Shown in pieces: positions 1 through 64,000 of a DNA stretch of 64,000 bases (positions within the stretch are counted from its first letter, which is position 1; every line of letters starts with the position of its first letter). The stretch comes from Neokomagataea tanensis (GTDB taxonomy: Bacteria > Pseudomonadota > Alphaproteobacteria > Acetobacterales > Acetobacteraceae), in assembly GCF_006542335.1 (NCBI RefSeq), contig NZ_CP032485.1, forward strand, positions 405,501 to 469,500, read 5' to 3'. Below the pieces are notes generated by a model. It saw only the letters and a list, made by a program, of their open reading frames with translations. It had not been told where the DNA came from and searched no databases. The translations under genes were made by a program, and so were the position numbers.

Positions 1-113
1 GAAGGCACGCGTTGACCTACCGCCTCAAATGCCAAAGCCAAGCAGGACAAAATTGCAGGCCGCGTCTCAGCCAAAGTACCGTCATAGTCCAGAAGAAAGA
101 TTGTATTTTTCAT
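1..113 (-). CDS. HAD-family phosphatase, N-terminal part only
   Basis: Only the first 37 codons are inside the window; the gene continues past base 1. The start is the ATG at 113. The N-terminus reads FLLDYDGTLAETRPA, which is motif I of haloacid-dehalogenase hydrolases (DxDGT, where the first Asp is the nucleophile and the second the acid/base), followed by the beginning of an alpha-helical cap resembling phosphoglycolate phosphatase-like enzymes. The substrate cannot be told from this fragment. It lies directly downstream of the lysozyme-inhibitor-like gene on the same strand, about 40 bases away, so the two may be co-transcribed with the glycosyltransferase upstream of them. Confidence 0.8.
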   Translation of the reverse strand, partial: MKNTIFLLDYDGTLAETRPAILSCLALAFEAVGQRVP

Positions 114-151
114 AAGATTTGACTCGTACCTTGGCTGTCAAATGGAACGAT

Positions 152-556
152 TTATTGGATTTCTTTGCACTTCAATGACGTTTTGGGATTTTCGACATCG
201 GAGAAACTAACCTCGCCGTGCTCTTCCCACCACTCGTAATGAGAAGCCACATACCTGGCACCGCTGGCAGAAATCACGTTCGTAAAAACTTGGGTGTTAT
301 TTTCAACTACAACGCCCGCAAGGCTAATGTCCCCCGCATTGATGTAATTCACACCGAACACGCCTTTGGGCAGAAGCTTTCTGAGGCTCGCAGGCTGTGC
401 ATCGCATTTATAGCGCGACGTCTGCAGCGGCTGATTTTTTCCGACGCTAAACGATAACGGAATTTGTAAAACACGCCCCGCAGCGGCCTCAGCATCCGTA
501 CCAAACAATCCCATAGCCAAAAGCGTACACAGAGAAAAATAACCAGAAAGCTTCAT
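152..556 (-). CDS. Secreted MliC-like lysozyme inhibitor domain protein
   Basis: A 134-residue protein with a Sec signal peptide (MKLSGYFSLCTLLAMGLFGTDAEAAA, cleavage probably after AEA/AAA). The mature part carries the pattern of the MliC/C-lysozyme-inhibitor family: YKC near the start, a central ISASGARYV segment, an aromatic YEWW stretch and a closing Cys (SLKC) that could pair with the first. In characterised MliC proteins the SGxxY loop enters the lysozyme active site, so this periplasmic protein may protect peptidoglycan from lysozyme. The family call rests on motif order, not on a search. It is not lipidated (no lipobox Cys), unlike the classic MliC, so it resembles the periplasmic PliC type. 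It sits between a GT4 gene and a HAD gene, all on the minus strand. Confidence 0.6.
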   Translation of the reverse strand: MKLSGYFSLCTLLAMGLFGTDAEAAAGRVLQIPLSFSVGKNQPLQTSRYKCDAQPASLRKLLPKGVFGVNYINAGDISLAGVVVENNTQVFTNVISASGARYVASHYEWWEEHGEVSFSDVENPKTSLKCKEIQ

Positions 557-571
557 GACGTGTTCCTTTTT

Positions 572-1654
572 CTAACGGTCCCCCGACTGTAAAGCAGAGG
601 CCTTACTTGTCAAAGTACGATAAAAATCAGCCACGCGCGCAGCCTGCACGTCTGGCCGCCAAAGCGCCATATCCCAGTCTCGCAAGGAAGAGGATGCGCA
701 CAACTCCTCCAATGCTCCCACCATTGCCTGCAGGTTTTCAGGCTCAATAAAACACTCTGGTGCATCTGCTAAAATATCGAGCACCCCACCTGCAGCAGTC
801 GCTCGGACAGGCAGACCAGCCGCCATAGCTTCCAACAAAACCAGACCAAACGGCTCATGGTGTGACGGCATTACAAAAGCATCAAACCCCGCAAAAAGGC
901 TTGGCATATCTTTACGATACCCCATGAAATGGATGTCTGTGCTCTCTCGTGACATAGCCTCCAACGTCAACCGCTGGGGGCCGTCCCCTACAAACACCAA
1001 AGCCGCCCCCGCTGGCCTTCGCGCTGCTCCCCACGCTTTGATAAGAGTTTTGAAACCCTTTTCTTCCACCATTCGACCAGCTGCCACGACCAAAAATGCG
1101 TGCTGCGGCAAGCCCAATTCTTTCCGCACAGCATCCCGCAATACGCTGCGCTCACTGGGCTTAACTTCCACAGCCGTCCAATTTGGCACAATACGTGCCC
1201 GCTGCTTCTGCGCCTGCGGAAGCTCTTCAAACTGCCAACGTGCTATACAAATCAGTGCGTCATGCGTGCCATAGCTTCGCTCGCGGTAACGTGTATGCAG
1301 TGTGGCCAGAAGTGGCGTTTTTCCACCGATCCCTAAACGCCGCAACCACGTGGCACGCGCAGAAGCACGCCCCAAATGCGTATGAATAATATCGTAATGC
1401 CCCGAACGCCATAATTGAGCGAGGCTCACAAGATACCCCCAACGCCCAGCCCGAATGACACGAACACTCGGGGCTAAGTGCTGCGTAATATCTCCACCTG
1501 TTCGGGCATCGCACGTCTCACGCTCCAGTAACACGGTGACGTCACAAGATTGCGCTTGTAGGGCGCTTAATTGGGCAACATGCCGTTCAGTTCCTGCAAA
1601 TTCACACGTTGATAACGCGTGTAAAATGCGCAAACGGGCCGGATCGTCGTTCAC
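572..1654 (-). CDS. GT4-family glycosyltransferase
   Basis: A 360-residue two-domain (GT-B) glycosyltransferase. Near residue 20 the acceptor domain has FAGTERHVAQL, a typical glycine-rich entry of group 1 transferases. The donor-binding domain starts at about residue 190 (VVAAGRMVEEKGFKTLI), then VFVGDGPQ and finally EPFGLVLLEAMAAGLPV, the E-x7-E motif that holds the nucleotide sugar. The reading starts at a GTG (1652-1654), 12 bases after the stop of the membrane-protein gene upstream. Cytoplasmic. It probably adds a sugar to a lipid-linked or envelope glycan, but donor and acceptor cannot be read from the sequence. Confidence 0.85.
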   Translation of the reverse strand: MNDDPARLRILHALSTCEFAGTERHVAQLSALQAQSCDVTVLLERETCDARTGGDITQHLAPSVRVIRAGRWGYLVSLAQLWRSGHYDIIHTHLGRASARATWLRRLGIGGKTPLLATLHTRYRERSYGTHDALICIARWQFEELPQAQKQRARIVPNWTAVEVKPSERSVLRDAVRKELGLPQHAFLVVAAGRMVEEKGFKTLIKAWGAARRPAGAALVFVGDGPQRLTLEAMSRESTDIHFMGYRKDMPSLFAGFDAFVMPSHHEPFGLVLLEAMAAGLPVRATAAGGVLDILADAPECFIEPENLQAMVGALEELCASSSLRDWDMALWRPDVQAARVADFYRTLTSKASALQSGDR

Positions 1655-1666
1655 CGAAGTTGCTCG

Positions 1667-2200
1667 TTAGCGGAGTTGGCCACTTGTACTCCACGGCCCA
1701 TCAATAATCTGGCCGTTTTTCTGCGCAAATCGGGCACGGGGGGGACGCGGCTGGCAGGCAACAAAGTAAAGCCCCAGCACAAACGTAATCTGCGATAAAA
1801 GCATAACAAAAGACACATCAAACATTATGCCGTGCGCCCCAAGGCACCACCAAGCCTGATATAAAACAAAAGCAATTGAGATGAGGCGTTGCGCCATCAG
1901 CATTGGGCGCAGGGGGTTCATCATACCAGCGCGGACCAAAGGCGCACTGCGTTTCATGCCCATGAAAAATGCAAAGTTCATGAGCAGGATGAGGCAAGAA
2001 TCCACCGTATCCCCAAAAGAGGCGCCCAAAAGGACAATTGGCATTAGCAGCGCCATCGCGGTCAGCATCAGTGAACCAAGTTGGAAGCTCATACCCAGTT
2101 GAATTGCTGCCCTTTCAAAAGGCAAGCGATCCGCGAGAGGTTGAAACAGTTGATCAATCAACCAACCATCCCAGCGTGTGAGGCGTTCTGCAAAAGTCAT
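1667..2200 (-). CDS. Small integral membrane protein, function unknown
   Basis: A 177-residue protein with about four hydrophobic stretches: roughly residues 36-60 (GSLMLTAMALLMPIVLLGA), 65-80, 103-123 and 126-146, separated by short polar loops. This suggests an inner-membrane protein. I do not recognise a family. It lies immediately upstream of the GT4 gene in the same direction (about 12 bases apart) and could be translated with it, which would fit a role in envelope polysaccharide work; this is inference only. The start at 2200 lies 139 bases from the divergent M16 protease gene, so the promoters of both units must be in 2201-2339. Confidence 0.65.
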   Translation of the reverse strand: MTFAERLTRWDGWLIDQLFQPLADRLPFERAAIQLGMSFQLGSLMLTAMALLMPIVLLGASFGDTVDSCLILLMNFAFFMGMKRSAPLVRAGMMNPLRPMLMAQRLISIAFVLYQAWWCLGAHGIMFDVSFVMLLSQITFVLGLYFVACQPRPPRARFAQKNGQIIDGPWSTSGQLR

Positions 2201-2339
2201 AGGCTGTTCTTACTGCACTCCCCTGAACAACGCACATCTTTTTCTACCCTGCCTTATTATAAACATCCTGACTGGACAGGTTAAGAAACGTAACGCTAAC
2301 GTGACTGTTACAACATATTTTCGGGGAATTTTTGACACT

Positions 2340-5036
2340 ATGCCTAGCTTTGCTCGTTTCCCTCGCGCAGCATTATTAGCTGCGTCTATTTTAGCCTCAC
2401 CCGTTTTTATATCCAGCCATGCCAATGCTCAGGCAACGAGCGGCGCGCAAGATGAGAGCAATGTCACCCGAGCCACCCTCTCCAATGGCCTAAAAATTGT
2501 TATTGTAAGCGACCCCCTCGCACCGGTCGTACAAACCATGATCAATTATGAAACAGGGTCCGTTAACGCGCCAAAGGGGTTCTCAGGCACAGCACACGCC
2601 CTTGAACACATGATGTTCAATGGATCGCAGAGCCTCTCAAGGGACCAGCTTTCCACTATCAGCGCCCAGCTCGGTAACAACGACAACGCCGATACAACAT
2701 CAGACGTAACGCAATATTATTTCACGGCCCCGGCCGCTAATCTGGATGTTCCTCTACAAATCGAAGCCGGACGTATGCGCGGCCTGAACATCACAGATGC
2801 TGAATGGGCCCATGAAAAAGGCGCCATCGAGCAGGAAGTCTCCAGAGACTTGTCCAGCCCGTTTTACCGAATGTTCGCCCAGATAAGAGGTATCATTTTT
2901 AAAGACACCCCCTACGAAGAAGACGCACTAGGCTCTCGTCCCTCTTTCGACAAAACAACAGCTACGACTTTACGCACATTCTACAACCAGTGGTACGGTC
3001 CAAATAACGCAACACTGGTCATAACGGGCGACGTCAACCCAAAAGCGGCACTTGCACAGGCCGAAGCAGCCTTTGGTAAAATTCCCGCAATAACTCTTCC
3101 CAAGCGCCCGGAAGTGCACCCCGAGCCAATTAAAGCTCAAGCCATTAAACTTGATACCGACCTACCCGCGACATTTCTCGTAAACGCGTGGCAAGCACCC
3201 GGCGCGCGCGATAAAGATTACGCGGCCTTCACGCTGCTCGCAGATGTACTGGGCAGCAACCGCGCAGACTTGTTTGGTCTAGTACCCTCAGGCAAGGCAC
3301 TCGGAACAGGGTTTGAGTACGACCCAGACCCACAGGCAGGCCTCGCTTTCTCTTATGCAGCCCTGCCATCATCGGCTAATCCAGAGCCCCTGCGCCAAGC
3401 CATCGCTGCCGTATTCGCGCATTACCGCCAAAATGGCATTCCTGAAGATCTCATCGAAGCAGCACGCCGCAAAGAAATTGCATCGATTGAGTTTAATGCC
3501 AACAGCATCTCAAGCTTGGCAAATACTTGGTCGCAGGCACTTACATTCAACCACCTTTCCAGCCCGCAAGACATGATCACCGCTTTCCATAAAGTAACGA
3601 AAGCACAGATTGATGAGCTGGCCAAAAAACTCCTCGACCCTGAGCACATGCTGACTGTCACTCTCACGCCGAATAATAAGGGCGTTGCCACGGGTGCCAA
3701 AGGCTTCGGCGGCGCTGAATCCTTCTCTTCTCCACCTTCCCGAAAAGTGGCTCTGCCAAGCTGGGCAACAAACGCCCTCTCGCGCCTCACCCTCCCGCCC
3801 GCAGCCGCTATCCCGACCGCTTATACTCTCTCAAACGGCATCCGCCTGATTGTCCAGCCAGAGCATGTAAGTCACACGGTCGTACTTCAGGGGATGATCC
3901 GCCAAAACGCAGACTTACAGGAACCGAGCGGCAAAGAAGGCCTCTCAAGCCTGACGAGTTCCCTGTTCCTCTTTGGCAGCAAACAACATGACCGCCTAGC
4001 ACTCGCCCGCGCCTTTGATGACCTTGCTGCATCTGAAACAGCAGGTGCGAGCTTCAGCGTCTCAGCACTGTCCGACGCTTTCCCAAAAGCGCTTAACCTC
4101 TTGGCTGAACACGAGCTTAATCCCGCCTTCCCGGCACAGGCATTCCGCATTGAACAAACACAAGCCGCGCAATCCACCGCTGGCTTAATGCAATCACCTA
4201 GCTACAAGTTCAACAAAGCACGCCACGCGGCACTCGTCCCTGCAAACGACCCTACCTTGCGTGAAGCAACACCCAAAACCATCATGGGCCTGACCCTGCC
4301 AGACGTGCAGAACTACTACGCGGCAACTTACCGCCCTGACCTGACAACCATTGTCGTCATTGGGGACATCACACCCGAAGCGGCACGCGACGAAGTCGAA
4401 AAAGCATTTGGTGGCTGGAAGGCTCAAGGACCAATGCCGCAAATCGACCTACCAACAGTTCCACTCAGCAAAAGCTCCAAAATCAACACCGCTGATCCAG
4501 GCCGCTCGCAAGACGAAGTCCATCTCTCCGAAACAATCGGCCTTAACGTCAACGACCCTCAGCACTATGCTCTTACAGTCGGCAATACGATCTTAGGTGA
4601 AGGCTTCTCTTCACTCCTGATGCAGGATCTGCGTGTTAAAACAGGCTACGTCTACGGCGTGGGCAGCAGCTTCAACTACTCCCGCACCCGCGCCTCTTTC
4701 TCTATCTCTTTTGGTTCAGACCCAAGCAAAGTCTCCAAAGCACGTGAGCACGCTTTGCAAGACGTTGAGACCATGCGCGTAAAGCCTGTTTCGGACGATA
4801 CCCTCAACCTCGCCAAGGCAGCTCTGCTACGTGACCTTCCGATCGAACGCTCCAGCTTCGATGGGCTGGCGGATAATATTCTAAGCCTCAGCAGCCTTGG
4901 ACGTCCGCTGGATACGCCGAACCGCATGGCACAGGCCATCTACACAATGACACCACAGCAGGTTCAAGCTGCATTCGCACAATGGGTAAGACCAAATGAC
5001 CTTGCACAGGCCGTGCTTGGCCCAGCCCCCCAATAA
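2340..5036 (+). CDS. M16-family zinc metalloprotease, periplasmic, two-lobed
   Basis: An 898-residue protein when started at the ATG at 2340. An upstream in-frame ATG at 2178 would add 54 residues with no signal-peptide character, whereas the ATG at 2340 opens directly on a Sec signal peptide (about residues 1-31, ending SSHANA/QA). The N-terminal lobe has the inverted zinc motif HALEH (His86, Glu89, His90) and a distal Glu in GAIEQEVSRD (about residues 161-170), so it is catalytically complete. The C-terminal lobe (about 480-898) is a second M16 fold without the motif and carries the R/Y-type segment VKTGYVYGVGSSF that helps bind substrate in this family. Such pitrilysin-like proteins degrade peptides in the periplasm. 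The gene is followed by two hairpins. Confidence 0.9.
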   Translation: MPSFARFPRAALLAASILASPVFISSHANAQATSGAQDESNVTRATLSNGLKIVIVSDPLAPVVQTMINYETGSVNAPKGFSGTAHALEHMMFNGSQSLSRDQLSTISAQLGNNDNADTTSDVTQYYFTAPAANLDVPLQIEAGRMRGLNITDAEWAHEKGAIEQEVSRDLSSPFYRMFAQIRGIIFKDTPYEEDALGSRPSFDKTTATTLRTFYNQWYGPNNATLVITGDVNPKAALAQAEAAFGKIPAITLPKRPEVHPEPIKAQAIKLDTDLPATFLVNAWQAPGARDKDYAAFTLLADVLGSNRADLFGLVPSGKALGTGFEYDPDPQAGLAFSYAALPSSANPEPLRQAIAAVFAHYRQNGIPEDLIEAARRKEIASIEFNANSISSLANTWSQALTFNHLSSPQDMITAFHKVTKAQIDELAKKLLDPEHMLTVTLTPNNKGVATGAKGFGGAESFSSPPSRKVALPSWATNALSRLTLPPAAAIPTAYTLSNGIRLIVQPEHVSHTVVLQGMIRQNADLQEPSGKEGLSSLTSSLFLFGSKQHDRLALARAFDDLAASETAGASFSVSALSDAFPKALNLLAEHELNPAFPAQAFRIEQTQAAQSTAGLMQSPSYKFNKARHAALVPANDPTLREATPKTIMGLTLPDVQNYYAATYRPDLTTIVVIGDITPEAARDEVEKAFGGWKAQGPMPQIDLPTVPLSKSSKINTADPGRSQDEVHLSETIGLNVNDPQHYALTVGNTILGEGFSSLLMQDLRVKTGYVYGVGSSFNYSRTRASFSISFGSDPSKVSKAREHALQDVETMRVKPVSDDTLNLAKAALLRDLPIERSSFDGLADNILSLSSLGRPLDTPNRMAQAIYTMTPQQVQAAFAQWVRPNDLAQAVLGPAPQ

Positions 5037-5053
5037 ACCGTACCACTACACCC

Positions 5054-5082
5054 TTACCAGAGAGCATACCGCTCTCTGGTAA
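5054..5082 (+). repeat. Perfect 12-bp hairpin after the M16 gene
   Basis: Bases 5054-5065 and 5071-5082 are perfect inverted copies around a 5-base loop (ATACC). It starts 18 bases after the M16 stop. No T-run follows, so on its own it is not a classical terminator; it may protect the mRNA 3' end or act together with the terminator 20 bases further on. Confidence 0.7.
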
Positions 5083-5102
5083 CACACAGCGTCAGACACA
5101 AT

Positions 5103-5139
5103 AAAAAAGGCGGGAAGGAAAATCCTTCTCGCCTTTTTT
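5103..5139. terminator. Bidirectional rho-independent terminator
   Basis: A stem of about 17 bp with a 3-base AAA loop (5120-5122). It is flanked by an A-run on the left and a T-run on the right, so it can work for both convergent genes: the M16 protease (+) and the CgeB-like transferase (-). One G-T pair lies in the stem; the rest is perfect. Confidence 0.9.
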
Positions 5140-5163
5140 ATTGCTTAGTAAGAAGCCAGCTCT

Positions 5164-6186
5164 TTAGCCAATCAGCCCTTCCGCCTTCAGCACGGACAGA
5201 GCCTGTTCAATACGGTGCTTGTACAAGTGCTCCTTCTCCGTGCGGGCCTGAGCCTTGCGCGCCATGCTCAACCGCTTGGCGTCATCGCTCAGATAAGTCG
5301 CAACGATGTTCTCAAAGTCTTTTCTGTTTGAGAATGTCGGGATTTCATCAGGGCGGAAATAGCGCCGTATTTCATGCGTATCCTCGTGGAATACCTGAAA
5401 CGCTCCAGCCAAAGCGGCCTCAAAAGTACGCGGACCCGGCGTTGAAGGCGCAATGATGAAGCGCTTGTTCTCGAAATGCAGCGAACGACCGAGGTTAAGC
5501 ACCAATTTGGAACGGCGGTATAACTCAACCAGCTGGTTCTTCTCGATACGAGCGTCCGAGAAACCAATTCCTAGCTCGCCCCAACCTGGCCCAATAATTT
5601 TAATATTGAGGTCACGCAAAACGGGCAGAAGGTTACGCACGATGTCTTTGCGGCTTGTAAACGCAACACCGCAGAACAACACGTCAATTGTCTTCTCAAC
5701 GGTCTCATCAATTGGCATGTAGTGCAGCTTGGGGCTTGCAGCTAATGGCAAGTGGAACACACGGTCGCGTTGATAGAAGTTATGCCCCCAGCGATCGCAC
5801 GAGAAAACAACGTCGAAATCGTCAGCGACGCGATAATTTGCATCTTGCTCATAGGGGTCTTCCGTTGCCCAGAAGACCGTTACAGCACCGATCTTGCGCG
5901 CCTCACGGCAGACTTCGCCAAAATACGTGCTCTCTGGCAAATATGAGCCGATCGCAAAAACAATCGTAGGCTTTAACAGTGCAATCGAGGCAGCAGCTGC
6001 AGAAATATGAACCGCGGTTACGTTATCCTCACCAAAACATGCAGCCCAACCGTCCATAATGGACTCACGGATCTGCGCATTCGCTTGGCTTTCGTAACGT
6101 CCACCACTGCAGACCAAAACCCGACCCGTCAGGCCAGAGGCTGAAATCGCCGTTTCGTCAGGACGTTCAATCACGGTTTCCGACAT
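5164..6186 (-). CDS. CgeB-type glycosyltransferase (GT1-like)
   Basis: A 340-residue protein of the CgeB / glyco_trans_1_2 kind. It shows the family landmarks: an early GRVLVCSGGRYE strand, the acidic WATEDPYEQD segment (about 106-115), FSCDRWGHN, the LPLAASPKLH turn (about 146), a second domain starting with DVLFCGVAFTSRK, and near the C-terminus PGPRTFEAALAGAFQV, which corresponds to the sugar-nucleotide site. CgeB was first seen in Bacillus spore coat maturation; relatives in Gram-negatives glycosylate surface structures. No signal peptide, so cytoplasmic. It is the last gene of a three-gene unit with the two giant transferases upstream, whose 1116-residue member contains a second CgeB-like domain. 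Acceptor unknown. Confidence 0.82.
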   Translation of the reverse strand: MSETVIERPDETAISASGLTGRVLVCSGGRYESQANAQIRESIMDGWAACFGEDNVTAVHISAAAASIALLKPTIVFAIGSYLPESTYFGEVCREARKIGAVTVFWATEDPYEQDANYRVADDFDVVFSCDRWGHNFYQRDRVFHLPLAASPKLHYMPIDETVEKTIDVLFCGVAFTSRKDIVRNLLPVLRDLNIKIIGPGWGELGIGFSDARIEKNQLVELYRRSKLVLNLGRSLHFENKRFIIAPSTPGPRTFEAALAGAFQVFHEDTHEIRRYFRPDEIPTFSNRKDFENIVATYLSDDAKRLSMARKAQARTEKEHLYKHRIEQALSVLKAEGLIG

Positions 6187-6263
6187 TATTCCACCTGTTC
6201 CCTCAAAGAGTTCGCTATTGCGAAACGGCCTTATACTAAACGTTTAATCAAAGCCCTATCTGG

Positions 6264-9239
6264 TCACACAATACAAGCCTGTATTATCTGGTCGAGATCA
6301 CGCCTGAACTTAGCGGGTGAGCAATCTTCTCGAATCGCTGTTAGCGCTTCATTACGGAGCTGCCCCCATAATTCACGATCTTGATACAAACGTACTATAG
6401 CGTCAGCAAAAGACTTTGCATCATTAATACCAGCATGCAGCACCTGCTTCCCGTTGTCCCACCCAACTTGCGAGGCCAGCAAAGACGTTACCACCATTGG
6501 AATACCGAGGCTGGCAGCCTCTTGCACCTTGAATGGTAGCCCTCCGGCAAAGCGTGTCGGCGCAACGAATATGCGGTGCCGGTTAAACAAAGGCTCCAAG
6601 TCATGTACGGCCCCGACGATATCCACCCTCGGATGCAGGGCAAAAGGGCTCATATCAACTGACTGACTAATAAACCCGGCAATGGTGAACTTCACATCAC
6701 TCGGCAAAACATCATCTAGGTGAGGTAAAACCTCCTCTACAAACCATTCAAGGCTATCATGGTTTGGAGAACCCGGATCATGCAAAGCCCCTAAGAACAA
6801 AATGTCCTTACGCTCTTCAAAACTAGCCGGGGTAGGCTTGGGTTTCATTTCATGCCCTAAGACAGAAACATTTTCATAACCCGCCCGCCGTACCAGCCCT
6901 GCATCGCTCTCTGTCACCGTTACGATACGCTGACAGAAATGCGCCACGTCCAGCTCTTCTTGCAGCATTTCATCAAAACTCTGCTCAGCTGGCTCTAAGT
7001 CCAAAACTTCCAGTCGGCCGAGAGTTCTGGGGGTTGCAATGACCTCCGTATCCAAAACGGCACCGCCGCTCGGCAGATAACGACTCATCTCATTCAGAAC
7101 TGGTAGAAGCCGGACCATATTATGCGTCCGACCGACCCAGAGAAGATCATAATACCCGGTACGTTCCTGAATAAATTGCGCGAAATCAGCAACATGCAAA
7201 TCCGGCAGCAACTCTACTGTTTCAGGGAAGTCTCCAAAAACATCCAGAACACTCTGCTCACGTGGCAGCATGGGGAAAACCGTTACGTGGTAGCCCAGGG
7301 CAGCCATCTCTCGCACAACATCGTTAGACCGCACATAGCCTGAGCCCAAGCGACGCAAAGGCAGTCGGTCCTCAACGAATAGAATGCGCTTTTCTTCACC
7401 GCGCCTCTCACGTGCATGGACGGCATTTCTGAGATGTGGCGGGTGCTGGTTTCTCAGGAAGTCCGTATGCGCACGCGCAAAAGCTTTGAGATTCGCCTGC
7501 ATCAATGTCAGGGAACCTGATGCCCCCGAGCTACCAAACTCCAGATGCTCAATAACAATTGTCGGGTCATAGACAATCCGGAAGCCTGCCTTGATTATGC
7601 GTACGCACAAATCCGCATCTTCAAAATATGCTGGCCTAAAGCGCGGATCGTAACCCGAAAGACGTCGCAGAAGCGACGAACGCACAACAATAAATGCCGC
7701 CGAGCAGTAATCTACGTCACGTATGAAATTTGCCTCAGGCAAATTAGGGTCTGCATCTCTTTTGTAGCCGTAGGTGCTGCCATCGCGCCAGACAACTGAC
7801 CCAGCTTCTTGCAAATGCATGTTGGTGCGTATGATCTTGGCACCAACTGCACCGATATTTGCTTCCGAGCGGATACGCTTGAGAGATAATTTTAAAGCAT
7901 CTGGTGCAAGGCGAATGTCATTGTTCAGGTACAAAACAAAAGGTGCTTCAACCTCCTCCAGCCCTGCATTACACCCTTCCAAATACCCTATGTTGTATCT
8001 AAACCGCAGCAGCTTGACGCCTCGCACGAACTGCAAAAGCTGTCGGCTTTGATCATGCGAGCCAGAATCAACGATGATGACCTGTATGGCTCCGGCATAA
8101 TTTGCACGCAATGAGGCCAAAGCCTGCATGGTGAGCGCAATTTTATTATACAAAACCATAATTACACTTATTTCCGGCAAGCCAGAATAAGTGAAGTCTA
8201 ACCGTCGGCGCACCAACATCGGCAATTGTGCTTCAGCTTCACGCTCAAACACAATCTTGGCTTGTACCTCGTCAATCTCCGCAACGCCGGCCAGAGCTGC
8301 TTGAGAGTCTGGAGTAACGCGCCCCGCAACGTAATGCGTAAAAGGCGTATCAAAGAGCTTGTTCCTCAGATCCCGCCGCACTTGCGGACGAGACATGTAG
8401 GAATCCATCCCGAGGTTTTTCCCAGGTGAACGCCCCTCATTCGCTCCAAAACGGACAAAATGATCGTACCCATTCCGAAATACCCCCTGCTCAAGAGCAG
8501 CTTTTAAATCGGGGTAAAGCTGGGCGTACTCCTCTTCGGAGAAGAACTCGAGCGGATCAAACTGGCGCGCACGATCATTTGTCATGTAGTGGTGCAGCGC
8601 ATTGCCATACCGGCCATCATCAATCTCTTTTTGGACCGCCGGGTAATGGTTCAGGTACCACACTGGGTCAAAATACCACGAGACACGACCAGCATCTGCG
8701 ACTTCTGCCGGAAGAACTAGCCATGATGCGAACAAACTAAGCCGCACATCAAAATATTCGGGAAAGCGTAACGCTAGCTCACGACATAAGTCGGAGTTGA
8801 AAAATCGATGACCTACATAGTTCCGCTCGGCGCCGACCTCCAAAAAATGGTCATATCCATTTGAGAAGCCCTGCTCCTCAAGCGCTCGCTGTGTCAGTTC
8901 ATGATAACGACGACGGTATTCGAGTTCATCGAACAGCCAGTGCCCTGAGTTATGAACATAGCCACCCGCACAGTAATGCGCGAAGCCAGATTCATAAGAC
9001 CCTTCGATAACGGCGCGGCGAACATCAGGGTAAAACTCTAAGTACCAAACCTCATCGAAATACCGATTAGGCGAATGGCCGTATCTCTGACCGTACTGTT
9101 TGTAAAATACCTCGACGTCATCAATACCTTCTCGCGCCATCCACTCACGAGCTTCTGGATAGCGCAGAAGATACCAGTCCGCCTCGAAAAGGCGCCAGCT
9201 TGGCTGGCGCGCTTCCCTTATGCTGTTTTCACCAGACAT
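6264..9239 (-). CDS. Bifunctional GT2-GT4 glycosyltransferase with N-terminal WYL/YPDV repeats
   Basis: A 991-residue protein in three blocks. Residues 17-272 hold five imperfect repeats of about 40 residues, each with an aromatic WYL/EY start, a YP(D/E)V-like core and a closing HY..G segment (near 17, 60, 102, 188 and 232). Residues 355-600 are a GT-A (GT2) domain: ISVIMVLYNK opening, VDSGS, the metal/nucleotide motif LNND (about 438-441), and the FEDADLC catalytic-base region near 540. Residues 617-991 are a GT-B/GT4 domain with a LFLGALHDPGSPN donor loop and FKVQEAASLGIPMV near the C-terminus. It probably extends a glycan by two different linkages. It is encoded 18 bases downstream of the 1116-residue transferase gene. 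The repeat block is known from some large glycosyltransferases but its role is not. Confidence 0.85.
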   Translation of the reverse strand: MSGENSIREARQPSWRLFEADWYLLRYPEAREWMAREGIDDVEVFYKQYGQRYGHSPNRYFDEVWYLEFYPDVRRAVIEGSYESGFAHYCAGGYVHNSGHWLFDELEYRRRYHELTQRALEEQGFSNGYDHFLEVGAERNYVGHRFFNSDLCRELALRFPEYFDVRLSLFASWLVLPAEVADAGRVSWYFDPVWYLNHYPAVQKEIDDGRYGNALHHYMTNDRARQFDPLEFFSEEEYAQLYPDLKAALEQGVFRNGYDHFVRFGANEGRSPGKNLGMDSYMSRPQVRRDLRNKLFDTPFTHYVAGRVTPDSQAALAGVAEIDEVQAKIVFEREAEAQLPMLVRRRLDFTYSGLPEISVIMVLYNKIALTMQALASLRANYAGAIQVIIVDSGSHDQSRQLLQFVRGVKLLRFRYNIGYLEGCNAGLEEVEAPFVLYLNNDIRLAPDALKLSLKRIRSEANIGAVGAKIIRTNMHLQEAGSVVWRDGSTYGYKRDADPNLPEANFIRDVDYCSAAFIVVRSSLLRRLSGYDPRFRPAYFEDADLCVRIIKAGFRIVYDPTIVIEHLEFGSSGASGSLTLMQANLKAFARAHTDFLRNQHPPHLRNAVHARERRGEEKRILFVEDRLPLRRLGSGYVRSNDVVREMAALGYHVTVFPMLPREQSVLDVFGDFPETVELLPDLHVADFAQFIQERTGYYDLLWVGRTHNMVRLLPVLNEMSRYLPSGGAVLDTEVIATPRTLGRLEVLDLEPAEQSFDEMLQEELDVAHFCQRIVTVTESDAGLVRRAGYENVSVLGHEMKPKPTPASFEERKDILFLGALHDPGSPNHDSLEWFVEEVLPHLDDVLPSDVKFTIAGFISQSVDMSPFALHPRVDIVGAVHDLEPLFNRHRIFVAPTRFAGGLPFKVQEAASLGIPMVVTSLLASQVGWDNGKQVLHAGINDAKSFADAIVRLYQDRELWGQLRNEALTAIREDCSPAKFRRDLDQIIQACIV

Positions 9240-9257
9240 TTCATATGTCCTCTAATT

Positions 9258-12200
9258 TTAGGACATAGCCCGCTGGTTTAAAAGCTCTTCAACCCGACGC
9301 GCATCTTGAGCGGACAGACCCTCTCTTAACGTTGACTGGATTTTCCCAGCAGCGAATTCAACTGCCAGATCTGTCACGTAAGTTCCGAACACGTCACCCG
9401 CGACATTAACAATCGCAACTTGGTAACGCCCCTCCAGCACCAACGCGTAGCCGCGTTTCGGGTCAAGCACACCCTCAAAGCCAGCACAAAGCGGGGCATC
9501 AGAATGAACACGCGCCACGTCATGCCGTACACGACGCTGAAGAGCAGAGAGGACAACATCGCCACGCTGCGGCTGAACCAGCGCAATGTAAATCTGTCCA
9601 GCGCGCTGAAGCCCTTTCAAGAAGGCCCAACCACGAATATGCAACTCTCCGTCGGGTACGACCTCTTTCAGAGGCTCACCCACGACGCCTGTGAAGTCGT
9701 CAATGAATTGCTCTAAACGACCTTCACCATGCGAATGCAAGCCCGCTTTCTGGAACGAGGACAGTTTGATTCCTCTCAGCAAACCATCATCGTGAGCAAT
9801 ACGCTCGAAATCTTCCAGAATTTGCCCGTTGGACGGTGCAATACGCTCAATCGTCGTGACCTGCCCGCCTTCTACCTCAATCTGGTATGGCGTGAGCTGG
9901 AACGCACCTTGGCCTTGGATAACGTTAATGAGCCCAACGCGGAAACGCCCCTCACACCATTTACCGCGCAGCGCAGCTTGTCCTGAGAAACCGGATCGCC
10001 GTGGAGAATCCGCAAAGAGTTTTGCGATATCACTGCGTGTCTCACGCTGACACTCGACATAGATCGTTGGTGCGTCCGGTGCTTCACCAATCAGGACAGC
10101 AAGCATGCGCCCTGCAGTAGAAATACCGGGGAGCAGGAACCAGCCACGAATATGGAACTCGCCAGCTCCATCGAAACTGATGTCTACACCGGGGCGGAAC
10201 ACATGGTGGCAGATATCGTCCACATAGCATTCTGCACCCTGGATAGAGAACCAATCGTTGACTGGGACTGGCAACTCGACGGACAGGTCACGTTGTGTCG
10301 GTGGGTCAAAGATATGGCGTGGTGGTGCCTGATGTCTCCAACTATTATGTGGCAACAGATGGACCTGCCCTGCGTCGATACGAAGATCTGACACACCCAT
10401 TTCGCGACGTGGCAAGATTTCCTTATACAACGCAAGAAGATCGCGCGCATATTCACCGGCGTCTGTCCACAGATGAGGGCCGATGTTTTCCATCATCGAA
10501 CGGCGCAACGTCTCAGACGAACGAAGAAGTTCCAAGCGCTCCAAAACCATGCTCGGACGGTTAATCGGCACCTTAAAGCCATTCACACCATCCTCAACGC
10601 GGTCCCCCAAAGCCCCGACATCGGTCACAATCGGCAGCAGACCGTTCTGCCACGCTTCTGAAAGCGAGATGCAGTACGTTTCAGGCCATATGGACAGATT
10701 GAGCGCTACGTCAGCTGCCTTTAGCTTCTCAATATCACCCATATCGTAACGGCCATAGACCTTCACATTCGACCGTGGGACAGCGTTTAGAACAGCTTCA
10801 TACTCGGGATGAACGTAGCCGAATATATGGAAAACAAAGTGATCAGGATGCGCAATCTCAATTAAGCTCAGAATCGTGTCTGCACCCTTGGTCCGAAGGA
10901 AATTACCTACGATCGCAACGGATAGCGGACGGCCATCAAGCGGCGCATACGCCTTCGGAACAACTGGTACCGTGTTTTCAGGGCTAGGAATACCTGTGAT
11001 ACGACTAATTTTCTGATCCAGAATTGGATAAATCTCGTGCGTCAAATCGCGCGAATGCTTTGTACCAAACATTACAGCATCAACGGACCGCAGAGCCTTT
11101 GCCACAAAAGCACGGCGTGTCTGCTCGCCACCGTACTCTACATTTTCAGCGGCCTTAAGTGTGATATCGGCAGCAAGGACAGAGCGAACTTCATCCTCAA
11201 TGTAGCGCAATTCGTGGTTCAGCAGATTGTAGCGTGCGGAAACCAGCCAGAAGTCATGCGCTGAGAAAACGACGCCAGTGCCGCTCGCCTTGGCGATGAT
11301 TGGCAATGAAAGGGCATGGTGCCCCAAATGCTGGAAATGAACAATGTCGATGTTGTACTGCGCAATAACACTGGAAAACGCCATTTCTTCGGCGCCATCG
11401 CACATAACGTCCTGCCAGCCCATTTCCGGCACGTCAAAGCGGTCCAACTCTTGGCCGCTCGCCGTTGTCATCCAGCAAGAGCCGCCACGACGGAGCCAAT
11501 AGAAAAACTCTACATCGCGGCCAAGCATTGAACACAGGGCTTGCTGGTAAACTTCTACACCGCCCCATGCTTGCTCATGAATTGTCGAGTGCGTGCACAT
11601 CAACACACGAAGGCGGCGGCGGCGCTCAACCAGGGCAGCGGGTTGTTTGCGGCGGCTGAAATCCGCCCCCGTAATCTCTTGCATGCTCTGCAAGCGATTT
11701 TCGTAAAGATGCTTTTGAGCAACGGATTTCTGAGAAGCCTGAGCCGCCTTCCGACGAGCACTCTTGCTTTCTAGCAAACGAGCAACGGCTTCAACGACTT
11801 CGTCAGGCGTCCGGGCGAGACTAATCCCGTCCACTGTCTCAAAGTGCTCGCTTCCCATGCTTTCTGGCGCTTCAACCACCTGCGCCGTTCCTGCGAGGCC
11901 CAGCTCAAAGAAACGCGGCCCCGGCGCCGTCGCTTGGCTTACGTCACCATGGCTAGCGTAATCTCGGAACATCGTAAGCGTCACAGCACTCACGTTCGCG
12001 AAATCAATAAACGCTTCGTGGCTTACTGGCCGCTGTATAGCCAGAGCAGCCAGATCCGCTGGCAGAGGCGGCAGATACTCGTTGCCTGGGCAAATAAGCT
12101 TCAGACGCGCATCCGGGAAAGCGGCGATAACGCGCCGGAGCGTCTCGACACGGTTAGGCCACATCGTGCCCGCAAAGAAGATGTCGTATTCAAGCTCGTT

Positions 12201-12608
12201 GGCCGTCAGGACCTTGCGCTCATGAATAGAGGTACTTGCGGCCAAAGGTAAGTAATGACCTTTACCCTTGTAATATTCAGCGCAAGACGGATCATTGGTA
12301 AAAACAAAGTCAAAAAGACCAGCATTTTCAACGTTGAAGTCCCTCATGAAGGGGTCTTCAAACGTCCACAAAATCATTGTCTGAAATGCGGGACGAATGC
12401 GCCGTAATAGCGGCAAATGAATCCGCTGCGCATCAATGCAGATCAAGACATCGTGTTCGCCGGAGGCCGCTATTCCTGCCAAGGACATGTTGTCAGCGAC
12501 AACAACATCATCATTCCCAAATAGAGTCTTCGCTGAGCGCTCTATTGCTAGGGTAAGATATGAATTGGGGTTATGCGTAAAGTTCGTATTATAAATGACC
12601 GCCATCAA
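9258..12608 (-). CDS. CgeB-GT4 fusion glycosyltransferase with duplicated C-terminal domain
   Basis: An 1116-residue cytoplasmic protein. Residues 1-315 are CgeB-like: LWTFEDPFMRD (about 80-90), LPLAAS (120-125), DIFFAGTMWPNR and PGPRFFELGLAGTAQVV (about 229-245). Residues 330-735 are a GT4-type GT-B unit: AWGGVEVYQQAL (347-358), HFQHLGHHAL, VGNFLRTKGADT (567-578) and the E-x7-E region PETYCISLSEAW (642-653). Residues about 795-917 and 967-1089 are two copies of the same predicted beta-rich domain (shared GE.HIRGW, R.D.A, GF.G, GR..V..(I/V)NV). No signal peptide or membrane helix. First gene of the island; its promoter should be in 12609-12761. The end products are unknown; the twin domains may bind glycan or the acceptor. 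Confidence 0.8.
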   Translation of the reverse strand: MMAVIYNTNFTHNPNSYLTLAIERSAKTLFGNDDVVVADNMSLAGIAASGEHDVLICIDAQRIHLPLLRRIRPAFQTMILWTFEDPFMRDFNVENAGLFDFVFTNDPSCAEYYKGKGHYLPLAASTSIHERKVLTANELEYDIFFAGTMWPNRVETLRRVIAAFPDARLKLICPGNEYLPPLPADLAALAIQRPVSHEAFIDFANVSAVTLTMFRDYASHGDVSQATAPGPRFFELGLAGTAQVVEAPESMGSEHFETVDGISLARTPDEVVEAVARLLESKSARRKAAQASQKSVAQKHLYENRLQSMQEITGADFSRRKQPAALVERRRRLRVLMCTHSTIHEQAWGGVEVYQQALCSMLGRDVEFFYWLRRGGSCWMTTASGQELDRFDVPEMGWQDVMCDGAEEMAFSSVIAQYNIDIVHFQHLGHHALSLPIIAKASGTGVVFSAHDFWLVSARYNLLNHELRYIEDEVRSVLAADITLKAAENVEYGGEQTRRAFVAKALRSVDAVMFGTKHSRDLTHEIYPILDQKISRITGIPSPENTVPVVPKAYAPLDGRPLSVAIVGNFLRTKGADTILSLIEIAHPDHFVFHIFGYVHPEYEAVLNAVPRSNVKVYGRYDMGDIEKLKAADVALNLSIWPETYCISLSEAWQNGLLPIVTDVGALGDRVEDGVNGFKVPINRPSMVLERLELLRSSETLRRSMMENIGPHLWTDAGEYARDLLALYKEILPRREMGVSDLRIDAGQVHLLPHNSWRHQAPPRHIFDPPTQRDLSVELPVPVNDWFSIQGAECYVDDICHHVFRPGVDISFDGAGEFHIRGWFLLPGISTAGRMLAVLIGEAPDAPTIYVECQRETRSDIAKLFADSPRRSGFSGQAALRGKWCEGRFRVGLINVIQGQGAFQLTPYQIEVEGGQVTTIERIAPSNGQILEDFERIAHDDGLLRGIKLSSFQKAGLHSHGEGRLEQFIDDFTGVVGEPLKEVVPDGELHIRGWAFLKGLQRAGQIYIALVQPQRGDVVLSALQRRVRHDVARVHSDAPLCAGFEGVLDPKRGYALVLEGRYQVAIVNVAGDVFGTYVTDLAVEFAAGKIQSTLREGLSAQDARRVEELLNQRAMS

Positions 12609-12761
12609 GCAATTGAGCGCCTTACGCCCACCCCCAATTTAGAATCAAGCCTTAACAACATGCAATACACTTCATGTGCACTGCATTTGCACAATCTGAC
12701 CATGTTTAACTCAATCATTAAAACAGTAAAATCTACGTTCGACTAGCCTTCTAGTTTGGAA

Positions 12762-12796
12762 TAAATAAAAAAAAAGGGCCGCTGATGCGGCCCTTT
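12762..12796 (-). terminator. Rho-independent terminator of rpsA
   Basis: On the minus strand a perfect 10-bp stem (12773-12782 with 12787-12796, loop 12783-12786) is followed by a long T-run (12762-12772). It lies about 45 bases after the rpsA stop. The remaining bases 12609-12761 hold no gene and must contain the start signals of the glycosyltransferase island. Confidence 0.93.
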
Positions 12797-12840
12797 CTTC
12801 ACCCTAACCCCGTAAAGGGCGGGTTTAATACCTTGGTCGA

Positions 12841-14553
12841 TTAAGCGTCTGTGCTACGGCGACGGATCGCTGCGCCCAGAATATCACCAAGTGATGCACC
12901 TGAATCAGATGAACCGTACTCTGTGATGGCCTGCTTGTCTTCCTCGACCTCACGGCCACGGATTGTCAGAGCCAGCTTGCGAGAAGCACGCTCAACAGCA
13001 ACAACCTTGGCATCAACCTTCTCGCCAACAGCGAAGCGCTCTGGGCGCTGCTCTGCCTTGTCGCGAGCCAGTTCTGCGCGGCGGATGAAGCCATTCAGAA
13101 CGTCATCAACCTTAACTTCGATGCCGTTTGTCTGAACTGCTGTCACAACGCAGGTTACGATTGCACCCTTCTGAACGCGTGCGAGCGTGTCAGCGGCTGG
13201 ATCTTCCTGAAGCTGCTTGATACCGAGCGAGATGCGCTCCTTCTCAGCGTCAACGTCGAGAACCTTAGCCTTAACGACTTGGCCCTTCTCGTAGTTCGCC
13301 ATAGCTGCTTCGCCTGCTTCGTCCCAAGACAGGTCGGACATGTGAACCATGCCGTCGATGTCTGCGGAGAGGCCAATGAACAGACCGAACTCGGTGATGT
13401 TGCGGATTTCGCCTTCGATGACGGAACCGACTTTGTTCTCTTCTTGGAACTGCTCCCAAGGATTGCGCTGAACCTGCTTCAGGCCCAGAGAGATGCGGCG
13501 CTTTGAGCTGTCCACATCGAGAACCATAACGTCGACTTCCTGAGAAGTAGCAACGATCTTGCCTGGGTGTACGTTCTTCTTTGTCCAAGACATTTCAGAA
13601 ACGTGTACCAGACCTTCAACACCTGGCTCCAGCTCAACGAATGCACCGTAATCGGTGATGTTCGTGACGCGACCCGTGTAACGAGCGCTTGCTGGGTACT
13701 TAACAGCAACGTTTTCCCATGGATCAGCTTCAAGCTGCTTCATGCCAAGGGAGATGCGCTGCGTGTCAGAGTTGAAGCGGATAACCTGAACGCGTACTGG
13801 CTGACCGATCTGAAGAGCTTCAGATGGGTGGTTAATGCGCTTCCAAGCAATATCCGTAACGTGCAGCAGGCCGTCAACGCCGCCGAGGTCAACGAACGCA
13901 CCGTAATCGGTGATGTTCTTGACAACGCCGTCAAGGATCATGCCTTCCTTCAGGCCCTGAATCAGCTCAGAACGCTGCTCAGCACGGGTCTCTTCAAGAA
14001 CTGCACGACGCGATACAACGATGTTGCCACGTGCGCGATCCATCTTGAGGATCTGGAATGGCTGAGGCTGCCCCATGAGCGGGCCAACATCACGAACCGG
14101 ACGGATGTCCACTTGGCTGCCTGGCAAGAATGCCATCGCGCCGCCGAGGTCAACCGTGAAGCCACCCTTAACGCGACCATAGATCGTGCCGTTAACGCGC
14201 TGGTTGTTACCAAATGCACGCTCAAGAGCTGTCCATGCTTCTTCACGACGAGCCTTCTCGCGCGAAAGAACGATGGAGCCGTCACGGTCTTCGTAACGCT
14301 CAACGTACAGTTCAACAACGTCGCCTGGCTTTACGTCTGGTGCAACGCCTGGTGGGCCGAATTCCTTCAGCGCAACGCGGCCTTCGCTCTTCAGGCCAAC
14401 GTCAACGATCGCAAATTCGTCGGACAGACGAACGATACGACCCGTAACAACGGAACCTTCAAAACCCGTGTCGCGGCCCAGTGTCTCATCGAGAAGAGCA
14501 GCAAAATCTTCGGTGCCGTGTGCAGCCGAGTTCATTAATGTGGCAGAAGCCAT
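12841..14553 (-). CDS. rpsA: 30S ribosomal protein S1
   Basis: A 570-residue protein with six consecutive S1/OB-fold RNA-binding repeats. Each shows the typical signature: GRIVRLSDEFAIVDVG, VKGGFTVDLGG, DYGAFVDLGGVDGLLHVTDI, DYGAFVELEPGVEGLVHVSE, FGLFIGLSADIDGMVHMSDL and a diverged last repeat. S1 brings mRNA to the 30S subunit. I place the start at the ATG at 14553 (MASATLMNS), which gives the usual length of the family. A further upstream ATG at 14610 would add 19 unconserved residues. It is downstream of aroA and cmk, the order widely conserved in proteobacteria. A 268-base leader separates it from cmk, so it likely has its own control, and a strong terminator follows. Confidence 0.97.
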   Translation of the reverse strand: MASATLMNSAAHGTEDFAALLDETLGRDTGFEGSVVTGRIVRLSDEFAIVDVGLKSEGRVALKEFGPPGVAPDVKPGDVVELYVERYEDRDGSIVLSREKARREEAWTALERAFGNNQRVNGTIYGRVKGGFTVDLGGAMAFLPGSQVDIRPVRDVGPLMGQPQPFQILKMDRARGNIVVSRRAVLEETRAEQRSELIQGLKEGMILDGVVKNITDYGAFVDLGGVDGLLHVTDIAWKRINHPSEALQIGQPVRVQVIRFNSDTQRISLGMKQLEADPWENVAVKYPASARYTGRVTNITDYGAFVELEPGVEGLVHVSEMSWTKKNVHPGKIVATSQEVDVMVLDVDSSKRRISLGLKQVQRNPWEQFQEENKVGSVIEGEIRNITEFGLFIGLSADIDGMVHMSDLSWDEAGEAAMANYEKGQVVKAKVLDVDAEKERISLGIKQLQEDPAADTLARVQKGAIVTCVVTAVQTNGIEVKVDDVLNGFIRRAELARDKAEQRPERFAVGEKVDAKVVAVERASRKLALTIRGREVEEDKQAITEYGSSDSGASLGDILGAAIRRRSTDA

Positions 14554-14822
14554 GTAAATCCAATTTTCCCGGATTTTCGCAGTAACGCGATAAATCCATG
14601 CCTGCGCCACACCCGCATGCGGTGTAAAATGTGTGACGTCTCCCCGTCAGGCCCTCAAGCGGCTCCGACAGGTCCGTGATGAGAAACTCCCGCTGCAAAA
14701 GCAGACAAGAGAGAAGCGCCTCTAAATAACCAAGCCGTTTCTAAGGAGAGCAAAGACACCCTAGCTATGGTCAATGTCAATAAAAAAGCGCCTCTTTTAC
14801 CTTTGTAAAACGCAAATCTGCT
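14554..14822 (-). promoter_or_regulatory. Leader region between cmk and rpsA
   Basis: A 269-base stretch without a gene. On the minus strand a perfect -35-like TTGACA occurs at 14775-14780, right after a T-run that follows the cmk end. I could not fix a matching -10. Closer to rpsA, 14609-14625 can fold into a small hairpin (ACACC...GGTGT arms). S1 often controls its own mRNA through leader structure, so this is the natural place for such control; that is inference. Confidence 0.4.
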
Positions 14823-15455
14823 CTAACTGCGGCGCAGTGCAATATAGTCGCAAGCCTTTTGAAAGACTTCCGCCGCACTCATACCATCCGTGTTAATCGT
14901 TAAGGCATCATCAGCCGGACATAACGGCGCAACATCACGCTGCGAGTCCCGCGTATCTCGGCTCTCGATTTCTGCAATGGCGGCTTCTAATGCCGCCCCC
15001 TCAAGCTCCACCCCAACATTGAGTTGGTTATGACGCCGCATAGCCCTTATCTGTGACGATGCGGTTATAAAAAGCTTTACCGGCGCATCTGGAAAAACGA
15101 CTGTACCGATATCGCGCCCGTCAACAACCGCACCACCTTCGCGCCCAAAGACCCTCTGCCTTTCAAGCAGGGCTGCACGAACCGCAGGCTGAGCCGCTAC
15201 AATTGATGCAGCTCTATCCACTTCCGGCACACGCAGGTCATTGCGCTGCATATCCTCCGGCACCAGACGCAATGCCGCTTCTTCTGCTGCATCTTCAGGC
15301 CGCAAGCCCGCATCTAAAACCCGCCGTGCTACTGCCCGGTATAACAACCCAGTATCCAGATAGGGCAGGCTGTATGCGTCAGCCAAAGCCCGAGCCAAAG
15401 TACCCTTCCCAGCAGCAGCAGGACCATCTACCGCAATAACAAAACCTGCTGTCAT
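14823..15455 (-). CDS. cmk: Cytidylate kinase
   Basis: A 210-residue cytoplasmic nucleoside monophosphate kinase that phosphorylates CMP/dCMP with ATP. The P-loop GPAAAGKGT is at residues 11-19, followed by LPYLDTGLLYRA, which binds CMP, and VVDGRDIGTVVFPDA in the lid/core region. The Cmk-specific insert is present. The start ATG (15453-15455) overlaps the aroA stop by one base in TAATG, so translation is probably coupled to aroA. Downstream is rpsA after a 268-base leader. Length and motifs are normal. Confidence 0.95.
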   Translation of the reverse strand: MTAGFVIAVDGPAAAGKGTLARALADAYSLPYLDTGLLYRAVARRVLDAGLRPEDAAEEAALRLVPEDMQRNDLRVPEVDRAASIVAAQPAVRAALLERQRVFGREGGAVVDGRDIGTVVFPDAPVKLFITASSQIRAMRRHNQLNVGVELEGAALEAAIAEIESRDTRDSQRDVAPLCPADDALTINTDGMSAAEVFQKACDYIALRRS

Positions 15456-16798
15456 TAACGAATACCCGCACCAAGCGCGTTCATTAGCGCCACAAATCCA
15501 GGGAAACTGGTTTCAATAAACGCTGTATCGTCAATTGAAACAGCCTTCTCCGCCGCCAAACCGAAAACAACAGCACTCATCGCAAGGCGGTGATCCATGT
15601 GCGTGACGACGTGCCCACCGCCTAAGCTACCACCCCCGCCATGGACAACCAGATTATCACCTTCAACAGTCGTTGCCGCACCATTGACGTTCAACAATGC
15701 AACAGTCGCCGCCAGCCTGTCGCTTTCTTTCACACGCAATTCTTCAAGCCCAAGAAGCCGGGATGCCCCCTCGGCAAAAGCACAAGCCACAGCAAGCACC
15801 GGGTATTCATCAATCATAGATGGAGCGCGGTCTGAGGGTACTTCCACACCATGCAAAGCAGAGTGCTTGACCCGAATATCGCCTACAGCTTCTCCGCCCT
15901 CAATACGCTCATTGAGAATGGAGAGGTCACCACCCATTTCTTGCAACGTCTGAAAAAGGCCAGTCCGCAAAGGATTAAGCCCTACACCAGTAATTAAAAT
16001 GTCAGACCCCGGCACCAGTAGCGCTGCCACAATTGGGAAAGCTGCTGAAGAGGGGTCGCCCGGCACGACAACATCTCGCGCTGTCAACTCCGCTGGCCCT
16101 GTCAGGGCAATCCGCCGCCCGCCATCAGACATAACTTCAACATCAACGTTTACGCCAAAATGGCGCAACATATTCTCTGTGTGGTCACGCGTTGCGACAG
16201 GCTCTTCAACTGTTGTTTCACCATGTGCATTCAGCCCAGCCAGCAACACGGCAGACTTCACCTGAGCAGACGCAACTGGCAAGCGGTAATGCAGAGGCTT
16301 TGCGTCACGCGTGCCACGCACGGCCATCGGTAGACGCCCGCCCTCACGCGTTTCAAAAACAGCACCCGTCTCGCTCAACGGAGCCGTCACACGGCGCATT
16401 GGGCGCGAACGTAAAGACGCGTCTCCCGTCATGACGCTTAAAAAGGGTTGAGTCGCCAAAATCCCGGAAAGCAAACGCGCAGCGGTGCCCGAATTGCCCA
16501 TATCCAAAACGTCTTCAGGCTCTGACAAAGCACCAACGCCACGACCATCAATAACCCAATTATCGCCGTCTCGCGTTATCGTTGCACCCAATGCCCGCAT
16601 CGCGTCCGCAGTACGCAACACATCCTCGCCTTCCAGCAAGCCGCTCACGCGCGTTTGCCCTGCAGCCAATGCCGCAAACATAAGCGAGCGATGGCTGATA
16701 GATTTATCGCCAGGCACGCGGGTCGTACCCTGCAAGCCTGTTTGCGCACGAGAAACGTTCAAAGGTCGCTGATTCATACCCTTGTTCATGCCGCCCAT
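15455..16798 (-). CDS. aroA: 5-enolpyruvylshikimate-3-phosphate synthase (EPSP synthase)
   Basis: A 447-residue enzyme of the shikimate pathway that joins shikimate-3-phosphate and phosphoenolpyruvate on the way to aromatic amino acids. VPGDKSISHRSLMFAALA near residue 28 and LDMGNSGTAARLLSGIL near 100 are the two substrate-binding signatures; RVKESDRLAA occurs near the C-terminus, as expected. Several ATGs lie in the first eight codons (16798, 16789, 16777) and none has a well-spaced ribosome site, so the exact start is open. It is the first gene of aroA-cmk-rpsA, divergent from the FYDLN-acid protein gene with about 150 bases between them. Confidence 0.96.
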   Translation of the reverse strand: MGGMNKGMNQRPLNVSRAQTGLQGTTRVPGDKSISHRSLMFAALAAGQTRVSGLLEGEDVLRTADAMRALGATITRDGDNWVIDGRGVGALSEPEDVLDMGNSGTAARLLSGILATQPFLSVMTGDASLRSRPMRRVTAPLSETGAVFETREGGRLPMAVRGTRDAKPLHYRLPVASAQVKSAVLLAGLNAHGETTVEEPVATRDHTENMLRHFGVNVDVEVMSDGGRRIALTGPAELTARDVVVPGDPSSAAFPIVAALLVPGSDILITGVGLNPLRTGLFQTLQEMGGDLSILNERIEGGEAVGDIRVKHSALHGVEVPSDRAPSMIDEYPVLAVACAFAEGASRLLGLEELRVKESDRLAATVALLNVNGAATTVEGDNLVVHGGGGSLGGGHVVTHMDHRLAMSAVVFGLAAEKAVSIDDTAFIETSFPGFVALMNALGAGIR

Positions 16799-16949
16799 AC
16801 CTAGAAACTGTCAATCGCCGTTCGTACGGGAAAAACCCTCCTTTTTATGCGCCGAATCAGTCCGTTTCCTTCAAAAACATTGACATGCCTCGCACAAGGT
16901 GGCATGGCCGCCCTTCTCTAATTCCGTGGCATTGGTAGGCTTGCGCAAC

Positions 16950-17273
16950 ATGGCAAAACCCGAACTCGGTCTGAAACGGACATGTGTCGACTGTAGTGTC
17001 CGCTTTTATGACTTGAACCGTGTCCCCGCGATTTGCCCAAAATGCGGTGGTACCCAACCGAGTGATATTGGTCGTTTGAAATCAAACGATGAACCGCTCC
17101 CAGAAGAAAAAGATCCGAACGGCGTTCAGGACGAGCACGACACAGACGTCGACATCGACACAGGTGATGACGGTGATGACGTTATCGCTGATGACGACGA
17201 CTTGGACGATGACGATGACCTGTCTAACGACATCGAAGTCACGACCGATAAAGACGACCGCGACGACAACTAA
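16950..17273 (+). CDS. FYDLN-acid domain protein (TIGR02300 family)
   Basis: A 107-residue protein. The N-terminus MAKPELGLKR leads into a zinc-ribbon-like pair of knuckles (Cys12, Cys15, Cys29, Cys32) with the FYDLN motif between them, which names this alphaproteobacterial family of unknown function. The remaining two thirds are a highly acidic, Asp-rich tail (runs such as DDDDLDDDDDL) that is almost certainly disordered. I chose the ATG at 16950; an upstream ATG at 16899 would add unconserved residues. The family is usually found beside aroA in alphaproteobacteria, as here. The downstream lipoprotein gene begins 13 bases after its stop. Confidence 0.88.
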   Translation: MAKPELGLKRTCVDCSVRFYDLNRVPAICPKCGGTQPSDIGRLKSNDEPLPEEKDPNGVQDEHDTDVDIDTGDDGDDVIADDDDLDDDDDLSNDIEVTTDKDDRDDN

Positions 17274-17286
17274 GAACAAGTCCCGC

Positions 17287-17841
17287 TTGTTCCGTCACGC
17301 GATTTTCTTGGCATGCGCAAGCTTCACGCTTGCGCTGCTAGGCGGATGCAGTGCCCCGTCCCAGCCTGTTTTAAAGGCTACTGACCTGCAAAAGCGCCTT
17401 TCCAGCCGCGCAAGCGCAACGGCTACACTCCAAAGTCTTTGCCGCACACCCATCCATGTTCAAAATATCACGGTGGGCCATCCCCCTACCCCATCTGCCA
17501 TCATTCTAAATACGTTAAGTGTTCAATCGCCCGAGGCTGTCCGTGTCCGTCACGTCGCCTTATTATGTGGCCAAACACCCTTTTCCGATGCGTGGAACTG
17601 GTACATCCCCGAGCGTCTAACGCCGCAGATGAACGACACTCTTGAGCATACTCAAACGCCTTTCGGGCGTGCTGTGCGCGAAACACATTTTACACGCCAC
17701 ACAATCAGCAGCACAATTCTCACACAGAATACGAACTATATTCTCGAAAACCGTGCCCTTCTACGCCGCGAGGCCGATGACGCGCCCATTGCCCTTGTTA
17801 TTGAAGACTACAAGGAAGCAACGCTCCACGCGGGGCAATAA
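17287..17841 (+). CDS. Predicted lipoprotein with TTG start, function unknown
   Basis: No ATG in this frame gives a sensible protein except ones buried inside the acidic tail of the upstream gene. The TTG at 17287 starts a textbook lipoprotein signal (MFRHAIFLACASFTLALLGGC) with lipid-attachment Cys21 in an LGGC lipobox and charged residues right at the start. The mature protein (about 164 residues) has two further cysteines (SLCRTP and LLCGQT) that could pair, and a conserved-looking DAWNWYIPERL segment. I recognise no family. It starts 13 bases after the FYDLN-acid gene, so it is probably translated by coupling. The Asp at +2 typical of inner-membrane retention is absent (Ser follows), which suggests outer-membrane placement. 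Confidence 0.65.
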   Translation: MFRHAIFLACASFTLALLGGCSAPSQPVLKATDLQKRLSSRASATATLQSLCRTPIHVQNITVGHPPTPSAIILNTLSVQSPEAVRVRHVALLCGQTPFSDAWNWYIPERLTPQMNDTLEHTQTPFGRAVRETHFTRHTISSTILTQNTNYILENRALLRREADDAPIALVIEDYKEATLHAGQ

Positions 17842-17894
17842 TCCTCCTCGCCAAGCGCTTTGAGCTCAATTTGAAATGATTCGTTAAAGTAATT

Positions 17895-17911
17895 ATTTGT
17901 TATAAACAAAT
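17895..17911. repeat. Perfect inverted repeat upstream of TonB receptor
   Basis: ATTTGTT and AACAAAT separated by ATA, in the AT-rich 261-base gap 17842-18102. Could be an operator or part of the lipoprotein gene's 3' end. Confidence 0.5.
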
Positions 17912-17939
17912 TTTTAAACATAACCCACTGTAAACGTTG

Positions 17940-17957
17940 ATCTTTTTATAAAAAGAT
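17940..17957. repeat. 18-bp perfect palindrome in the TonB-receptor leader
   Basis: ATCTTTTTATAAAAAGAT is its own reverse complement with no spacer. A further 10-bp palindrome (TATTGCAATA) lies about 20 bases downstream, within 17974-17986. The rest of the gap is AT-rich and without a gene. Palindromes of this kind in front of TonB-dependent receptors often bind a dimeric regulator such as a Fur-type protein, but this sequence does not match a regulator box I can name. Confidence 0.55.
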
Positions 17958-18102
17958 AATTTTTAGAACATTATATTGCAATAATTTACCTTTGGCTAAA
18001 AAACTGATTTCACCTAAATGACCCGTGGAATTCATGCCGCGAATGTCCGCAGCACGAGCACTTCTCCCATTTAAATAACTTCCGCAGGGGCAGAAATAAA
18101 AC

Positions 18103-20418
18103 ATGGACCGTCGTGACTTATATCTTCATTTAAAAGGTAAGTACTCTAAGTCCATAACGCTCGTAACAGGGTTGGCTATTTTAGCTCATCCTCATTTTTC
18201 TTTGGCAGCCCCTGTAAAAAATAAGAAAAATCATACTATCTCGAGCTTGGATAGTCATTCAGACGAACACGTGACAGTGTCAAAGTCTCGTCAGTCCCAC
18301 AGCCGCGGCGGCGGCATGATGCGGGTGGAGACAGCTCCCTATGCTGTCCAGACCGTTACCAAAGCTTTTATCGAACAGAAAAGCCCCGTGAGCACGGCAC
18401 TCAGCTTGGTTAAAACCCTTCCAAGCATGAGCATTTCGACAGCTGACACTTCCGGCATGCAAGGCGGCACGATTCAAAGCCGTAGCTTAACGGATGCAGA
18501 CATGGCCCTGATGGTTGACGGGGCCCCCGCCTCGGCAGCTTCCTTTCTGGCGCAAAACATCGATTCAGAAAATCTTGCTAGCGTAAGCGTCACTCCTGGC
18601 ACGTCTCCTATCGACTTGCCCTCCACTACCGCTGCAGCAGGTGTACTCAATGAGACATCTATCGACGCTGGCAGCAAATTTGGCGGAATGATGGATTTTT
18701 CCTACGGGACCAACAACCTATCCCGAGAGTTTTTGCGCTTGGAATCGGGAAAAATCGGCAATACCGGGCTACGCGGCTACATTTCTTTTTCAAACACATA
18801 TGCACGTAGCTGGATGGGAGCGGGCCAAAACCAACGCCGTCACCTTGATTTCGGCCTACGTAAAGACTGGGACAACGGTTCGTTCGCGCGGCTCTTCCTT
18901 TCTTGGAACAACACCGAATGGGTTGTTGACCGCTACCCAACTGATACGCAATTTTTCCGCTACAAGGATACCGGTCAGGGCTACGGCCATACGGCCGAAT
19001 TTGACCCTAAGAACAACGATTACTGGCGGAATTATCGCAATTATTGGAACCAGCTTTTCATTAATGCGCCGTTCCATTTCGTCCTCAGCAAAAAGCTACA
19101 GTTCGATATCCAGCCCTACTATAGCTGGGGCCTAGGTTGGAACGGTGCCGCAGGCGGTTTGGCTGCTGGGAACACCACTTACGCCAACGGCAAAACAATT
19201 CCAGCAGGTACCCCGCTAACAACGTATTTCCAAGGCGTTGGTGCGCTAAACGTCGGTGCTACCGCTAAGATCGGCTACGATATTACCAAGACCAATCACC
19301 TCGAATTCGGCTATTGGTACGTCAATCAAGACTATACTCAGCACTTCCCTCGCAGCGTAACACAAGCCGACGGCTCCGCAGCAAGCCCCAACAATGCTGA
19401 CTACCAAGTCTACCAAAACGGGCAGCGCTTTTTCCCCGGCAATACCGCAGGTTACGAAATCCACTCCCTCTTTATTGAGGACCGCGCTAAATTTTTACGT
19501 AATAAGCTGCAAGTATCAGCGGGCTTTAAATATGTAATGTCAAACGTCTGGTACATTACCTACCCGAACCGCAATCGCATGGGTCAAAACCTCACCGCGC
19601 CACTGCCTCACCTCTCGTTCAGCTACCGCATTAATGAACACCACCAGTTTTACCTCAACGGTGAAGGTGACTTTAGACAACCTGCTTCATCATCTCTTGC
19701 AAACACGCCCATTACAGGCAGCCTGCCCAAAAATCAGTACTCGATTAAAGAAGAACTGGGTTACCGCTACAACGACTCTCATATCGTCGTGGACCTAGAC
19801 CTCTTTAACTACAACATTACCAATAGACTGCTCTCTACCTACGTGGGGAACAACGTCTACGGCGTTATCAATGCAGGCAATCAGACAGCGCGTGGCTTTG
19901 ATATCATGGCGTCGCTACAGCCAATTTATGGCTTCAGCCCATATGTCTCGTTCGAATATCTCAACGCCCGTCTCGATACGAATATCGCTGCCTCAGACAG
20001 CCAAGGCAACCTCTCAGCCTTCCGGACAAAAGGCACGCAAGCTCCGCTCTCACCGCGCATTTTGTCGAATTTCGGTCTGACCTACACAGCCGGCGGCTTT
20101 TTCTCCAACGCCACGCTGCATTATACCGGGCCTCAATCCGTTACCATTGCAGGTGACCAGCGCATGCCCGGCTACGTTACAAACACCTTATCCCTCGGCT
20201 ACCATTTTCACCCTATCTGGCGCGCGCAATCACCAACGCTGCGCCTTAACTTCGGCAACCTGACAGGCGCCGTCATCCGCACCGGCGTTGTAGGCGTCCG
20301 CGACAGAGCAACAGCCGTGCGCTTGCTGAACGGAAACATGTCTACTGCCGGTTCGAGTGCGCAGTTCTTTGTTGAACCACGCTTCAATATGACAGGCACT
20401 CTCTCAACAACATTCTAA
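18103..20418 (+). CDS. TonB-dependent outer-membrane receptor
   Basis: A 771-residue protein: signal peptide about residues 1-36, a plug domain to about 180 and a 22-strand-type barrel rich in alternating aromatic residues ending in a terminal Phe (TGTLSTTF), as outer-membrane proteins require. The plug is somewhat diverged: it has SLVKTLPSMSI and MALMVDGAP in place of the usual sequences but keeps the expected order. The barrel has recognisable strand patterns such as SLFIEDRAKFLRNKLQVSAGFKY. Such receptors import siderophores or other large ligands using TonB energy; the ligand is unknown. It starts behind a GGGG-containing ribosome site and a palindrome-rich leader, which suggests it is regulated. 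Confidence 0.88.
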   Translation: MDRRDLYLHLKGKYSKSITLVTGLAILAHPHFSLAAPVKNKKNHTISSLDSHSDEHVTVSKSRQSHSRGGGMMRVETAPYAVQTVTKAFIEQKSPVSTALSLVKTLPSMSISTADTSGMQGGTIQSRSLTDADMALMVDGAPASAASFLAQNIDSENLASVSVTPGTSPIDLPSTTAAAGVLNETSIDAGSKFGGMMDFSYGTNNLSREFLRLESGKIGNTGLRGYISFSNTYARSWMGAGQNQRRHLDFGLRKDWDNGSFARLFLSWNNTEWVVDRYPTDTQFFRYKDTGQGYGHTAEFDPKNNDYWRNYRNYWNQLFINAPFHFVLSKKLQFDIQPYYSWGLGWNGAAGGLAAGNTTYANGKTIPAGTPLTTYFQGVGALNVGATAKIGYDITKTNHLEFGYWYVNQDYTQHFPRSVTQADGSAASPNNADYQVYQNGQRFFPGNTAGYEIHSLFIEDRAKFLRNKLQVSAGFKYVMSNVWYITYPNRNRMGQNLTAPLPHLSFSYRINEHHQFYLNGEGDFRQPASSSLANTPITGSLPKNQYSIKEELGYRYNDSHIVVDLDLFNYNITNRLLSTYVGNNVYGVINAGNQTARGFDIMASLQPIYGFSPYVSFEYLNARLDTNIAASDSQGNLSAFRTKGTQAPLSPRILSNFGLTYTAGGFFSNATLHYTGPQSVTIAGDQRMPGYVTNTLSLGYHFHPIWRAQSPTLRLNFGNLTGAVIRTGVVGVRDRATAVRLLNGNMSTAGSSAQFFVEPRFNMTGTLSTTF

Positions 20419-20467
20419 GCGCCATTATAGGGCGGAGAAAAACCGCCCCAAAGCAGGATAGGCAATA

Positions 20468-20995
20468 CTAAAGCAGCAATTCAGGTCGTATTGCCCAGCG
20501 CTCATGATCACGCCATTGGCCATTAATTCGCAAATACGCAGGTGAAAAACCTTCTTTTTCAAAACCCACTCTTTTAACCAAAGCGATTGAGCGCTTGTTG
20601 CCCGGCTGGATGTTGGCTTCCACACGATGCAAACCTAAAGGCCCGAAAGCAGCACTTACAACACGACGTACAGCCGTAGTCATCAAGCCACGCCCGGCGG
20701 TTTCCTGCATGCCATAATACCCAAGATAAGCACTGCAAAAATTGCCACGCACAATCTGACTCAAGGTCAAAACCCCGACGATTGCGCCCGTATGGACTTC
20801 GAGAGCGATAAACCCCTTAGCGTCATCGCCGATACAAGACGAAAACCATTGCCTAAAACCAGCTTCGTCACAAAAAGGTGCTGACCACGGCATATGAAAA
20901 GCTCTATTCGCCTTGTTGGCCGCAATCAAAGCCTCTTTGTCAGTATACTCAACTTCGCGCAGCCTAAGCGCATTGGCGCTCATATCACCACGCAT
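20468..20995 (-). CDS. GNAT acetyltransferase, RimJ/RimL type
   Basis: 175 residues from the ATG at 20995. The core of the GNAT fold is visible: LREVEYTDKEAL at the start, GFIALEVHTGAIVGVLTLSQI in the middle, the acetyl-CoA loop QETAGRGLMTTAVRRVV (about residues 107-123, with the R/Q-x-x-G-x-G/A pattern) and HRVEANIQPGNKRSIALVKRVGF, typical of the RimJ/RimL branch that acetylates protein N-termini or small amines. The substrate is unknown. I prefer the ATG at 20995 over the one at 21010 because it forms a one-base TAATG overlap with the stop of the SDR gene, a pattern repeated along this operon. Last gene of the recR unit. Confidence 0.85.
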   Translation of the reverse strand: MRGDMSANALRLREVEYTDKEALIAANKANRAFHMPWSAPFCDEAGFRQWFSSCIGDDAKGFIALEVHTGAIVGVLTLSQIVRGNFCSAYLGYYGMQETAGRGLMTTAVRRVVSAAFGPLGLHRVEANIQPGNKRSIALVKRVGFEKEGFSPAYLRINGQWRDHERWAIRPELLL

Positions 20996-21741
20996 TAACG
21001 TGGCGACCAATTCAAGTGCTGCCCCCCATCGAGCGCAAGCATTTGCCCCGTTACAGACGGCAGCGCCAATAATGTTCTTGCTGCATAAGCAATCTCTTCA
21101 GGCGATGCACCCTGACGGAGCGGTGTACGCTCACACATCGTTTTGAAATGTGCATCGGACTGACCTTCAGCAGGCAAAACCGGTCCGGGCCCAATAGCAT
21201 TCACGCGCAATTTAGGTGCCAACGCCAAAGCGAGACTCTGTGTTAATGTCCACAGGCCTGATTTTGAAAGCGTATACGTCACAAAATGAGGAGTAAGATT
21301 CCATACCCTTTGGTCGAGAAGGTTCAGAACCACTCCTTCAGCGCCATCAGGCAGCGCCCTCGCCACCTCTTGCGTCAAGACGAACGGAGCCCGTAGATTT
21401 GGCTCCAAGTGCCGGTCCCAGCTTTCGCGGGTTACATCACCTATCTCATCCCGGGTAAAAACAGAGGCATTGTTTACCAATACGCCAACTGGTCCCAGTC
21501 GGGCCTGCACGGCGGAGACAAGCCCCTCTACGTCTGCTTCCTGCGACAGATCCGCGCGCAGAATGCAACCTCGCCCCCTAATGCGTTGAAGAAGTTCCTC
21601 CGCCTCATCCCGGCTGTTGCGGTAGTGAATTGCAACACTAAAGCCTTCCTGCGCGAGCATTTCTACCAACGCACGACCAATACGGCGCGCACCACCAGTA
21701 ACAAGCGCTACCCTCGGTATTTTTGACGATATCGGCAACAT
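20995..21741 (-). CDS. Short-chain dehydrogenase, pteridine-reductase-like
   Basis: A 248-residue SDR. The cofactor loop reads TGGARRIG (about residues 16-23), the TGxxxRxG variant found in pteridine reductases PTR1 and FolM rather than the usual TGxxxGxG; Arg there favours NADPH. NNAS is present at about 90, and the active site keeps Tyr and Lys in YTLSKSG, with the preceding Asp/Ser region altered (LNLLDQRVW), again as in the FolM branch. Ends GGQHLNWSPR. Probably reduces dihydro-monapterin or dihydrofolate-like pterins, or another carbonyl; substrate is inference. Start ATG overlaps the recR stop in TAATG, and its own stop overlaps the GNAT gene start the same way. Confidence 0.82.
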   Translation of the reverse strand: MLPISSKIPRVALVTGGARRIGRALVEMLAQEGFSVAIHYRNSRDEAEELLQRIRGRGCILRADLSQEADVEGLVSAVQARLGPVGVLVNNASVFTRDEIGDVTRESWDRHLEPNLRAPFVLTQEVARALPDGAEGVVLNLLDQRVWNLTPHFVTYTLSKSGLWTLTQSLALALAPKLRVNAIGPGPVLPAEGQSDAHFKTMCERTPLRQGASPEEIAYAARTLLALPSVTGQMLALDGGQHLNWSPR

Positions 21742-22340
21742 TACCCCAGACTCCGACGCGCCATCAGCGCAGCAGCTAAAGTGCCGTCATCCAAACCATC
21801 CAAGGCTCCGCCCATTGGTACACCATGTCCAACACGGCTGATCGTCACTGCGTAAGCAGAAAGTTTTTCTTGCAGCCAATGCGCCGTAGTAGCGCCCTCA
21901 ACGGTGGCACCCAAGGCCAGAATAACCTCTTTCACACCACCGGCCTCAATCCGCTCCAGAAGTGAACGAGTGTTCAAATCATCCGGGCCGCAGCCAGCCA
22001 AAGCCGATAAAGTCCCACCCAACACCTGATAAACACCACGATGGACAGATGCCCTCTCGAGTGCCCAGAGGTCTCCTACCGTCTCAACCACACACACAGT
22101 GGAGTGGTCTCGCATTGGTTCAGTACATAAATTGCAAGGGTCGACTGTATCCAGATTTCCACACTGTGAGCATGTCTTGACGCTTTGCGCCGTACGCTCC
22201 ATCTGCCGAGCCAAAGGCAACATACGAGCCTCTGGCTGACGCAAAAGATTCAATACCGCACGACGGGCTGAGCGCGGCCCCAAGCCCGGTAGCCGCGAAA
22301 GCATTACGATCAGTTGCTCGATTTCAGTCGTACCGCTCAC
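21741..22340 (-). CDS. recR: Recombination mediator protein
   Basis: 199 residues, the usual length. Helix-hairpin-helix at LPGLGPRSARRAVL near the N-terminus, a four-Cys zinc finger (CSQCGNLDTVDPCNLC, about residues 57-72), and a Toprim domain with VCVVETVGDLWALE (about 83-96). RecR works with RecO and RecF to load RecA on single-stranded DNA. The gene follows ybaB by 34 bases and dnaX before it, the common bacterial order. Its stop is fused to the next start by one base (TAATG). Confidence 0.96.
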   Translation of the reverse strand: MSGTTEIEQLIVMLSRLPGLGPRSARRAVLNLLRQPEARMLPLARQMERTAQSVKTCSQCGNLDTVDPCNLCTEPMRDHSTVCVVETVGDLWALERASVHRGVYQVLGGTLSALAGCGPDDLNTRSLLERIEAGGVKEVILALGATVEGATTAHWLQEKLSAYAVTISRVGHGVPMGGALDGLDDGTLAAALMARRSLG

Positions 22341-22374
22341 AGCTTACTCACCGGATACAGTCCCAAAAAGCGTC

Positions 22375-22698
22375 TTAGAAAGGCAGGTTCAGGCCGGGCG
22401 GGAGATCAATGCCACCCGTAACCTGACGCATCGCTTCCGAACTCGCAGCTTCAGCCTTGGCTTTTGCGTCCGTGTAAGCCGCTACGATCAAGTCCTGCAG
22501 CGTCTCCATATCGCTTGGCTCGGCCAGCTTCGGATCAACGCGCAAATTGCGCATTTCACCCTTGCCTGTAAGTTGCAGCGTTACAAGGCCACCGCCAGCG
22601 CTACCGTCAACCACCAGATTAGCCAACTCCTTTTGCGCGTCCTGCATACGGGACTGCATCTGGCTTGCCTGTTTCATTAATCCAGCAAGGTTTTTCAT
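22375..22698 (-). CDS. ybaB: YbaB/EbfC-family nucleoid-associated protein
   Basis: 107 residues, the family's usual length. MKNLAGLMKQASQMQSRMQDAQ is the start of the long N-terminal helix, followed by strands GGGLVTLQLTGKGEMRNLRVDP and a C-terminal part ending GGIDLPPGLNLPF, typical for YbaB. The dimer binds DNA in a tweezers-like manner. It lies 20 bases after dnaX and 34 bases before recR on the same strand, the conserved dnaX-ybaB-recR unit. Confidence 0.95.
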   Translation of the reverse strand: MKNLAGLMKQASQMQSRMQDAQKELANLVVDGSAGGGLVTLQLTGKGEMRNLRVDPKLAEPSDMETLQDLIVAAYTDAKAKAEAASSEAMRQVTGGIDLPPGLNLPF

Positions 22699-22718
22699 CG
22701 CATTCGCTCCTGTTGCGT

Positions 22719-24788
22719 TCAGTACATATCGTCTTCATCAAGAGAATCTGCATCAAGTGGCGCAAATTCCAGATCTGGCGGCTCATTATCCACCAAAGAC
22801 GTCACTTCCTCTGGCGGCAGGCCGTAATCATCCAAACCGTGATCTTGTACTTCACCAATTCTTGCGCCCGGAAACGCCGTCAAAATGGCCTGTACAAGCG
22901 GATGGGATTCAACTTCAGCCTGATTCAAGGCAACAATTTCTGCGCCTTGCTCATCCAGAGTTGGCTCCCCCTCCAAACGGGACGTTTCAACACGCCACGT
23001 ATTAGGAAAGAGCCTATCCAATAATTTCTGCAAACTGCGCTCTATTCGCGCTGCGGGGTCGTCCGAACGGACTTCCACCACAGGCGGTGCAAAGCGCACC
23101 AGATGCACCGCATTCCTCAGCAAGCCATGCAAAAGCGGCTCACGGTCACGAGCAAGGACAACCATCTCCCGCCATGTCCGTGGCGGCAGCGGCCCAGTAT
23201 CCTCTTCCTTCTCGACACTATGCTTTTGCTCAGCCTTAACCTCACACTGCTGGTCAGGCCTAATCTCTGCCTGCCCGAGGTAACGCGGGTCGATAACTTG
23301 TCCACCATTCGCCACCAGCTTCAGCGGCGCCCCAACGTTAGGTGCCTCCGCACGTGGTGCATTGTGGTCCATCCCACCACGCGGTGTCCCGTTTCCGCCC
23401 GCGATACCACCCACCTCTGTACCGGATGAGCCGCGCCCATCTCCACCAGAGCCATTATGCGACGACACCACAGCCGGGCCGGAATGTGATACTCCACCGT
23501 CCCGTGCTGCCTCTCCTGAGGGAGCTTGCGTTAGCTGTCGTATCAAGCGCTCCGGCGTTGGCAAAAGCGCTGCATGGCACAGACGGATCAAAATCATCTC
23601 GGCAGCTTGGCGGCGGTCAGGTGCCTGCTCAACCTCACCAATTCCTTTAAGCAGCATCTGCCATGTGCGCCCTAAAGCCGCAGCAGAGAGCTTGTCGGCC
23701 AATGCCCCACCACGCACACGCTCAGCCTCAGGCAGCTCACGGGTTTCACGCAAGTCAGGTACCGCTTTCAACCGGGAAACAAGATGCACCAGCTCCAGCA
23801 CATCCGTCAGCAGCACACCTAAATCTGCACCACGCGCATAGGCTTGATCCGTCAATTCCAGCGCTTCGGCCACTCGCCCTGCCATTAAGGCCTCGAGCAA
23901 ATCAAAAACCAAACCACGGTCTGCAAGCCCAAGCATGTCAGATACGGCATCCGCGTCTGACGCACCTTGCGCAATTGCCTGATCAAGAAGCGACAAGCCA
24001 TCACGGACCGAACCATCCGCAGCGCGCGCAATTAGAGCAAGCGCATCTTCAGAAAGCTCACCACCCTCTTTCCGGGCAATCCGATCGAAATGTTCCTGTA
24101 ACTGCACCTGCGGAACACGCCGCAAATCAAAGCGCTGACACCGGGACAAAACCGTGACAGGAACCTTGCGCAATTCCGTCGTTGCAAAAATGAACGTAAC
24201 TTGTGCAGGTGGTTCTTCAAGCGTTTTAAGAAGTGCATTAAATGCATTACGCGACAGCATGTGTACTTCATCGATGATGAAAACTTTCATGCGTGCCTGC
24301 ATTGGGCGAAAACGCGTAGCCTCAATGATCTCACGCACGTCATCGACGCCAGTGCGGGACGCTGCGTCCATCTCCAAAACATCGGGATGGCGGTCTGCCA
24401 AAATGGCCGTACAATTTGGGCACACACCACAAGGATCGGCCGTCGGCCCACCCGTACCGTCCACACCCACGCAATTTAGGGCACGGGCAATAATACGGGC
24501 CGTCGTTGTTTTACCAACGCCGCGTACGCCTGTCAGCATGAAGGCATGAGCTACACGCTCAAGCGCAAAAGCACGCCGTAAAATACGAACGAGCGTGTCC
24601 TGCCCTATTAAATCATCGAAGGAACGTGGACGGTATTTCCGCGCAAGAACCCGATACGCCTCTTCTTTCTCGGCAACCGCTATAGTTGGTTTTTGCACTA
24701 CTTCAGTGCGAGCGGGCTCTGGCGCATCGCCAAAAAAGCCGCCACCACTTTCGGGCGGGAGGGGAATATCGTTTTCGTTATCTGTCAT
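22719..24788 (-). CDS. dnaX: DNA polymerase III subunit gamma/tau
   Basis: 689 residues. After a 44-residue low-complexity N-terminal extension, LARKYRPRSFDDLIGQ opens the AAA+ clamp-loader domain: Walker A GVRGVGKT (87-94), a zinc module (Cys at about 106, 120, 123 and 126 in CGVCPNC), Walker B FIIDEVHML, and the sensor/arginine-finger area VLSRCQRFDLRR. The C-terminal third is Gly/Ser/Pro-rich linker and the tau-type tail that contacts polymerase and helicase, ending in an acidic DEDDMY. Loads the beta clamp. I did not identify a clear frameshift heptamer for a separate gamma form. First gene of dnaX-ybaB-recR-SDR-GNAT. Confidence 0.97.
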   Translation of the reverse strand: MTDNENDIPLPPESGGGFFGDAPEPARTEVVQKPTIAVAEKEEAYRVLARKYRPRSFDDLIGQDTLVRILRRAFALERVAHAFMLTGVRGVGKTTTARIIARALNCVGVDGTGGPTADPCGVCPNCTAILADRHPDVLEMDAASRTGVDDVREIIEATRFRPMQARMKVFIIDEVHMLSRNAFNALLKTLEEPPAQVTFIFATTELRKVPVTVLSRCQRFDLRRVPQVQLQEHFDRIARKEGGELSEDALALIARAADGSVRDGLSLLDQAIAQGASDADAVSDMLGLADRGLVFDLLEALMAGRVAEALELTDQAYARGADLGVLLTDVLELVHLVSRLKAVPDLRETRELPEAERVRGGALADKLSAAALGRTWQMLLKGIGEVEQAPDRRQAAEMILIRLCHAALLPTPERLIRQLTQAPSGEAARDGGVSHSGPAVVSSHNGSGGDGRGSSGTEVGGIAGGNGTPRGGMDHNAPRAEAPNVGAPLKLVANGGQVIDPRYLGQAEIRPDQQCEVKAEQKHSVEKEEDTGPLPPRTWREMVVLARDREPLLHGLLRNAVHLVRFAPPVVEVRSDDPAARIERSLQKLLDRLFPNTWRVETSRLEGEPTLDEQGAEIVALNQAEVESHPLVQAILTAFPGARIGEVQDHGLDDYGLPPEEVTSLVDNEPPDLEFAPLDADSLDEDDMY

Positions 24789-24869
24789 GAAAGACCGTAG
24801 CGATCATCGCGCGCGCCACCCCTGAAAGCCAAAGAAAGCTCTGTGTGTATTCTTAGCACAAATATTTTT

Positions 24870-24982
24870 GGGGGGAGGTGGAAGGCCGGACATCTAACCC
24901 GTCTGAAATTCACTACGGCTGCTTCCTTCCGGACCTGACCGAGTTCGCGACACATCCGTCCAGCGCCGACCTTCCGCCGCCC
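24870..24982 (-). ncRNA. ffs: Signal recognition particle RNA (4.5S type)
   Basis: The minus strand at 24918-24940 contains the near-invariant SRP loop sequence (GGTCAGGTCCGGAAGG, then AAGCAGCC). The ends pair well: 24968-24977 (GGAAGGTCGG) with 24881-24890 region (CCGGCCTTCC), extended by a G/C-rich base of stem, giving an RNA of about 113 nt, the small bacterial form. It binds Ffh and directs ribosomes to FtsY at the membrane. Ends are estimates from pairing; no clear T-run follows the 3' end. It sits between ggt and dnaX, as often seen in alphaproteobacteria (dnaX-linked). Confidence 0.93.
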
Positions 24983-24997
24983 GTCTAACACATGAAG

Positions 24998-25019
24998 TAG
25001 GGGGTCTGGCAACCCCCTA
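24998..25019. repeat. 8-bp hairpin between ggt and SRP RNA
   Basis: TAGGGGGT (24998-25005) pairs with ACCCCCTA (25012-25019) around a 6-base loop. It lies just after the ggt stop on the minus strand and just before the SRP RNA. No T-run follows, so it may be an mRNA-end or RNA-processing signal rather than a normal terminator. Confidence 0.5.
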
Positions 25020-25042
25020 TCATGCATCATTTTACAGAAGTC

Positions 25043-26881
25043 TTATTGACCCGCCGCTTCCCCGCCGCCATGGCGAGGGTCTGCCGCACCATAAAGCAGC
25101 CCGGTTGCAGGTGCGTTAAGCGTCGGCCGACCTGCCAAAATACCCTCAGCGACACCCCATACACGATGCGGAGAAAGCTTGTAGCCCTCGTCCTGCAACG
25201 TTTTTTGCACGTCCGGACTTAGAGCACCATTTTCCATTTCAACAGCACTAGGCTGCCACTGCTCATGGATACGCGGCAGGTTAATGGCATCACGAATATT
25301 CAAGCCGTAATCCACCACTCCCAAAATTGCTGAAAGCGTAATGGTCGGGATACGTGAACCACCGGGACTACCAATGACCATGACGACCTTGCCGTCTTTA
25401 GACAAAATGGTCGGTGACATGGACGAAAGCGGCGTTTTGCCCGGTTCAATCGCGTTTGCCTTGGACCCGACAATACCGAACATGTTTGGAGCACCCGGCT
25501 TTGATGAGAAGTCATCCATCTCATCATTCATCCAGATACCCGTATGCCCGCCCATTACACCTGCACCGAACCAACCATTCAACGTGTAGGTCGCTGAAAT
25601 CGCCGTGCCTTCGCGGTCCATAACCGAGAACTGCGTCGTCTCATGTTTTTCATGCTCAGCTTCCGGCATCGGCTGCGGCGCCACAAGCGCGGCCTCGCTC
25701 GAACGCAGCGCATCTGAGGGGACGGCCCGATCCGTTGGTGTAGCAGCACGAATCGCTACCGCATAAGCGGGGTCGGTCAAATGCGCGATTGGATTTTGCA
25801 CAAAGGCCGGGTCACCTAAATCCCGTCGGTCAGAATAGGCATGGCGCATGGCCTCAATCTCACGCTGCACTGCGGGAGCAGTATGCAGACCAAGCTTGGC
25901 CATGTCGTAGCCCGACAAAATATTGAGAATTTCGCACAACGCGACGCCGCCGCCACTTGGCGGTGGGGACGTTTCAACCAAGTAGCCGCGATATGTGCAG
26001 CTGACGGGTGCTAAAGTTCTCGTGTGGTACGCCGCAAAATCAGCCTTGCTTAATAAGCCGCCACCTTCTTGGCTGGCCCGAACAAGCTCATCAGCGATAG
26101 GACCGTGGTAAAAAGCATCTGGCCCTTTTTCAGCAACAAGGCTGAGGCTGTGCGCCAGATCGCTCTGTACCAACCGGTCACCAACTTGGAGAGGCGTACC
26201 GTCAGCACGTAGGAAATATTTGCGCGCGTATACATCTTTCTGGAAATAACGCGTCGACGTTGCAAGTAGGTCGCTGTCTGCTTGATTCAACACAAAACCA
26301 TCGCGCGCCAACGCAATGGCAGGCGCCATAACCTTTGCGCGGCTCAACTTACCCCATTTCCGATGAATCTCATCCAGACCAGCCACCGTTCCAGGAACAG
26401 CTACAGCCTTCCATCCCTCGGTTGACATACCCGGAATGACATTCCCTGCCGCATCCAGGTACATATCTTCCTTGGCCAAGCCGGGCGCATGCTCACGGAA
26501 ATCGATAAAAATAGTTTTGCCATGCGCTGGGTGAATGGTCATGAAACCACCACCGCCGATATTCCCTGCCGCAGGATAAACAACCGCAAGCGCGTAGCCG
26601 ACAGCTACTGCCGCATCGATGGCATTCCCACCCTCAGCAAGCATCTTTGCGCCCGCTTCGGAGGCCAAATGCTGAGCAGATACGACCATGCCATGCTTGG
26701 CCGAGACGAGCTTAGCTGGCTCTTTCTGGTCGGGGCCAAATGCCAAAGGGTCTGCAGGAGCAGACTGCGTCGCAGCCAAGCTGCCGGAAAGTGGCACGAG
26801 CGCGCAAAGAACAGCCAAAGCCGTAGAGCCAAAGGAGCCACGGCGTCCGTTCGGGCTGCCTAAGCGGGGGAAATGAACCAT
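25043..26881 (-). CDS. ggt: Gamma-glutamyltranspeptidase, periplasmic
   Basis: 612 residues. The N-terminal region has a signal peptide (hydrophobic FGSTALAVLCALVPLSGSLAA, about 17-37). It is made as a precursor that cleaves itself before Thr415 in HETTQFSVMD, the nucleophile and new N-terminus of the small subunit. Other family landmarks are GNAIDAAVAVGYAL (85-98), GGGGFM, DRRDLGDP and PLSSMSPTIL, which forms the oxyanion pocket. Transfers or hydrolyses gamma-glutamyl groups of glutathione and related peptides in the periplasm. The Cys in the large subunit is normal. Its start overlaps the map stop in TAATG, an unusual partner gene; the two share an operon. Confidence 0.95.
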   Translation of the reverse strand: MVHFPRLGSPNGRRGSFGSTALAVLCALVPLSGSLAATQSAPADPLAFGPDQKEPAKLVSAKHGMVVSAQHLASEAGAKMLAEGGNAIDAAVAVGYALAVVYPAAGNIGGGGFMTIHPAHGKTIFIDFREHAPGLAKEDMYLDAAGNVIPGMSTEGWKAVAVPGTVAGLDEIHRKWGKLSRAKVMAPAIALARDGFVLNQADSDLLATSTRYFQKDVYARKYFLRADGTPLQVGDRLVQSDLAHSLSLVAEKGPDAFYHGPIADELVRASQEGGGLLSKADFAAYHTRTLAPVSCTYRGYLVETSPPPSGGGVALCEILNILSGYDMAKLGLHTAPAVQREIEAMRHAYSDRRDLGDPAFVQNPIAHLTDPAYAVAIRAATPTDRAVPSDALRSSEAALVAPQPMPEAEHEKHETTQFSVMDREGTAISATYTLNGWFGAGVMGGHTGIWMNDEMDDFSSKPGAPNMFGIVGSKANAIEPGKTPLSSMSPTILSKDGKVVMVIGSPGGSRIPTITLSAILGVVDYGLNIRDAINLPRIHEQWQPSAVEMENGALSPDVQKTLQDEGYKLSPHRVWGVAEGILAGRPTLNAPATGLLYGAADPRHGGGEAAGQ

Positions 26882-27687
26882 TATGCTTTTTCTCCATAGG
26901 GTGGGCAGGTGTAACCGCGAGGAGAAAGTGTGAAAATTTCACAGCCGTCTTCCGTTACGCCGAGCATATGCTCGAACTGCGCCGACAGGGAACGGTCACG
27001 TGTTACGGCCGTCCAGCCATCATCTAAAATCTTTACGTCTGCACGCCCCAAATTCAGCATCGGCTCAATGGTGAAGACCATTCCGGGCACCAACTCGCGG
27101 CCATGCCCCGGCTTACCGTAATGCAGAATATTTGGCTCAGAATGAAATTCCCGCCCGATACCGTGGCCACAAAAATCTCTGACTACGGAGAGGCGGTTAC
27201 GCTCAGCGAAACTTTGGATTGCATGCCCAATGTCTCCCAAAGTATTTCCCGGCCGAACGGCTTTGATGCCCAGCATCAGCGATTGATGCGTCAACTCCAC
27301 CAGTTTTTCAGCTTTTTTTGCAATCTTACCTACTGTGTACATGCGCGAACTATCGCCGTACCAGCCATCAAGAATAGATGTCACATCAATGTTGAGGATA
27401 TCACCTTCAACTAAGACCTTGCTGCCGGGAATACCATGGCAGACGACATGGTTGATCGAAATACAGCATGACTTAGGAAAGCCACGATAATTCAAAGGTG
27501 CTGGAACTGCCCCATGCGCCAATGTGAAGTCATGCACTAATGTGTTCAGTTCTTCCGTCGTCACACCCGGACGAACGTGATCCCCGATCATGTCCAGTGT
27601 TTCGGCAACGAGACGCCCTGCCGCACGCAGACCCACAAAATCGTCTGCGTTGTATATTGTTATTCCACCGGCCATCGCGCTCATCAC
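26881..27687 (-). CDS. map: Methionine aminopeptidase type I
   Basis: 268 residues of the pita-bread fold. Metal ligands are visible: Asp pair in NIDVTSILDGWYGDSSRMY (about 107-125), His in GHGIGREFHSEPN (about 180), and Glu in VFTIEPML and near the C-terminus QFEHMLGVTEDG. It removes the initiator Met from new proteins in the cytoplasm. ATGs at codons 1, 2 and 5 are all possible starts; I kept the longest. Stop overlaps the ggt start by one base. The gene upstream (84 bases) is the D-Ala-D-Ala carboxypeptidase. Confidence 0.96.
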   Translation of the reverse strand: MMSAMAGGITIYNADDFVGLRAAGRLVAETLDMIGDHVRPGVTTEELNTLVHDFTLAHGAVPAPLNYRGFPKSCCISINHVVCHGIPGSKVLVEGDILNIDVTSILDGWYGDSSRMYTVGKIAKKAEKLVELTHQSLMLGIKAVRPGNTLGDIGHAIQSFAERNRLSVVRDFCGHGIGREFHSEPNILHYGKPGHGRELVPGMVFTIEPMLNLGRADVKILDDGWTAVTRDRSLSAQFEHMLGVTEDGCEIFTLSPRGYTCPPYGEKA

Positions 27688-27771
27688 CTTATTTCTTACA
27701 CTATGTGCGCGATAAGATGCGTCGATACGGACTGATCCGCAAGTTCTAGCGTTGCAATCCGTTCACAAACA

Positions 27772-28815
27772 TTAGCCGCGAACGCGGTGCTTTGTATGGT
27801 GGACAGCCCCTTGAGCGTGCAAACTTACCATACGCACGCTGCCAATATGGTGCGCCATACGCCTGTGACCTGACGCATCCGCAACCTCAACTGGTCGGCG
27901 CCCAGCGCCGTGACGCCCAGAAGAACGCCCGCCCGAACGCGCCGAAGCCATCAGTGTGGATTGGTGCATCAAAGGTTGCGGCGCCAGCCCCTTATCCGCA
28001 AAACCCCGATCCAAAAGCGCCGCCATCGCCATGGAACGGCTTGCATTGCTGGATGCGCCCATCACAACACCGATCAAACGCGTGTTTCCCCGTATGGCGG
28101 ATGTCACCAAATTATGCCCTGCCAAGTCGGTGTAACCAGTTTTAAGACCATCAGCACCTGAATAAATTTTCAGCATCGGGTCGTGGTTCGGAATAACCCG
28201 ACGATGAAAATAGAATTGCGGGACATCAAAATAATGGTAATCGCCGGGGAAATCGCTAATCAAACGCTGAGCCAATATCCCCAGATCATGCGCCGTCGTG
28301 ACCTGATCCGGGTCGGGCAGACCTGAAGCATTACGAAATGTCGTATTGGCCATGCCCAACGCACGCGCCTGCTGCGTCATGAGCTGAGCAAAACGCACTT
28401 CATCCCCACCCCCTAGGAATTCGCCCAAGGCGCAAGCCGCATCGTTTGCAGACTTCGTTACCAACGCCAGAATTGCCTGCTCCACCGTAAAGCGCGTACC
28501 GGGCACCAGACCGAGCTTCGACGGCTTTTGAATTGATGCATGAATTGAGACAGGTATCTGCTCATCAAGCGTAATTTGATGCGCTTGCAATGCCCGGAAA
28601 GCTAAATACAGCGTCATAAGCTTTGTGAGGGATGCTGGATAACGTTGCAGTTCCGCATCGCTTTGCGAGAGGACTTCGCCCGTTTGAGCATCAATGACGT
28701 AGCTGGAAATATGTCCGGGATATTGAGCCCAAGCCTTTCCCGCAGGGAAACACCCAATGCCTATAACCAAAACCAACGCAGAGAGTATAAAAGCCAAACG
28801 GGACGAGAAGCGCAT
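27772..28815 (-). CDS. D-alanyl-D-alanine carboxypeptidase, DacC/PBP5-like with a basic tail
   Basis: 347 residues. A signal peptide (about 1-31) is followed by an SxxK-class serine peptidase (S11): Ser62-Lys65 in ASLTK, Ser122-x-Asn124 in KSANDAA and Lys225-Thr-Gly227 in GLKTG. It trims the last D-Ala of peptidoglycan stem peptides. After the catalytic domain (about residue 290) comes a tail of about 58 residues rich in Arg, His, Gly and Ser, in place of the C-terminal beta domain and amphipathic helix of PBP5. The tail may bind the anionic wall or be disordered. Divergent from clpS. Confidence 0.88.
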   Translation of the reverse strand: MRFSSRLAFILSALVLVIGIGCFPAGKAWAQYPGHISSYVIDAQTGEVLSQSDAELQRYPASLTKLMTLYLAFRALQAHQITLDEQIPVSIHASIQKPSKLGLVPGTRFTVEQAILALVTKSANDAACALGEFLGGGDEVRFAQLMTQQARALGMANTTFRNASGLPDPDQVTTAHDLGILAQRLISDFPGDYHYFDVPQFYFHRRVIPNHDPMLKIYSGADGLKTGYTDLAGHNLVTSAIRGNTRLIGVVMGASSNASRSMAMAALLDRGFADKGLAPQPLMHQSTLMASARSGGRSSGRHGAGRRPVEVADASGHRRMAHHIGSVRMVSLHAQGAVHHTKHRVRG

Positions 28816-29177
28816 TATCTGGCAGCCTTTGAGCGTGACCGTGGTGACGGGGCCTGAACATCAAGACACAGAAACTGCACCACCGGCCCCGGCCGGGCAG
28901 CGCAACCAACACTGGAACACCTCGGGGAAGCGCTCATTTAAGTGAAGCCACCATTTAGGCGCGGTCTTGCTTATCCGTCTATGATGTTTCTGAATTTATT
29001 TAATATTTTGTGAAGGTGGCAAAAACATGGTGCCTCTACAGGCGCAGATGCAAGATTCGTACAAATTTTCTCTTCTCTTACCCACCCATCCACTCCATAT
29101 TCTGTAATGTCATGGTTTTATCGGCATCACGCACCCATCCCACTCGCCCCACCCGTTCAGACTGGCACGGCAGCGCA
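28816..29177. other. Gap between dacC-like gene and clpS
   Basis: A 362-base divergent intergenic region. It must carry promoters for both genes. The left half is GC-rich without clear signal; 28980-29010 is AT-rich and could hold the clpS -10 element, but I cannot fix a promoter. No RNA gene or ORF of merit is seen. Confidence 0.4.
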
Positions 29178-29540
29178 ATGCGCGCCCCGGTCATGACGAG
29201 TCCCGGCACCATTCCTCCGTCCCCAGAAGACGGAGCCGACCACGAGTTCGAAATAGACGTTGTCGTCCGCCCCCGAACCCGTACGCGCAAGCCTTCTATG
29301 TTCACCGTTCTGATGCTCAACGACGACTACACTCCCATGGAATTTGTGGTGCATGTTCTTGAGCGTTTTTTCGGCAAATCCCGCGATGAAGCCACTGATA
29401 TCATGCTCGAAGTCCACCAGCATGGCGTCGGCGTTTGTGGCGTCTTTACTTATGAAGTAGCCGAGAGCAAAGTGGCTCATGTCATGGAACTGGCCCGCAA
29501 AAACCAGCACCCATTGCAGTGTACCCTTGAAAAGGAGTGA
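29178..29540 (+). CDS. clpS: ATP-dependent Clp protease adaptor
   Basis: About 120 residues from the ATG at 29178. The core has the ClpS pattern: [24 protein letters not shown], with the N-end-degron pocket residues LNDDYTPME, then [24 protein letters not shown], and a C-terminal helix. It hands N-degron substrates to ClpA. The preceding segment is a polar, acidic N-terminal tail (about 40 residues) that is longer than in E. coli ClpS. Starts at 29112 or 29193 are also possible; no strong ribosome site decides. Followed 130 bases later by clpA, its functional partner. Confidence 0.88.
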
Positions 29541-29670
29541 CCCCGGTTCCACTCTTTTTAAAAGCTAATCCTGAACCGGAACGTTAGACCTACTTAGACT
29601 GCGTTTGTGATGGGCCCTGAGCCACTATCACACCAAGATGCCTCATTGAGAGAGGCCGAGAGGAGCGCCC

Positions 29671-31986
29671 ATGCTGTCCCGTATGCTCGAACAGACACTT
29701 CACCGCGCTCTCACATTCGCCGGGGACCGACATCACGAATATGCCACGCTTGAACACTTGCTGCTCGGCCTTACCGAAGACCCCGATGCACTCGCAGTGT
29801 TCCATGCTTGCGGCGTAGATCTGGACAGACTCCGCACAGAATTGACGGAATTTCTGGACAAAGATCTGTCTGGCCTCGCGTCCGAACGCAGCGTAGACCC
29901 CAAACCGACAGCCGCATTCCAACGCGTTATCCAACGGGCAGCCATCCACGTTCAAAGCACCGGCCGGGAAGACGTTACTGGCGCCAATGTTTTGGTTGCT
30001 CTTTTCGCTGAGCGCGAAAGCCATGCCGTCTACTTCCTGCAACTGCAGGACATGACGCGCCTCGACGCTGTAAACTTCATTTCGCATGGCATTGCGAAGG
30101 CACCAGACCGTGGGCACCGTAAAACCCCACCCTCTTCCGCTCAAAACTCGGACCAAGAAGCTCCACCGCGGAAAGAGAAGACGAAAGAAGGCGCCCTCGC
30201 CACTTACTGCGTCGACCTCAACGCCCGTGCACATGCTGGCAAAATTGACCCGCTTATCGGCCGTGATCAGGAAATCGAACGTACAATTCAAATTCTGTGC
30301 CGTCGCACGAAAAATAACCCGCTTTTTGTTGGTGACCCCGGCGTTGGTAAAACTGCCATTGCTGAAGGCTTAGCGCGACGCATAATCGAGAAAGACGTCC
30401 CTGAAGTCCTACATGAAGCAACCATTTACGCATTGGACATGGGGGCCCTGCTCGCTGGCACACGCTATCGTGGTGATTTCGAAGAACGCCTGAAAGCCGT
30501 CGTCACCGAATTGGACGCAACGCCGCACGCTATTCTCTTCATTGACGAAATTCATACCGTCATCGGCGCTGGCTCTACTTCAGGCGGCGCTATGGACGCG
30601 TCCAACCTCCTGAAGCCAGCCCTCGCAGCAGGAACTCTACGCTGCATCGGCTCGACCACCTATAAAGAGTTCAGGCAGCATTTCGAAAAGGACCGTGCAC
30701 TCGTTCGGCGCTTTCAAAAAATCGATGTGCCAGAGCCAACAATTGAAGATGCGATCAAAATTCTTCGTGGCCTGAAAACGAGCTACGAAAAGTATCATAA
30801 CGTCCGTTACACCGATGAAGCCTTACGTGGCGCTGTAGAACTCGCGGCCAAATACGTCCATGACCGCAAGCTGCCCGATAAAGCCATCGACGTGATCGAC
30901 GAAGTTGGCGCGGCGCGGATGCTCGTACCCGAAAACAAACGCAAAAAAACAGTCACCCTTAAAGACGTTGAAGATGCGATTGCCAAAATTGCGCGCATCC
31001 CGCCCAAAAGCGTCTCAGCGGATGACCGCGAAACACTCCGCACTTTGGAGCGCGACCTGCGTAATATGGTCTTTGGCCAAGATAAAGCGATCGAGACACT
31101 CTCCTCCGCCATTAAACTCTCACGTGCTGGCTTGAGAGAGCCTGAAAAGCCAATAGGCAATTATCTCTTCTCCGGCCCCACAGGCGTTGGTAAAACCGAA
31201 ATTGCTCGCCAGTTAGCCACTTCACTCGGGGTTGAGCTTATCCGGTTTGATATGTCGGAATATATGGAGCGCCATTCCATATCCCGCCTGCTCGGTGCAC
31301 CACCCGGATATGTAGGATTTGACCAAGGCGGTCTGCTGACCGATGCCATCGACCAGCACCCGCATGCCGTTCTCCTGCTGGACGAAATTGAAAAAGCTCA
31401 CCCCGAGCTGTTCAACATCCTCCTGCAGGTAATGGATAACGGGCGCCTGACAGACCATAACGGCAAGACCGTAGACTTCCGTAATGTCATTCTTATCATG
31501 ACAACCAATGCGGGCGCGTCAGACCTTTCCAAGGAAGCCGTCGGCTTTGGCCGCACAATCCGCACCGGCGAAGACGAAGAAGCAATCAAGCGGTTCTTTA
31601 CACCTGAATTCCGCAACCGCCTTGATGCAATTATTCCCTTCGCGAACCTAACACCCGAGACTGTTGGTCGTGTCGTCGAGAAGTTTATCTTCCAGCTCGA
31701 AGCACAACTTGCAGACCGTAACGTCACAATCGAGATTTCCTCTGCGGCAAAAGAATGGCTGGCAGAGCGTGGCTATGATCGCCTCTATGGGGCACGTCCA
31801 CTAGGGCGTGTCATCCAAGAGCAAATCAAAAAGCCATTGGCTGAAGAACTCTTGTTTGGCCGCTTGGCACAAGGCGGAACCGTCGCCATTGGGCTCAAAA
31901 ACAAGGCCCTAACCTTCGATATATCCGAAGCAGACGGCACAACTTCCAAGCCAGAAAACGCTTCAAAGGACGAAGCTGCAAGTTAA
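29671..31986 (+). CDS. clpA: ATP-dependent Clp protease ATP-binding subunit
   Basis: 771 residues with the full ClpA layout: N domain (1-140, Clp_N repeats), D1 AAA+ with Walker A GDPGVGKT near 222 and Walker [15 protein letters not shown]2 AAA+ with [14 protein letters not shown] and [13 protein letters not shown], and the C-terminal sensor/D2-small domain. It unfolds substrates for ClpP. A strong ribosome site, GAGGAG, is placed 5-6 bases before the ATG. It follows clpS, with an alternative antisense reading of about 230 codons rejected. A strong terminator follows. Confidence 0.97.
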
Positions 31987-31990
31987 GCCC

Positions 31991-32030
31991 AAAGGAAAAC
32001 CCCCTCACATCAGTGAGGGGGTTTTCCTTT
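31991..32030. terminator. Strong bidirectional terminator after clpA
   Basis: A perfect 18-bp stem (31991-32008 with 32013-32030) around a 4-base ATCA loop, with A-rich and T-rich ends. It lies between clpA (+) and the DUF3465 gene (-), touching the latter's stop codon. Confidence 0.95.
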
Positions 32031-32031
32031 A

Positions 32032-32502
32032 TCATTCGTATTTCTGACCATTTACAACGACATAACCCGCCCAAGCCCATGAACGTCCGGTGCCATGATG
32101 GGTCCAATCAATCCCTTGGCTGCGTAAGTTGTCAAAATAATACCGCCCCTGAACATCGACTTGGTCTTGTTTATTTACCCACGGCCAAGCTGGGGCGCTC
32201 ATTCGATCCAAATCCGACACAATGCGAATTGACACACCTGAACCAACATTGACGTAGAAATAGCCGTGCCAACCGCTTCGTGTACGCTTCGCCCGGGGAG
32301 CAACCGCTACCACACGCCCGCAAATATGCTCCGGCAAGTCGATGCCAGTTGCGCCATTTTGGAGAAAACCCTGTTGGTCTTTTAGGAACTGAGCATTATC
32401 GCACGCACTCGGCATCGTACCGGCAGCATGCACCTCTCCGACAATCCCTACGAACGCCAGCACAGATGCGGCACCGATATGCGAAAATCTCTTCATCGAC
32501 AT
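32032..32502 (-). CDS. Secreted DUF3465 protein
   Basis: 156 residues with a Sec signal peptide (about 1-26, ending VHA/AG). It has one probable disulfide (Cys36 and Cys61 in MPSACDN and HICGRV) and the family's closing pattern IDWTHHGTGRSWAWAGYVVVNGQKYE-like, of which WTHH and GYV..NGQ.Y recur in DUF3465 proteins. The central stretch resembles an OB-like strand series (HGYFYVNVGSGVSIRIVSDLDR). Function unknown; it may bind a small molecule or oligosaccharide in the periplasm. An AGGAAGG ribosome site sits about 10 bases before the ATG. Confidence 0.7.
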   Translation of the reverse strand: MSMKRFSHIGAASVLAFVGIVGEVHAAGTMPSACDNAQFLKDQQGFLQNGATGIDLPEHICGRVVAVAPRAKRTRSGWHGYFYVNVGSGVSIRIVSDLDRMSAPAWPWVNKQDQVDVQGRYYFDNLRSQGIDWTHHGTGRSWAWAGYVVVNGQKYE

Positions 32503-32692
32503 TGAGCGCTTATCCTTCCTAGGATTGTTTTTTGACCATGCCTTTATTTTAAATCAAAAAATATTAGCCAACAAATATATTGTTTTTTGAAAAGTTTTTT
32601 ATATCAATAATGAATGTATCTCTGAATTTTTATAAAGTTTTCAACAATCTACATTACTTTCACCACTACCAGAGACTGATAAAAAAATAACT

Positions 32693-32723
32693 TTGACCTA
32701 CCTCAACCTATCCTGACTATAAT
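32693..32723 (+). promoter_or_regulatory. Candidate promoter for the P1 peptidase gene
   Basis: TTGACC (32693-32698) and a perfect TATAAT (32718-32723), separated by 19 bases, about 110 bases before the start. It lies in the AT-rich 327-base gap 32503-32829, which otherwise holds no gene and should also contain the promoter of the opposite-strand DUF3465 gene. Confidence 0.45.
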
Positions 32724-32841
32724 CTTTCACAATGAAAATTTTTGCAGTAAATTTACCCCTGATTGGGCACGAACCAAACTTCGTCTACCCCAAAACGTTT
32801 CAAACCATTTCTCAACCTTATCATTCTTTGTGAAAAGCATT

Positions 32842-33990
32842 ATGCGCAGCGCCAAGACCCTATCTCCACACGCTTTAAAAACCACACGGCGCGGCCTTAT
32901 TGCTGGCGGTGCGGCTTTCTTATTTAATCCCCCACACCTTCTTTCAGCCCCACCGCGCGTCCATGGAAAAGTCGGCCCCCGCAACCTTATAACTGATGTG
33001 CCCGGTATTAAGGTCGGTTACGCGGATGCCCCGTCCAACTGCACGGGCGTCACAGTTATCTTGCCTGACACCCACGCAATCGCTGCTGTAGATATCCGTG
33101 GTGGCGGCCCCGCGACGCGCGAAACCGACACGCTAACGCTTGGCAACCTTGTTCATACCGTAGACGCAATTGTACTATCCGGCGGGTCCGTATACGGCCT
33201 CGCTGCCGGAGATGGAGCCGCAGCATGGCTCGGGGCACATGGAAGAGGTTTCTCATTCCACCCGAGCGCGTCCGTTCCCTCAGCACCAATCGTCCCCACC
33301 GCAGCTCTTTATGACCTTGCAACCGGAGGCGACAAAAACTGGGGCGAAGACCCGCCATACCATGCACTCGGCCTCGCCGCAGTCTCACGCGCGTCCGAAA
33401 CTTTTCCCCTCGGCACGCATGGCGCAGGCTTCGGCGCAACAGCAGGGGCGCTCAAGGGCGGCCTTGGCTCTGCTTCTTACATTACGCATGAAGGCATCAC
33501 AGTAGGCGCCATCGTTGCGTGTAATTCTTTTGGTTCAGTCGTAGCGCCGGGCGGAAAACAATTCTGGGCTGGCACTTACGAAGTCGGGCGAGAATTTGGC
33601 GGCTTGGGCGCACCAAAATATGACGTTGATTCTGAAGACTGGGGCCTCGCAAAATTAAACCCTGCCCCGCGCGCCAATACCACTCTTGCCTGCATCGCCA
33701 CAGATATTGCCCTGAGCAATGATGAACTTAAACGTGTGGCCATGATGGCGCAAAACGGCATGGGCCGCGCGATACGCCCCGTACACTCCCCTTTTGACGG
33801 GGATATTATCTTTGCCCTTTCAACCTCACGTCAAGCTAACCCGCACCCCGCAACATCGCTTGAACGCGACATTCTGGTTACGCGCATTGGCTCCATTGCC
33901 TCTGACGTTCTGGCGCGCGCTATTGCCCGTGGCGTCTACCTAGCAACATGCCCTCCAGGTATGACGGCTCAACAATGGTCAAGCCTCTGA
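32842..33990 (+). CDS. P1 (S58) family aminopeptidase/amidase, Tat-exported
   Basis: 382 residues from the ATG at 32842; a GTG at 32830 would add four. The N-terminus has a twin-arginine signal (TTRRGLIAGG, Arg16-Arg17) and a hydrophobic core. The body is the DmpA/NylC-like P1 fold: GNLITDVPGIKVGYADA-like start, IRGGGPATRETD, LSGGSVYGLAAGDG and CNSFGSVVAPG. The self-cleavage site is Asn279/Thr280 in RANTTLACIATD, where Thr becomes the N-terminal nucleophile as in NylC. It likely cleaves N-terminal residues or amides of peptides in the periplasm. Nothing is lost from the active site. Convergent with the Tat-exported phosphoesterase gene. Confidence 0.85.
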   Translation: MRSAKTLSPHALKTTRRGLIAGGAAFLFNPPHLLSAPPRVHGKVGPRNLITDVPGIKVGYADAPSNCTGVTVILPDTHAIAAVDIRGGGPATRETDTLTLGNLVHTVDAIVLSGGSVYGLAAGDGAAAWLGAHGRGFSFHPSASVPSAPIVPTAALYDLATGGDKNWGEDPPYHALGLAAVSRASETFPLGTHGAGFGATAGALKGGLGSASYITHEGITVGAIVACNSFGSVVAPGGKQFWAGTYEVGREFGGLGAPKYDVDSEDWGLAKLNPAPRANTTLACIATDIALSNDELKRVAMMAQNGMGRAIRPVHSPFDGDIIFALSTSRQANPHPATSLERDILVTRIGSIASDVLARAIARGVYLATCPPGMTAQQWSSL

Positions 33991-34072
33991 GGGTAGCCCG
34001 TAGAAAACACTTTCATGTAATCGCGGACGGAGAACTCGTCGTTACCTCCTCCCCGCGATTACCGTTGCCGCA

Positions 34073-35014
34073 TTAGAATGTCGTAATATTCGGGCTTACC
34101 GTTTGAAAACCATAAGTACGATACTCAGTACGGACCACGTTGTTTTCAACATGCACAACCATATAGCCCTCCGGCGTACCAAGATGTTCGCCATGCCACC
34201 AGTTACCGCACACCGCGCCGCCTGTAATGTATGGAACGCCGTTCAAATCCACCCGCTCCAGCACATGCGTATGGCCCTGCAATACAGCTAAAATATTATG
34301 TCCGTGCAAAAGAGCCAGAATTTCACGTGTGTTTACAGTGCACAATGCCGATGGGCGTAGCTTAGTATGGTCCAGGTCTGTATAGGTTCCAAAGGCCGTA
34401 ACCATTGGTATATGCGTTACTACAATAATTGGCGCCCCCGCCGGCAATGCCGCAAGCGTTATCTTCAGCCACGCCAACTGGGCCGCATCATAGCGCCCCT
34501 CGTATTTCCGGTCATCGGTAAGACCAATAGAGTCCAAAACAATAAAATGTACGCCCTTATGCTCAAAGCTATAATATGTTTGACCATATTTCCGGCGGAA
34601 GTAATTTTTACCAAATTCCGGGTCTGATAATGATGCGCCGCTCTGCGGATAAACGCCGAAGCAATCATGATTACCAATAGTATGATAGATTTTCTTACCG
34701 ATCACTTGCTCCGTCATTTCATAGAGATCGATAAGCTTGTTTGCCCTTTCTTTCGATACGCCTAACGCGTCGAAAACGTGGTCCCCGCCTTGAACAACAA
34801 AATCAGCTTTTTCGTTGCTGATCGCCCTAAAAGCCATCTGGCAGCCTTTCAAACCATCCAGTTCCGGCTGCAAATGCGTATCTGTCATAAATACAAACGT
34901 AAAAGCGTCATGCCCTGATGCTGCGGCACGCGTATTAGAGGCACCGGACACTGCCGCCACTCCGGCCAGCGCCCCAGTACCACCCAATAAATGACGACGT
35001 GACACACCAGACAT
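34073..35014 (-). CDS. Tat-exported calcineurin-like phosphoesterase
   Basis: 313 residues. SRRHLLGGTGALAG at the N-terminus is a twin-arginine signal. The metallophosphatase motifs follow in order: FVFMTDTHLQ (metal 1), VVQGGDHVFD (metal 2), TIGNHD, VVTHIPM and QGHTHVLE. It would hydrolyse a phosphoester in the periplasm; substrate unknown. Length and motif set are complete. The gene is transcribed toward the P1 peptidase gene; about 80 bases separate the stops. Confidence 0.88.
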   Translation of the reverse strand: MSGVSRRHLLGGTGALAGVAAVSGASNTRAAASGHDAFTFVFMTDTHLQPELDGLKGCQMAFRAISNEKADFVVQGGDHVFDALGVSKERANKLIDLYEMTEQVIGKKIYHTIGNHDCFGVYPQSGASLSDPEFGKNYFRRKYGQTYYSFEHKGVHFIVLDSIGLTDDRKYEGRYDAAQLAWLKITLAALPAGAPIIVVTHIPMVTAFGTYTDLDHTKLRPSALCTVNTREILALLHGHNILAVLQGHTHVLERVDLNGVPYITGGAVCGNWWHGEHLGTPEGYMVVHVENNVVRTEYRTYGFQTVSPNITTF

Positions 35015-35215
35015 AAGCTTTCCCCTATCGAATATCTAAAAAGCAATAAACTCGACTACATTATGGGAAAACTTAAAGGCCAATAATGGCACTCAGGTAA
35101 AGCCGCGTTACGCGCTGTCCTACAAAGTTCATATTTCTGGATGGGCCAGCACCGAAGCAACAAGCTGCGCCTCCCGCATAGCCCATTTAAAGTACCACTT
35201 TGACGCGTACTGGCT

Positions 35216-35252
35216 GGCGTATTTGAAACATTACACGTTTACCAAATACGCC
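35216..35252. repeat. 10-bp inverted repeat downstream of queH
   Basis: GGCGTATTTG (35216-35225) and CAAATACGCC (35243-35252) with a 17-base spacer that can form a few extra pairs. It follows the queH stop on the minus strand by about 19 bases; no T-run follows. The remaining bases 35015-35215 hold no gene that I can support. Confidence 0.5.
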
Positions 35253-35270
35253 CAGACGAACTTCAAACCG

Positions 35271-35930
35271 TCAGTCTTTACTCTCTGTCCCATAATATAA
35301 TTTGCCGATTTCAATGGCCGGGCGCCCTTGGCTACGCCGGTGCATGTTTGTGTCCCGCAAAGAATAGGCACAGCCACAATATTCCTGCTGGTAGAACTGC
35401 TCCTGCTTGCTGATTTCAATCATCCGCGCGGCACCACCGCCCTTGCGCCAATTAAAATCCCAATAGGACAAACCTTCATATGGAGTGACGGCACGCTGCC
35501 CACAATCATTAATCTGGGCCATGTTCTTCCAGCGCGAAATACCAAGCGAACTGGTCATAACAGGGAAGCCGTTCTCATGTGCGTATAAAGCAGTGCGCTC
35601 AAAACGCATATCAAAGCACATGGTGCAACGCGTCCCGCGTTCTGGCTCCCACTCCATACCCTTCGCCCGGGCGAACCAATTATCCCGGTCGTAATCAGCA
35701 TCAATAAATGGAACATTATGCTTTTCAGCGAACCGAACATTTTCGTCCTTACGCAGCAGGTATTCCCGCTCAGGATGAATATTCGGATTGTAGAAAAAAA
35801 TCGTGTAATCAATACCGGATGCCGTCATCGCTTCCATCACCTCCCCGGAACAGGGGGCGCAGCATGAATGCAGCAACACTTTCTTCTGCCCATCCGGTGG
35901 CGTGAGAAGAGGACGGCTATTTTTAGTCAT
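35271..35930 (-). CDS. queH: Epoxyqueuosine reductase QueH
   Basis: 219 residues of the QueH (former DUF208) family, which performs the last step of queuosine tRNA modification. Conserved cysteines are visible: adjacent Cys23-Cys24 with Cys27 in [12 protein letters not shown], Cys102 and Cys105 in RCTMCFDM, and Cys185/Cys187 in EYCGCAYS. They make the iron-sulfur cluster and the neighbouring redox/metal site in this family. [11 protein letters not shown] is also typical. Non-homologous to QueG. No other queuosine gene is near. Confidence 0.95.
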
Positions 35931-35994
35931 TGAACACTTCCTTCTGCGGCTCTCTCAGCAGGTTTTATAATTCCGTTGGGGAAACCCCAAAATA

Positions 35995-36221
35995 TCAGAT
36001 GTCGCATGGGGCAGGTCCGTACGGCTTGATCTCTGGTCGGGCGTTGAGCACTGCCGCCAACCACCCCCTGAAATCTAAGCCCACTTGCCGACTATCATAC
36101 CCGCTTTGATGCGTAACGGCCCGGGAGCATCCGAAACTTCATCAAACACTGCATCAGCCGGACTGGCACTGCTACCCTGCGCGGTTGCCAAGCCATACCA
36201 GCAATGCTCCTTGGAAGGAAA
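35995..36221 (-). other. Intergenic stretch with frameshifted protein-like remnants
   Basis: Part of the 368-base gap 35931-36298. On the minus strand two short open frames overlap with a +1 shift: 36075-36221 (48 codons, containing EHCWYGLATAQGSSASPADA) and a second frame ending at 35995 (containing GYDSRQVGLDFRGWLAAVL and PEIKPYGPAPCDI). Both have natural-looking composition but neither has a start codon with a ribosome site. This could be a decayed gene end. The plus strand also has a short open frame here, so chance cannot be excluded. A 6-bp hairpin (35976-35990) follows. Confidence 0.3.
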
Positions 36222-36298
36222 TTAGAATTTACACGACAAGGCCAGAAAAAACAGGAGATGACCGGACCGCTTCTTACGGTTCCCTCATGGATATCGGC

Positions 36299-37240
36299 TT
36301 ACTTGGAATCACGCCGTGCATGACGGTATCGCCGCACCAATCGTGGCAAACACAATAAGGGATGCTTCTGCTCAAATGACGATAACGCCAGATCAATACC
36401 CGTATGCCGCTGTATCTTCCACGCCAGATAGGTAGCACCATCCTTGAAGGTAAACGCTGCCTTGATCAAACGTAATACATTCCGCACTTTGCCAAAGCGC
36501 TTTATGGCGTGCCAATGCTTCACAGCCCGTCGCGTCTGCTTTTCAGAGAGCACGACAGAGTAACTGTCATTCTCCCGAGCAAAAGCTAAACCCGCACGCT
36601 GCCACGCTAACGGTAAAATCGTAGTAAAGCGGCCTTCGGCTCCTTGGAGAAGACTTTTCCCACGCCCAGACGCCTCTACCCTTAGTTCTGAGCCATAAGT
36701 CTGGGCGAATAGCGCATCCCAAAAGGCTGTAGCAGGCTTACTTCCTATGTCAGCGCCAAAAATCCCGCTCCAGAAAGCAGCTGTCGTGACACAACGGGCA
36801 ATCAACGTCAGGATATAGTCCGCAGCCTCAGCGTCTCGTACCCAAACCAGCCGCACTGGCTGACAAAAACGCGCCCATAAGGTTGTATCAGCTGAACGCG
36901 GCCCTGTTCGCTCTGCAAATTGCTTACGCGACAGCACAGCAACTTTAGCCCGGTAAGCTTGCCCCTCGTAACTATACTCCGCGTAAAACACATTTGGCGG
37001 CAGAAAATGATTTGCCAGGCGGGCACACATGCCTCCCGGCACATCACGCCCCGTTTCCGTCACCACATAAAAATCCAAAATACCATCCGGGTCCGCTTTA
37101 CGCAGCATAGACCCGTAGAACACGACACCCAAAGGTGCCGTCGACATATCCTTAACCAGATGTGCCGCAAACGCCCGTACAGCTGGAGCCACCGGCGTTA
37201 CTAATTCCGTGACGAGGTATTTTTCCAAACGATCAAGCAT
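36299..37240 (-). CDS. Tam41-like phosphatidate cytidylyltransferase (predicted)
   Basis: 313 residues from the ATG at 37240, which overlaps the stop of the lipid-kinase gene by 8 bases. An N-terminal nucleotidyltransferase fold is visible: FYGSMLRKADPDGILDFYVV, where Gly43-Ser44 and Asp56 fit the GS...D pattern. Farther on RAKVAVLSRKQF ... LWARFCQPVRLVWVRD corresponds in order and spacing to the segment K..V.S...F....W..LxGRxxxPV.....D of mitochondrial Tam41, which makes CDP-diacylglycerol from CTP and phosphatidic acid. The match is my reading, not a search. Its neighbour makes phosphatidic acid. No transmembrane helix, as in peripheral Tam41. A longer start (37339) would add a poorly conserved extension. 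Confidence 0.6.
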   Translation of the reverse strand: MLDRLEKYLVTELVTPVAPAVRAFAAHLVKDMSTAPLGVVFYGSMLRKADPDGILDFYVVTETGRDVPGGMCARLANHFLPPNVFYAEYSYEGQAYRAKVAVLSRKQFAERTGPRSADTTLWARFCQPVRLVWVRDAEAADYILTLIARCVTTAAFWSGIFGADIGSKPATAFWDALFAQTYGSELRVEASGRGKSLLQGAEGRFTTILPLAWQRAGLAFARENDSYSVVLSEKQTRRAVKHWHAIKRFGKVRNVLRLIKAAFTFKDGATYLAWKIQRHTGIDLALSSFEQKHPLLCLPRLVRRYRHARRDSK

Positions 37241-38270
37241 GGAGGAACCTAAATGCCGGGCCACTCTCCAGCAGCAACTGCCGCGATGCCGTCGGGGTAA
37301 AGACCTCACCATCCAGCACAAAGTCACTCGTTGTTTCAAGCATCATACGATGGGTTCTGCCGCTATCGTAGTCTGGGTGGCGGCGCAGCCAACGGGGCGC
37401 ACGGCCTGTCAAAAGAGCGGCAGCAGCCCGGGCCAGCGAGCCCGGCTGCGCACTTACATCCAAGTATCGTACGCCGCGTGCACCCGGCTCAGCGTCCCAA
37501 AACGGCCAGATACCACGCGATAATTGCGACAAACCTGTTGCCAAGAACATAAAGCTTTCGCCGCCGTAGGAGCGCTCTTCAGTCATAATTTTTAGAGGGT
37601 CACCCGCAAGCCAACGATCACGGCTCCGACGAAACACTAGACTGCCCACCGCACCAAGGACCGTCACCCCTACAGCCAAATCATGCGGCGCGAACCTGAC
37701 GATGGATGGAGCATGCGCAATACGAACAGCTCTAGCATACCCCGCACAGCCACCAAATAAGCCAAGGACAGGCATACGGTCGCTCTCCGGCCAAGTTAGC
37801 CGAATAGGCGTTCTAACGCTTGAGCGCATCGCACCTTGGCGCAGCCTGCGCAGCGCCTGAAAACCCCGCAGACCAAACCCAACATCATTCGCAATCAGAT
37901 TGGTATTACCCGACGCAAACACGGCGATATCTGGCAAATCATCTTCGGGGTAAACGCGGGCAATGGCTGTCAGCGCAGTGCTCACCGTCCCATCTCCGCC
38001 ATCTATAGCAATCGTCCGCACCCCACGGTCACGTAATACGCGCAGCCGGTCCGCCGTACCTTCGCGGCTATCGGACGGAATAAAATTCTCTCCCAAGAGA
38101 GATTCGGCAGCAGCCGCAAAGCCTGCGCCGCTACGATTATTACGGCGACTACGGGCGTTGTGTATCAGGGCAAAGCGCACAGAGCGGGACAATCTTCTGT
38201 CTAAGAAAAAACGGGATACGCCCCAGAAAATCTGGACTAAGCGGTATTTTTCGTGAACGCTTAAGACCAT
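37233..38270 (-). CDS. Diacylglycerol/lipid kinase family protein
   Basis: About 345 residues from the ATG at 38270; a GTG at 38315 would add 15 residues. FALIHNARSRRNNRSG is the first strand and phosphate loop of the DAGK catalytic domain, and IAIDGGDGTVSTAL (GGDGT at about 91-95) is its ATP motif. FASGNTNLIANDVG replaces the usual G(T)GNDLA loop. The C-terminal lobe ends with a beta-sandwich typical of YegS/DgkB. It probably phosphorylates diacylglycerol to phosphatidic acid. It overlaps the Tam41-like gene in the same operon, which supports a lipid role. Confidence 0.82.
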   Translation of the reverse strand: MVLSVHEKYRLVQIFWGVSRFFLDRRLSRSVRFALIHNARSRRNNRSGAGFAAAAESLLGENFIPSDSREGTADRLRVLRDRGVRTIAIDGGDGTVSTALTAIARVYPEDDLPDIAVFASGNTNLIANDVGFGLRGFQALRRLRQGAMRSSVRTPIRLTWPESDRMPVLGLFGGCAGYARAVRIAHAPSIVRFAPHDLAVGVTVLGAVGSLVFRRSRDRWLAGDPLKIMTEERSYGGESFMFLATGLSQLSRGIWPFWDAEPGARGVRYLDVSAQPGSLARAAAALLTGRAPRWLRRHPDYDSGRTHRMMLETTSDFVLDGEVFTPTASRQLLLESGPAFRFLHA

Positions 38271-38370
38271 TCCTCGAAAAGGCGGTATAGGGTTTCCACT
38301 GGCGGGGTCTAGCACAGCACAGCCCGTAGGACTACACGCTGAGTTACGAACGGAAGAAACCTAAGCCCTG

Positions 38371-39342
38371 ATGACAGAACGCCACAGCACTATGCCCCAG
38401 TCTGACACACAGCAAAGCCCGGCTACAGACATACCTGCCAGCCAGCACACTCAAAACCAGTCTTGTGTCAGAATCGCGCATCTGTCGGACCCACACCTCC
38501 CCCCTCCACCGGTCCCTTGGTCCCAAGCCTTTAACAAACGCGGCCTCAGCCTTCTTTCATGGCACAAACACCGTCGGCACGTTCATCAGGCCCCGCTCTG
38601 CGATGCCTTGGTGCAAGACATCGCCCGCACTGAAGTTGACGCCATTATGGTAAGCGGTGACCTAACAAACTTTGGTACCCCCGCAGAGTTTACTAAAGCC
38701 GCTCAATGGCTGGCTGCTCTGCCTGCACCCGCATTTGTCATTCCCGGCAACCATGACGCTATGGTCCGCCAACCCGAAGCCACAGGCCGCAGCAAATGGA
38801 TAGATTGGGCGGCTCCGCAATATCCTTATTGCCACGAACTCAACGGCGTAGCGATTATCGGCGTTAACTCAGGCGTACCGACATTGCCTTTCATGGCAAG
38901 CGGACGTGTCGGAAAGCAGCAACGCCAGCGTTTGGCGACTCTGCTCAAACGCACGCACGATGCAGGACTGTGTCGGGTCGTAATGATCCACCACCCTCCG
39001 TGCAAAGGACTCGTGCCATGGCGCAAGGCCCTGCACGACATGAAGGCCGTTACCGATGTTCTCCGCGCAGAAGGGGCAGAAATCGTCCTGCACGGACATT
39101 CACATAACGCGACACTGACCCATATTCCCAACTCCACGATACCACTTCTCGGGGTCGCATCCGCTTCCCTACAGTCCGCGAAGCCCCACCGCCAAGCATG
39201 CTGGAACGAACTGACCATTACGCCTCACGCACAAACTGCGCATAAACACTGGACCATCACACTCCAGCGCCATTGGCCCTCATTTAGCGGCCCCCATAGC
39301 GGGGTAGTAGAGAGCGCATCTTGGGAGCGTGGATACAAATGA
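38371..39342 (+). CDS. Calcineurin-like phosphoesterase (cytoplasmic)
   Basis: 323 residues with the full metallophosphatase motif series: IAHLSDPHL (metal 1), IMVSGDLTNFG, VIPGNHDAM, MIHHPPCK and LHGHSHN. No signal peptide; the first 45 residues are a polar lead. The stop TGA overlaps the lptF start by four bases (ATGA), so the three genes phosphoesterase-lptF-lptG are translated together. By motif layout it resembles the LpxH/3',5'-cyclic nucleotide phosphodiesterase group, but substrate cannot be read. Its coupling to LptF suggests an envelope-lipid role; inference. Confidence 0.85.
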   Translation: MTERHSTMPQSDTQQSPATDIPASQHTQNQSCVRIAHLSDPHLPPPPVPWSQAFNKRGLSLLSWHKHRRHVHQAPLCDALVQDIARTEVDAIMVSGDLTNFGTPAEFTKAAQWLAALPAPAFVIPGNHDAMVRQPEATGRSKWIDWAAPQYPYCHELNGVAIIGVNSGVPTLPFMASGRVGKQQRQRLATLLKRTHDAGLCRVVMIHHPPCKGLVPWRKALHDMKAVTDVLRAEGAEIVLHGHSHNATLTHIPNSTIPLLGVASASLQSAKPHRQACWNELTITPHAQTAHKHWTITLQRHWPSFSGPHSGVVESASWERGYK

Positions 39343-40487
39343 CGCCCAAACTCCATACGCTCGACCGCTACCTCCTACGGCAAATGGCACCTCCATTTAT
39401 CGTCGCGCTCGGGGCCATGCTTGTAGCGCTCCTACTTGAGCGCCTGCTCACTCTTTTCGATTATCTGGCCTCCGCAGGAAGCTCCCTCTCCACCTGTATC
39501 AAACTCCTGACGGACCTCCTGCCGCATTATTTTGGCATCGCGCTGCCGGCCTCGCTTTGCATTGCGGTCTTCCTGACCGTCCGCAGCATGAGCGACCATA
39601 ACGAAATTGACGCCATCAGAGCGGCCCGCATCTCCCTCATTCGCCTGAGCCGTCCTTTCATGTTTGTCGGCTGCGGTATCGGCCTCGCCAGTGTTTTGCT
39701 CTACGGCTATATTCAGCCTGTTGCACGCTATGACTACCGTGCCGGTTTTTACGTCGCCGAACACACAGGATGGGCCCCTCACCTTCAGGCCGGGATGTTC
39801 GCATCCACCTCCAGTAAAGCCATGATGACAGCCGATAAAGTCCGTCATGGCGGCTCCACACTCGGCCATATCTTCATCCGCGAGATTGCAGATAACGGCA
39901 CTATTCACCTGATTACAGCTGAACGCGGCCTTCTGACCGTCTCACAAAAGCATCACCGTACAGAACTAGACCTTTGGGACGGACAAATCGTCGACATTCC
40001 ACTGCAAACCAGTGAGCATTCAGCACCGCATGTCACGCATTTTGGTCATGCTGTGCGCATTATCGAACGCCAAAACCACGATACAAACTTCCGCTCACGC
40101 GGCGCAGATGAACGTGAACTTACCCTGTTTGAACTTGCCAAAGATCTGCGCTATGGCGTGCACGGTATTGAGTACCGCACCCTGCGCGCTGAGTTTGACT
40201 TCCGCATGGCGCGCGCACTTGCCATACCGTTCATTCCGCCACTAGCCGTTGCGCTCGCCATAGGCGGCAAACGCAGGCGCTCAATCTGGGGCCTTCTGGC
40301 CGTTTCAGGCATCCTTGTCGGCTTTGACCAGATATTAATGTTCGGTCATTCCTTGGCTTCTTTGGGCAAACTCCCCATTTGGTTAGCCATCTGGACCCCT
40401 GAAGCACTATTCTGTGCTGCATGTCTGGCAACACTACTTCGCCGCTCCCGTGGCTCTTGGCGCCGACGGCTCCTGCACAAAGCCTAA
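39339..40487 (+). CDS. lptF: LPS export ABC transporter permease LptF
   Basis: 382 residues from ATG 39339 in the ATGA overlap. N-terminal LHTLDRYLLRQMAPPFIVAL opens the first of six membrane helices (first three between residues about 17 and 115, last three after about 285), with the large periplasmic beta-jellyroll between. With LptG and LptB it extracts lipopolysaccharide from the inner membrane. The jellyroll here is of normal size. Starts the lptF-lptG pair, 36 bases apart. Confidence 0.9.
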   Translation: MTPKLHTLDRYLLRQMAPPFIVALGAMLVALLLERLLTLFDYLASAGSSLSTCIKLLTDLLPHYFGIALPASLCIAVFLTVRSMSDHNEIDAIRAARISLIRLSRPFMFVGCGIGLASVLLYGYIQPVARYDYRAGFYVAEHTGWAPHLQAGMFASTSSKAMMTADKVRHGGSTLGHIFIREIADNGTIHLITAERGLLTVSQKHHRTELDLWDGQIVDIPLQTSEHSAPHVTHFGHAVRIIERQNHDTNFRSRGADERELTLFELAKDLRYGVHGIEYRTLRAEFDFRMARALAIPFIPPLAVALAIGGKRRRSIWGLLAVSGILVGFDQILMFGHSLASLGKLPIWLAIWTPEALFCAACLATLLRRSRGSWRRRLLHKA

Positions 40488-40523
40488 CCCCTCTCGGCAC
40501 CAAACGACGGTAAAAAAACCCGC

Positions 40524-41639
40524 ATGAACCGCTCTGCTCACTCCTCAAAAATGCCCCAGAGGCATCGCGCTGTTCTCATTCGTCATCTGAACAAAGCCCT
40601 GTTGGGGCGCGTCATGCTCTGCGGGGCAGTTCTTGTGGCCCTCATGGAATTACTGGCGCTTTTGGAGAAGACGACACCGATTTTAAACCGTCATCTCGGC
40701 GTACGCGGCTTAGCCATTTTTTCTGCTCTGCACCTTCCAGCGCTCAGCATCGACATACTCCCCTTAGCTTTCCTGATCGGGGCGCTCTTCTTTCTTACGC
40801 AACTCGCCTTATCAAGCGAGATGTCTGCTCTGCGCGCTGCAGGTTTATCGACTATCGGGCTTTACCGTTTACTGCTCCCAACAGTGCTGTTCGTGGGCTT
40901 TGCGGGTATGATTGGGCAATACTGGGTTGTGCCTGCCAGCGAAGGTGCGCTGAAACAATGGTGGAATGCCACAACCCCCATTAATGAACATGATGACAGC
41001 GACCAGCCTCTTTGGTTTCGTATGGGCGGTACGCTCATCCGCATTGAGCATATCTCCAACAGCGGCCAAACCTTAAGCGACATAACCCGCTATGACCGTG
41101 ACGCCCACGGACAGCTGACAAGCACTCAGCATGCGGACAGCCTGAATTACGCTGGGGATCACTGGGAAGAAACCGGCAACCTCACACTACAGCTTAACCC
41201 TGATCACAGCGCAGCCCACCGCATTCCGGGTGGAGCCCTTGCTCTCCCCGTATCCCCGCGCACCATTATACGCCTGACACAGGCTCAGCCTTTTCTGACA
41301 CCGGGAGAAATTTTAGACGCCCTCCACAATGGCGCCCCAGCGAGTCTCCCCCGCCCTACATACCGTATGGCGCTTTTTTCACCCCTGATCTTACCAATAG
41401 ATATGGCAACAATGCTTCTATTAGCGCTGCCAGTGATCTATATCCCACCAAGAACTGGGCTCAGAACCCCACTTCCAGTCTATGTGCTGGCAGCAGGTCT
41501 AGCCCTTGTAATCCTGCAGGGCCTGATAAACGCGTTGGGCAATGCCGGAACGCTACCGGCAGCACTGGCCGTTTTGTCAGGACCACTACCGGGCATTTTA
41601 TTCGGTATCACCTGGGTACTGCGGATGGAGGAAAAATAA
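40524..41639 (+). CDS. lptG: LPS export ABC transporter permease LptG
   Basis: 371 residues, same YjgP/YjgQ fold as LptF: three N-terminal helices (LCGAVLVALMELLALLE, LSIDILPLAFLIGALFFL and TVLFVGFAGMIGQYWVV), a periplasmic jellyroll and three C-terminal helices ending in LFGITWVLRMEEK. It pairs with LptF in the LptB2FG complex. The third gene in line, a fatty-acid hydroxylase, starts 2 bases after its stop, so lipopolysaccharide export and that enzyme share an operon. Confidence 0.88.
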   Translation: MNRSAHSSKMPQRHRAVLIRHLNKALLGRVMLCGAVLVALMELLALLEKTTPILNRHLGVRGLAIFSALHLPALSIDILPLAFLIGALFFLTQLALSSEMSALRAAGLSTIGLYRLLLPTVLFVGFAGMIGQYWVVPASEGALKQWWNATTPINEHDDSDQPLWFRMGGTLIRIEHISNSGQTLSDITRYDRDAHGQLTSTQHADSLNYAGDHWEETGNLTLQLNPDHSAAHRIPGGALALPVSPRTIIRLTQAQPFLTPGEILDALHNGAPASLPRPTYRMALFSPLILPIDMATMLLLALPVIYIPPRTGLRTPLPVYVLAAGLALVILQGLINALGNAGTLPAALAVLSGPLPGILFGITWVLRMEEK

Positions 41640-41641
41640 AT

Positions 41642-42457
41642 ATGACTGCACCCCGTTCAGGCTTACGCTTTTGGCGTAATGCAGCATCTTTGCGCACAGG
41701 CCGAAGCTTCGACTTGGGTAAGATGACCCTTCCACAACTTTGGATGGCCTATCTCACCTACCCAAGCATTCTGCTCTATTTCGCCCTGATTATCGCCTCC
41801 GCAGTTTTGACCGTTCACTTCTGGAGCGGCACCTTGCGCACGGTGCTGCCCATTCCCGCAGTCATCGCCATTTACCCAACCGCGTGGTATCTGATCCACC
41901 GCTTCGTCCTGCACAGTAAGTGGCTTTATAAAAGCCGCTGGACGTCTTCCACCTGGAAGCGCATTCACTTTGATCACCACCAAGACCCACACCTGTTGGA
42001 TGTGCTGTTTGGCTCCCCGCTCAACACCGTACCCACCATGGCAATCATCACCATGCCCGTCGGTGCGCTCATTGGCGGATTGAGTGGTATGTTTGCAGCC
42101 TTTACGACCTCGCTGGTTATGACCTGCATCTATGAATTTTTTCACTGCATACAGCACTTGGCTTACAAGCCCCGCTGGAAGTGGGTCGCGCATATCAAGC
42201 AACTGCACGTCCTCCACCACTTCCACCACGAAGACGGCAATTACGGTATAACCAATTACCTTCCGGACCGGATCTTCGGCAGCTTTTACCGAGACGCCCG
42301 CGAGCGCCCGCGCTCCCAGCATGTTTTCAACCTCGGCTACACCGTGGATGAAGCCTCGCGCTACCCTTGGGTCATGTCTCTAACAGGCTCCCCCCCAAAA
42401 GACCGACCCGACGGCGCGCGCCCAAATAAAAAAAATACGCCAGAAGCCGCCGCGTGA
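41642..42457 (+). CDS. Fatty-acid hydroxylase / sterol-desaturase family membrane protein
   Basis: 271 residues with two or three membrane pairs and the di-iron His boxes of the superfamily: HRFVLH (about 87-92), HFDHHQDPH (about 108-116), HCIQHL, and LHVLHHFHHEDGNYG near residue 195. Oxidises an acyl chain, sterol or hopanoid in the membrane. In acetic acid bacteria 2-hydroxy fatty acids and sphingolipids are known, so 2-hydroxylation of a ceramide or lipid A acyl chain is a fair but unproven guess. The start follows lptG by 2 bases; the stop overlaps the next gene start (GTGA). Confidence 0.82.
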   Translation: MTAPRSGLRFWRNAASLRTGRSFDLGKMTLPQLWMAYLTYPSILLYFALIIASAVLTVHFWSGTLRTVLPIPAVIAIYPTAWYLIHRFVLHSKWLYKSRWTSSTWKRIHFDHHQDPHLLDVLFGSPLNTVPTMAIITMPVGALIGGLSGMFAAFTTSLVMTCIYEFFHCIQHLAYKPRWKWVAHIKQLHVLHHFHHEDGNYGITNYLPDRIFGSFYRDARERPRSQHVFNLGYTVDEASRYPWVMSLTGSPPKDRPDGARPNKKNTPEAAA

Positions 42458-43239
42458 GTGCCCTCCCTGTCCTCATTCTAGCGGGCTCGCGTGATGGCGC
42501 CCAAGACCCTCTTGCCCGCTTGGGAGGCGTCTCTCACAAGGCCCTGCTTCCGGTAGCAGGACAAGCCATGCTGTCGCGCGTCCTCGCCGCAGTGAACGAA
42601 ACTCCGGCAATAAGCAGCGTTACCGTCAGCATCGAGGAACCTGAATTAATTCAGACACTTTTGCATGAGCACTCCACTCACGCGCAACCAGCCTCGGTCC
42701 TGCAATCTCAACCCTCCCCAAGTGAGAGCGTTGCTGACGCTTTGCAGGCACTCGGCACGCCATGTCTCGTCACAACCGCAGATCACGCCCTGCTTAAAAA
42801 AGAATGGATAGAAGAATTTCTGGAATACACGCAGGGATGTGACGTGGCCGCAGCCATTGCTGTGCGCCCCGTCATTGAGCGCGATGTTCCCGGCACAAAA
42901 CGAACATATATCCGCCTCTCCGATATGCATTTCTCAGGCTGTAATCTCTTTTGGCTTGGCTCCCCCAAAGCCCAAAACGTCATAACACTTTGGAACCGCC
43001 TTCAGCAGGATCGGAAAAAACCCCTGCGTATGGCGCGGACCTTGGGGTGGAGCGTACTGCTGCGCGCACTGTTCCGCAAACTCGACAGCTATACGCTCTG
43101 CAAACGGATAGAAACGCTCACCGGCGCAAAAGTACGGTTGGTCCCCCTCTCCGACGGTTGTGCAGCAGTAGACGTCGATAAACCCGTTGACCTCACCTTA
43201 GTGGAAGCGCTCTTATCAGCGCCCCCAACACAGCACTAG
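42454..43239 (+). CDS. NTP-transferase (MobA-like) domain protein
   Basis: 261 residues starting at GTG in a four-base GTGA overlap with the hydroxylase stop. N-terminal PVLILAGSRDGAQDPLARLGGVSHKALLPVAGQAML is a Rossmann-type nucleotide-binding entry of the NTP_transf_3 class, with the loop Lys (SHKALLPV) and, near 104, VTTADHALL, a metal-binding acid. C-terminal half is unlike MobA. It may attach a nucleotide to a sugar, alcohol or cofactor precursor; the cluster suggests a lipid head group, by context alone. The GT4 gene follows 15 bases later. Confidence 0.7.
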   Translation: MSALPVLILAGSRDGAQDPLARLGGVSHKALLPVAGQAMLSRVLAAVNETPAISSVTVSIEEPELIQTLLHEHSTHAQPASVLQSQPSPSESVADALQALGTPCLVTTADHALLKKEWIEEFLEYTQGCDVAAAIAVRPVIERDVPGTKRTYIRLSDMHFSGCNLFWLGSPKAQNVITLWNRLQQDRKKPLRMARTLGWSVLLRALFRKLDSYTLCKRIETLTGAKVRLVPLSDGCAAVDVDKPVDLTLVEALLSAPPTQH

Positions 43240-43254
43240 GCACACTAAGCCAAA

Positions 43255-44346
43255 ATGAAGATTGCTTACGTCATCAACTCCCTTGAATGCGGCGGGGCAC
43301 AGAGCCCTATCCCGGACATCGTCCACCTCATTCAAGAGCGCGGAGGTGACGTAACCGTCTTTGGATTAGAGGAACGCGATGGCCTTGCTATTCCGCTGCT
43401 TCGACGGGCGGGCATTCCTGTGCGCTTACGTACAGGCCGCAAAAAAGATCACATCAATGCATATCTCTGGCTAAAGCGCGAACTCAAAGCTTTTAAACCA
43501 GACGTAGTATGGACCTCACTGACGCGCGCTACCCTGCTAGGCCAAATTGTTGCCCGCCAACTCAAGGTTCCCACAGTACACTGGCAGCATTCCGCCCGCC
43601 TCAAAACGGCTAATGCGTGGCTCTTACGTCTCTTTTGCCGTGAAACGCTCCTCTGGGTCGCTGACTCTGAAACCGTTGCCCGTTTCGCCAAAAAACGCCT
43701 GAAGCTTGGCAATAATATCCTGTGTTGGCCCATTTTTCGTGCCCCACCTGATGCCCCGACTGCACGCCTCTGGCAAAAAGGCGAGATCATACAGATTGGC
43801 TCTCTTGGCCGCCTCCACAGCGTTAAAGGCTATGATGTCCTCTGCGACGCATTAGCCCTATTGCGTTCCACAAAAGAGCTCCCCCCTTTCCATATGATTT
43901 TTGCAGGAGACGGCCCGGAACGCATCGCACTGGAAGAACGTGCCCGGCGCCTTAACCTACCCGTTTCCTTCTACGGTCATTGCGAGAAGCCACTGGATTT
44001 TTTATCCACTTTGCACCTCTACCTACAAACATCACATTGGGAAGGCTTATGTGTCGCAGCCCACGAAGCGATGGCCTGCGCACTACCAATCATCACCACC
44101 CCCGCTGGCGAAATTCCGCGCAGTGTTGTTCCCGGTGAATCCGGTCTGATTGTTCCCTTTAACGATGCCGGTGCGCTAGCCGCAGCCTTGACGAGCCTCT
44201 TACGCAAACCCGCATGCCTTGGTGAAATGGGCGTACGCTCGCGCAAAATGGTTATGCAGCGCTTTGGCCCGGAAGCTTTTGCTCAATACGGTCACGCCGT
44301 TCTTGATGCTATTCCGGGTTTCAACGCTTCAAAAAACGACGCCTGA
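43255..44346 (+). CDS. GT4-family glycosyltransferase
   Basis: 363 residues, GT-B fold. MKIAYVINSLECGGAQ is the typical acceptor-domain opening, HWQHSARL follows, and the donor domain begins at IGSLGRLHSVKGYDVLCDAL (about 181-200) with FAGDGPER and the E-x7-E motif in HWEGLCVAAHEAMACALPII. No signal peptide. The last 26 bases overlap the end of the convergent beta-propeller gene. Last of the lptF-lptG-hydroxylase-NTP-transferase run; it may glycosylate a lipid. Confidence 0.85.
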   Translation: MKIAYVINSLECGGAQSPIPDIVHLIQERGGDVTVFGLEERDGLAIPLLRRAGIPVRLRTGRKKDHINAYLWLKRELKAFKPDVVWTSLTRATLLGQIVARQLKVPTVHWQHSARLKTANAWLLRLFCRETLLWVADSETVARFAKKRLKLGNNILCWPIFRAPPDAPTARLWQKGEIIQIGSLGRLHSVKGYDVLCDALALLRSTKELPPFHMIFAGDGPERIALEERARRLNLPVSFYGHCEKPLDFLSTLHLYLQTSHWEGLCVAAHEAMACALPIITTPAGEIPRSVVPGESGLIVPFNDAGALAAALTSLLRKPACLGEMGVRSRKMVMQRFGPEAFAQYGHAVLDAIPGFNASKNDA

Positions 44347-45211
44347 AGTTCATCAAATCACGCCGTGGCCCGTACCCAATACGTTTAACATCAACGAGCG
44401 TGACATCCCCAGAAGCCGACAGTGTATGCATACCATCTGGATAAGCATGTTTTAGGGTGGATGGTATGTTCAAATGCTCCTGAGGGGTCACCCGCACCTC
44501 ACCGCGCTCTAGTCCATCAATGTGGAGTAAACGGATATTTTTCCCGTACGTCCCGCGACAGTCCTGAACCGGCAACACAACTCCGGACCGGGTCACGCAA
44601 GGTGTCCCGCCGGGGCGTGCTCCAGCCCGATCTCTGTGTATAATACCCCGGTCCGTCCATGGCCCGTACAAGCTTGGCGCGGTCGAAAGCGCGAGCACAC
44701 TTTGCCGCTCTTCTTTTGTCCCCGGCGGATTCCAAAACAGCCACCACTGTCCATGCATAAAAAATGGGGTGGCATCCACCGCCGCAGCCGGAAAATCAAA
44801 TTCGGGCACACTTTCCCAACCCAGCGGGAAATTAGTCGCTCGGTACAGCGTCAAACGTCCGGAACCACTAGCCTCCGGCAGCATGTAAAACACACCTTCA
44901 TGTTTGAACACGAATGGATAAGATAAGTGCCACGGCTTTTCCAAAGCTTGGTGGCGGCGCTGCAAAACGAACTGCTGATCATAAATCAGAACATCGATAA
45001 CGCCTTTAGCGCTTCGATAATCGAAAGCTTCTGCAAAAACATACAATAAATCGCCGTGCCACATGCCGAATGGATCCGCCAGAAAGCGATGATCCCCTTC
45101 ATCCGGCAATAACGTGACCGAAACGCCATCCCAATTTTTCTGCTCCAAAAGCTCTGTGAGCGGCTCATGAAGGATGGCACTGCGCCAGTGATCCGTACGG
45201 AAAAAAGGCAT
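44321..45211 (-). CDS. GINT1_N-like beta-propeller protein
   Basis: 296 residues reading as a GH43/GH32-like five-bladed propeller. Signature stretches: FLADPFGMWHGDLLYVFAEAF, HLSYPFVFKHEGVFYMLPEA, LTLYRATNFP, DATPFFMHGQWWLFW and LSTAPSLYGPW. The same pattern is the N-terminal domain (GINT1_N) of plant glucosamine inositolphosphorylceramide transferase and of bacterial formyltransferase-linked proteins. In plants a GT64 domain follows; here the domain stands alone. It may bind or modify glycolipid sugar. No signal peptide. Its tail overlaps the GT4 gene tail-to-tail by 26 bases. The call is by pattern recognition. Confidence 0.68.
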   Translation of the reverse strand: MPFFRTDHWRSAILHEPLTELLEQKNWDGVSVTLLPDEGDHRFLADPFGMWHGDLLYVFAEAFDYRSAKGVIDVLIYDQQFVLQRRHQALEKPWHLSYPFVFKHEGVFYMLPEASGSGRLTLYRATNFPLGWESVPEFDFPAAAVDATPFFMHGQWWLFWNPPGTKEERQSVLALSTAPSLYGPWTDRGIIHRDRAGARPGGTPCVTRSGVVLPVQDCRGTYGKNIRLLHIDGLERGEVRVTPQEHLNIPSTLKHAYPDGMHTLSASGDVTLVDVKRIGYGPRRDLMNFRRRFLKR

Positions 45212-45426
45212 AAAATCTCACTTCAAAGGGGCAGACGCGCCGGGCACTTCAAGGCATGATGCCTTCATGATGCTTCCTTGCGCCCTCATAACAGGCCCAC
45301 ACGCACAGCAATCAATGCGACTGAAACTGTGCTCTTCTCTCTATAGACGCACACATATCAGCACAGCGAAAATCTTTTCACGTCCCTTACAAGCACCCTT
45401 CACATCCTTCCTTCAAGGAGCTTGCC

Positions 45427-46227
45427 ATGACTAATCCCGTCGAACATGACCCAATCGCCCTGCGCTTGGAGGCAGCCCGCTCAATCGTACGCGATGCTGC
45501 AGCCCTAGCCCTTAAAATGCGCCCCGCACCTGGCGGCCCAAGTGGGACCATGAAAGGACGACAGGACTATCTTACAGAAGCTGACGGAGCCGTTGAAGCT
45601 TTAGTCAGCCAACGCATCCAAGCTCTGTTCCCTGAAGATGGTTTTCAAGGCGAAGAAGGCGGCGTAACACGCCAAGGCAAATACCGCTGGGTCGTAGACC
45701 CAATCGACGGCACATCAAACTTCTCCCGCGGGCGCGACCGCTGGTGCGTTTCCCTCGGCCTTTTGGAAGGCGACACACCCGTTGCCGGCATTATCGATGC
45801 CCCTGCCCTTGGAGAAATTTTCACCGCACAACGCGGCAAAGGCGCATTCCTAAACGGCAAACCCATTAAAGCGGCCCCTACGCAAGACCCAGCGGAAGCC
45901 ATGATCGAAATGGGCTGGTCCTGCCGGGTACCACAACCCGTTTTTGAAGAAAAAATTAGCGCAATTGTCGGCCTCGGCGCGATGCCACGCTCAGGTGGCT
46001 CAGGCGCGCTTGCACTTGCAGATGTCGCATGTGGCCGCAGCGACGGATACCTCGAAATCGTTATCCGCTTGTGGGACGTAGCGGCGGCGCTGGTTCTCCT
46101 CGAAGAAGCAGGCGCACGTGTTTCTCCCTTCCTTGAAACCGGCGGCTTAACAGGCGGCGCCACCATTCTGGCCACAGCCCCTAATATTGCAGAAGCCGTC
46201 TCTCACGCCGTAAACGTACCGCTTTAA
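45427..46227 (+). CDS. Inositol monophosphatase family protein
   Basis: 266 residues. Metal and catalytic sites are intact: GEEGG (Glu76, Glu77), VVDPIDGTSNF (Asp91, Asp94, Gly95, Thr96) and IRLWDVAAAL near the C-terminus. Strong ribosome site AAGGAG 6 bases before the ATG. Family members dephosphorylate inositol-1-phosphate, histidinol phosphate or 3'-phosphoadenosine 5'-phosphate; the sequence does not decide. Its position next to a GINT1-like gene hints at inositol, as inference. Gap 45212-45426 (215 bases) contains no gene and should hold promoters for both. Confidence 0.88.
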   Translation: MTNPVEHDPIALRLEAARSIVRDAAALALKMRPAPGGPSGTMKGRQDYLTEADGAVEALVSQRIQALFPEDGFQGEEGGVTRQGKYRWVVDPIDGTSNFSRGRDRWCVSLGLLEGDTPVAGIIDAPALGEIFTAQRGKGAFLNGKPIKAAPTQDPAEAMIEMGWSCRVPQPVFEEKISAIVGLGAMPRSGGSGALALADVACGRSDGYLEIVIRLWDVAAALVLLEEAGARVSPFLETGGLTGGATILATAPNIAEAVSHAVNVPL

Positions 46228-46311
46228 TCTCAGGAATGTGGCCTGATTTGGCCGCATTTGCACGGCACTTTGGCACAACAAAAGCACACTGAATATTTTG
46301 GGTGACTAAAC

Positions 46312-47142
46312 ATGATCCGTATTAACATCTCTCGCGGCCTTTTGCTGGCCAGTGCTTCACTTCTTCTCGCAGCATGCTCCAGCACACAAACAACAGCGAC
46401 CGAACAACAACTTACCGTTGACCGCGCCACCCTCGCCGTACAGGACCTCTTTAGCGGAACCACCCCTCAGTCCCGCTCGCAGCAGCTTTTAGCTGAAGCA
46501 AAAGCCGTGATGATCTGCCCATCAATTCTCAACATGTCGTTTGGGATTGGCGGCTCAGGTGGACGCTGCGTTTTAATGACGCGCGATGCCCGCGGCTCTT
46601 GGTCGGACCCTGCTTTCTATCGCCTGAGCACCGGCTCTCTCGGGGTACAAGTCGGCATCCAAAGCTCCGAAATGGTATTCTTTGTGATGTCTCAGCACGG
46701 TATTCAGGCATTACTTGATAGCCAATTCAAGTTCGACGCTACGGCCTCCGCATCCTTCGCAACAATCGGCACAGGTGCAGAAGCCAGCACAGCAGGCGCA
46801 CGCAATACGGATATTTACGCAGCTCAGAAAAATCAGGGGCTCTACGCAGGGGCCGCGCTAGGTGGCTCAAAGCTTACAGTCGATAGCGGCGCCAACCGAG
46901 CCTATTACAATCAAACCGTGGGGCCAGAAGATATTGTCATCACAATGCGCGTCAACAATACGGCAGCCGACCCTCTACGCCGCGCTCTCATGAACATTGC
47001 TCAAACACCGACCTCACCAACCGCGCACGCAACCACCGCCGTCATCCAAGATACGACCCTCAACGATGGAAGCAGCGCCTATAACGGCGCCCTCAGCAGT
47101 GGCCGCGGCATACAAAGCCAAAGCCTTGCACCCGTGAAGTAA
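46312..47142 (+). CDS. SYLF-domain lipoprotein
   Basis: 276 residues with a lipoprotein signal (SASLLLAACSS, Cys at about 22). A SYLF (DUF500-like) lipid-binding domain follows: AKAVMICPSILNMSFGIGGSGG, SDPAFYRLSTGSLGVQVGIQSSE, FKFDATASASFATIG and AAQKNQGLYAGAALGGSKL. SYLF proteins bind membranes and phosphoinositides in eukaryotes; in bacteria the role is open. The last 50 residues are a low-complexity, Ala/Ser/Thr-rich tail. A perfect terminator follows. Confidence 0.85.
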   Translation: MIRINISRGLLLASASLLLAACSSTQTTATEQQLTVDRATLAVQDLFSGTTPQSRSQQLLAEAKAVMICPSILNMSFGIGGSGGRCVLMTRDARGSWSDPAFYRLSTGSLGVQVGIQSSEMVFFVMSQHGIQALLDSQFKFDATASASFATIGTGAEASTAGARNTDIYAAQKNQGLYAGAALGGSKLTVDSGANRAYYNQTVGPEDIVITMRVNNTAADPLRRALMNIAQTPTSPTAHATTAVIQDTTLNDGSSAYNGALSSGRGIQSQSLAPVK

Positions 47143-47179
47143 TTCAAACGCCCCTTCAACTACACCACCCCAAACCAAC

Positions 47180-47219
47180 AAAAAGCGGGTAAGAAGGCCT
47201 CCCTTCTTACCCGCTTTTT
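47180..47219. terminator. Strong bidirectional terminator
   Basis: An 18-bp perfect stem (47180-47197 with 47202-47219) around a CCTC loop, with A-rich and T-rich ends. It separates the SYLF gene (+) from the TonB-receptor gene (-). Confidence 0.95.
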
Positions 47220-47262
47220 TTATGCTCTATCGCAGGAGGCCTCGCGGCCCCCTATGATCAAA

Positions 47263-50190
47263 TTAGAGGCTGATACCTGCCTGCAGGAAGATGTAACGAC
47301 CAGGGTAGAAACCGCCATAGACAGCACCCACACTGTTGTCGCTGCCGCTCGTTACGAACGGAGGCTTCTTGTTTGTGATGTTCTGGATACCACCCGTGAA
47401 GTTCCAACGGTTCAGACGGTAAGAGGCGCTCAGATCCTGCTGGATCATCATAGGCGTCTTATAACGACCGGAGGTTGTTGGCTCCCATTTGGACGTATCG
47501 TTCCAGCGCATACCACCCGTGAACTGCAACATGTAGTTGATGCTGACTGCACCATGTGTCCAACCAAGTGTCGTGTAGTCACGTACGCGTGGGTTGCCCG
47601 AACCGTTATTGTAAAGCAACGCGCCGGTGTAATCGCTGAACGCACCGCCTGGCACGAACTGTTGCTTGTAGTTCAACAGATATTGGAAATTGTTGGAAAC
47701 AGAAACAATATCGTTGCTGGTGATGTGGTGACGGTAGTCAAAGTCAAAATCAACACCGCTTGTACGCAGAGCGCCAATGTTCTGAGCATAAGCTGAAACC
47801 GTGCTGATCTGCCCGTTAGACAAGCGGTTTACCTGGCTGCACAATGAGGTGTTGGAGCCGTCATAGCAGTTGTTCAGGATGTATGTTGTCGGCAGAGCAG
47901 AGATCATGTGGCTGATGGAGTAGTGCCAGTATTCACCCGAGAGGGAGAGACCTGGAATCCAACGTGGCGTGATAACCGTACCGAAGGTGTAGGTACGTCC
48001 CTCTTCTGGCTGCAACTGCGTGTTACCACCACCAATGGTTGGCACCTGCGCACTGCCGGACTGCGTGAAGGTCTTTGTATCAATGCCTTGACGGGCACAG
48101 TTTGCCGCAACAATAGCCGATGCTGCACCGTAGGAATTGACACGGTTCATGTCACACGGGTCACTGGCAGTGTTGTACGAAATGCTACGACCACCATACA
48201 GCTCGTTTACGTTTGGCTGACGGAAAGACGTACCCAATGTACCACGGAAGCGGATGTCTGAAACAGGTGCCCAGCTGATTGAGCCCTTCCAGATTTTCGC
48301 TGCGCCGAACGTGTTGTAGGCAGAAATACGTCCCTGACCATCAATCGTCAGGTCTTTTGCAAGAAATGCGTTGTGCAGAAGCGTCAGCTGGCCTTCAAGA
48401 TAGCCTTCCGTTACGTGGAAGCCACCGCTTGTTGGCAGCACAGTATTGGTCATGCTCTCGCCGCTCTGAACCAACGGATCAGGCTTGTTGCTGAGCTGCT
48501 CGCCACGGCGCTCCATGCCCATAGCGATACCAAGCGCACCACCATGTGCCCATGGCATGTGAACAACGCTGTTGTTATGGAAACGCAGGTTCCAGTCACG
48601 CAGGAAATATGCCGCATCAGAGCTTACGTTTCTGTTCACGTAAGACACCGCTTCCGGAGACAGCGCCTTGAACGGGCTTGAGCAACCAAAGCTCGGGCAA
48701 ACAGACGGGTCATACGCCAGTGCGCTAGCGGAGCTTCCCGGTGTAACCTGACGCAAACCGTACGCGTTCAGCAGGTTGGTGTAGGAGCCAATGTTCAGCG
48801 TCTTCGTGTTGGTTCGGTTCGCACCATAGGTGTAAGACGCGTCGTACTTCCAACCATATGCTACGTCACCATTCACGCCGAACTTTGCCGTTACTGTGTC
48901 TGACGCAACTTCGGTACGGCGGTCACCAAATTCGGTGAAACGCTTGATAACACCGACATTCGTTCCAAACGTATTGCGCGGGTCGTTCGCAGGAACGCTC
49001 AAAACAGACGGCAAGGTGCTAGGCTGGATCGACCCATTAAATGGGTTTGGCGCCATGAATGTTGAGCTCGTACGGTGCGAGTACAGCACATTCGAGTAAA
49101 CATTGAAGTGATGGTTGATCTCGTAATGCGTATCGCCAGAGAGGTTTGAGCTCTGCAGCTGGTTCGTTAAGCTCGCACGTGGTCCGAAGTTGTAACGATA
49201 GCTGTTGTTCCAGCGGCCCAGCACGGTACCATCCGGGGCAACGCCAACGTTTACGCCGGAGCCCGTTACGCGTGCAATATCAGAGAAGCCAGAACCAAAT
49301 GTGTTGGCTGCTGCACCACCTGGGTTGTTCGTCAGCTGCACTGGGCTGGCCCATGAACGGTCACGCTGCATAACGCCACCTTGGGTCATGTACGAACCGA
49401 ACAGTGTCAGGTTGCCCTTACCGTGGTCGAAGTTCCAACCTTTATAGCCAGAGATCATACCCGTCTGGTTATCGCCTTGGCCGGTGATACCACCACGCAC
49501 GGTGATGTTGGCGTCGTTCAGGTCATGGCGCAGCTTAATGTTGATTACGCCTGAAACAGCGTCAGCACCGTAAAGTTCTGAGCCACCGTCCTTCAGAATT
49601 TCAACACTTGAAATCTGCTGGATAGGAATCGCGTTCAAGTCAATGCAGTTGTTACGGCCATTCATGGACGCACGCTTGCCGTCGATCAGCACCAAAACGC
49701 GCTTCGTTCCGAGGTTACGCAGATCAGCACAGGTTACACCGCCACCGCCGTTGGTCGCGGTGTTCGTTGTGCCGCTGGAACCCATTGAAGGCAGGCGGGA
49801 GAAAAAGTCATTCAGCGTCGTCGCACCAGTTTGCTGGATTTGCTTGGACGACACGATCTGCACAGGGTTCGCGCTTGAATTGCGCGAAGACACCAGCGCT
49901 GAACCTGTTACGACGACCCGCTCATCAGCGCCAGACGCTTCAATCATAGCCGGACGCATCGCACCGGGCCGGCGGCGGGACACAGCTACCGGAGCGGGCT
50001 GTACTGATACAGGCGCCGCTACAGGTGTAGCAACAGGCGCAGTCCGCGCACTTGTTGCCGCTGCCTTAGCCTTGGCGTGATGATGGCGCGCTACATCATG
50101 AGATGACGCAGCATAAACAGGCACAACAGTCAGAGCGCTGCTGGCCAAAATAGATGCGCACAGAAGCTGGCGTGTAACAGAGGATGACAT
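47263..50190 (-). CDS. TonB-dependent outer-membrane receptor
   Basis: 975 residues from the ATG at 50190, which has a GGGAA ribosome site; a TTG at 50211 is possible but has none. Signal peptide about 1-28, then a His/Ala/Pro-rich linker to about 80 and the plug: NPVQIVSSKQIQQTGATTLNDFF, RVLVLIDGKRAS and GGSELYGADAVSGVINIKL are the classic TonB-plug markers. Two Cys pairs occur in the plug and barrel loops. The barrel ends with FLQAGISL. Likely transports a large nutrient such as a sugar, peptide or chelate; ligand unknown. Confidence 0.93.
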   Translation of the reverse strand: MSSSVTRQLLCASILASSALTVVPVYAASSHDVARHHHAKAKAAATSARTAPVATPVAAPVSVQPAPVAVSRRRPGAMRPAMIEASGADERVVVTGSALVSSRNSSANPVQIVSSKQIQQTGATTLNDFFSRLPSMGSSGTTNTATNGGGGVTCADLRNLGTKRVLVLIDGKRASMNGRNNCIDLNAIPIQQISSVEILKDGGSELYGADAVSGVINIKLRHDLNDANITVRGGITGQGDNQTGMISGYKGWNFDHGKGNLTLFGSYMTQGGVMQRDRSWASPVQLTNNPGGAAANTFGSGFSDIARVTGSGVNVGVAPDGTVLGRWNNSYRYNFGPRASLTNQLQSSNLSGDTHYEINHHFNVYSNVLYSHRTSSTFMAPNPFNGSIQPSTLPSVLSVPANDPRNTFGTNVGVIKRFTEFGDRRTEVASDTVTAKFGVNGDVAYGWKYDASYTYGANRTNTKTLNIGSYTNLLNAYGLRQVTPGSSASALAYDPSVCPSFGCSSPFKALSPEAVSYVNRNVSSDAAYFLRDWNLRFHNNSVVHMPWAHGGALGIAMGMERRGEQLSNKPDPLVQSGESMTNTVLPTSGGFHVTEGYLEGQLTLLHNAFLAKDLTIDGQGRISAYNTFGAAKIWKGSISWAPVSDIRFRGTLGTSFRQPNVNELYGGRSISYNTASDPCDMNRVNSYGAASAIVAANCARQGIDTKTFTQSGSAQVPTIGGGNTQLQPEEGRTYTFGTVITPRWIPGLSLSGEYWHYSISHMISALPTTYILNNCYDGSNTSLCSQVNRLSNGQISTVSAYAQNIGALRTSGVDFDFDYRHHITSNDIVSVSNNFQYLLNYKQQFVPGGAFSDYTGALLYNNGSGNPRVRDYTTLGWTHGAVSINYMLQFTGGMRWNDTSKWEPTTSGRYKTPMMIQQDLSASYRLNRWNFTGGIQNITNKKPPFVTSGSDNSVGAVYGGFYPGRYIFLQAGISL

Positions 50191-50574
50191 TCGTTTTCCC
50201 AAAAGCATCAATGTGATTGCTGATATTTATTCCTATTTCTCGAGCCATTTTCTATACGCATTGCAGCCATGCCTTCAGCAAAGGTCTGGCCTGTGTCCCG
50301 CAGGACACAACGCATTGATATACAAGGAAATATTTCAAATTTATTCTTTTTGACGTATATAAAATTCGATTTATATATCAACACCTTAAATGTGATTTCA
50401 TATTTATATCGAATCAAATCTCATTAATTAGATACATTCTGTTACAAATTTATTTAAAAAAAATTTCATCGCTTTTTAGGCGATTCAGGGTGCCGATTCA
50501 TCGAATTGCAAAAGGTAATCCGTAAGAATCGTTCTATTACAGAGCGTAAGGCGCATTAAGACTAAATGGAGAGA
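50191..50574 (-). promoter_or_regulatory. AT-rich leader of the TonB receptor and end of mltG
   Basis: 384 bases without a gene. 50310-50460 is strongly AT-rich and must carry the receptor promoter. A 6-bp hairpin (GTGTCC at 50293-50298 with GGACAC at 50303-50308, loop CGCA) lies about 100 bases upstream of the start and could be an operator or a leader hairpin. Near mltG a 7-bp repeat (50569-50575 with 50584-50590) overlaps its stop. No regulator box is recognised. Confidence 0.4.
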
Positions 50575-51684
50575 CTAATTTCCGTCTCTCAGATGCTGAA
50601 CATTTCGGTTGTGCTCATCAAGCGTTGCCGCAAAGCGATGCCCACCGCGTCCGTTAGCAACAAAATAAAGCGCCTGCCCCGTTGCCGGATGGGCCGCTGC
50701 TTCTAAGGAAGAAAGACTTGGGGAGCAAATTGCTCCCGGCGGCAAGCCAGCATTCAGATACGTGTTATAAGGGCCGGGCGCGAGAAGGTCATCATGCTCA
50801 AGAGGCCGATCAAGGGTGCCCATACCATCGCTTACACCGTAAATCACGGTCGGGTCCGTTTGCAGTTTCATGCCTAGTTGCAGACGATTGACAAAAACCC
50901 GTGCGACCATCGGGCGCTCTTCGGGCAACGCCGTTTCACGCTCAATCAGAGATGCCAGCACCAGCAAATCCTGCGGTGTGTGAATGACACCATCCAAAGA
51001 AGCAACGTCGCGCCCGGCCCATATTTTTTGCAACCGCTCGGCCATCATATGACTGAGACGCTCAACAACTGTTGAGCGTTGAGTACCTAGCGGCAAAGCC
51101 AGAGTTTCAGGGAATAACTGCCCTTCGGCCAGGGGAGGAATATCCCCCTTCAAAAAAGGTGCCTGCTGGAGAATCAGTTCCATGCGCTTGACGGTCAGAC
51201 CTTCCGGGAAGGTCAGCATGTGCTCAACCGGGTGACCATGCCGCAAGATAAGAAGGATATGGGCGACCGACACTCGTGCAGGGAAAGAAAATTCCGCAGC
51301 ATGGAGGGCGCCATCTTGACGCGTCACGACGGCCGCTAACTTAAAAAATATCCCTGAAGACCATGTAGGCGCTAAAACGCCGGCATTTTGCAAAGAGGCC
51401 GAAACCTGCCCGACCCCACCCCGAGGCACAACAACTATGTGCCCCTCAGGGGCTGGCCCCGGATCAGTATAATGCCCGTAGCCCACTACAGCGGAGGCAA
51501 GGAAGGCAAAAGGCACAGCCAGCCAGGCCAGCTTTTTGCCGAAGCCCGGTGGCAAACTTAACCGTGGTGGTTGTTCATCGTCAGTGTCATCTGAGGTGCT
51601 GGGCTGCCCAGTACTCTTGGCGGCCTGCTCATCAGCACCCTCAGCAACATTTTCAGACGTTACGGGCGTTGGTTTGTCACGCAC
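50575..51684 (-). CDS. mltG: Endolytic murein transglycosylase MltG
   Basis: 369 residues: a cytoplasmic, Gln/Pro/Thr-rich lead (1-50), one membrane helix (LAWLAVPFAFLASAVVGYG, about 51-69), then the YceG domain. LASLIERETALPEERPMVARV contains the catalytic Glu by comparison with E. coli MltG, and LQTDPTVIYGV is the family hallmark. Cuts new glycan strands to length at the inner membrane. It is the last gene of the fab cluster, 12 bases after fabF, its most common neighbour. Confidence 0.95.
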   Translation of the reverse strand: MRDKPTPVTSENVAEGADEQAAKSTGQPSTSDDTDDEQPPRLSLPPGFGKKLAWLAVPFAFLASAVVGYGHYTDPGPAPEGHIVVVPRGGVGQVSASLQNAGVLAPTWSSGIFFKLAAVVTRQDGALHAAEFSFPARVSVAHILLILRHGHPVEHMLTFPEGLTVKRMELILQQAPFLKGDIPPLAEGQLFPETLALPLGTQRSTVVERLSHMMAERLQKIWAGRDVASLDGVIHTPQDLLVLASLIERETALPEERPMVARVFVNRLQLGMKLQTDPTVIYGVSDGMGTLDRPLEHDDLLAPGPYNTYLNAGLPPGAICSPSLSSLEAAAHPATGQALYFVANGRGGHRFAATLDEHNRNVQHLRDGN

Positions 51685-51696
51685 CGTAATCCCCTC

Positions 51697-52980
51697 TTAG
51701 CCTTCAAACCGCTTAAGGATGATGCTGGCATTCGTGCCACCAAAGCCAAAGCTGTTTGACAGGGCGACATTGATTTTACGCTGCTGCGCCTCATGTGCCA
51801 CACGGTCAATGACGCTCTCACGCGCGGGATTGTCGAGGTTCAGGGTTGGTGGTGCAACATTGTCCCTGATTGCCTGCAAGCAGAAAATAGCCTCAACAGC
51901 ACCCGCGGCACCAAGCAAATGCCCGATAGCGGATTTGGTTGATGACATAGCCAAATTCTTGGCATGGTCACCAAAGAATCGCTCTACAGCGTCAAGCTCA
52001 AGGTCATCAGCCATGGTGGATGTACCATGAGCATTGACGTAATCAATCTGGCTCGCATCCATACCGCTATTACGCAGGGCAGCCTTCATAGCGCGGAATG
52101 CGCCTTCGTGGCCCTCAGCAGGAGCGGTGATGTGGTGAGCGTCACCTGACAGACCGTAGCCGCCAATTTCGCCGTAAATTTTGGCACCGCGAGCCTTCGC
52201 ATGCTCAAGCTCTTCAAGAACAACGACGCCAGCGCCTTCGCCCATGACGAAGCCGTCACGGTCTCTATCCCAAGGACGAGACGCTTTCTCAGGCGCATCA
52301 TTTGATGCCGTGGACAATGCACGTGCTGAACTAAAGCCTGCAATACCAAGCGCACAAATGGCAGCTTCAGCACCACCAGCAACCATCACATCCGCATCAC
52401 CGTGCTGGATCAGACGTGCCGCGTCACCGATCGCATGGACGCCTGTTGCACATGCTGTAACAGCCGCGTGGTTAGGCCCTTTGAAGCCGTAACGAATCGA
52501 CAGATGGCCAGAGATCAGGTTGATCAGTGCCGAAGGAATAAAGAACGGCGACAGGCGTCGTGCTTTGCCACTCGCAACCGTCAAAGAGCCTTCGTAAATT
52601 GTCTGTAGGCCGCCGATACCAGAGCCGATCATTACACCCGTTGCGCAACGATCTTCTTCTGTTTCAGGTGTCCAGCCAGAATCTTGCACGGCTTGAATAG
52701 CCGCAGCCAAACCCAGATGGATAAAGCGATCCATCTTCTTTTGGTCTTTTACGCCAACCCAGTCAGCGAGCGTCAGCCCACCTTCTTCTGTTGGCCCAAC
52801 CGGCACTTCACCAGCCACTTGTGCTGGGAGTTCAGAGGGGTCGAAATGCGTGATGCGTCCAATGCCGGACTGTCCCGCGAGCAAACGTTTCCACGTCGCT
52901 TCAGCGCCAACGGCAAGCGGGCTTACCACACCGATTCCTGTTACGACGATGCGCCGTCCGTTAGTTGCATTGCCGGTCAT
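51697..52980 (-). CDS. fabF: 3-oxoacyl-ACP synthase II (KAS II)
   Basis: 427 residues, thiolase-fold condensing enzyme. Nucleophile Cys in VTACATGVHAIG (about 173), first His in NAHGTSTMADDLE (about 312), second in SAIGHLLGAAGAVEAIF (about 347). Elongates acyl-ACP with malonyl-ACP. Cytoplasmic. 158 bases separate it from acpP, upstream of it on the strand; the gap has no clear terminator. Followed by mltG at 12 bases. Confidence 0.97.
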   Translation of the reverse strand: MTGNATNGRRIVVTGIGVVSPLAVGAEATWKRLLAGQSGIGRITHFDPSELPAQVAGEVPVGPTEEGGLTLADWVGVKDQKKMDRFIHLGLAAAIQAVQDSGWTPETEEDRCATGVMIGSGIGGLQTIYEGSLTVASGKARRLSPFFIPSALINLISGHLSIRYGFKGPNHAAVTACATGVHAIGDAARLIQHGDADVMVAGGAEAAICALGIAGFSSARALSTASNDAPEKASRPWDRDRDGFVMGEGAGVVVLEELEHAKARGAKIYGEIGGYGLSGDAHHITAPAEGHEGAFRAMKAALRNSGMDASQIDYVNAHGTSTMADDLELDAVERFFGDHAKNLAMSSTKSAIGHLLGAAGAVEAIFCLQAIRDNVAPPTLNLDNPARESVIDRVAHEAQQRKINVALSNSFGFGGTNASIILKRFEG

Positions 52981-53138
52981 CGATGCCCCTCGTCATGCTG
53001 GTAAATTCTTTTTAAGCCGCACCCACGCATTTAGGACGCTGCTTATACAGCGCCCCAAACACGGTGCAGTCAGAGGGCTACCGGCCAGAAATGGCAACAC
53101 GGTACAATCCTCTGGGTATCGCGTCAGGCAAAAAAGCC

Positions 53139-53378
53139 TTAAGCAGCCTTCTGCTTTTCGATGTAGTCGATCGCATCCTTAACGGTGCCGATCTTCTCAG
53201 CAGCGTCTTCAGGAATCTCAACCGAGAAAGCTTCTTCGAAAGCCATAACCAGCTCAACTGTGTCGAGGCTGTCTGCGCCCAGATCGTCAATGAAAGACGC
53301 GTCTGGTGTGACTTTGCTTTCTTCAACGCCGAGATGTTCTACGACGATCTTCTTCACCTTATCAGCGATATCGCTCAT
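53139..53378 (-). CDS. acpP: Acyl carrier protein
   Basis: 79 residues. Phosphopantetheine site Ser37 in [15 protein letters not shown]. The acidic helix II and short C-terminal helix are typical. It carries the growing acyl chain to all fab enzymes. AAGGAA ribosome site 8 bases before the ATG. Lies between fabG and fabF with a 270-base structured gap before it. Confidence 0.98.
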
Positions 53379-53508
53379 GTGTCCGTTCCTTGTTGCCCGT
53401 CCGGGCGTTGTATCAACTCTTTGCTACAGCTTTCTGAGCGTTCTGCCAAACAAAACACTCAGCGCTGGCACCGCCCGAAACGACGTTACCCCCGGCTGGA
53501 AGGTTGTC

Positions 53509-53642
53509 AGCCTGTGAATGAGAACATATCCCCGACAGGCTACCCCAACGTCAAACCGGGCAAAGCAGCGCGCGCATTAGCACGCTTTGCCTTGCGGGCC
53601 AAGCGTTGGTCACGCTCCGTAATATTTCAGAGCATGACCAAC
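53509..53642 (-). promoter_or_regulatory. Three hairpins between fabG and acpP
   Basis: The 270-base gap 53379-53648 upstream of acpP contains three inverted repeats on the minus strand: a 15-bp stem (53605-53619 with 53628-53642, loop 8), an 8-bp stem (53559-53566 with 53584-53591) and a 7-bp stem (53509-53515 with 53535-53541). None ends in a T-run. They could form an RNA leader that separates or tunes acpP expression, which is usually higher than that of its neighbours. Confidence 0.55.
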
Positions 53643-53648
53643 AGGTTT

Positions 53649-54398
53649 TTAAACCATCGACATTCCGCCATTGACGTGCAGGGTCGTGCCAGTGACCCAC
53701 CCTGCCTCGTTGGAAGCAAGATACACAACCGCTGATGCAATATCATCCGGCCCACCCATGCGGCCCAGCGGTATGGAACCCACCAGCTTTTCGCGCAGGT
53801 TTTCCGGCAAAACGTCGGTCATAGGCGTTTCGATAAAGCCCGGTGCAACGACGTTGACCGTAACACCACGCGGGCCAGCCTCTTGAGCAAGCGACTTGCT
53901 CATACCGACCATACCCGCTTTAGCCGCTGCATAGTTGGCTTGGCCAGCATTGCCCGTCGTACCCACGATCGAAGCAATTGAAATGATACGCCCTGAGCGG
54001 CGACGCAGCATTCCCTTCAGAGCAGCGCGCGCCAAGCGGAATGGGCTTTCCAAATCAACCGTCATAACCTGCGCCCAATCGCTATCCTTCATGCGGATAG
54101 CCAACTGGTCGCGCGTCAAGCCAGCATTGTTCACGAGGATATCCAGCGGTGCGCCAGCAACCTCTTCCGCTTTGCCAACCAAAGCATCTGCCTCGGCGCT
54201 ATCTGAGAGGTTGGCAACAGCAACATGCGCACGCTCACCGAGGGACTGAGCCAACTCAGTAAGAACAGCCTCACGTGTGCCGCTCAGCACTACAGTCGCG
54301 CCTTGCGCGTGGAGCTTGCGTGCGATTGCCGCACCGATACCACCTGTCGCACCAGTAACCAGCGCAACCTTGCCTGTCAGTGAAAACATTCTTTTCAA
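53649..54398 (-). CDS. fabG: 3-oxoacyl-ACP reductase
   Basis: 249 residues, SDR fold. Cofactor loop TGATGGIG (about 16-23), NNAG at about 90, catalytic Ser-Tyr-Lys in SIASIVGTTGNAGQANYAAAK (Tyr about 157, Lys about 161). Reduces 3-ketoacyl-ACP with NADPH. The start follows fabD by 3 bases, so they are coupled. Confidence 0.97.
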   Translation of the reverse strand: MKRMFSLTGKVALVTGATGGIGAAIARKLHAQGATVVLSGTREAVLTELAQSLGERAHVAVANLSDSAEADALVGKAEEVAGAPLDILVNNAGLTRDQLAIRMKDSDWAQVMTVDLESPFRLARAALKGMLRRRSGRIISIASIVGTTGNAGQANYAAAKAGMVGMSKSLAQEAGPRGVTVNVVAPGFIETPMTDVLPENLREKLVGSIPLGRMGGPDDIASAVVYLASNEAGWVTGTTLHVNGGMSMV

Positions 54399-54401
54399 TC
54401 C

Positions 54402-55349
54402 TTAAAGAGCTTTGAGCAGTGCTTCGATTTCAGACGGCGTGCCAGCATTGTCAGCCTTCAGTGCGGGCGCAATACGGCGGGCCAGCCCGCACAGCACTTT
54501 GCCTGCACCGAGTTCATGCATGTTGGTAATGCCCATTGCTTCTGTGGCCTGCACCGTCTCACGCCAACGAACAGTACCAGTAACCTGCTGTACCAATAGT
54601 GCACGGACAGCATCTGCATCCGTCACTTTCGCAGCAGTGACATTCGCAACAACTGCAATACGCGGCGCGTTGAGAGCTGCCTTTGCCAGAGCCTCTTCCA
54701 TTTCACGCGCGGCAGGTGCCATCAGCGATGAGTGGAACGGTGCTGAGACAGGCAGCTTCACAGCGCGCTTGATGCCTTTTTCCTTCGCGAGTGCGATGGC
54801 GCGGTCAATAGCCCCCATCTTCCCAGATACGACGATTTGCCCACCGCCATTATCATTCGCGATTTCCAGCGTTTCACCTTGCGCTGCTTCAGCGCAGATC
54901 TCTTGCGCCAGCTCCGCTTCAACGCCCAATAACGCCGCCATGCCACCTTCGCCAGCAGGCACTGCGCGCTGCATAGCTTGGCCACGCAAGCGTAAAAGAC
55001 GCGCGCCCTCTGCCACACCAAGTGTTCCAGCAGCTGCAAGCGCTGAGTATTCACCCAGAGAATGCCCCGCCACTAACGCAGCTTTATCGGCGAGTGCGAA
55101 TCCACCCTCAGCTTCCAAAGCACGGACTGCCGCAAGAGATACGGCAAACAATGCTGGCTGCGCGTTTTCTGTCTGCGTGAGGACGTCTGCGTCCCCTTCA
55201 AACATCAACCGGGAAAGATGCTCACCCAGTGCATCATCGACTTCCTGGAAAACGGCGCGCGCTACAGGAAAAGCATCGTACAATGCCTGCCCCATACCAA
55301 CGGACTGACTGCCCTGACCGGGAAAGACAAAAGCATGAACGGACATCAA
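54402..55349 (-). CDS. fabD: Malonyl-CoA:ACP transacylase
   Basis: 315 residues. Nucleophile in GHSLGEYSALAA (Ser about 94), QTENAQPALFAV and the C-terminal His in PVSAPFHSSLMAP are the active-site elements. Loads malonyl onto ACP. First gene of fabD-fabG-acpP-fabF-mltG. The reading opposite (54412-55308) is a shadow. Confidence 0.97.
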   Translation of the reverse strand: MMSVHAFVFPGQGSQSVGMGQALYDAFPVARAVFQEVDDALGEHLSRLMFEGDADVLTQTENAQPALFAVSLAAVRALEAEGGFALADKAALVAGHSLGEYSALAAAGTLGVAEGARLLRLRGQAMQRAVPAGEGGMAALLGVEAELAQEICAEAAQGETLEIANDNGGGQIVVSGKMGAIDRAIALAKEKGIKRAVKLPVSAPFHSSLMAPAAREMEEALAKAALNAPRIAVVANVTAAKVTDADAVRALLVQQVTGTVRWRETVQATEAMGITNMHELGAGKVLCGLARRIAPALKADNAGTPSEIEALLKAL

Positions 55350-55421
55350 GACCCCTTTTTAGTGTACCAAAAATGCTCGTGCCGTGATGCTGCTTCCCGG
55401 CGCATCTGTCAAATCCCGCCC

Positions 55422-56159
55422 CTAATGCGCCTCTTTTTCCTGCACAAATCTAACTTTTGGATTTCCGGGCGCCAAAACACGGACCCACACAAGCGGCTTA
55501 CTGGCATGAAACACCGCATCTTCCGAGAAATCTTGAGGGCGGAAATTGTAAAGATATGACGTTGCACCGCCATTATCGACCAAGAGGCGCGTTGTCCCCC
55601 CTTCTGTGACCTCTAAGCGGGACGACGGGGCAACAGCCAACTGCATGCGATGTGCGTCCGGCATGAAAACAGCCAGCACAAAACCCGTAATATCCTCAAC
55701 GCAGGCATTAACCTGCTCCAGCCAGTGCCGCGCATCCTCACCCGTAAAGCGTGTGGGGTCTGGCGCAGCTACCTGTAAAAAAATCTGGTTCACTACGGTT
55801 TTGTCTTCCGCTGACGTTTGTAAGACAGGCGGATTTTCCAAACGCAACGCATCGTCCATCGGGACGTGCAGGTCCGGATCGTTCCCACGGTAAAGCGGAA
55901 TATCTCCTCTCATCGTATGCACGACCAAACCAGCAGTTGAGGGCAACCCGTGGTCCGGCTCAGTCTCACCAACGAAAACCAAGCTCAGTCCATGCCGTGC
56001 GCGCTCGGGGAATTTTTGAAAACGGTCGGAAACACGTATCAGCCGTTTGTAGTCTGCAACTTTATGAACCCGCCGCCCCGCGACCTCAATCGTTTCGTCA
56101 GCCCAAAGTGGCTGGACAATTAAAAAACCAAGAAAAAGAATAGCGTATATTTTTCTCAT
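55422..56159 (-). CDS. Secreted hypothetical protein
   Basis: 245 residues with a Sec signal (MRKIYAILFLGFLIVQPLWA). The mature part has no family that I know; it repeats polar and aromatic stretches such as RLIRVSDRFQKFP and YNFRPQDFSED, ends with VRVLAPGNPKVRFVQEKEAH, and has one Cys. It is predicted periplasmic. Starts 13 bases after the methyltransferase gene, so it may be part of the same unit; it is not linked to the fab genes functionally. Confidence 0.55.
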   Translation of the reverse strand: MRKIYAILFLGFLIVQPLWADETIEVAGRRVHKVADYKRLIRVSDRFQKFPERARHGLSLVFVGETEPDHGLPSTAGLVVHTMRGDIPLYRGNDPDLHVPMDDALRLENPPVLQTSAEDKTVVNQIFLQVAAPDPTRFTGEDARHWLEQVNACVEDITGFVLAVFMPDAHRMQLAVAPSSRLEVTEGGTTRLLVDNGGATSYLYNFRPQDFSEDAVFHASKPLVWVRVLAPGNPKVRFVQEKEAH

Positions 56160-56171
56160 TAACGAACCTCA

Positions 56172-57059
56172 TTATATTTTTTGCAATACAATTAAAACAT
56201 GAGGAAAACGCGCAGGATTATCTACATACTCTACCAAACGAAATAAATGTGACCAGTTTTTTAAAATATAATTTTTTGGAATAATTGCTTCACCATAATG
56301 AGCCTCTGGAAAAGGCGGCTTGGCTATTGCCGCGTGCAAATACTTTCCAGCCTCGAACGCTGAATTTGCACGACCTTCGTCCGTAAAACTATCTGCACAC
56401 GCTTCGTGCCAAGGGTGCTCAAGACGCATTCCTGATGCGCGGCGCAGTCTCTGCTCCGCGCAAAACGCCAAAAAACGGCGGCTTTGCGTCGTTACGACAG
56501 CCAAACCACCTTTACGCAGCAAACGGTGTATTTCCCGCATCCACTGATCTGCACTGAATTCACTTACATGCGCAAAATAGGACCACGACGTCACAAGATC
56601 GAGGCTTGCGTCTTGAAGCGGCAAAGCAGGGGCAAAACCACTATGGAAAAAATTAACACAAGGGTTGGCACGGCGCGCGGCAAGAAGAAAACGGTCTGTT
56701 TGCTCAACGCCCTGCAAAAACTCAGGGCGTATATCTTTCATGAAGAGCCGCAGCATTCGCCCCCAACCACAGCCGACATCCAGCAATGCTGTATCTGAGC
56801 GCACGGGACGCCCTACATAAGCGCAATATGCTTTGATTTCCCGGTAAAAAACATAGGCCTCATGCAGAGATACCTCTCCGTCATGCCCGTGTATTTCACG
56901 CTGCAATGTTTCGGGAGGATATGACGGGAAAGAGACTCCCCTCTGCTCCGGTGTATGTAATGAGGCCAATAAAGCCTGTAACCACTCTTCATCACGCGCC
57001 GTGCCAAATGCCTGGAATACGGCGTCAGTGGTTTCAGAATGGTTCATGCAGTGCACCAT
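56172..57059 (-). CDS. Class I SAM-dependent methyltransferase
   Basis: 295 residues. ALLDVGCGWGRMLRLF (about residues 93-108) is SAM motif I; QGVEQTDRFL is the acidic loop, and LDLVTSWSYFAHVS is motif III. N-terminus and the acceptor-binding C-terminus are unfamiliar, so the target is unknown. The start could be ATG 57059 or 57047. It follows an 11-bp inverted repeat with inner direct repeats, which may control it. Confidence 0.72.
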   Translation of the reverse strand: MVHCMNHSETTDAVFQAFGTARDEEWLQALLASLHTPEQRGVSFPSYPPETLQREIHGHDGEVSLHEAYVFYREIKAYCAYVGRPVRSDTALLDVGCGWGRMLRLFMKDIRPEFLQGVEQTDRFLLAARRANPCVNFFHSGFAPALPLQDASLDLVTSWSYFAHVSEFSADQWMREIHRLLRKGGLAVVTTQSRRFLAFCAEQRLRRASGMRLEHPWHEACADSFTDEGRANSAFEAGKYLHAAIAKPPFPEAHYGEAIIPKNYILKNWSHLFRLVEYVDNPARFPHVLIVLQKI

Positions 57060-57062
57060 CTC

Positions 57063-57099
57063 ATTAGGGAATAACGATTCTTTAACGATATTCCCTAAT
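57063..57099. repeat. 11-bp inverted repeat with inner direct repeat
   Basis: ATTAGGGAATA (57063-57073) and TATTCCCTAAT (57089-57099) are exact inverted copies. TAACGAT occurs twice in between and overlapping them (57072-57078 and 57083-57089), 11 bases apart. Sits between the methyltransferase and the glycine-betaine-binding-like gene, before the former. It may be an operator; a terminator without T-run is the alternative. Confidence 0.6.
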
Positions 57100-57122
57100 T
57101 ATGAGAAGGGCTTCCAACCCAA

Positions 57123-57854
57123 TCAGGCATCTCTTGGGATTAAACGGCCACGCTGCCACGACTCAGCAGCTTCCTCTGGGTCCTGCTCTTCAACAGCAAT
57201 GACGTAATCCAGCGCGCTCATAACTTTATTACCGAGCATCATTTCCGAGAGTTCATCAATCAAGTCACTATCGGTGCGCGCCGCAGCTGGTCCGGTCAGC
57301 ACCATACGCGCCGACAACTCACCGCCAAGGAGTTCATCTGGATCATCTACAAGGGTAAGAAAGTTATGATGAAAAACTGCATGAGGCTGCATGGCTGCAA
57401 CGAGGACCTTCTCGCCCGCTGCACGCGCTTTTTCAAGGCGGCCATACAGAGCTGCTTCGCCCACAACTTCAATCGGTAAAGAAGACAAAGCCGGCAGACG
57501 CTTCAATGCACCATCCAGCGCCTCTCTCGCATCTTCCGCAACGATCAAGCGCTCTACCTGCGTTGCATCCAGATTGTTTACAGCCCCCATTGGGGTCAAA
57601 GCTGCAAAAGATGCACGTGGTTGGTACAGGTCACCAATGACGCGCGCGCCATCCGGAACCAGCCCAGCGTCGCGCGGGAACCAAGCCGACACTAAAAGAT
57701 CGACTTCACCACTTTCCAATGTTTCAGCGACATCATCCGGATCAAGATCCAGGAAATCGACCTCCACATCATGCGCTTCCAACACGCGCGCTACAGCACT
57801 GGCGCAGCCTGCATGTAATGAAGTGTACAAATGGCCGATGATCAACTGGGTCAT
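57123..57854 (-). CDS. OpuAC-like substrate-binding protein without signal peptide
   Basis: 243 residues from the ATG at 57854; an ATG at 57905 would add 17. It resembles the glycine-betaine/proline-binding (OpuAC/ProX) fold: IIGHLYTSLHAGCASAVARVLEA (first lobe, 21 residues split by the opening loop), VDLLVSAWFPRDAG and VAAMQPHAVFHHNFLT (second lobe). The usual signal peptide and lipobox are missing, and no ABC permease or ATPase is adjacent. So it may be a cytoplasmic sensor or a solute-binding protein with another partner. Ligand unknown. Confidence 0.62.
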   Translation of the reverse strand: MTQLIIGHLYTSLHAGCASAVARVLEAHDVEVDFLDLDPDDVAETLESGEVDLLVSAWFPRDAGLVPDGARVIGDLYQPRASFAALTPMGAVNNLDATQVERLIVAEDAREALDGALKRLPALSSLPIEVVGEAALYGRLEKARAAGEKVLVAAMQPHAVFHHNFLTLVDDPDELLGGELSARMVLTGPAAARTDSDLIDELSEMMLGNKVMSALDYVIAVEEQDPEEAAESWQRGRLIPRDA

Positions 57855-57944
57855 AGGGTCCGTCCGTAAAGATGGGGCCCCAGACTTCCAAAAACACCGG
57901 GGCACGCAGCGTCGATAAGCCGCGCGCCCCGTTTTGTCACGCCC

Positions 57945-60044
57945 TTACCAGATTTTTACGCGCTGATCTGGCGTTAAATAGAGCTTATCACCCGCTTTAA
58001 CACCGAACGCGTCGTACCATGCGTCAATGTTATGCATTGGCATGTTCACACGTGCTTCTGCAGGTGAGTGTTCGTTCGACAGAACCTGACGGCGTAGCGA
58101 ATCCGGCTTGTCCTTCTCGCGCCACACCTGTGCCCAGCCCAAGAACACCCGCTGATCACCCGTCAGGCCGTGCTTCTTCTCGTCGGGTTTGCCATGCAAG
58201 GAGTTATGATACGCTTGCAGGCCAAGGTTCAAACCGCCCAGATCGGCAATGTTCTCACCCATAGTCATTTTGCCATTGATATGCAGGCCAGGCAGTGGCT
58301 CCTGCGCATCAAACTGCGCACCAAGGCGTGCAGCAAGCTTTTCAAACGCTGCCGTAGATGCTGGTGTCCACCAGTCATGCAAACGACCATGCTCGTCATA
58401 ATGACGGCCCTGATCATCAAAACCATGGCTCATTTCGTGACCAATCACGCCACCAATGCCACCATAGTTTACAGCCATATCACCCTTCGGATCGAAGAAC
58501 GGCGCCTGCAAAATTGCCGCAGGGAATACGATTTCGTTCATCGTTGGGTCGTTATACGCATTGACCGTTTGCGGGGTCATATCCCACTCATCGCGGTCAA
58601 CAGGCTTGTCCAGCTTGTTCAGGTCACGCTGCCAACCAAAAGCGGCGGCCCGCTCTGCGTTGCCATACACGTCTCCCTTACGGACAACGTAGCTGCTGTA
58701 ATCCCACCATTTCTTGGGATAGCCAACTTGAACAGCAAAATTGTCGAGCTTAACGAGCGCTGCTTTCCGTGTTTCAGCGTCCATCCACGGATTGTTTTCC
58801 AAACGCTGATGGAACGCAGCCTTAACTTCCTGCACCAAGCCTTCGATTTGTGCCTGAGCTTCTGGCGGAAAATACTTCGCGACGTACAGCTTACCAATTG
58901 CGAAGCCTAAAGCGCCGTTGGTTGCACGAACACCGCGCTTCCAGCGTGGGGACTGCTGATTAATACCCGAAAGAACGCGGCCGTTAAAATCAAAAGCAGC
59001 GTCGCCAAAATCATGCGAGAGGTAAGATGCCGCATTGCTACCGAGCTGGAACGCAAGCCACGCACGAATTGTCCCGTAATCCGCCCCCTTCAGCACAGAT
59101 GCAATCGCCGCAATGCCCTTTGGCTCGCGAACATTGACGATGCGCTGGTCTAAGCCTTCCTTCGGCAGCCCCGTCGAAAGCAGGAAAGTATCCCAGTCAA
59201 AGTCAGGAGCCGCAGCCTTCAGCTGTGCAACCGTCATTGGGTTATGCGTTTTAAGCGTGTCACGCGTTTCAGCGCGCGGCACTTCGACCTTCGCAATAGC
59301 TGTTTCGAGGTCTACAACCGCTTGCGCGTTCTTTGCTGGATCAGCCCAGCCCTCAAGTGTCAGAATTTTGGCGATATAAGCCTGATAGGCTTTTTTCTTA
59401 TCAGCCAGCTTTGGGTCGCTGTAATAGCTGGTATCAGGCAGCCCCAAACCGCCAGATACGCCAATGCTCATCCCTTGGTCCAACACAAGCGTGTAACGCT
59501 CTGGGTTGCTCTCGTCCTGCTCAACACCGAATGAAAAGGTTGAGAACAGCAGTGATTTGGTCGCCAGACCGAAAGCTGCCGCGAGGCTTTTGCCGTCGTT
59601 AACGCCCTGAATAATCTTCAGATCATCTGCGAGCGGCTTCGCCCCAAGCGCATCAAGGTGCTTTTGGTCGAGATATGATGAGTAGTATGTGCCGATTTTG
59701 CCGATATCGTCGCTCGGTGTGTCTGAAACATGCTTTACCGCATCGTTCAAAATTGCCTGCTGGCGAGCCAGTGCAACTTCATACAGAATCCGGAACGGCC
59801 CAAAGCTTCCCATGTCGCCCGGGATCTTCAGGTTTTTGATGTATGTCCCATTAGCGTAGTCAAAGAAATTATTGCCGGGGACGGCGCTGCGGTTCATGCC
59901 CGCCTCGTCGAAACCCCAGCCATTTTTATACGGCTGGGGCTCAGCAGCATGAGCCACTGAAGCCACACCCGCATATGCTGCCAGAGCGAATGCACTCACA
60001 CCTACGGAAAGGCGCGCTGCACGCCAAAAAGCAGATCGGTTCAT
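57945..60044 (-). CDS. pepO: M13 (neprilysin-like) zinc metallopeptidase
   Basis: 699 residues from ATG 60044. Signal peptide about 1-34. Zinc site GVIGHEMSHGFDDQG (HExxH), the third ligand Glu in GENIADLGGL, and VNAYNDPTMNEIVFPA, which binds the substrate backbone. Mature length 660 is usual. Likely an exported oligopeptidase. Its stop and the gene following on the strand (57123) are not linked. Common in acetic acid bacteria. Confidence 0.94.
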   Translation of the reverse strand: MNRSAFWRAARLSVGVSAFALAAYAGVASVAHAAEPQPYKNGWGFDEAGMNRSAVPGNNFFDYANGTYIKNLKIPGDMGSFGPFRILYEVALARQQAILNDAVKHVSDTPSDDIGKIGTYYSSYLDQKHLDALGAKPLADDLKIIQGVNDGKSLAAAFGLATKSLLFSTFSFGVEQDESNPERYTLVLDQGMSIGVSGGLGLPDTSYYSDPKLADKKKAYQAYIAKILTLEGWADPAKNAQAVVDLETAIAKVEVPRAETRDTLKTHNPMTVAQLKAAAPDFDWDTFLLSTGLPKEGLDQRIVNVREPKGIAAIASVLKGADYGTIRAWLAFQLGSNAASYLSHDFGDAAFDFNGRVLSGINQQSPRWKRGVRATNGALGFAIGKLYVAKYFPPEAQAQIEGLVQEVKAAFHQRLENNPWMDAETRKAALVKLDNFAVQVGYPKKWWDYSSYVVRKGDVYGNAERAAAFGWQRDLNKLDKPVDRDEWDMTPQTVNAYNDPTMNEIVFPAAILQAPFFDPKGDMAVNYGGIGGVIGHEMSHGFDDQGRHYDEHGRLHDWWTPASTAAFEKLAARLGAQFDAQEPLPGLHINGKMTMGENIADLGGLNLGLQAYHNSLHGKPDEKKHGLTGDQRVFLGWAQVWREKDKPDSLRRQVLSNEHSPAEARVNMPMHNIDAWYDAFGVKAGDKLYLTPDQRVKIW

Positions 60045-60148
60045 AAAAATATTCGGCCTCAAACAATGAACATTCGTTTCATCTTGAGACTAAATTTCAC
60101 AAAACGTCAAAGCGTAACCGTACAATATTGCACTATTTCAGACTAAAA

Positions 60149-60790
60149 TTAACGCAATTTGCGGTCATGCTTTTTTGTGTGCCGTGCGGCCTCGCGCGTG
60201 GGAACAACCACATTGCCCACATCGTAATTCATCGTCACCAAATGCTGGAAGAATGGTGACGCGAAATCAACGAACGCTGTATGTGCGGGGTCAGTAAAGG
60301 CATTATCCGTGATGACAGGAGCACCTGAGAAGAAGTTCCGGTCCCCTTCTGAACGGAAAGCAACCGTGAAAATCTGATCAAAGCCGTCGCCCATCTGAGG
60401 GACGCTTGCCTCTATGCTTTCAACTACAGGCCGTCCGTCAGGGCGGCGGCTATCCTGAGCCAAACGCAGGAACCGCGACAGAACTGCTGCCCTCTGCTGC
60501 TCCGTAGCATCCGCACGGTACTTGATCAGCACGATACGACGCACTTCCCCAACGTGCCAAGAAGGCGAGGTAAACTGCGCATAACCAACCTGTTTGGCCA
60601 ACTCTTGCTGGGCCAAAATCTGCGCAGGCAGTTGAGACTGCACCATTGGCACCGCAACCGGACCGGACGAAGCTATGGGCAAAGAGTAAGGGTCAACCTG
60701 TGCTGCGGCTGGTTGGGCCATCCCAAACATAACCAAAGCAGAAATGGCGCTTAAAGCAACCGGACGCATGATAGCAGATGAAAATGCCAT
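60149..60790 (-). CDS. Secreted Dabb-domain protein
   Basis: 213 residues from ATG 60790; signal peptide about 1-31 (SALVMFGMAQPAAAQ). From residue about 72, GEVRRIVLIKYRADATEQQRAAVL and later DQIFTVAFRSEGDRNFF and HTAFVDFASPFFQH follow the pattern of the Dabb (stress-responsive alpha/beta barrel) family; such dimers often bind small aromatics. The tail is basic (RHTKKHDRKLR). Exported Dabb proteins are uncommon; no clear role. Confidence 0.62.
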   Translation of the reverse strand: MAFSSAIMRPVALSAISALVMFGMAQPAAAQVDPYSLPIASSGPVAVPMVQSQLPAQILAQQELAKQVGYAQFTSPSWHVGEVRRIVLIKYRADATEQQRAAVLSRFLRLAQDSRRPDGRPVVESIEASVPQMGDGFDQIFTVAFRSEGDRNFFSGAPVITDNAFTDPAHTAFVDFASPFFQHLVTMNYDVGNVVVPTREAARHTKKHDRKLR

Positions 60791-60877
60791 GATCAGAGCC
60801 TTCCAGAATACAAACGCATAATCAGCCCAGACTTGCACAAAACCATGCGTGACGTCTTGTCATAGTGTATCCCAATT

Positions 60878-61708
60878 TTACCCTTGGGCGACACGCATCT
60901 TCTTTGCAAATCCGCGCTGACGCCAGCGGATCAAGCGATACATAGTGTTCGCTGCCAGACGTTGCCAGCGGGAGTGCGGCGTAAATCCAATTGTTTTAAA
61001 AATCATCGCCGTCACACGGTCGATATGCTTTGGCTGGTAGTACCCCATAGCCTTCGCCATATACGCAGCAATGCATTGCTTATGATCGTATGGCTGATCC
61101 GAAGAAACATTGGTCGTGTAATACGCCGAAGCAAGTTCATCATCCTCGCTTTCCGTCACACGCCCTAGGGCAATCTTGGTGCGCTCCCACGTACTCAACT
61201 TCTCGCGCTGTAGATAACGGTTCATGTGATCATAGAAGAGTTTGAAATGCCTGTACTCATCTGCAGCAATCTGCTTACAAATTGCTTTGAGCAAAGGCTC
61301 ATCCGTACCGTCTGCCAACGCCGTGTAAAAAGACGATGTTCCCGTTTCCACCATGCACCGGGCGATCAACTCCCCCGTACGTGAGCCACGAACAGATGCA
61401 TCAACGTCTACGTCAATTTTAAAGCTTTCCCGGTACCGCTCAAAAGCCGTCCAGTAGTCCCAAGTGGGGTCAGCCAACATCGCCCAACGCCCGAGTGCGT
61501 CCCCGTGTTGAATTTCCTCTACGGACCAATTTGCTGCTGCCTGACTAAAATCTGCATCACCAACGAAGACATGCTGCAAATACGTCGTATAATCGTGGGC
61601 ATTCCGTTCCACGACCGAAGCCGCTTTCACAAGCGGTATAATATCAGGATCAACCTTAGCGGGATCAAAAGAATCCCAGTCCATTTGTTCGATACGCCAA
61701 TGCTTCAT
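60878..61708 (-). CDS. Acyl-ACP-desaturase-like di-iron protein
   Basis: 276 residues, all alpha, ferritin-like. Metal ligands: Glu34 (VVERNAH), Glu65/His68 (EEIQHG), Glu121 (MVETGTS) and Glu151/His154 (ADEYRHF), the two ExxH-bearing half-sites of the acyl-ACP desaturase superfamily. It may insert a double bond into an acyl-ACP or oxidise a related chain. The protein is shorter than plant desaturases. Divergent from bioB, with 102 bases between. Confidence 0.75.
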   Translation of the reverse strand: MKHWRIEQMDWDSFDPAKVDPDIIPLVKAASVVERNAHDYTTYLQHVFVGDADFSQAAANWSVEEIQHGDALGRWAMLADPTWDYWTAFERYRESFKIDVDVDASVRGSRTGELIARCMVETGTSSFYTALADGTDEPLLKAICKQIAADEYRHFKLFYDHMNRYLQREKLSTWERTKIALGRVTESEDDELASAYYTTNVSSDQPYDHKQCIAAYMAKAMGYYQPKHIDRVTAMIFKTIGFTPHSRWQRLAANTMYRLIRWRQRGFAKKMRVAQG

Positions 61709-61810
61709 TATTCTGCCTTGTCCGTTTTCCGGCTCTTAATCGTGACGATCTGATGACACGACCGGGCGATTTTGGGTAGGTGTGTCTCAACAACGCCGGA
61801 GTAAGACACT

Positions 61811-62896
61811 GTGACACGACTAAACACCCCTCTTTCGGATACGACTCCTACGCCTGTAATGCCAGCTTATAACGACGACTTGCGGCATGATTGGACACGG
61901 GAAGAAGTTGAAGCTCTTATCGCGCTTCCCTTCCCAGAGTTGATGTTCAGAGCGCAAGAAACTCACAGAAAGCACTTTAACCCTACAAAAGTGCAGATCT
62001 CGACCCTGCTCTCCATCAAGACAGGCGGCTGCCCCGAGGACTGCGCTTACTGTCCACAAAGCGCTCGCCACGGTAACGGTGTGAAAGCCGAGCGCCTGAT
62101 GGCAGTTGAAGCCGTCATGAAAGAAGCGCGCGCGGCCAAAGCCGCTGGCGCAGGCCGATTCTGTATGGGTGCTGCATGGCGCTCCCCCAAAGAAAGAGAC
62201 ATGGAGCAGGTCTGCGCCATGATTGAAGGCGTCAAATCGCTTGGCCTTGAAACATGCGTCACATTAGGGATGCTGGATTCTGGCCAAACGGCTCGCCTCA
62301 AAGAAGCTGGCCTCGATTACTACAACCACAATCTAGACACCTCGGAAGAGTTTTACGGCGCGATTATCACCACACGCAGCTACCAAGAGCGCTTGGATAC
62401 ACTCGCCAATGTCCGTGACGCAGGCATCAACGTCTGCTGCGGCGGTATCGTCGGCATGGGCGAAGACCTCTCCGACCGTGCAGGTCTGCTTATGACATTG
62501 GCAAACCTGCCCAAGCACCCGGAGAGCGTTCCCATCAACCTTTTGGTACGCGTTGAAGGCACACCTCTCAGCACTGCGGAAGAAGTGGATCCCATCACAT
62601 TCGTCCGCATCATCGCCACTGCGCGCATCATGATGCCGCAAAGCCATGTTCGCCTTGCAGCGGGCCGTGAAAACATGACGGATGAAGCGCATGCACTGGC
62701 TTTCCTTGCAGGCGCTAACTCCATCTTCTGCGGTGAAAAGCTCCTGACAACACCCAATCCCGCTGAACACCGTGACCGCCAACTGCTCAGCAATTTGGGC
62801 ATGACCCCTATGGTCCAGCACGAATCCGAAATGGGAGCCATGCGTCCTGCTGTGCCGGAAGCAGCTTGCACAAAGCACATGGAGGCCGTCTCCTGA
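61811..62896 (+). CDS. bioB: Biotin synthase
   Basis: 361 residues. Radical-SAM cluster CPEDCAYC (CxxxCxxC, about 67-74). YYNHNLDTS and the [2Fe-2S] cysteines and Arg in RLAAGRENM are typical. Starts at a GTG at 61811 with a GGAG 9 bases upstream; the ATG at 61859 has no ribosome site. Converts dethiobiotin to biotin. The stop overlaps the CTG start of the Hsp70-like gene. Confidence 0.96.
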
Positions 62897-64000
62897 CTAC
62901 ACCTACCTCCAACACTGTCCGGCTTGGTATTGATTTCGGTACAAGCAACAGCGTGATCGTCCTCTCCACAGGGGACGACGTGCAGCCTGTGACGCTACGC
63001 TTCAGTACCGGCGAATCACGGCAAACGTGCCGCACCCTTCTTTGTCTCTGGCACGAGACAGAGGGGAGCCGCCGCGTCCTGTCAGAAGCCATTGGCCAAG
63101 ACGCTATTGAAGCCTATCTGGACGACCCAGCCGAAAGCCGGCTTATCATGTCCATGAAGTCCTACCTCGCTCAGGCATCCTTCCAGGAAACACGCCTTTT
63201 CGGGAAGACCATGCGACTTGAGGATTTGATTGCCCGCTTCCTGCGCGCCCTTATGGACAAAGCAGGTTACGCGCCAGAGAGCACCAGCGTCACCATCGGG
63301 CGCCCCGTCCGCTTCGCGGGTGAACGAGCCAATGATGCCCTCGGCGTGAGCAGGCTTGAACAAAGCTTCATGGCCGCAGGTTTTCCCAAGCCTCATATTG
63401 TCCCTGAACCAGAGGGAGCGGGCTGGCGCTTCATGCAGCGCTTGGATCGCGCCTCTACAATCCTCGTTGGGGACTTTGGCGGCGGCACAAGCGACTTCTC
63501 CATCATGCGCTTTGACCCCGCAGAAGAGGAACGCGTGCAGACGCTCGGACACTCCGGCGTCGGCATTGCAGGGGACCAATTTGACGCACGAATCATTGAG
63601 CACGTCGTCGCGCCAGCTCTGGGCCGTAATGCGACATACCGGGTAATGGGCGGCGCGGCCTTGCCTGTACCGCCAGAATGGTTTTTGGACCTTGGCCGGT
63701 GGCACCGCCTGTCCATGATGCGCACACCGCAAACGCTGCGCTCTATTGAAGACGTCGCCAAAACTTCCTCTGCACCTGACGCGCTGCGTCACCTCTACCG
63801 CTTGATCGACGACCAAGCAGGGCAAGGGCTGCACCGCGCCGTAAGCGAAGCTAAAGCCGCCTTATCGCATCATGATCAAACAACTTTGAGCTTCGCTCAC
63901 GGTCAGTTCAAGCTGGATGCGACAATCAACCGAACAGAGTTTGAACAATGGATCGCGCCCGACCTCGCTCGTATGGATGCGGCAATCGCCCAAGCTTTGT
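62893..64000 (+). CDS. Hsp70-like (YegD type) protein, C-terminus missing
   Basis: Open to the end of the window (369 codons). No ATG gives the full N-terminus, whereas CTG at 62893 is preceded by GGAGG at 62881-62885 with 7-base spacing and overlaps the bioB stop as CTGA. The start is followed by [16 protein letters not shown] (phosphate-1 motif) and later [15 protein letters not shown] (phosphate-2). This is the N-terminal ATPase lobe of an Hsp70/actin-type protein of the YegD group, whose clients are unknown. The gene is truncated only by the window. Confidence 0.82.

What the first reader, a model, noticed from the sequence alone, without database searches (positions are those of the whole stretch)
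36299..38270. Tam41-like CDP-DAG synthase next to a diacylglycerol kinase
Bacteria normally use the integral CdsA to make CDP-diacylglycerol; the soluble Tam41 is the mitochondrial enzyme. Here a protein with Tam41-like GS...D and LW-R-...-PV patterns is encoded with an 8-base overlap from a diacylglycerol/lipid kinase gene. Together they would make a DAG to PA to CDP-DAG salvage route in an alphaproteobacterium, the lineage close to mitochondria.
Basis: partly seen in the sequence, partly recalled or inferred. Interest (0 to 1): 0.75.

Follow-up and report, generated by a model that had tools for sequence, protein, structure and literature searches.

The report
Tam41-like enzyme in sphingolipid cluster
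A bacterial gene that resembles a mitochondrial lipid enzyme really is there, but it sits in a sphingolipid-making gene cluster and most likely activates phosphorylated ceramide with CTP rather than making the usual phospholipid precursor.

The parts
36299..37240 (-). CpgC-like, Tam41-fold nucleotidyltransferase (313 aa); proposed CTP:ceramide-1-phosphate cytidylyltransferase
37233..38270 (-). CpgB-like lipid kinase (DAGK_cat, GGDG motif), proposed ceramide kinase; start uncertain (38270 ATG or 38315 GTG)
   Evidence: adjacent on the same strand in 79 of 80 loci and 27 of 32 others
37233..37240 (-). 8-base overlap between the kinase stop and the nucleotidyltransferase start, suggests translational coupling
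38371..39342 (+). metallophosphoesterase, divergent; counterpart of CC_1158
   Evidence: PF00149 E 1.8e-16; match at E<=1e-3 in 79 of 80 loci; 41% identical to the Roseomonas cluster gene
39336..40487 (+). LptF-like permease (LptF2 type, counterpart of CC_1156 or CC_1155)
   Evidence: PF03739 E 1.1e-52; 79 of 80 loci
40524..41639 (+). LptG-like permease (LptG2 type, counterpart of CC_1155 or CC_1156)
   Evidence: PF03739 E 4.6e-60; 79 of 80 loci
41642..42457 (+). fatty acid hydroxylase / sterol desaturase family, may hydroxylate the ceramide (inference)
   Evidence: PF04116 E 1.3e-17; 76 of 80 loci
42454..43239 (+). MobA-like NTP transferase, likely counterpart of CC_1153 rather than of CpgD
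   Evidence: PF12804 E 2.3e-13; 75 of 80 loci; 45% identical to the Roseomonas 'NTP transferase domain-containing protein' that lies beside the CerS-like and LptFG genes, apart from that cluster's CpgD-like gene
43255..45211 (.). glycosyltransferase group 1 (43255-44346, +) and GINT1_N-domain protein (44321-45211, -); possible extra head-group genes, link to the pathway unproven
   Evidence: matched in 36 (GT4) and 42 (GINT) of 80 loci; loci with short flanks lower these counts

Best explanation
The gene is a cpgC-type gene and its partner a cpgB-type gene, part of a phosphosphingolipid cluster of a bacterium of the acetic acid bacteria group. The kinase phosphorylates (dihydro)ceramide to ceramide-1-phosphate; the Tam41-fold protein binds CTP-Mg in its nucleotidyltransferase domain, takes the ceramide-1-phosphate made by its coupled partner and forms CDP-ceramide plus pyrophosphate, the counterpart of PA + CTP to CDP-DAG. 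A transferase then swaps CMP for a head group, and LptF2/LptG2 export the lipid. Shown here: fold, conserved motifs, gene order, co-occurrence with serine palmitoyltransferase, presence of CdsA. Published for Caulobacter: kinase activity of CpgB and the need for CpgC in making ceramide phosphoglycerate. Inferred: CTP and ceramide-1-phosphate as the substrates of this protein, ceramide as the substrate of this kinase, export, and the identity of the later steps.
Against: No assay of any CpgC was found in the papers seen. The Caulobacter CpgC sequence was not obtained here, so orthology rests on gene order and gene content. No PF09139 match. If CDP-ceramide is the product, its user is unknown: the four genomes of the window's family have only two CDP-alcohol phosphotransferases each, which in the own genome look like PgsA and PssA. 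Some loci have no kinase match beside the gene: L076, L146, L149 and L150, where a contig end does not explain it, and L151 and L163, where it may. The own genome's Spt looks frameshifted near its C-terminus and its CerR is uncertain, so ceramide production in this strain is not certain. 6 of 39 SPT-positive genomes lack CpgC. Most of the 80 loci come from one bacterial family, so they are not independent.
Confidence: 0.62

Rival explanations
1. A real second CDP-DAG synthase: the kinase makes phosphatidic acid from DAG and the Tam41-like enzyme makes CDP-DAG, alongside CdsA.
For: Tam41, the closest solved structure, is deposited as phosphatidate cytidylyltransferase; the kinase falls in DAGK_cat; UniRef names several relatives 'Phosphatidate cytidylyltransferase', but how that name was assigned is unknown.
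Against: Occurrence and position follow serine palmitoyltransferase; CdsA is present; the Caulobacter kinase of the same gene order phosphorylates ceramide (PMC10331486, passages) and CC_1161 mutants lose ceramide phosphoglycerate (PMC11324152, passages).
Confidence: 0.12
2. A cytidylyltransferase or nucleotidyltransferase of the same pathway acting on another phosphorylated substrate (for example ceramide phosphoglycerate, or a phosphoglycerate), not on ceramide-1-phosphate.
For: Pathway membership is strong; fold similarity fixes the nucleotide chemistry better than the acceptor.
Against: In Caulobacter CC_1161 is needed to make CPG, while CpgD, which makes CDP-glycerate, is needed only to go from CPG to CPG2 (PMC11324152, PMC12275187, passages read); the gene overlaps that of a kinase likely to make ceramide-1-phosphate.
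Confidence: 0.16
3. A Tam41-fold protein that no longer does nucleotidyl transfer and instead condenses ceramide-1-phosphate with glycerate, as the first genetic model (CpgC converts ceramide phosphate to ceramide phosphoglycerate) says.
For: The published genetic model assigns the whole step to CpgC (quoted in PMC11324152); no separate transferase for the first glycerate is named in the passages seen.
Against: YGS, the aspartate D56, K99, R124, the acidic residue 185 and R187 are kept and align with Tam41 positions conserved at 90% or more; PMC11324152 itself says direct attachment seems energetically not very favourable.
Confidence: 0.07
4. An antibiotic- or tRNA-type nucleotidyltransferase unrelated to lipids.
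Against: Those matches cover about 110 residues of the catalytic domain, against 231 for Tam41; lipid gene neighbourhood.
Confidence: 0.02

Closest known systems
CpgC (CC_1161 / CCNA_01219) of Caulobacter crescentus
   Same: Same place in the same gene order: next to serine palmitoyltransferase and a lipid kinase, with LptF2/LptG2, metallophosphoesterase and NTP transferase in the cluster; described in print as bearing an InterPro domain suggesting a CDP-DAG synthase (PMC11324152).
   Different: Sequence not compared directly here; in the window's genome spt lies elsewhere and CpgA and CpgD counterparts were not found.
Tam41 (PF09139), mitochondrial CDP-DAG synthase and its Firmicutes homologue (PDB 6ig2, 6ig4, 7ecd)
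   Different: 11-12% identity; no PF09139 match; sphingolipid gene setting. The family's invariant C-terminal residues (W243, R257, L258, K260, W274, K275, H279) lie outside the profile match and were not compared with Tam41 residue by residue.
CpgB ceramide kinase (CC_1160 / CCNA_01218)
   Same: The partner is a DAGK_cat protein with a GGDG motif directly beside the nucleotidyltransferase.
   Different: No direct comparison with the Caulobacter sequence; activity untested.
CdsA (PF01148)
   Same: Proposed to do the same chemical step on a different lipid.
   Different: Integral membrane protein of unrelated fold (recalled); present separately in this genome.

Membership tests
Tam41 / PF09139 | match to the Pfam profile above its gathering score | tested here: not met
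   No PF09139 match for P0001 or in the families listed for 64 family members, nor in the whole genome (that search rang in none of its 14 control genomes).
Tam41 / PF09139 | Tam41 fold | tested here: met
Tam41 / PF09139 | catalytic-domain motifs at equivalent positions | tested here: met
   Y42/Y28, G43/G29, S44/S30, D56/D47, K99/K106, R124/R130, E185/D183, R187/R185 all conserved at 90% or more on both sides. That these are the catalytic residues is recalled, not taken from a call.
Tam41 / PF09139 | CTP:phosphatidate cytidylyltransferase activity | not testable with these tools
   Needs enzyme assay.
CpgC (CC_1161 family) | place between spt and a lipid kinase in a phosphosphingolipid cluster | tested here: met
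   75 of 80 and 22 of 32 loci have spt within 1.5 kb; kinase adjacent in 79 of 80 and 27 of 32. Met for the family; in the window's own genome, and in two Neokomagataea loci with flank (L002, L003), spt is not at the locus.
CpgC (CC_1161 family) | direct sequence homology to CC_1161 | not tested
CpgC (CC_1161 family) | required for ceramide phosphoglycerate | not testable with these tools
   Published for CC_1161 (PMC11324152, passages).
CpgB ceramide kinase | DAGK_cat domain with GGDG motif | tested here: met
   PF00781 E 3.3e-8, 33.6 bits against a cut-off of 23.6; D-G-G-D-G-T in P0002.
CpgB ceramide kinase | ceramide phosphorylation | not testable with these tools
   Needs assay.
YegS-type and related lipid kinases of NCBIfam | score above the curated cut-off | tested here: not met
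   All six models matched are below their cut-offs, e.g. TIGR00147 19.9 bits against 118.65, PRK13057 18.8 against 274.

The most novel reading that the evidence does not exclude
A large bacterial family of Tam41-fold enzymes makes CDP-ceramide, an activated sphingolipid that is the sphingolipid counterpart of CDP-DAG; in acetic acid bacteria, which retain it but have only PgsA- and PssA-like CDP-alcohol phosphotransferases, the ordinary phospholipid synthases would consume CDP-ceramide and so join sphingolipid and phospholipid head-group synthesis.
Probability: 0.3. Interest if true: 0.8.

Novelty: new variant of a known kind. Interest (0 to 1): 0.52.

Why it matters
Papers seen here describe the step by which CpgC turns ceramide-1-phosphate into ceramide phosphoglycerate as unidentified (PMC12275187, PMC13228409, passages). 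Placing this family in the Tam41 fold with conserved motifs turns the question into one direct assay: CTP plus ceramide-1-phosphate. The end product ceramide diphosphoglycerate partly supports Caulobacter viability without LPS (PMC12275187, abstract) and the genes affect polymyxin B sensitivity (PMC11324152, passages). The family is wide (4822 proteins at E<=1e-3 among the 8000 candidates scored). It would also mean that Tam41-type chemistry is not confined to CDP-DAG synthesis.

Tried and rejected

Weak or empty results: single-sequence PDB search found nothing and the profile search of the PDB gave two non-Tam41 chains at E 0.21 and 0.23; the first profile comparison with only 3 Tam41 sequences was weak (probability 1.2, P 0.044) and improved with 80 and 32 sequences (probability 15.6, P 0.0017); the same comparison with gap-rich columns left out gave probability 8.4, P 0.004. 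hhalign probabilities stay low throughout; the shuffle control and the fold carry the argument. CerR search of the own genome gave only a partial match (30% over about 108 residues, E 1.1e-9). CpgA: no match in the own genome with one query (no positive control in that call) and only two PF01066 members; having only two is not special to the window's family, since 10 of the 33 genomes have two. CpgD: the four genomes of the window's family gave only weak partial matches (best E 1.1e-5; about 50 to 120 residues) while two positive-control genomes gave E about 1e-76. A third homologue search showed no Caulobacter name. Plasmid search gave 17 records, none named Caulobacter. The 80 loci are the best 80 of 94 confirmed stretches. 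The gene counts use the best tblastn match at E<=1e-3 per locus; some loci are cut by contig ends (for example L015, L151, L163; L076 on the side where spt would be).

Full report
Observation. On the minus strand, 36299-37240 encodes a 313-aa protein (P0001). Its ATG overlaps by 8 bases the stop of a kinase gene (37233-38270, possibly starting at 38315). The kinase has a DAGK_cat domain (PF00781, E 3.3e-8) and scores far below the cut-offs of the six NCBIfam lipid-kinase models it touches. P0001 has no Pfam match over a cut-off, no NCBIfam match and no single-sequence PDB match, and PF09139 is not among the families listed for 64 members of its family, but it has 1460 homologues at E<=1e-3 and many invariant residues.

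Sequence-profile support. A profile of 80 relatives of P0001 (drawn at under 70% identity from 109 usable ORFs of 112 loci plus listed proteins) against 32 Tam41 homologues (under 85% identity) aligned collinearly over 170 columns, P 0.0017, probability 15.6. With gap-rich columns removed the score was 28.8 (P 0.004); 300 column shuffles gave mean 14.0, sd 2.6, maximum 22.4; the reversed profile gave 11.8. Positions conserved at 90% or more on both sides include Y42/Y28, G43/G29, S44/S30, D56/D47, K99/K106, R124/R130, Y182/Y180, E185/D183 and R187/R185. So P0001 is a remote homologue of Tam41 outside the present Pfam family.

Setting. Divergent from the pair lie a metallophosphoesterase, LptF- and LptG-like permeases, a fatty acid hydroxylase and a MobA-like NTP transferase. 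In 80 loci from genome records with titles (the best 80 of 94; most from one family, the Acetobacteraceae by their titles) the kinase is adjacent on the same strand in 79, and a serine palmitoyltransferase gene lies within 1.5 kb of the nucleotidyltransferase in 75 (76 have it somewhere in the locus); the four without it are three Neokomagataea loci (L002, L003 and the truncated L015) and L076, cut on that side. The one without an adjacent kinase is L076, where a metallophosphoesterase lies there instead. The closest relatives of P0001 are Neokomagataea proteins, so the window is probably from that genus or near it. In 32 further loci from unnamed alphaproteobacterial genomes the kinase is adjacent in 27 and spt within 1.5 kb in 22; two of the five without a kinase match are cut by contig ends.

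Co-occurrence. In 241 alphaproteobacterial genomes, 33 have the nucleotidyltransferase and 39 have serine palmitoyltransferase at E<=1e-100 (38 over the curated cut-off). All 33 are among the 38; the 6 SPT-positive genomes without it are G010, G055, G064, G125, G208 (under the cut-off) and G235. The hypergeometric value 7e-35 ignores relatedness; by the family labels the 33 genomes fall in 20 families.

Identity. An annotated Roseomonas mucosa plasmid gives the order with names: NTP transferase, hypothetical protein (CerS position), sterol desaturase, two LptF/LptG permeases, HIT protein, metallophosphoesterase, CDP-alcohol phosphatidyltransferase, diacylglycerol kinase family protein, the P0001 relative (hypothetical protein), a glycosyltransferase, an aminotransferase-family protein (Spt), ACP, flippase, and further on SDR, fatty acyl-AMP ligase and phosphocholine cytidylyltransferase family protein. 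This fits the published Caulobacter region CC_1152-CC_1168 as described in PMC11324152 (passages; section 9 whole): spt CC_1162, CC_1161 (CpgC), CC_1160 (CpgB, ceramide kinase), CC_1159 (CpgA), CC_1158 phosphoesterase, CC_1156/1155 LptF2/G2, CC_1154 cerS, CC_1153, CC_1152 (CpgD). That paper notes that CC_1161 has an InterPro domain suggesting a CDP-DAG synthase and proposes an NDP-activated ceramide. CpgB was assayed as a ceramide kinase (PMC10331486, passages) and CpgD as a CTP:phosphoglycerate cytidylyltransferase (PMC12275187, passages); PMC13228409 (passages) still calls the CpgC mechanism unidentified. PMC9386255 (passages) lists spt, acpR and aasR of Gluconobacter oxydans as sphingolipid genes. 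The Caulobacter protein itself was not compared.

Own genome. CdsA is present. Serine palmitoyltransferase is at C1:1602119-1603189 with 558.5-558.9 bits against a cut-off of 500, beside an ACP and an AMP-binding ligase, more than 1.1 million bases from the window's pair in contig coordinates; a CerS-like protein is at C1:2456480-2457580, E 5.4e-66. CerR is uncertain. Only two CDP-alcohol phosphotransferases were found, looking like PgsA and PssA (the PssA-like one is just under its cut-off); the other three genomes of the same family also have two, as do six genomes of other families. In 14 of the 33 genomes a PF01066 gene lies within 10 kb of the nucleotidyltransferase (my count); in the four of the window's family none does. 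No CpgA match and no convincing CpgD match in those four, against E about 1e-76 in two controls.

Mechanism. Most likely: ceramide + ATP to ceramide-1-phosphate (kinase), then + CTP to CDP-ceramide + PPi (P0001), then head-group transfer by an unidentified enzyme and export by LptF2/G2. The second step is inferred from fold, motifs, gene overlap with the kinase and the published mutant phenotype. The held library has no paper with the term 'CDP-ceramide', and none of the 20 papers shown of 24 holds both CpgC and Tam41; subscription papers are mostly not held.

Verdict. Observation confirmed; Tam41 resemblance confirmed at fold level; CDP-DAG salvage not supported; best filed as a CpgC-type, Tam41-fold enzyme of phosphosphingolipid synthesis in what looks like a shortened version of the pathway.

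Noticed in passing
window 44321-45211: Protein with the GINT1_N domain (glucosamine inositolphosphorylceramide transferase 1, N-terminal; E 7.7e-32) beside a group-1 glycosyltransferase and an inositol-monophosphatase family gene; might point to a glycosylated sphingolipid.
   Followed up: partly
L102 about 10001-10130 (own genome, spt): The Roseomonas Spt aligns to the own Spt in two pieces meeting at about L102:10126, and the family profile covers only positions 2-357 of 394: the C-terminus looks frameshifted, by mutation or assembly error.
   Followed up: no
L167 (Diaphorobacter sp. JS3051 plasmid pDCB2): A cluster with the P0001 relative, two CDP-alcohol phosphatidyltransferases, LptF/LptG and a lipid kinase lies on a plasmid typed as conjugative, near mercury resistance genes; one of the CDP-alcohol phosphatidyltransferase genes overlaps the P0001 relative by 4 bases.
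   Followed up: no
L002, L003 (Neokomagataea): Kinase, LptF and hydroxylase are 90-92% identical to the window's, while the nucleotidyltransferase, MobA-like protein and metallophosphoesterase are only 70-72%.
   Followed up: no
L102:13383-14522: 379-aa protein between the flippase and acyl-AMP ligase of the own spt operon has no Pfam match but is kept beside spt genes in two other genomes (L133, L134).
   Followed up: no

What the first reader, a model, noticed from the sequence alone, without database searches (positions are those of the whole stretch)
36299..38270. Tam41-like CDP-DAG synthase next to a diacylglycerol kinase
Bacteria normally use the integral CdsA to make CDP-diacylglycerol; the soluble Tam41 is the mitochondrial enzyme. 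Here a protein with Tam41-like GS...D and LW-R-...-PV patterns is encoded with an 8-base overlap from a diacylglycerol/lipid kinase gene. Together they would make a DAG to PA to CDP-DAG salvage route in an alphaproteobacterium, the lineage close to mitochondria.
Basis: partly seen in the sequence, partly recalled or inferred. Interest (0 to 1): 0.75.

Follow-up and report, generated by a model that had tools for sequence, protein, structure and literature searches.

The report
Tam41-like enzyme in bacterial sphingolipid pathway
A soluble bacterial relative of the mitochondrial enzyme Tam41 is encoded together with a lipid kinase and, judging by its gene neighbours in related bacteria, probably activates ceramide phosphate rather than ordinary phosphatidic acid; a similar role has been suggested, but not shown, for one gene of Caulobacter.

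Summary

The interpretation changes. The genome has cdsA, and bacterial Tam41 is already known. Gene and kinase co-occur in 34 of 289 alphaproteobacterial genomes (one weak kinase-only match). In 76 of 80 acetic acid bacterial loci a serine palmitoyltransferase gene lies within 1.7 kb of the Tam41-like gene. In relatives the cluster is ordered like Caulobacter's phosphosphingolipid genes, with this gene at the place of CC_1161 (CpgC) and the kinase at that of ceramide kinase CpgB. In the window's genome the serine palmitoyltransferase operon lies 1.16 Mb away.

Most likely route: ceramide, ceramide-1-phosphate, CDP-ceramide, phosphosphingolipid. An NDP-activated ceramide was suggested for CC_1161 in print (2024), not shown. 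CDP-DAG is weaker but not excluded. Unknown: the enzyme that uses the product; only PgsA- and PssA-type CDP-alcohol transferases were found.

The parts
36299..37240 (-). Tam41-like nucleotidyltransferase, 313 aa; proposed CTP:ceramide-1-phosphate cytidylyltransferase, probable CpgC/CC_1161 equivalent
   Evidence: AF2 model pLDDT 91.6; best PDB matches Tam41; eight homologues over the PF09139 cut-off
37067..37117 (-). codons of residues 42-58, YGS...DFY: nucleotidyltransferase signature; D56 kept, the next acidic position is Y58
   Evidence: Y42, G43, S44, D56 in 88 of 88 rows, Y58 in 86 of 88
36944..36946 (-). codon of K99, proposed counterpart of the Lys of Tam41's KYGV stretch
   Evidence: K in 88 of 88 rows; register from a weak phmmer match of a homologue to S. 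pombe Tam41 (E 1.6, ranked after an unrelated chain at 0.27)
36857..36889 (-). codons of residues 118-128, DTTLWARFCQP, counterpart of Tam41's LAGRFQKP stretch
   Evidence: W122, R124, Q127, P128 in 88 of 88 rows, D118 in 56 of 88; register (weak)
36302..36349 (-). basic amphipathic C-terminal helix, residues 298-313, possible membrane anchor
   Evidence: helix in the model; charge and hydrophobic moment
37233..38270 (-). lipid kinase (DAGK_cat), 345 aa from the ATG; proposed ceramide kinase, CpgB-like
   Evidence: PF00781 3.6e-08; fold YegS/DgkB/SphK1; GGDG in all 22 aligned
37233..37240 (-). 8-base overlap of kinase stop and Tam41-like start
   Evidence: sequence
38371..39342 (+). metallophosphoesterase, divergent neighbour, CC_1158-like by position
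   Evidence: PF00149; 80 of 80 acetic acid bacterial loci
39321..40487 (+). second LptF (LptF2-like), putative sphingolipid exporter subunit
   Evidence: PF03739; four LptF/LptG matches in the genome; 79 of 80 loci
40524..41639 (+). second LptG (LptG2-like)
   Evidence: PF03739; 79 of 80 loci
41642..42457 (+). fatty acid hydroxylase family protein, possible ceramide hydroxylase
   Evidence: PF04116; 79 of 80 acetic acid bacterial loci; same family in 22 of 30 other loci
42454..43239 (+). MobA-like nucleotidyltransferase, CC_1153-like (not CpgD)
   Evidence: PF12804; 48% identity to a Roseomonas 'nucleotidyltransferase family protein' against 24% over 101 aa (E 0.012) to its CpgD-type protein; 77 of 80 loci

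Best explanation
The ORF at 36299-37240 is a soluble, probably membrane-associated CTP-dependent cytidylyltransferase of a divergent bacterial Tam41-like branch. [quoted passage not shown] the Tam41-like enzyme then transfers CMP from CTP to that phosphate, giving CDP-ceramide and pyrophosphate. CDP-ceramide is the activated lipid to which a head group is joined, and the phosphosphingolipid leaves for the outer membrane through the second LptF/LptG pair encoded next door. Shown here by computation: fold, conserved residues, gene pairing, co-occurrence with the kinase, linkage to serine palmitoyltransferase in relatives, and serine palmitoyltransferase in this genome. Inferred: CTP as donor, ceramide-1-phosphate as acceptor, equivalence to CpgC, the exporter role. 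Unknown: the enzyme that uses CDP-ceramide in acetic acid bacteria.
Against: No activity data for this family were found. The window protein itself fails PF09139. CC_1161's sequence was not obtained, so orthology rests on synteny and a reported domain. CpgB phosphorylates DAG comparably to ceramide in vitro, though its deletion left PA unchanged (PMC10331486, passages). In the class sample 10 of 30 loci had no spt in the stretch seen (some cut by contig ends), and in the Neokomagataea-type loci (window, L006, L007) spt is not beside the gene. Homologues occur in Thermodesulfobacteriota and Binatia, where no sphingolipid link was tested. No CpgA-like or CpgD-type gene was found in the 80 loci, over half of them under 20 kb, and PF01066 finds only PgsA- and PssA-type proteins in this genome. 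The kinase profile was built from kinases next to the Tam41-like gene, which favours the co-occurrence result.
Confidence: 0.63

Rival explanations
1. One reading: the kinase makes phosphatidate from diacylglycerol and the Tam41-like enzyme makes CDP-DAG, as a salvage path beside CdsA.
For: The nearest structures are CDP-DAG synthases; the bacterial Tam41 is reported to make CDP-DAG (PMC11646218); CpgB uses DAG in vitro; the only CDP-alcohol transferases found, PgsA- and PssA-type, use CDP-DAG.
Against: cdsA is present; the gene is linked to spt in 76 of 80 acetic acid bacterial loci and 20 of 30 others; it is found in only 34 of 289 alphaproteobacteria, while CDP-DAG is a general need; deleting cpgB did not change PA in Caulobacter.
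Confidence: 0.15
2. The protein acts in phosphosphingolipid synthesis but on another acceptor or by another chemistry, for instance joining glycerate to ceramide-1-phosphate directly, as once proposed for CpgC, or nucleotidylating a head-group precursor.
For: CpgC is required for CPG by genetics and its mechanism is called unidentified (PMC12275187); four CDP-ceramide-like phrases gave no paper in the held library.
Against: Tam41 fold and conserved residues; the direct glycerate transfer was called energetically not very favourable (PMC11324152).
Confidence: 0.18
3. It belongs to another nucleotidyltransferase family, such as the aminoglycoside ANT or MNT antitoxin type.
Confidence: 0.03

Closest known systems
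Tam41 CDP-diacylglycerol synthase, mitochondrial (6ig2/6ig4) and Firmicutes (7ecd)
   Same: Fold over model residues 15-265 (7ecd), one acidic residue kept in the signature, basic amphipathic C-terminus; Lys and R-F-x-P stretch in register in a weak match
   Different: 11-12% identity in the structural alignment; window protein below Pfam's threshold; encoded with a lipid kinase and, in relatives, sphingolipid genes
CpgC (CC_1161, ccna_01219) of Caulobacter crescentus
   Same: Place in the cluster between spt and the ceramide kinase gene, as seen in relatives such as Roseomonas; an InterPro domain suggesting a CDP-DAG synthase was reported for CC_1161
   Different: Sequence not compared; in the window spt is elsewhere, and no CpgA-like or CpgD-type gene was found in the acetic acid bacterial loci
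CpgB ceramide kinase (CC_1160)
   Same: DAGK_cat kinase with GGDG; partner of the Tam41-like gene. The C. crescentus cpgB 3' end, with 2 mismatches, matches the 3' end of the kinase gene next to the Tam41-like gene in one sampled genome (G080); two other matches, with 3 mismatches, lie in genomes without the pair
   Different: Substrate of the window kinase untested; full CpgB sequence not compared
CdsA (PF01148)
   Same: A CTP:lipid-phosphate reaction, predicted for the window protein
   Different: Integral membrane protein of another fold (PMC7018664, passages); a separate single match in this genome

Membership tests
Tam41/Mmp37 | Fold: NTase domain plus winged-helix domain | tested here: met
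Tam41/Mmp37 | Pfam PF09139 gathering score (24 bits) for the window protein | tested here: not met
   No hit up to E 10; so it is filed as Tam41-like, not as a PF09139 member. Of 120 homologues listed, the 8 with PF09139 precomputed pass; none of the 120 listed or carries it
Tam41/Mmp37 | Only one of the three NT-fold acidic residues kept | tested here: inconclusive
   D56 88 of 88, Y58 86 of 88 at the second place; the third acidic position was not mapped. Feature from PMC11646218
Tam41/Mmp37 | CTP:phosphatidate activity | not testable with these tools
   needs an assay
CpgC (CC_1161) | Gene between spt and ceramide kinase in a phosphosphingolipid cluster | tested here: inconclusive
   Met in relatives (spt next to it in 76 of 80 acetic acid bacterial loci; in the stretch in 20 of 30 others); not so in the window, where spt is 1.16 Mb away
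CpgC (CC_1161) | Sequence orthology to CC_1161 | not tested
   No named Caulobacter sequence was obtained
CpgC (CC_1161) | Needed for ceramide phosphoglycerate | not testable with these tools
   needs a mutant
CpgB ceramide kinase | DAGK_cat domain with GGDG and no CxxxCxxC | tested here: met
   PF00781; GGDG in all 22 aligned; the printed sequence has one Cys
CpgB ceramide kinase | Ceramide phosphorylation | not testable with these tools
   needs an assay
CdsA | PF01148 match | tested here: not met
   The single genome match is C1:1267389-1268096, not this ORF

The most novel reading that the evidence does not exclude
A widespread bacterial Tam41-like family makes CDP-ceramide, a lipid nucleotide for which four phrases searched in the held library gave no paper. 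In acetic acid bacteria, where no CpgA-like gene was found near the pair, CDP-ceramide would be taken by the ordinary head-group enzymes PssA or PgsA, so that one set of transferases would serve both glycerophospholipids and sphingolipids.
Probability: 0.3. Interest if true: 0.8.

Novelty: new variant of a known kind. Interest (0 to 1): 0.55.

Why it matters
How bacteria put a phosphate-linked head group on ceramide is open: CpgC's step is described as a yet unidentified mechanism (PMC12275187, 2025). If the Tam41-like enzyme makes CDP-ceramide, bacterial phosphosphingolipids would be built by the same CDP-lipid logic as glycerophospholipids, by a soluble enzyme related to the one of the mitochondrial cardiolipin pathway. 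The pair is a compact two-gene system that can be assayed directly.

Tried and rejected
Pfam, NCBIfam and PDB sequence searches with the single protein gave no family; 0 of 45 members of A1 hit PF09139 at E 1, 1 of 17 of A3 did at 0.00014, and of nine single members scanned two did, both under the cut-off. Profiles A1 and A3 against PDB sequences missed Tam41. PF09139 rang in none of the 14 control genomes, so its absence from a genome says little. I tried to find Caulobacter itself through the cpgB primer printed in PMC10331486: three matches in 289 genomes with up to 3 mismatches, one of them at the 3' end of a kinase gene next to a Tam41-like gene; with up to 1 mismatch none in the 14 genomes of that genome's family and order (the same 14) nor in the 12 of another family. 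Two further protein searches listed no Caulobacter among their best 120. I first took the window's MobA-like protein for CpgD and rejected that. The kinase fold search does not tell DAG from ceramide kinases. The Fisher value for co-occurrence (1.7e-43) ignores relatedness and the choice of kinases; I do not lean on it. Matches of the cerS-like family F7 in the acetic acid bacterial loci (56 of 80) lie on the hydroxylase and LptG stretch; I take them for an artefact of overlong ORFs in that family and did not count them. The own-genome stretches fetched (315 kb in all, overlaps counted, chosen mainly around aminotransferase hits, plus the window) showed no cerS, CpgA-like or CpgD-type match and only weak cerR-like ones; the rest of the genome was not searched for cerS, cerR or a CpgD-type gene.

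Full report
What is in the sequence. The kinase has a DAGK_cat domain. The nearest relative listed is Neokomagataea anthophila (72% identity), so the organism is very likely an acetic acid bacterium; its genome is held as G000, 2.58 Mb.

Not the general CDP-DAG synthase. PF01148 finds one CdsA gene elsewhere in the genome. The family is found in 34 of 289 alphaproteobacterial genomes at E 1e-10, this genome included.

Partner. A kinase profile built from 22 kinases beside this gene finds 35 of the same 289 genomes at E 1e-15: all 34 above and one weak partial match (G043, 7.6e-16). In 31 of the 34 the two genes are neighbours; in three (G123, G186, G227) they are on different contigs. The profile's origin and relatedness both favour such agreement.

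Link to ceramide synthesis. In 76 of the 80 acetic acid bacterial loci a serine palmitoyltransferase gene, 66-82% identical to the one of this genome, lies convergent to the Tam41-like gene, with acpR and aasR in the same locus; the match ends are 119-1702 bases apart, within 1 kb in 73. The four without it are three Neokomagataea records (L006, L007 and L019, the last cut right after the match) and L077. In the window's genome the aasR-acpR-spt operon is intact but at C1:1.602-1.605 Mb, 1.16 Mb from the pair; spt scores 559 bits on an NCBIfam serine palmitoyltransferase model, cut-off 500. So the window's lineage looks like one in which the operon and the pair were parted.

Wider context. Around 30 of the 34 positive genomes (all but G000, G027, G163 and G227; about 20 kb each, several cut by contig ends) blastp clustering found families that Pfam or NCBIfam name as serine palmitoyltransferase, acyl carrier protein, acyl-AMP ligase, epimerase, CDP-alcohol transferase, LptF/LptG, fatty acid hydroxylase and metallophosphoesterase. 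Counts of 30: kinase 27, spt 20, acpR 21, aasR 19, cerR 19, LptF2 25, LptG2 25, hydroxylase 22, MPE 18, CC_1153-like 16 (printed as CpgD-like, corrected), CpgA-like 13. Named plasmid records show the same. Roseomonas haemaphysalidis has acpR, spt, the Tam41-like gene, kinase, CDP-alcohol transferase, metallophosphoesterase, a DUF2141 and a HIT gene, LptF, LptG, a GNAT protein, a nucleotidyltransferase and a phosphocholine-cytidylyltransferase-like gene in a row; acyl-AMP ligase and reductase lie at the far end, unlike in Caulobacter. Apart from that, this is the order of CC_1163 to CC_1152 as described for Caulobacter (PMC11324152: sections 4, 9 and 13 and the first part of section 8 read), with the Tam41-like gene at CC_1161 (CpgC) and the kinase at CC_1160 (CpgB). 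What CC_1157 encodes was not in what I read, and strands were not compared. Annotators call the Tam41-like gene a hypothetical protein in the four plasmid regions opened. In one, Qipengyuania, the pair stands alone. This genome has four LptF/LptG matches, two of them here.

Mechanism. CpgB is a shown ceramide kinase that also takes DAG in vitro; its deletion leaves PA unchanged (PMC10331486: sections 2, 7, 9 and passages read). CpgC is needed for ceramide phosphoglycerate by an unidentified mechanism (PMC12275187: Discussion, first part of the methods and passages read; likewise PMC13228409, passages). The PLoS Pathogens 2024 paper notes an InterPro domain suggesting a CDP-DAG synthase in CC_1161 and suggests an NDP-activated ceramide. 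The Tam41 fold found here fits that: ceramide-1-phosphate plus CTP gives CDP-ceramide. Donor, acceptor and product are inferred. So the idea is in print as a suggestion for one gene; what is added here is the fold, the residues, the kinase pairing across a class sample, the linkage to spt, and the acetic acid bacterial version.

What does not fit. PF01066 finds two CDP-alcohol transferases in this genome, which NCBIfam names PgsA (134 bits, cut-off 109) and PssA (98 bits, under its cut-off of 107). No CpgA-like or CpgD-type gene was found in the 80 acetic acid bacterial loci, of which 34 hold 20 kb or more. Either an ordinary transferase accepts CDP-ceramide, or another family does the step, or the product is CDP-DAG after all. 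Homologues in Thermodesulfobacteriota and Binatia were not tested for sphingolipid genes. CDP-ceramide and three like phrases gave no paper in the held open-access library; the 2022 Caulobacter study that named CpgABC, known to me from citations, did not turn up there.

Mitochondria. Nothing found ties this family to the origin of mitochondrial Tam41: the Firmicutes structure is the nearer one, and PF09139 gave one sub-threshold match in 398 Pseudomonadota genomes, itself a member of this family. No tree with eukaryotic Tam41 was built.

Noticed in passing
window 44321-45211 (-): ORF with a GINT1_N domain (glucosamine inositolphosphorylceramide transferase 1 N-terminal domain, 7.7e-32), overlapping a GT4 gene by 26 bases; a match in 41 of 80 acetic acid bacterial loci. 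Possibly a head-group enzyme of this lipid.
   Followed up: partly
window 45427-46227 (+): Inositol monophosphatase-family gene close to the cluster; a match in 67 of 80 acetic acid bacterial loci.
   Followed up: no
G000:C1:1602023-1605382 against window 36299-38270: In the Neokomagataea-type genomes seen (window, L006, L007) the spt operon is not beside the pair, unlike in 76 of 80 acetic acid bacterial loci: a lineage-specific separation.
   Followed up: partly
L166, L167: Phosphosphingolipid-type clusters on plasmids of Pseudomonas sp. JS425 and Diaphorobacter sp. JS3051 (the latter typed IncP, conjugative, with two CDP-alcohol transferase genes): possible horizontal spread.
   Followed up: partly
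L168:10955-12879: Kinase and Tam41-like pair alone on a Qipengyuania plasmid, with no other sphingolipid gene recognisable by its annotation within 12 kb.
   Followed up: no
G093 contig C40:48652-49596: A second kinase copy of the same family in a genome that has the pair on C45.
   Followed up: no
window 35271-35930 (-): QueH gene downstream of the pair; no match in any of the 80 acetic acid bacterial loci.
   Followed up: no
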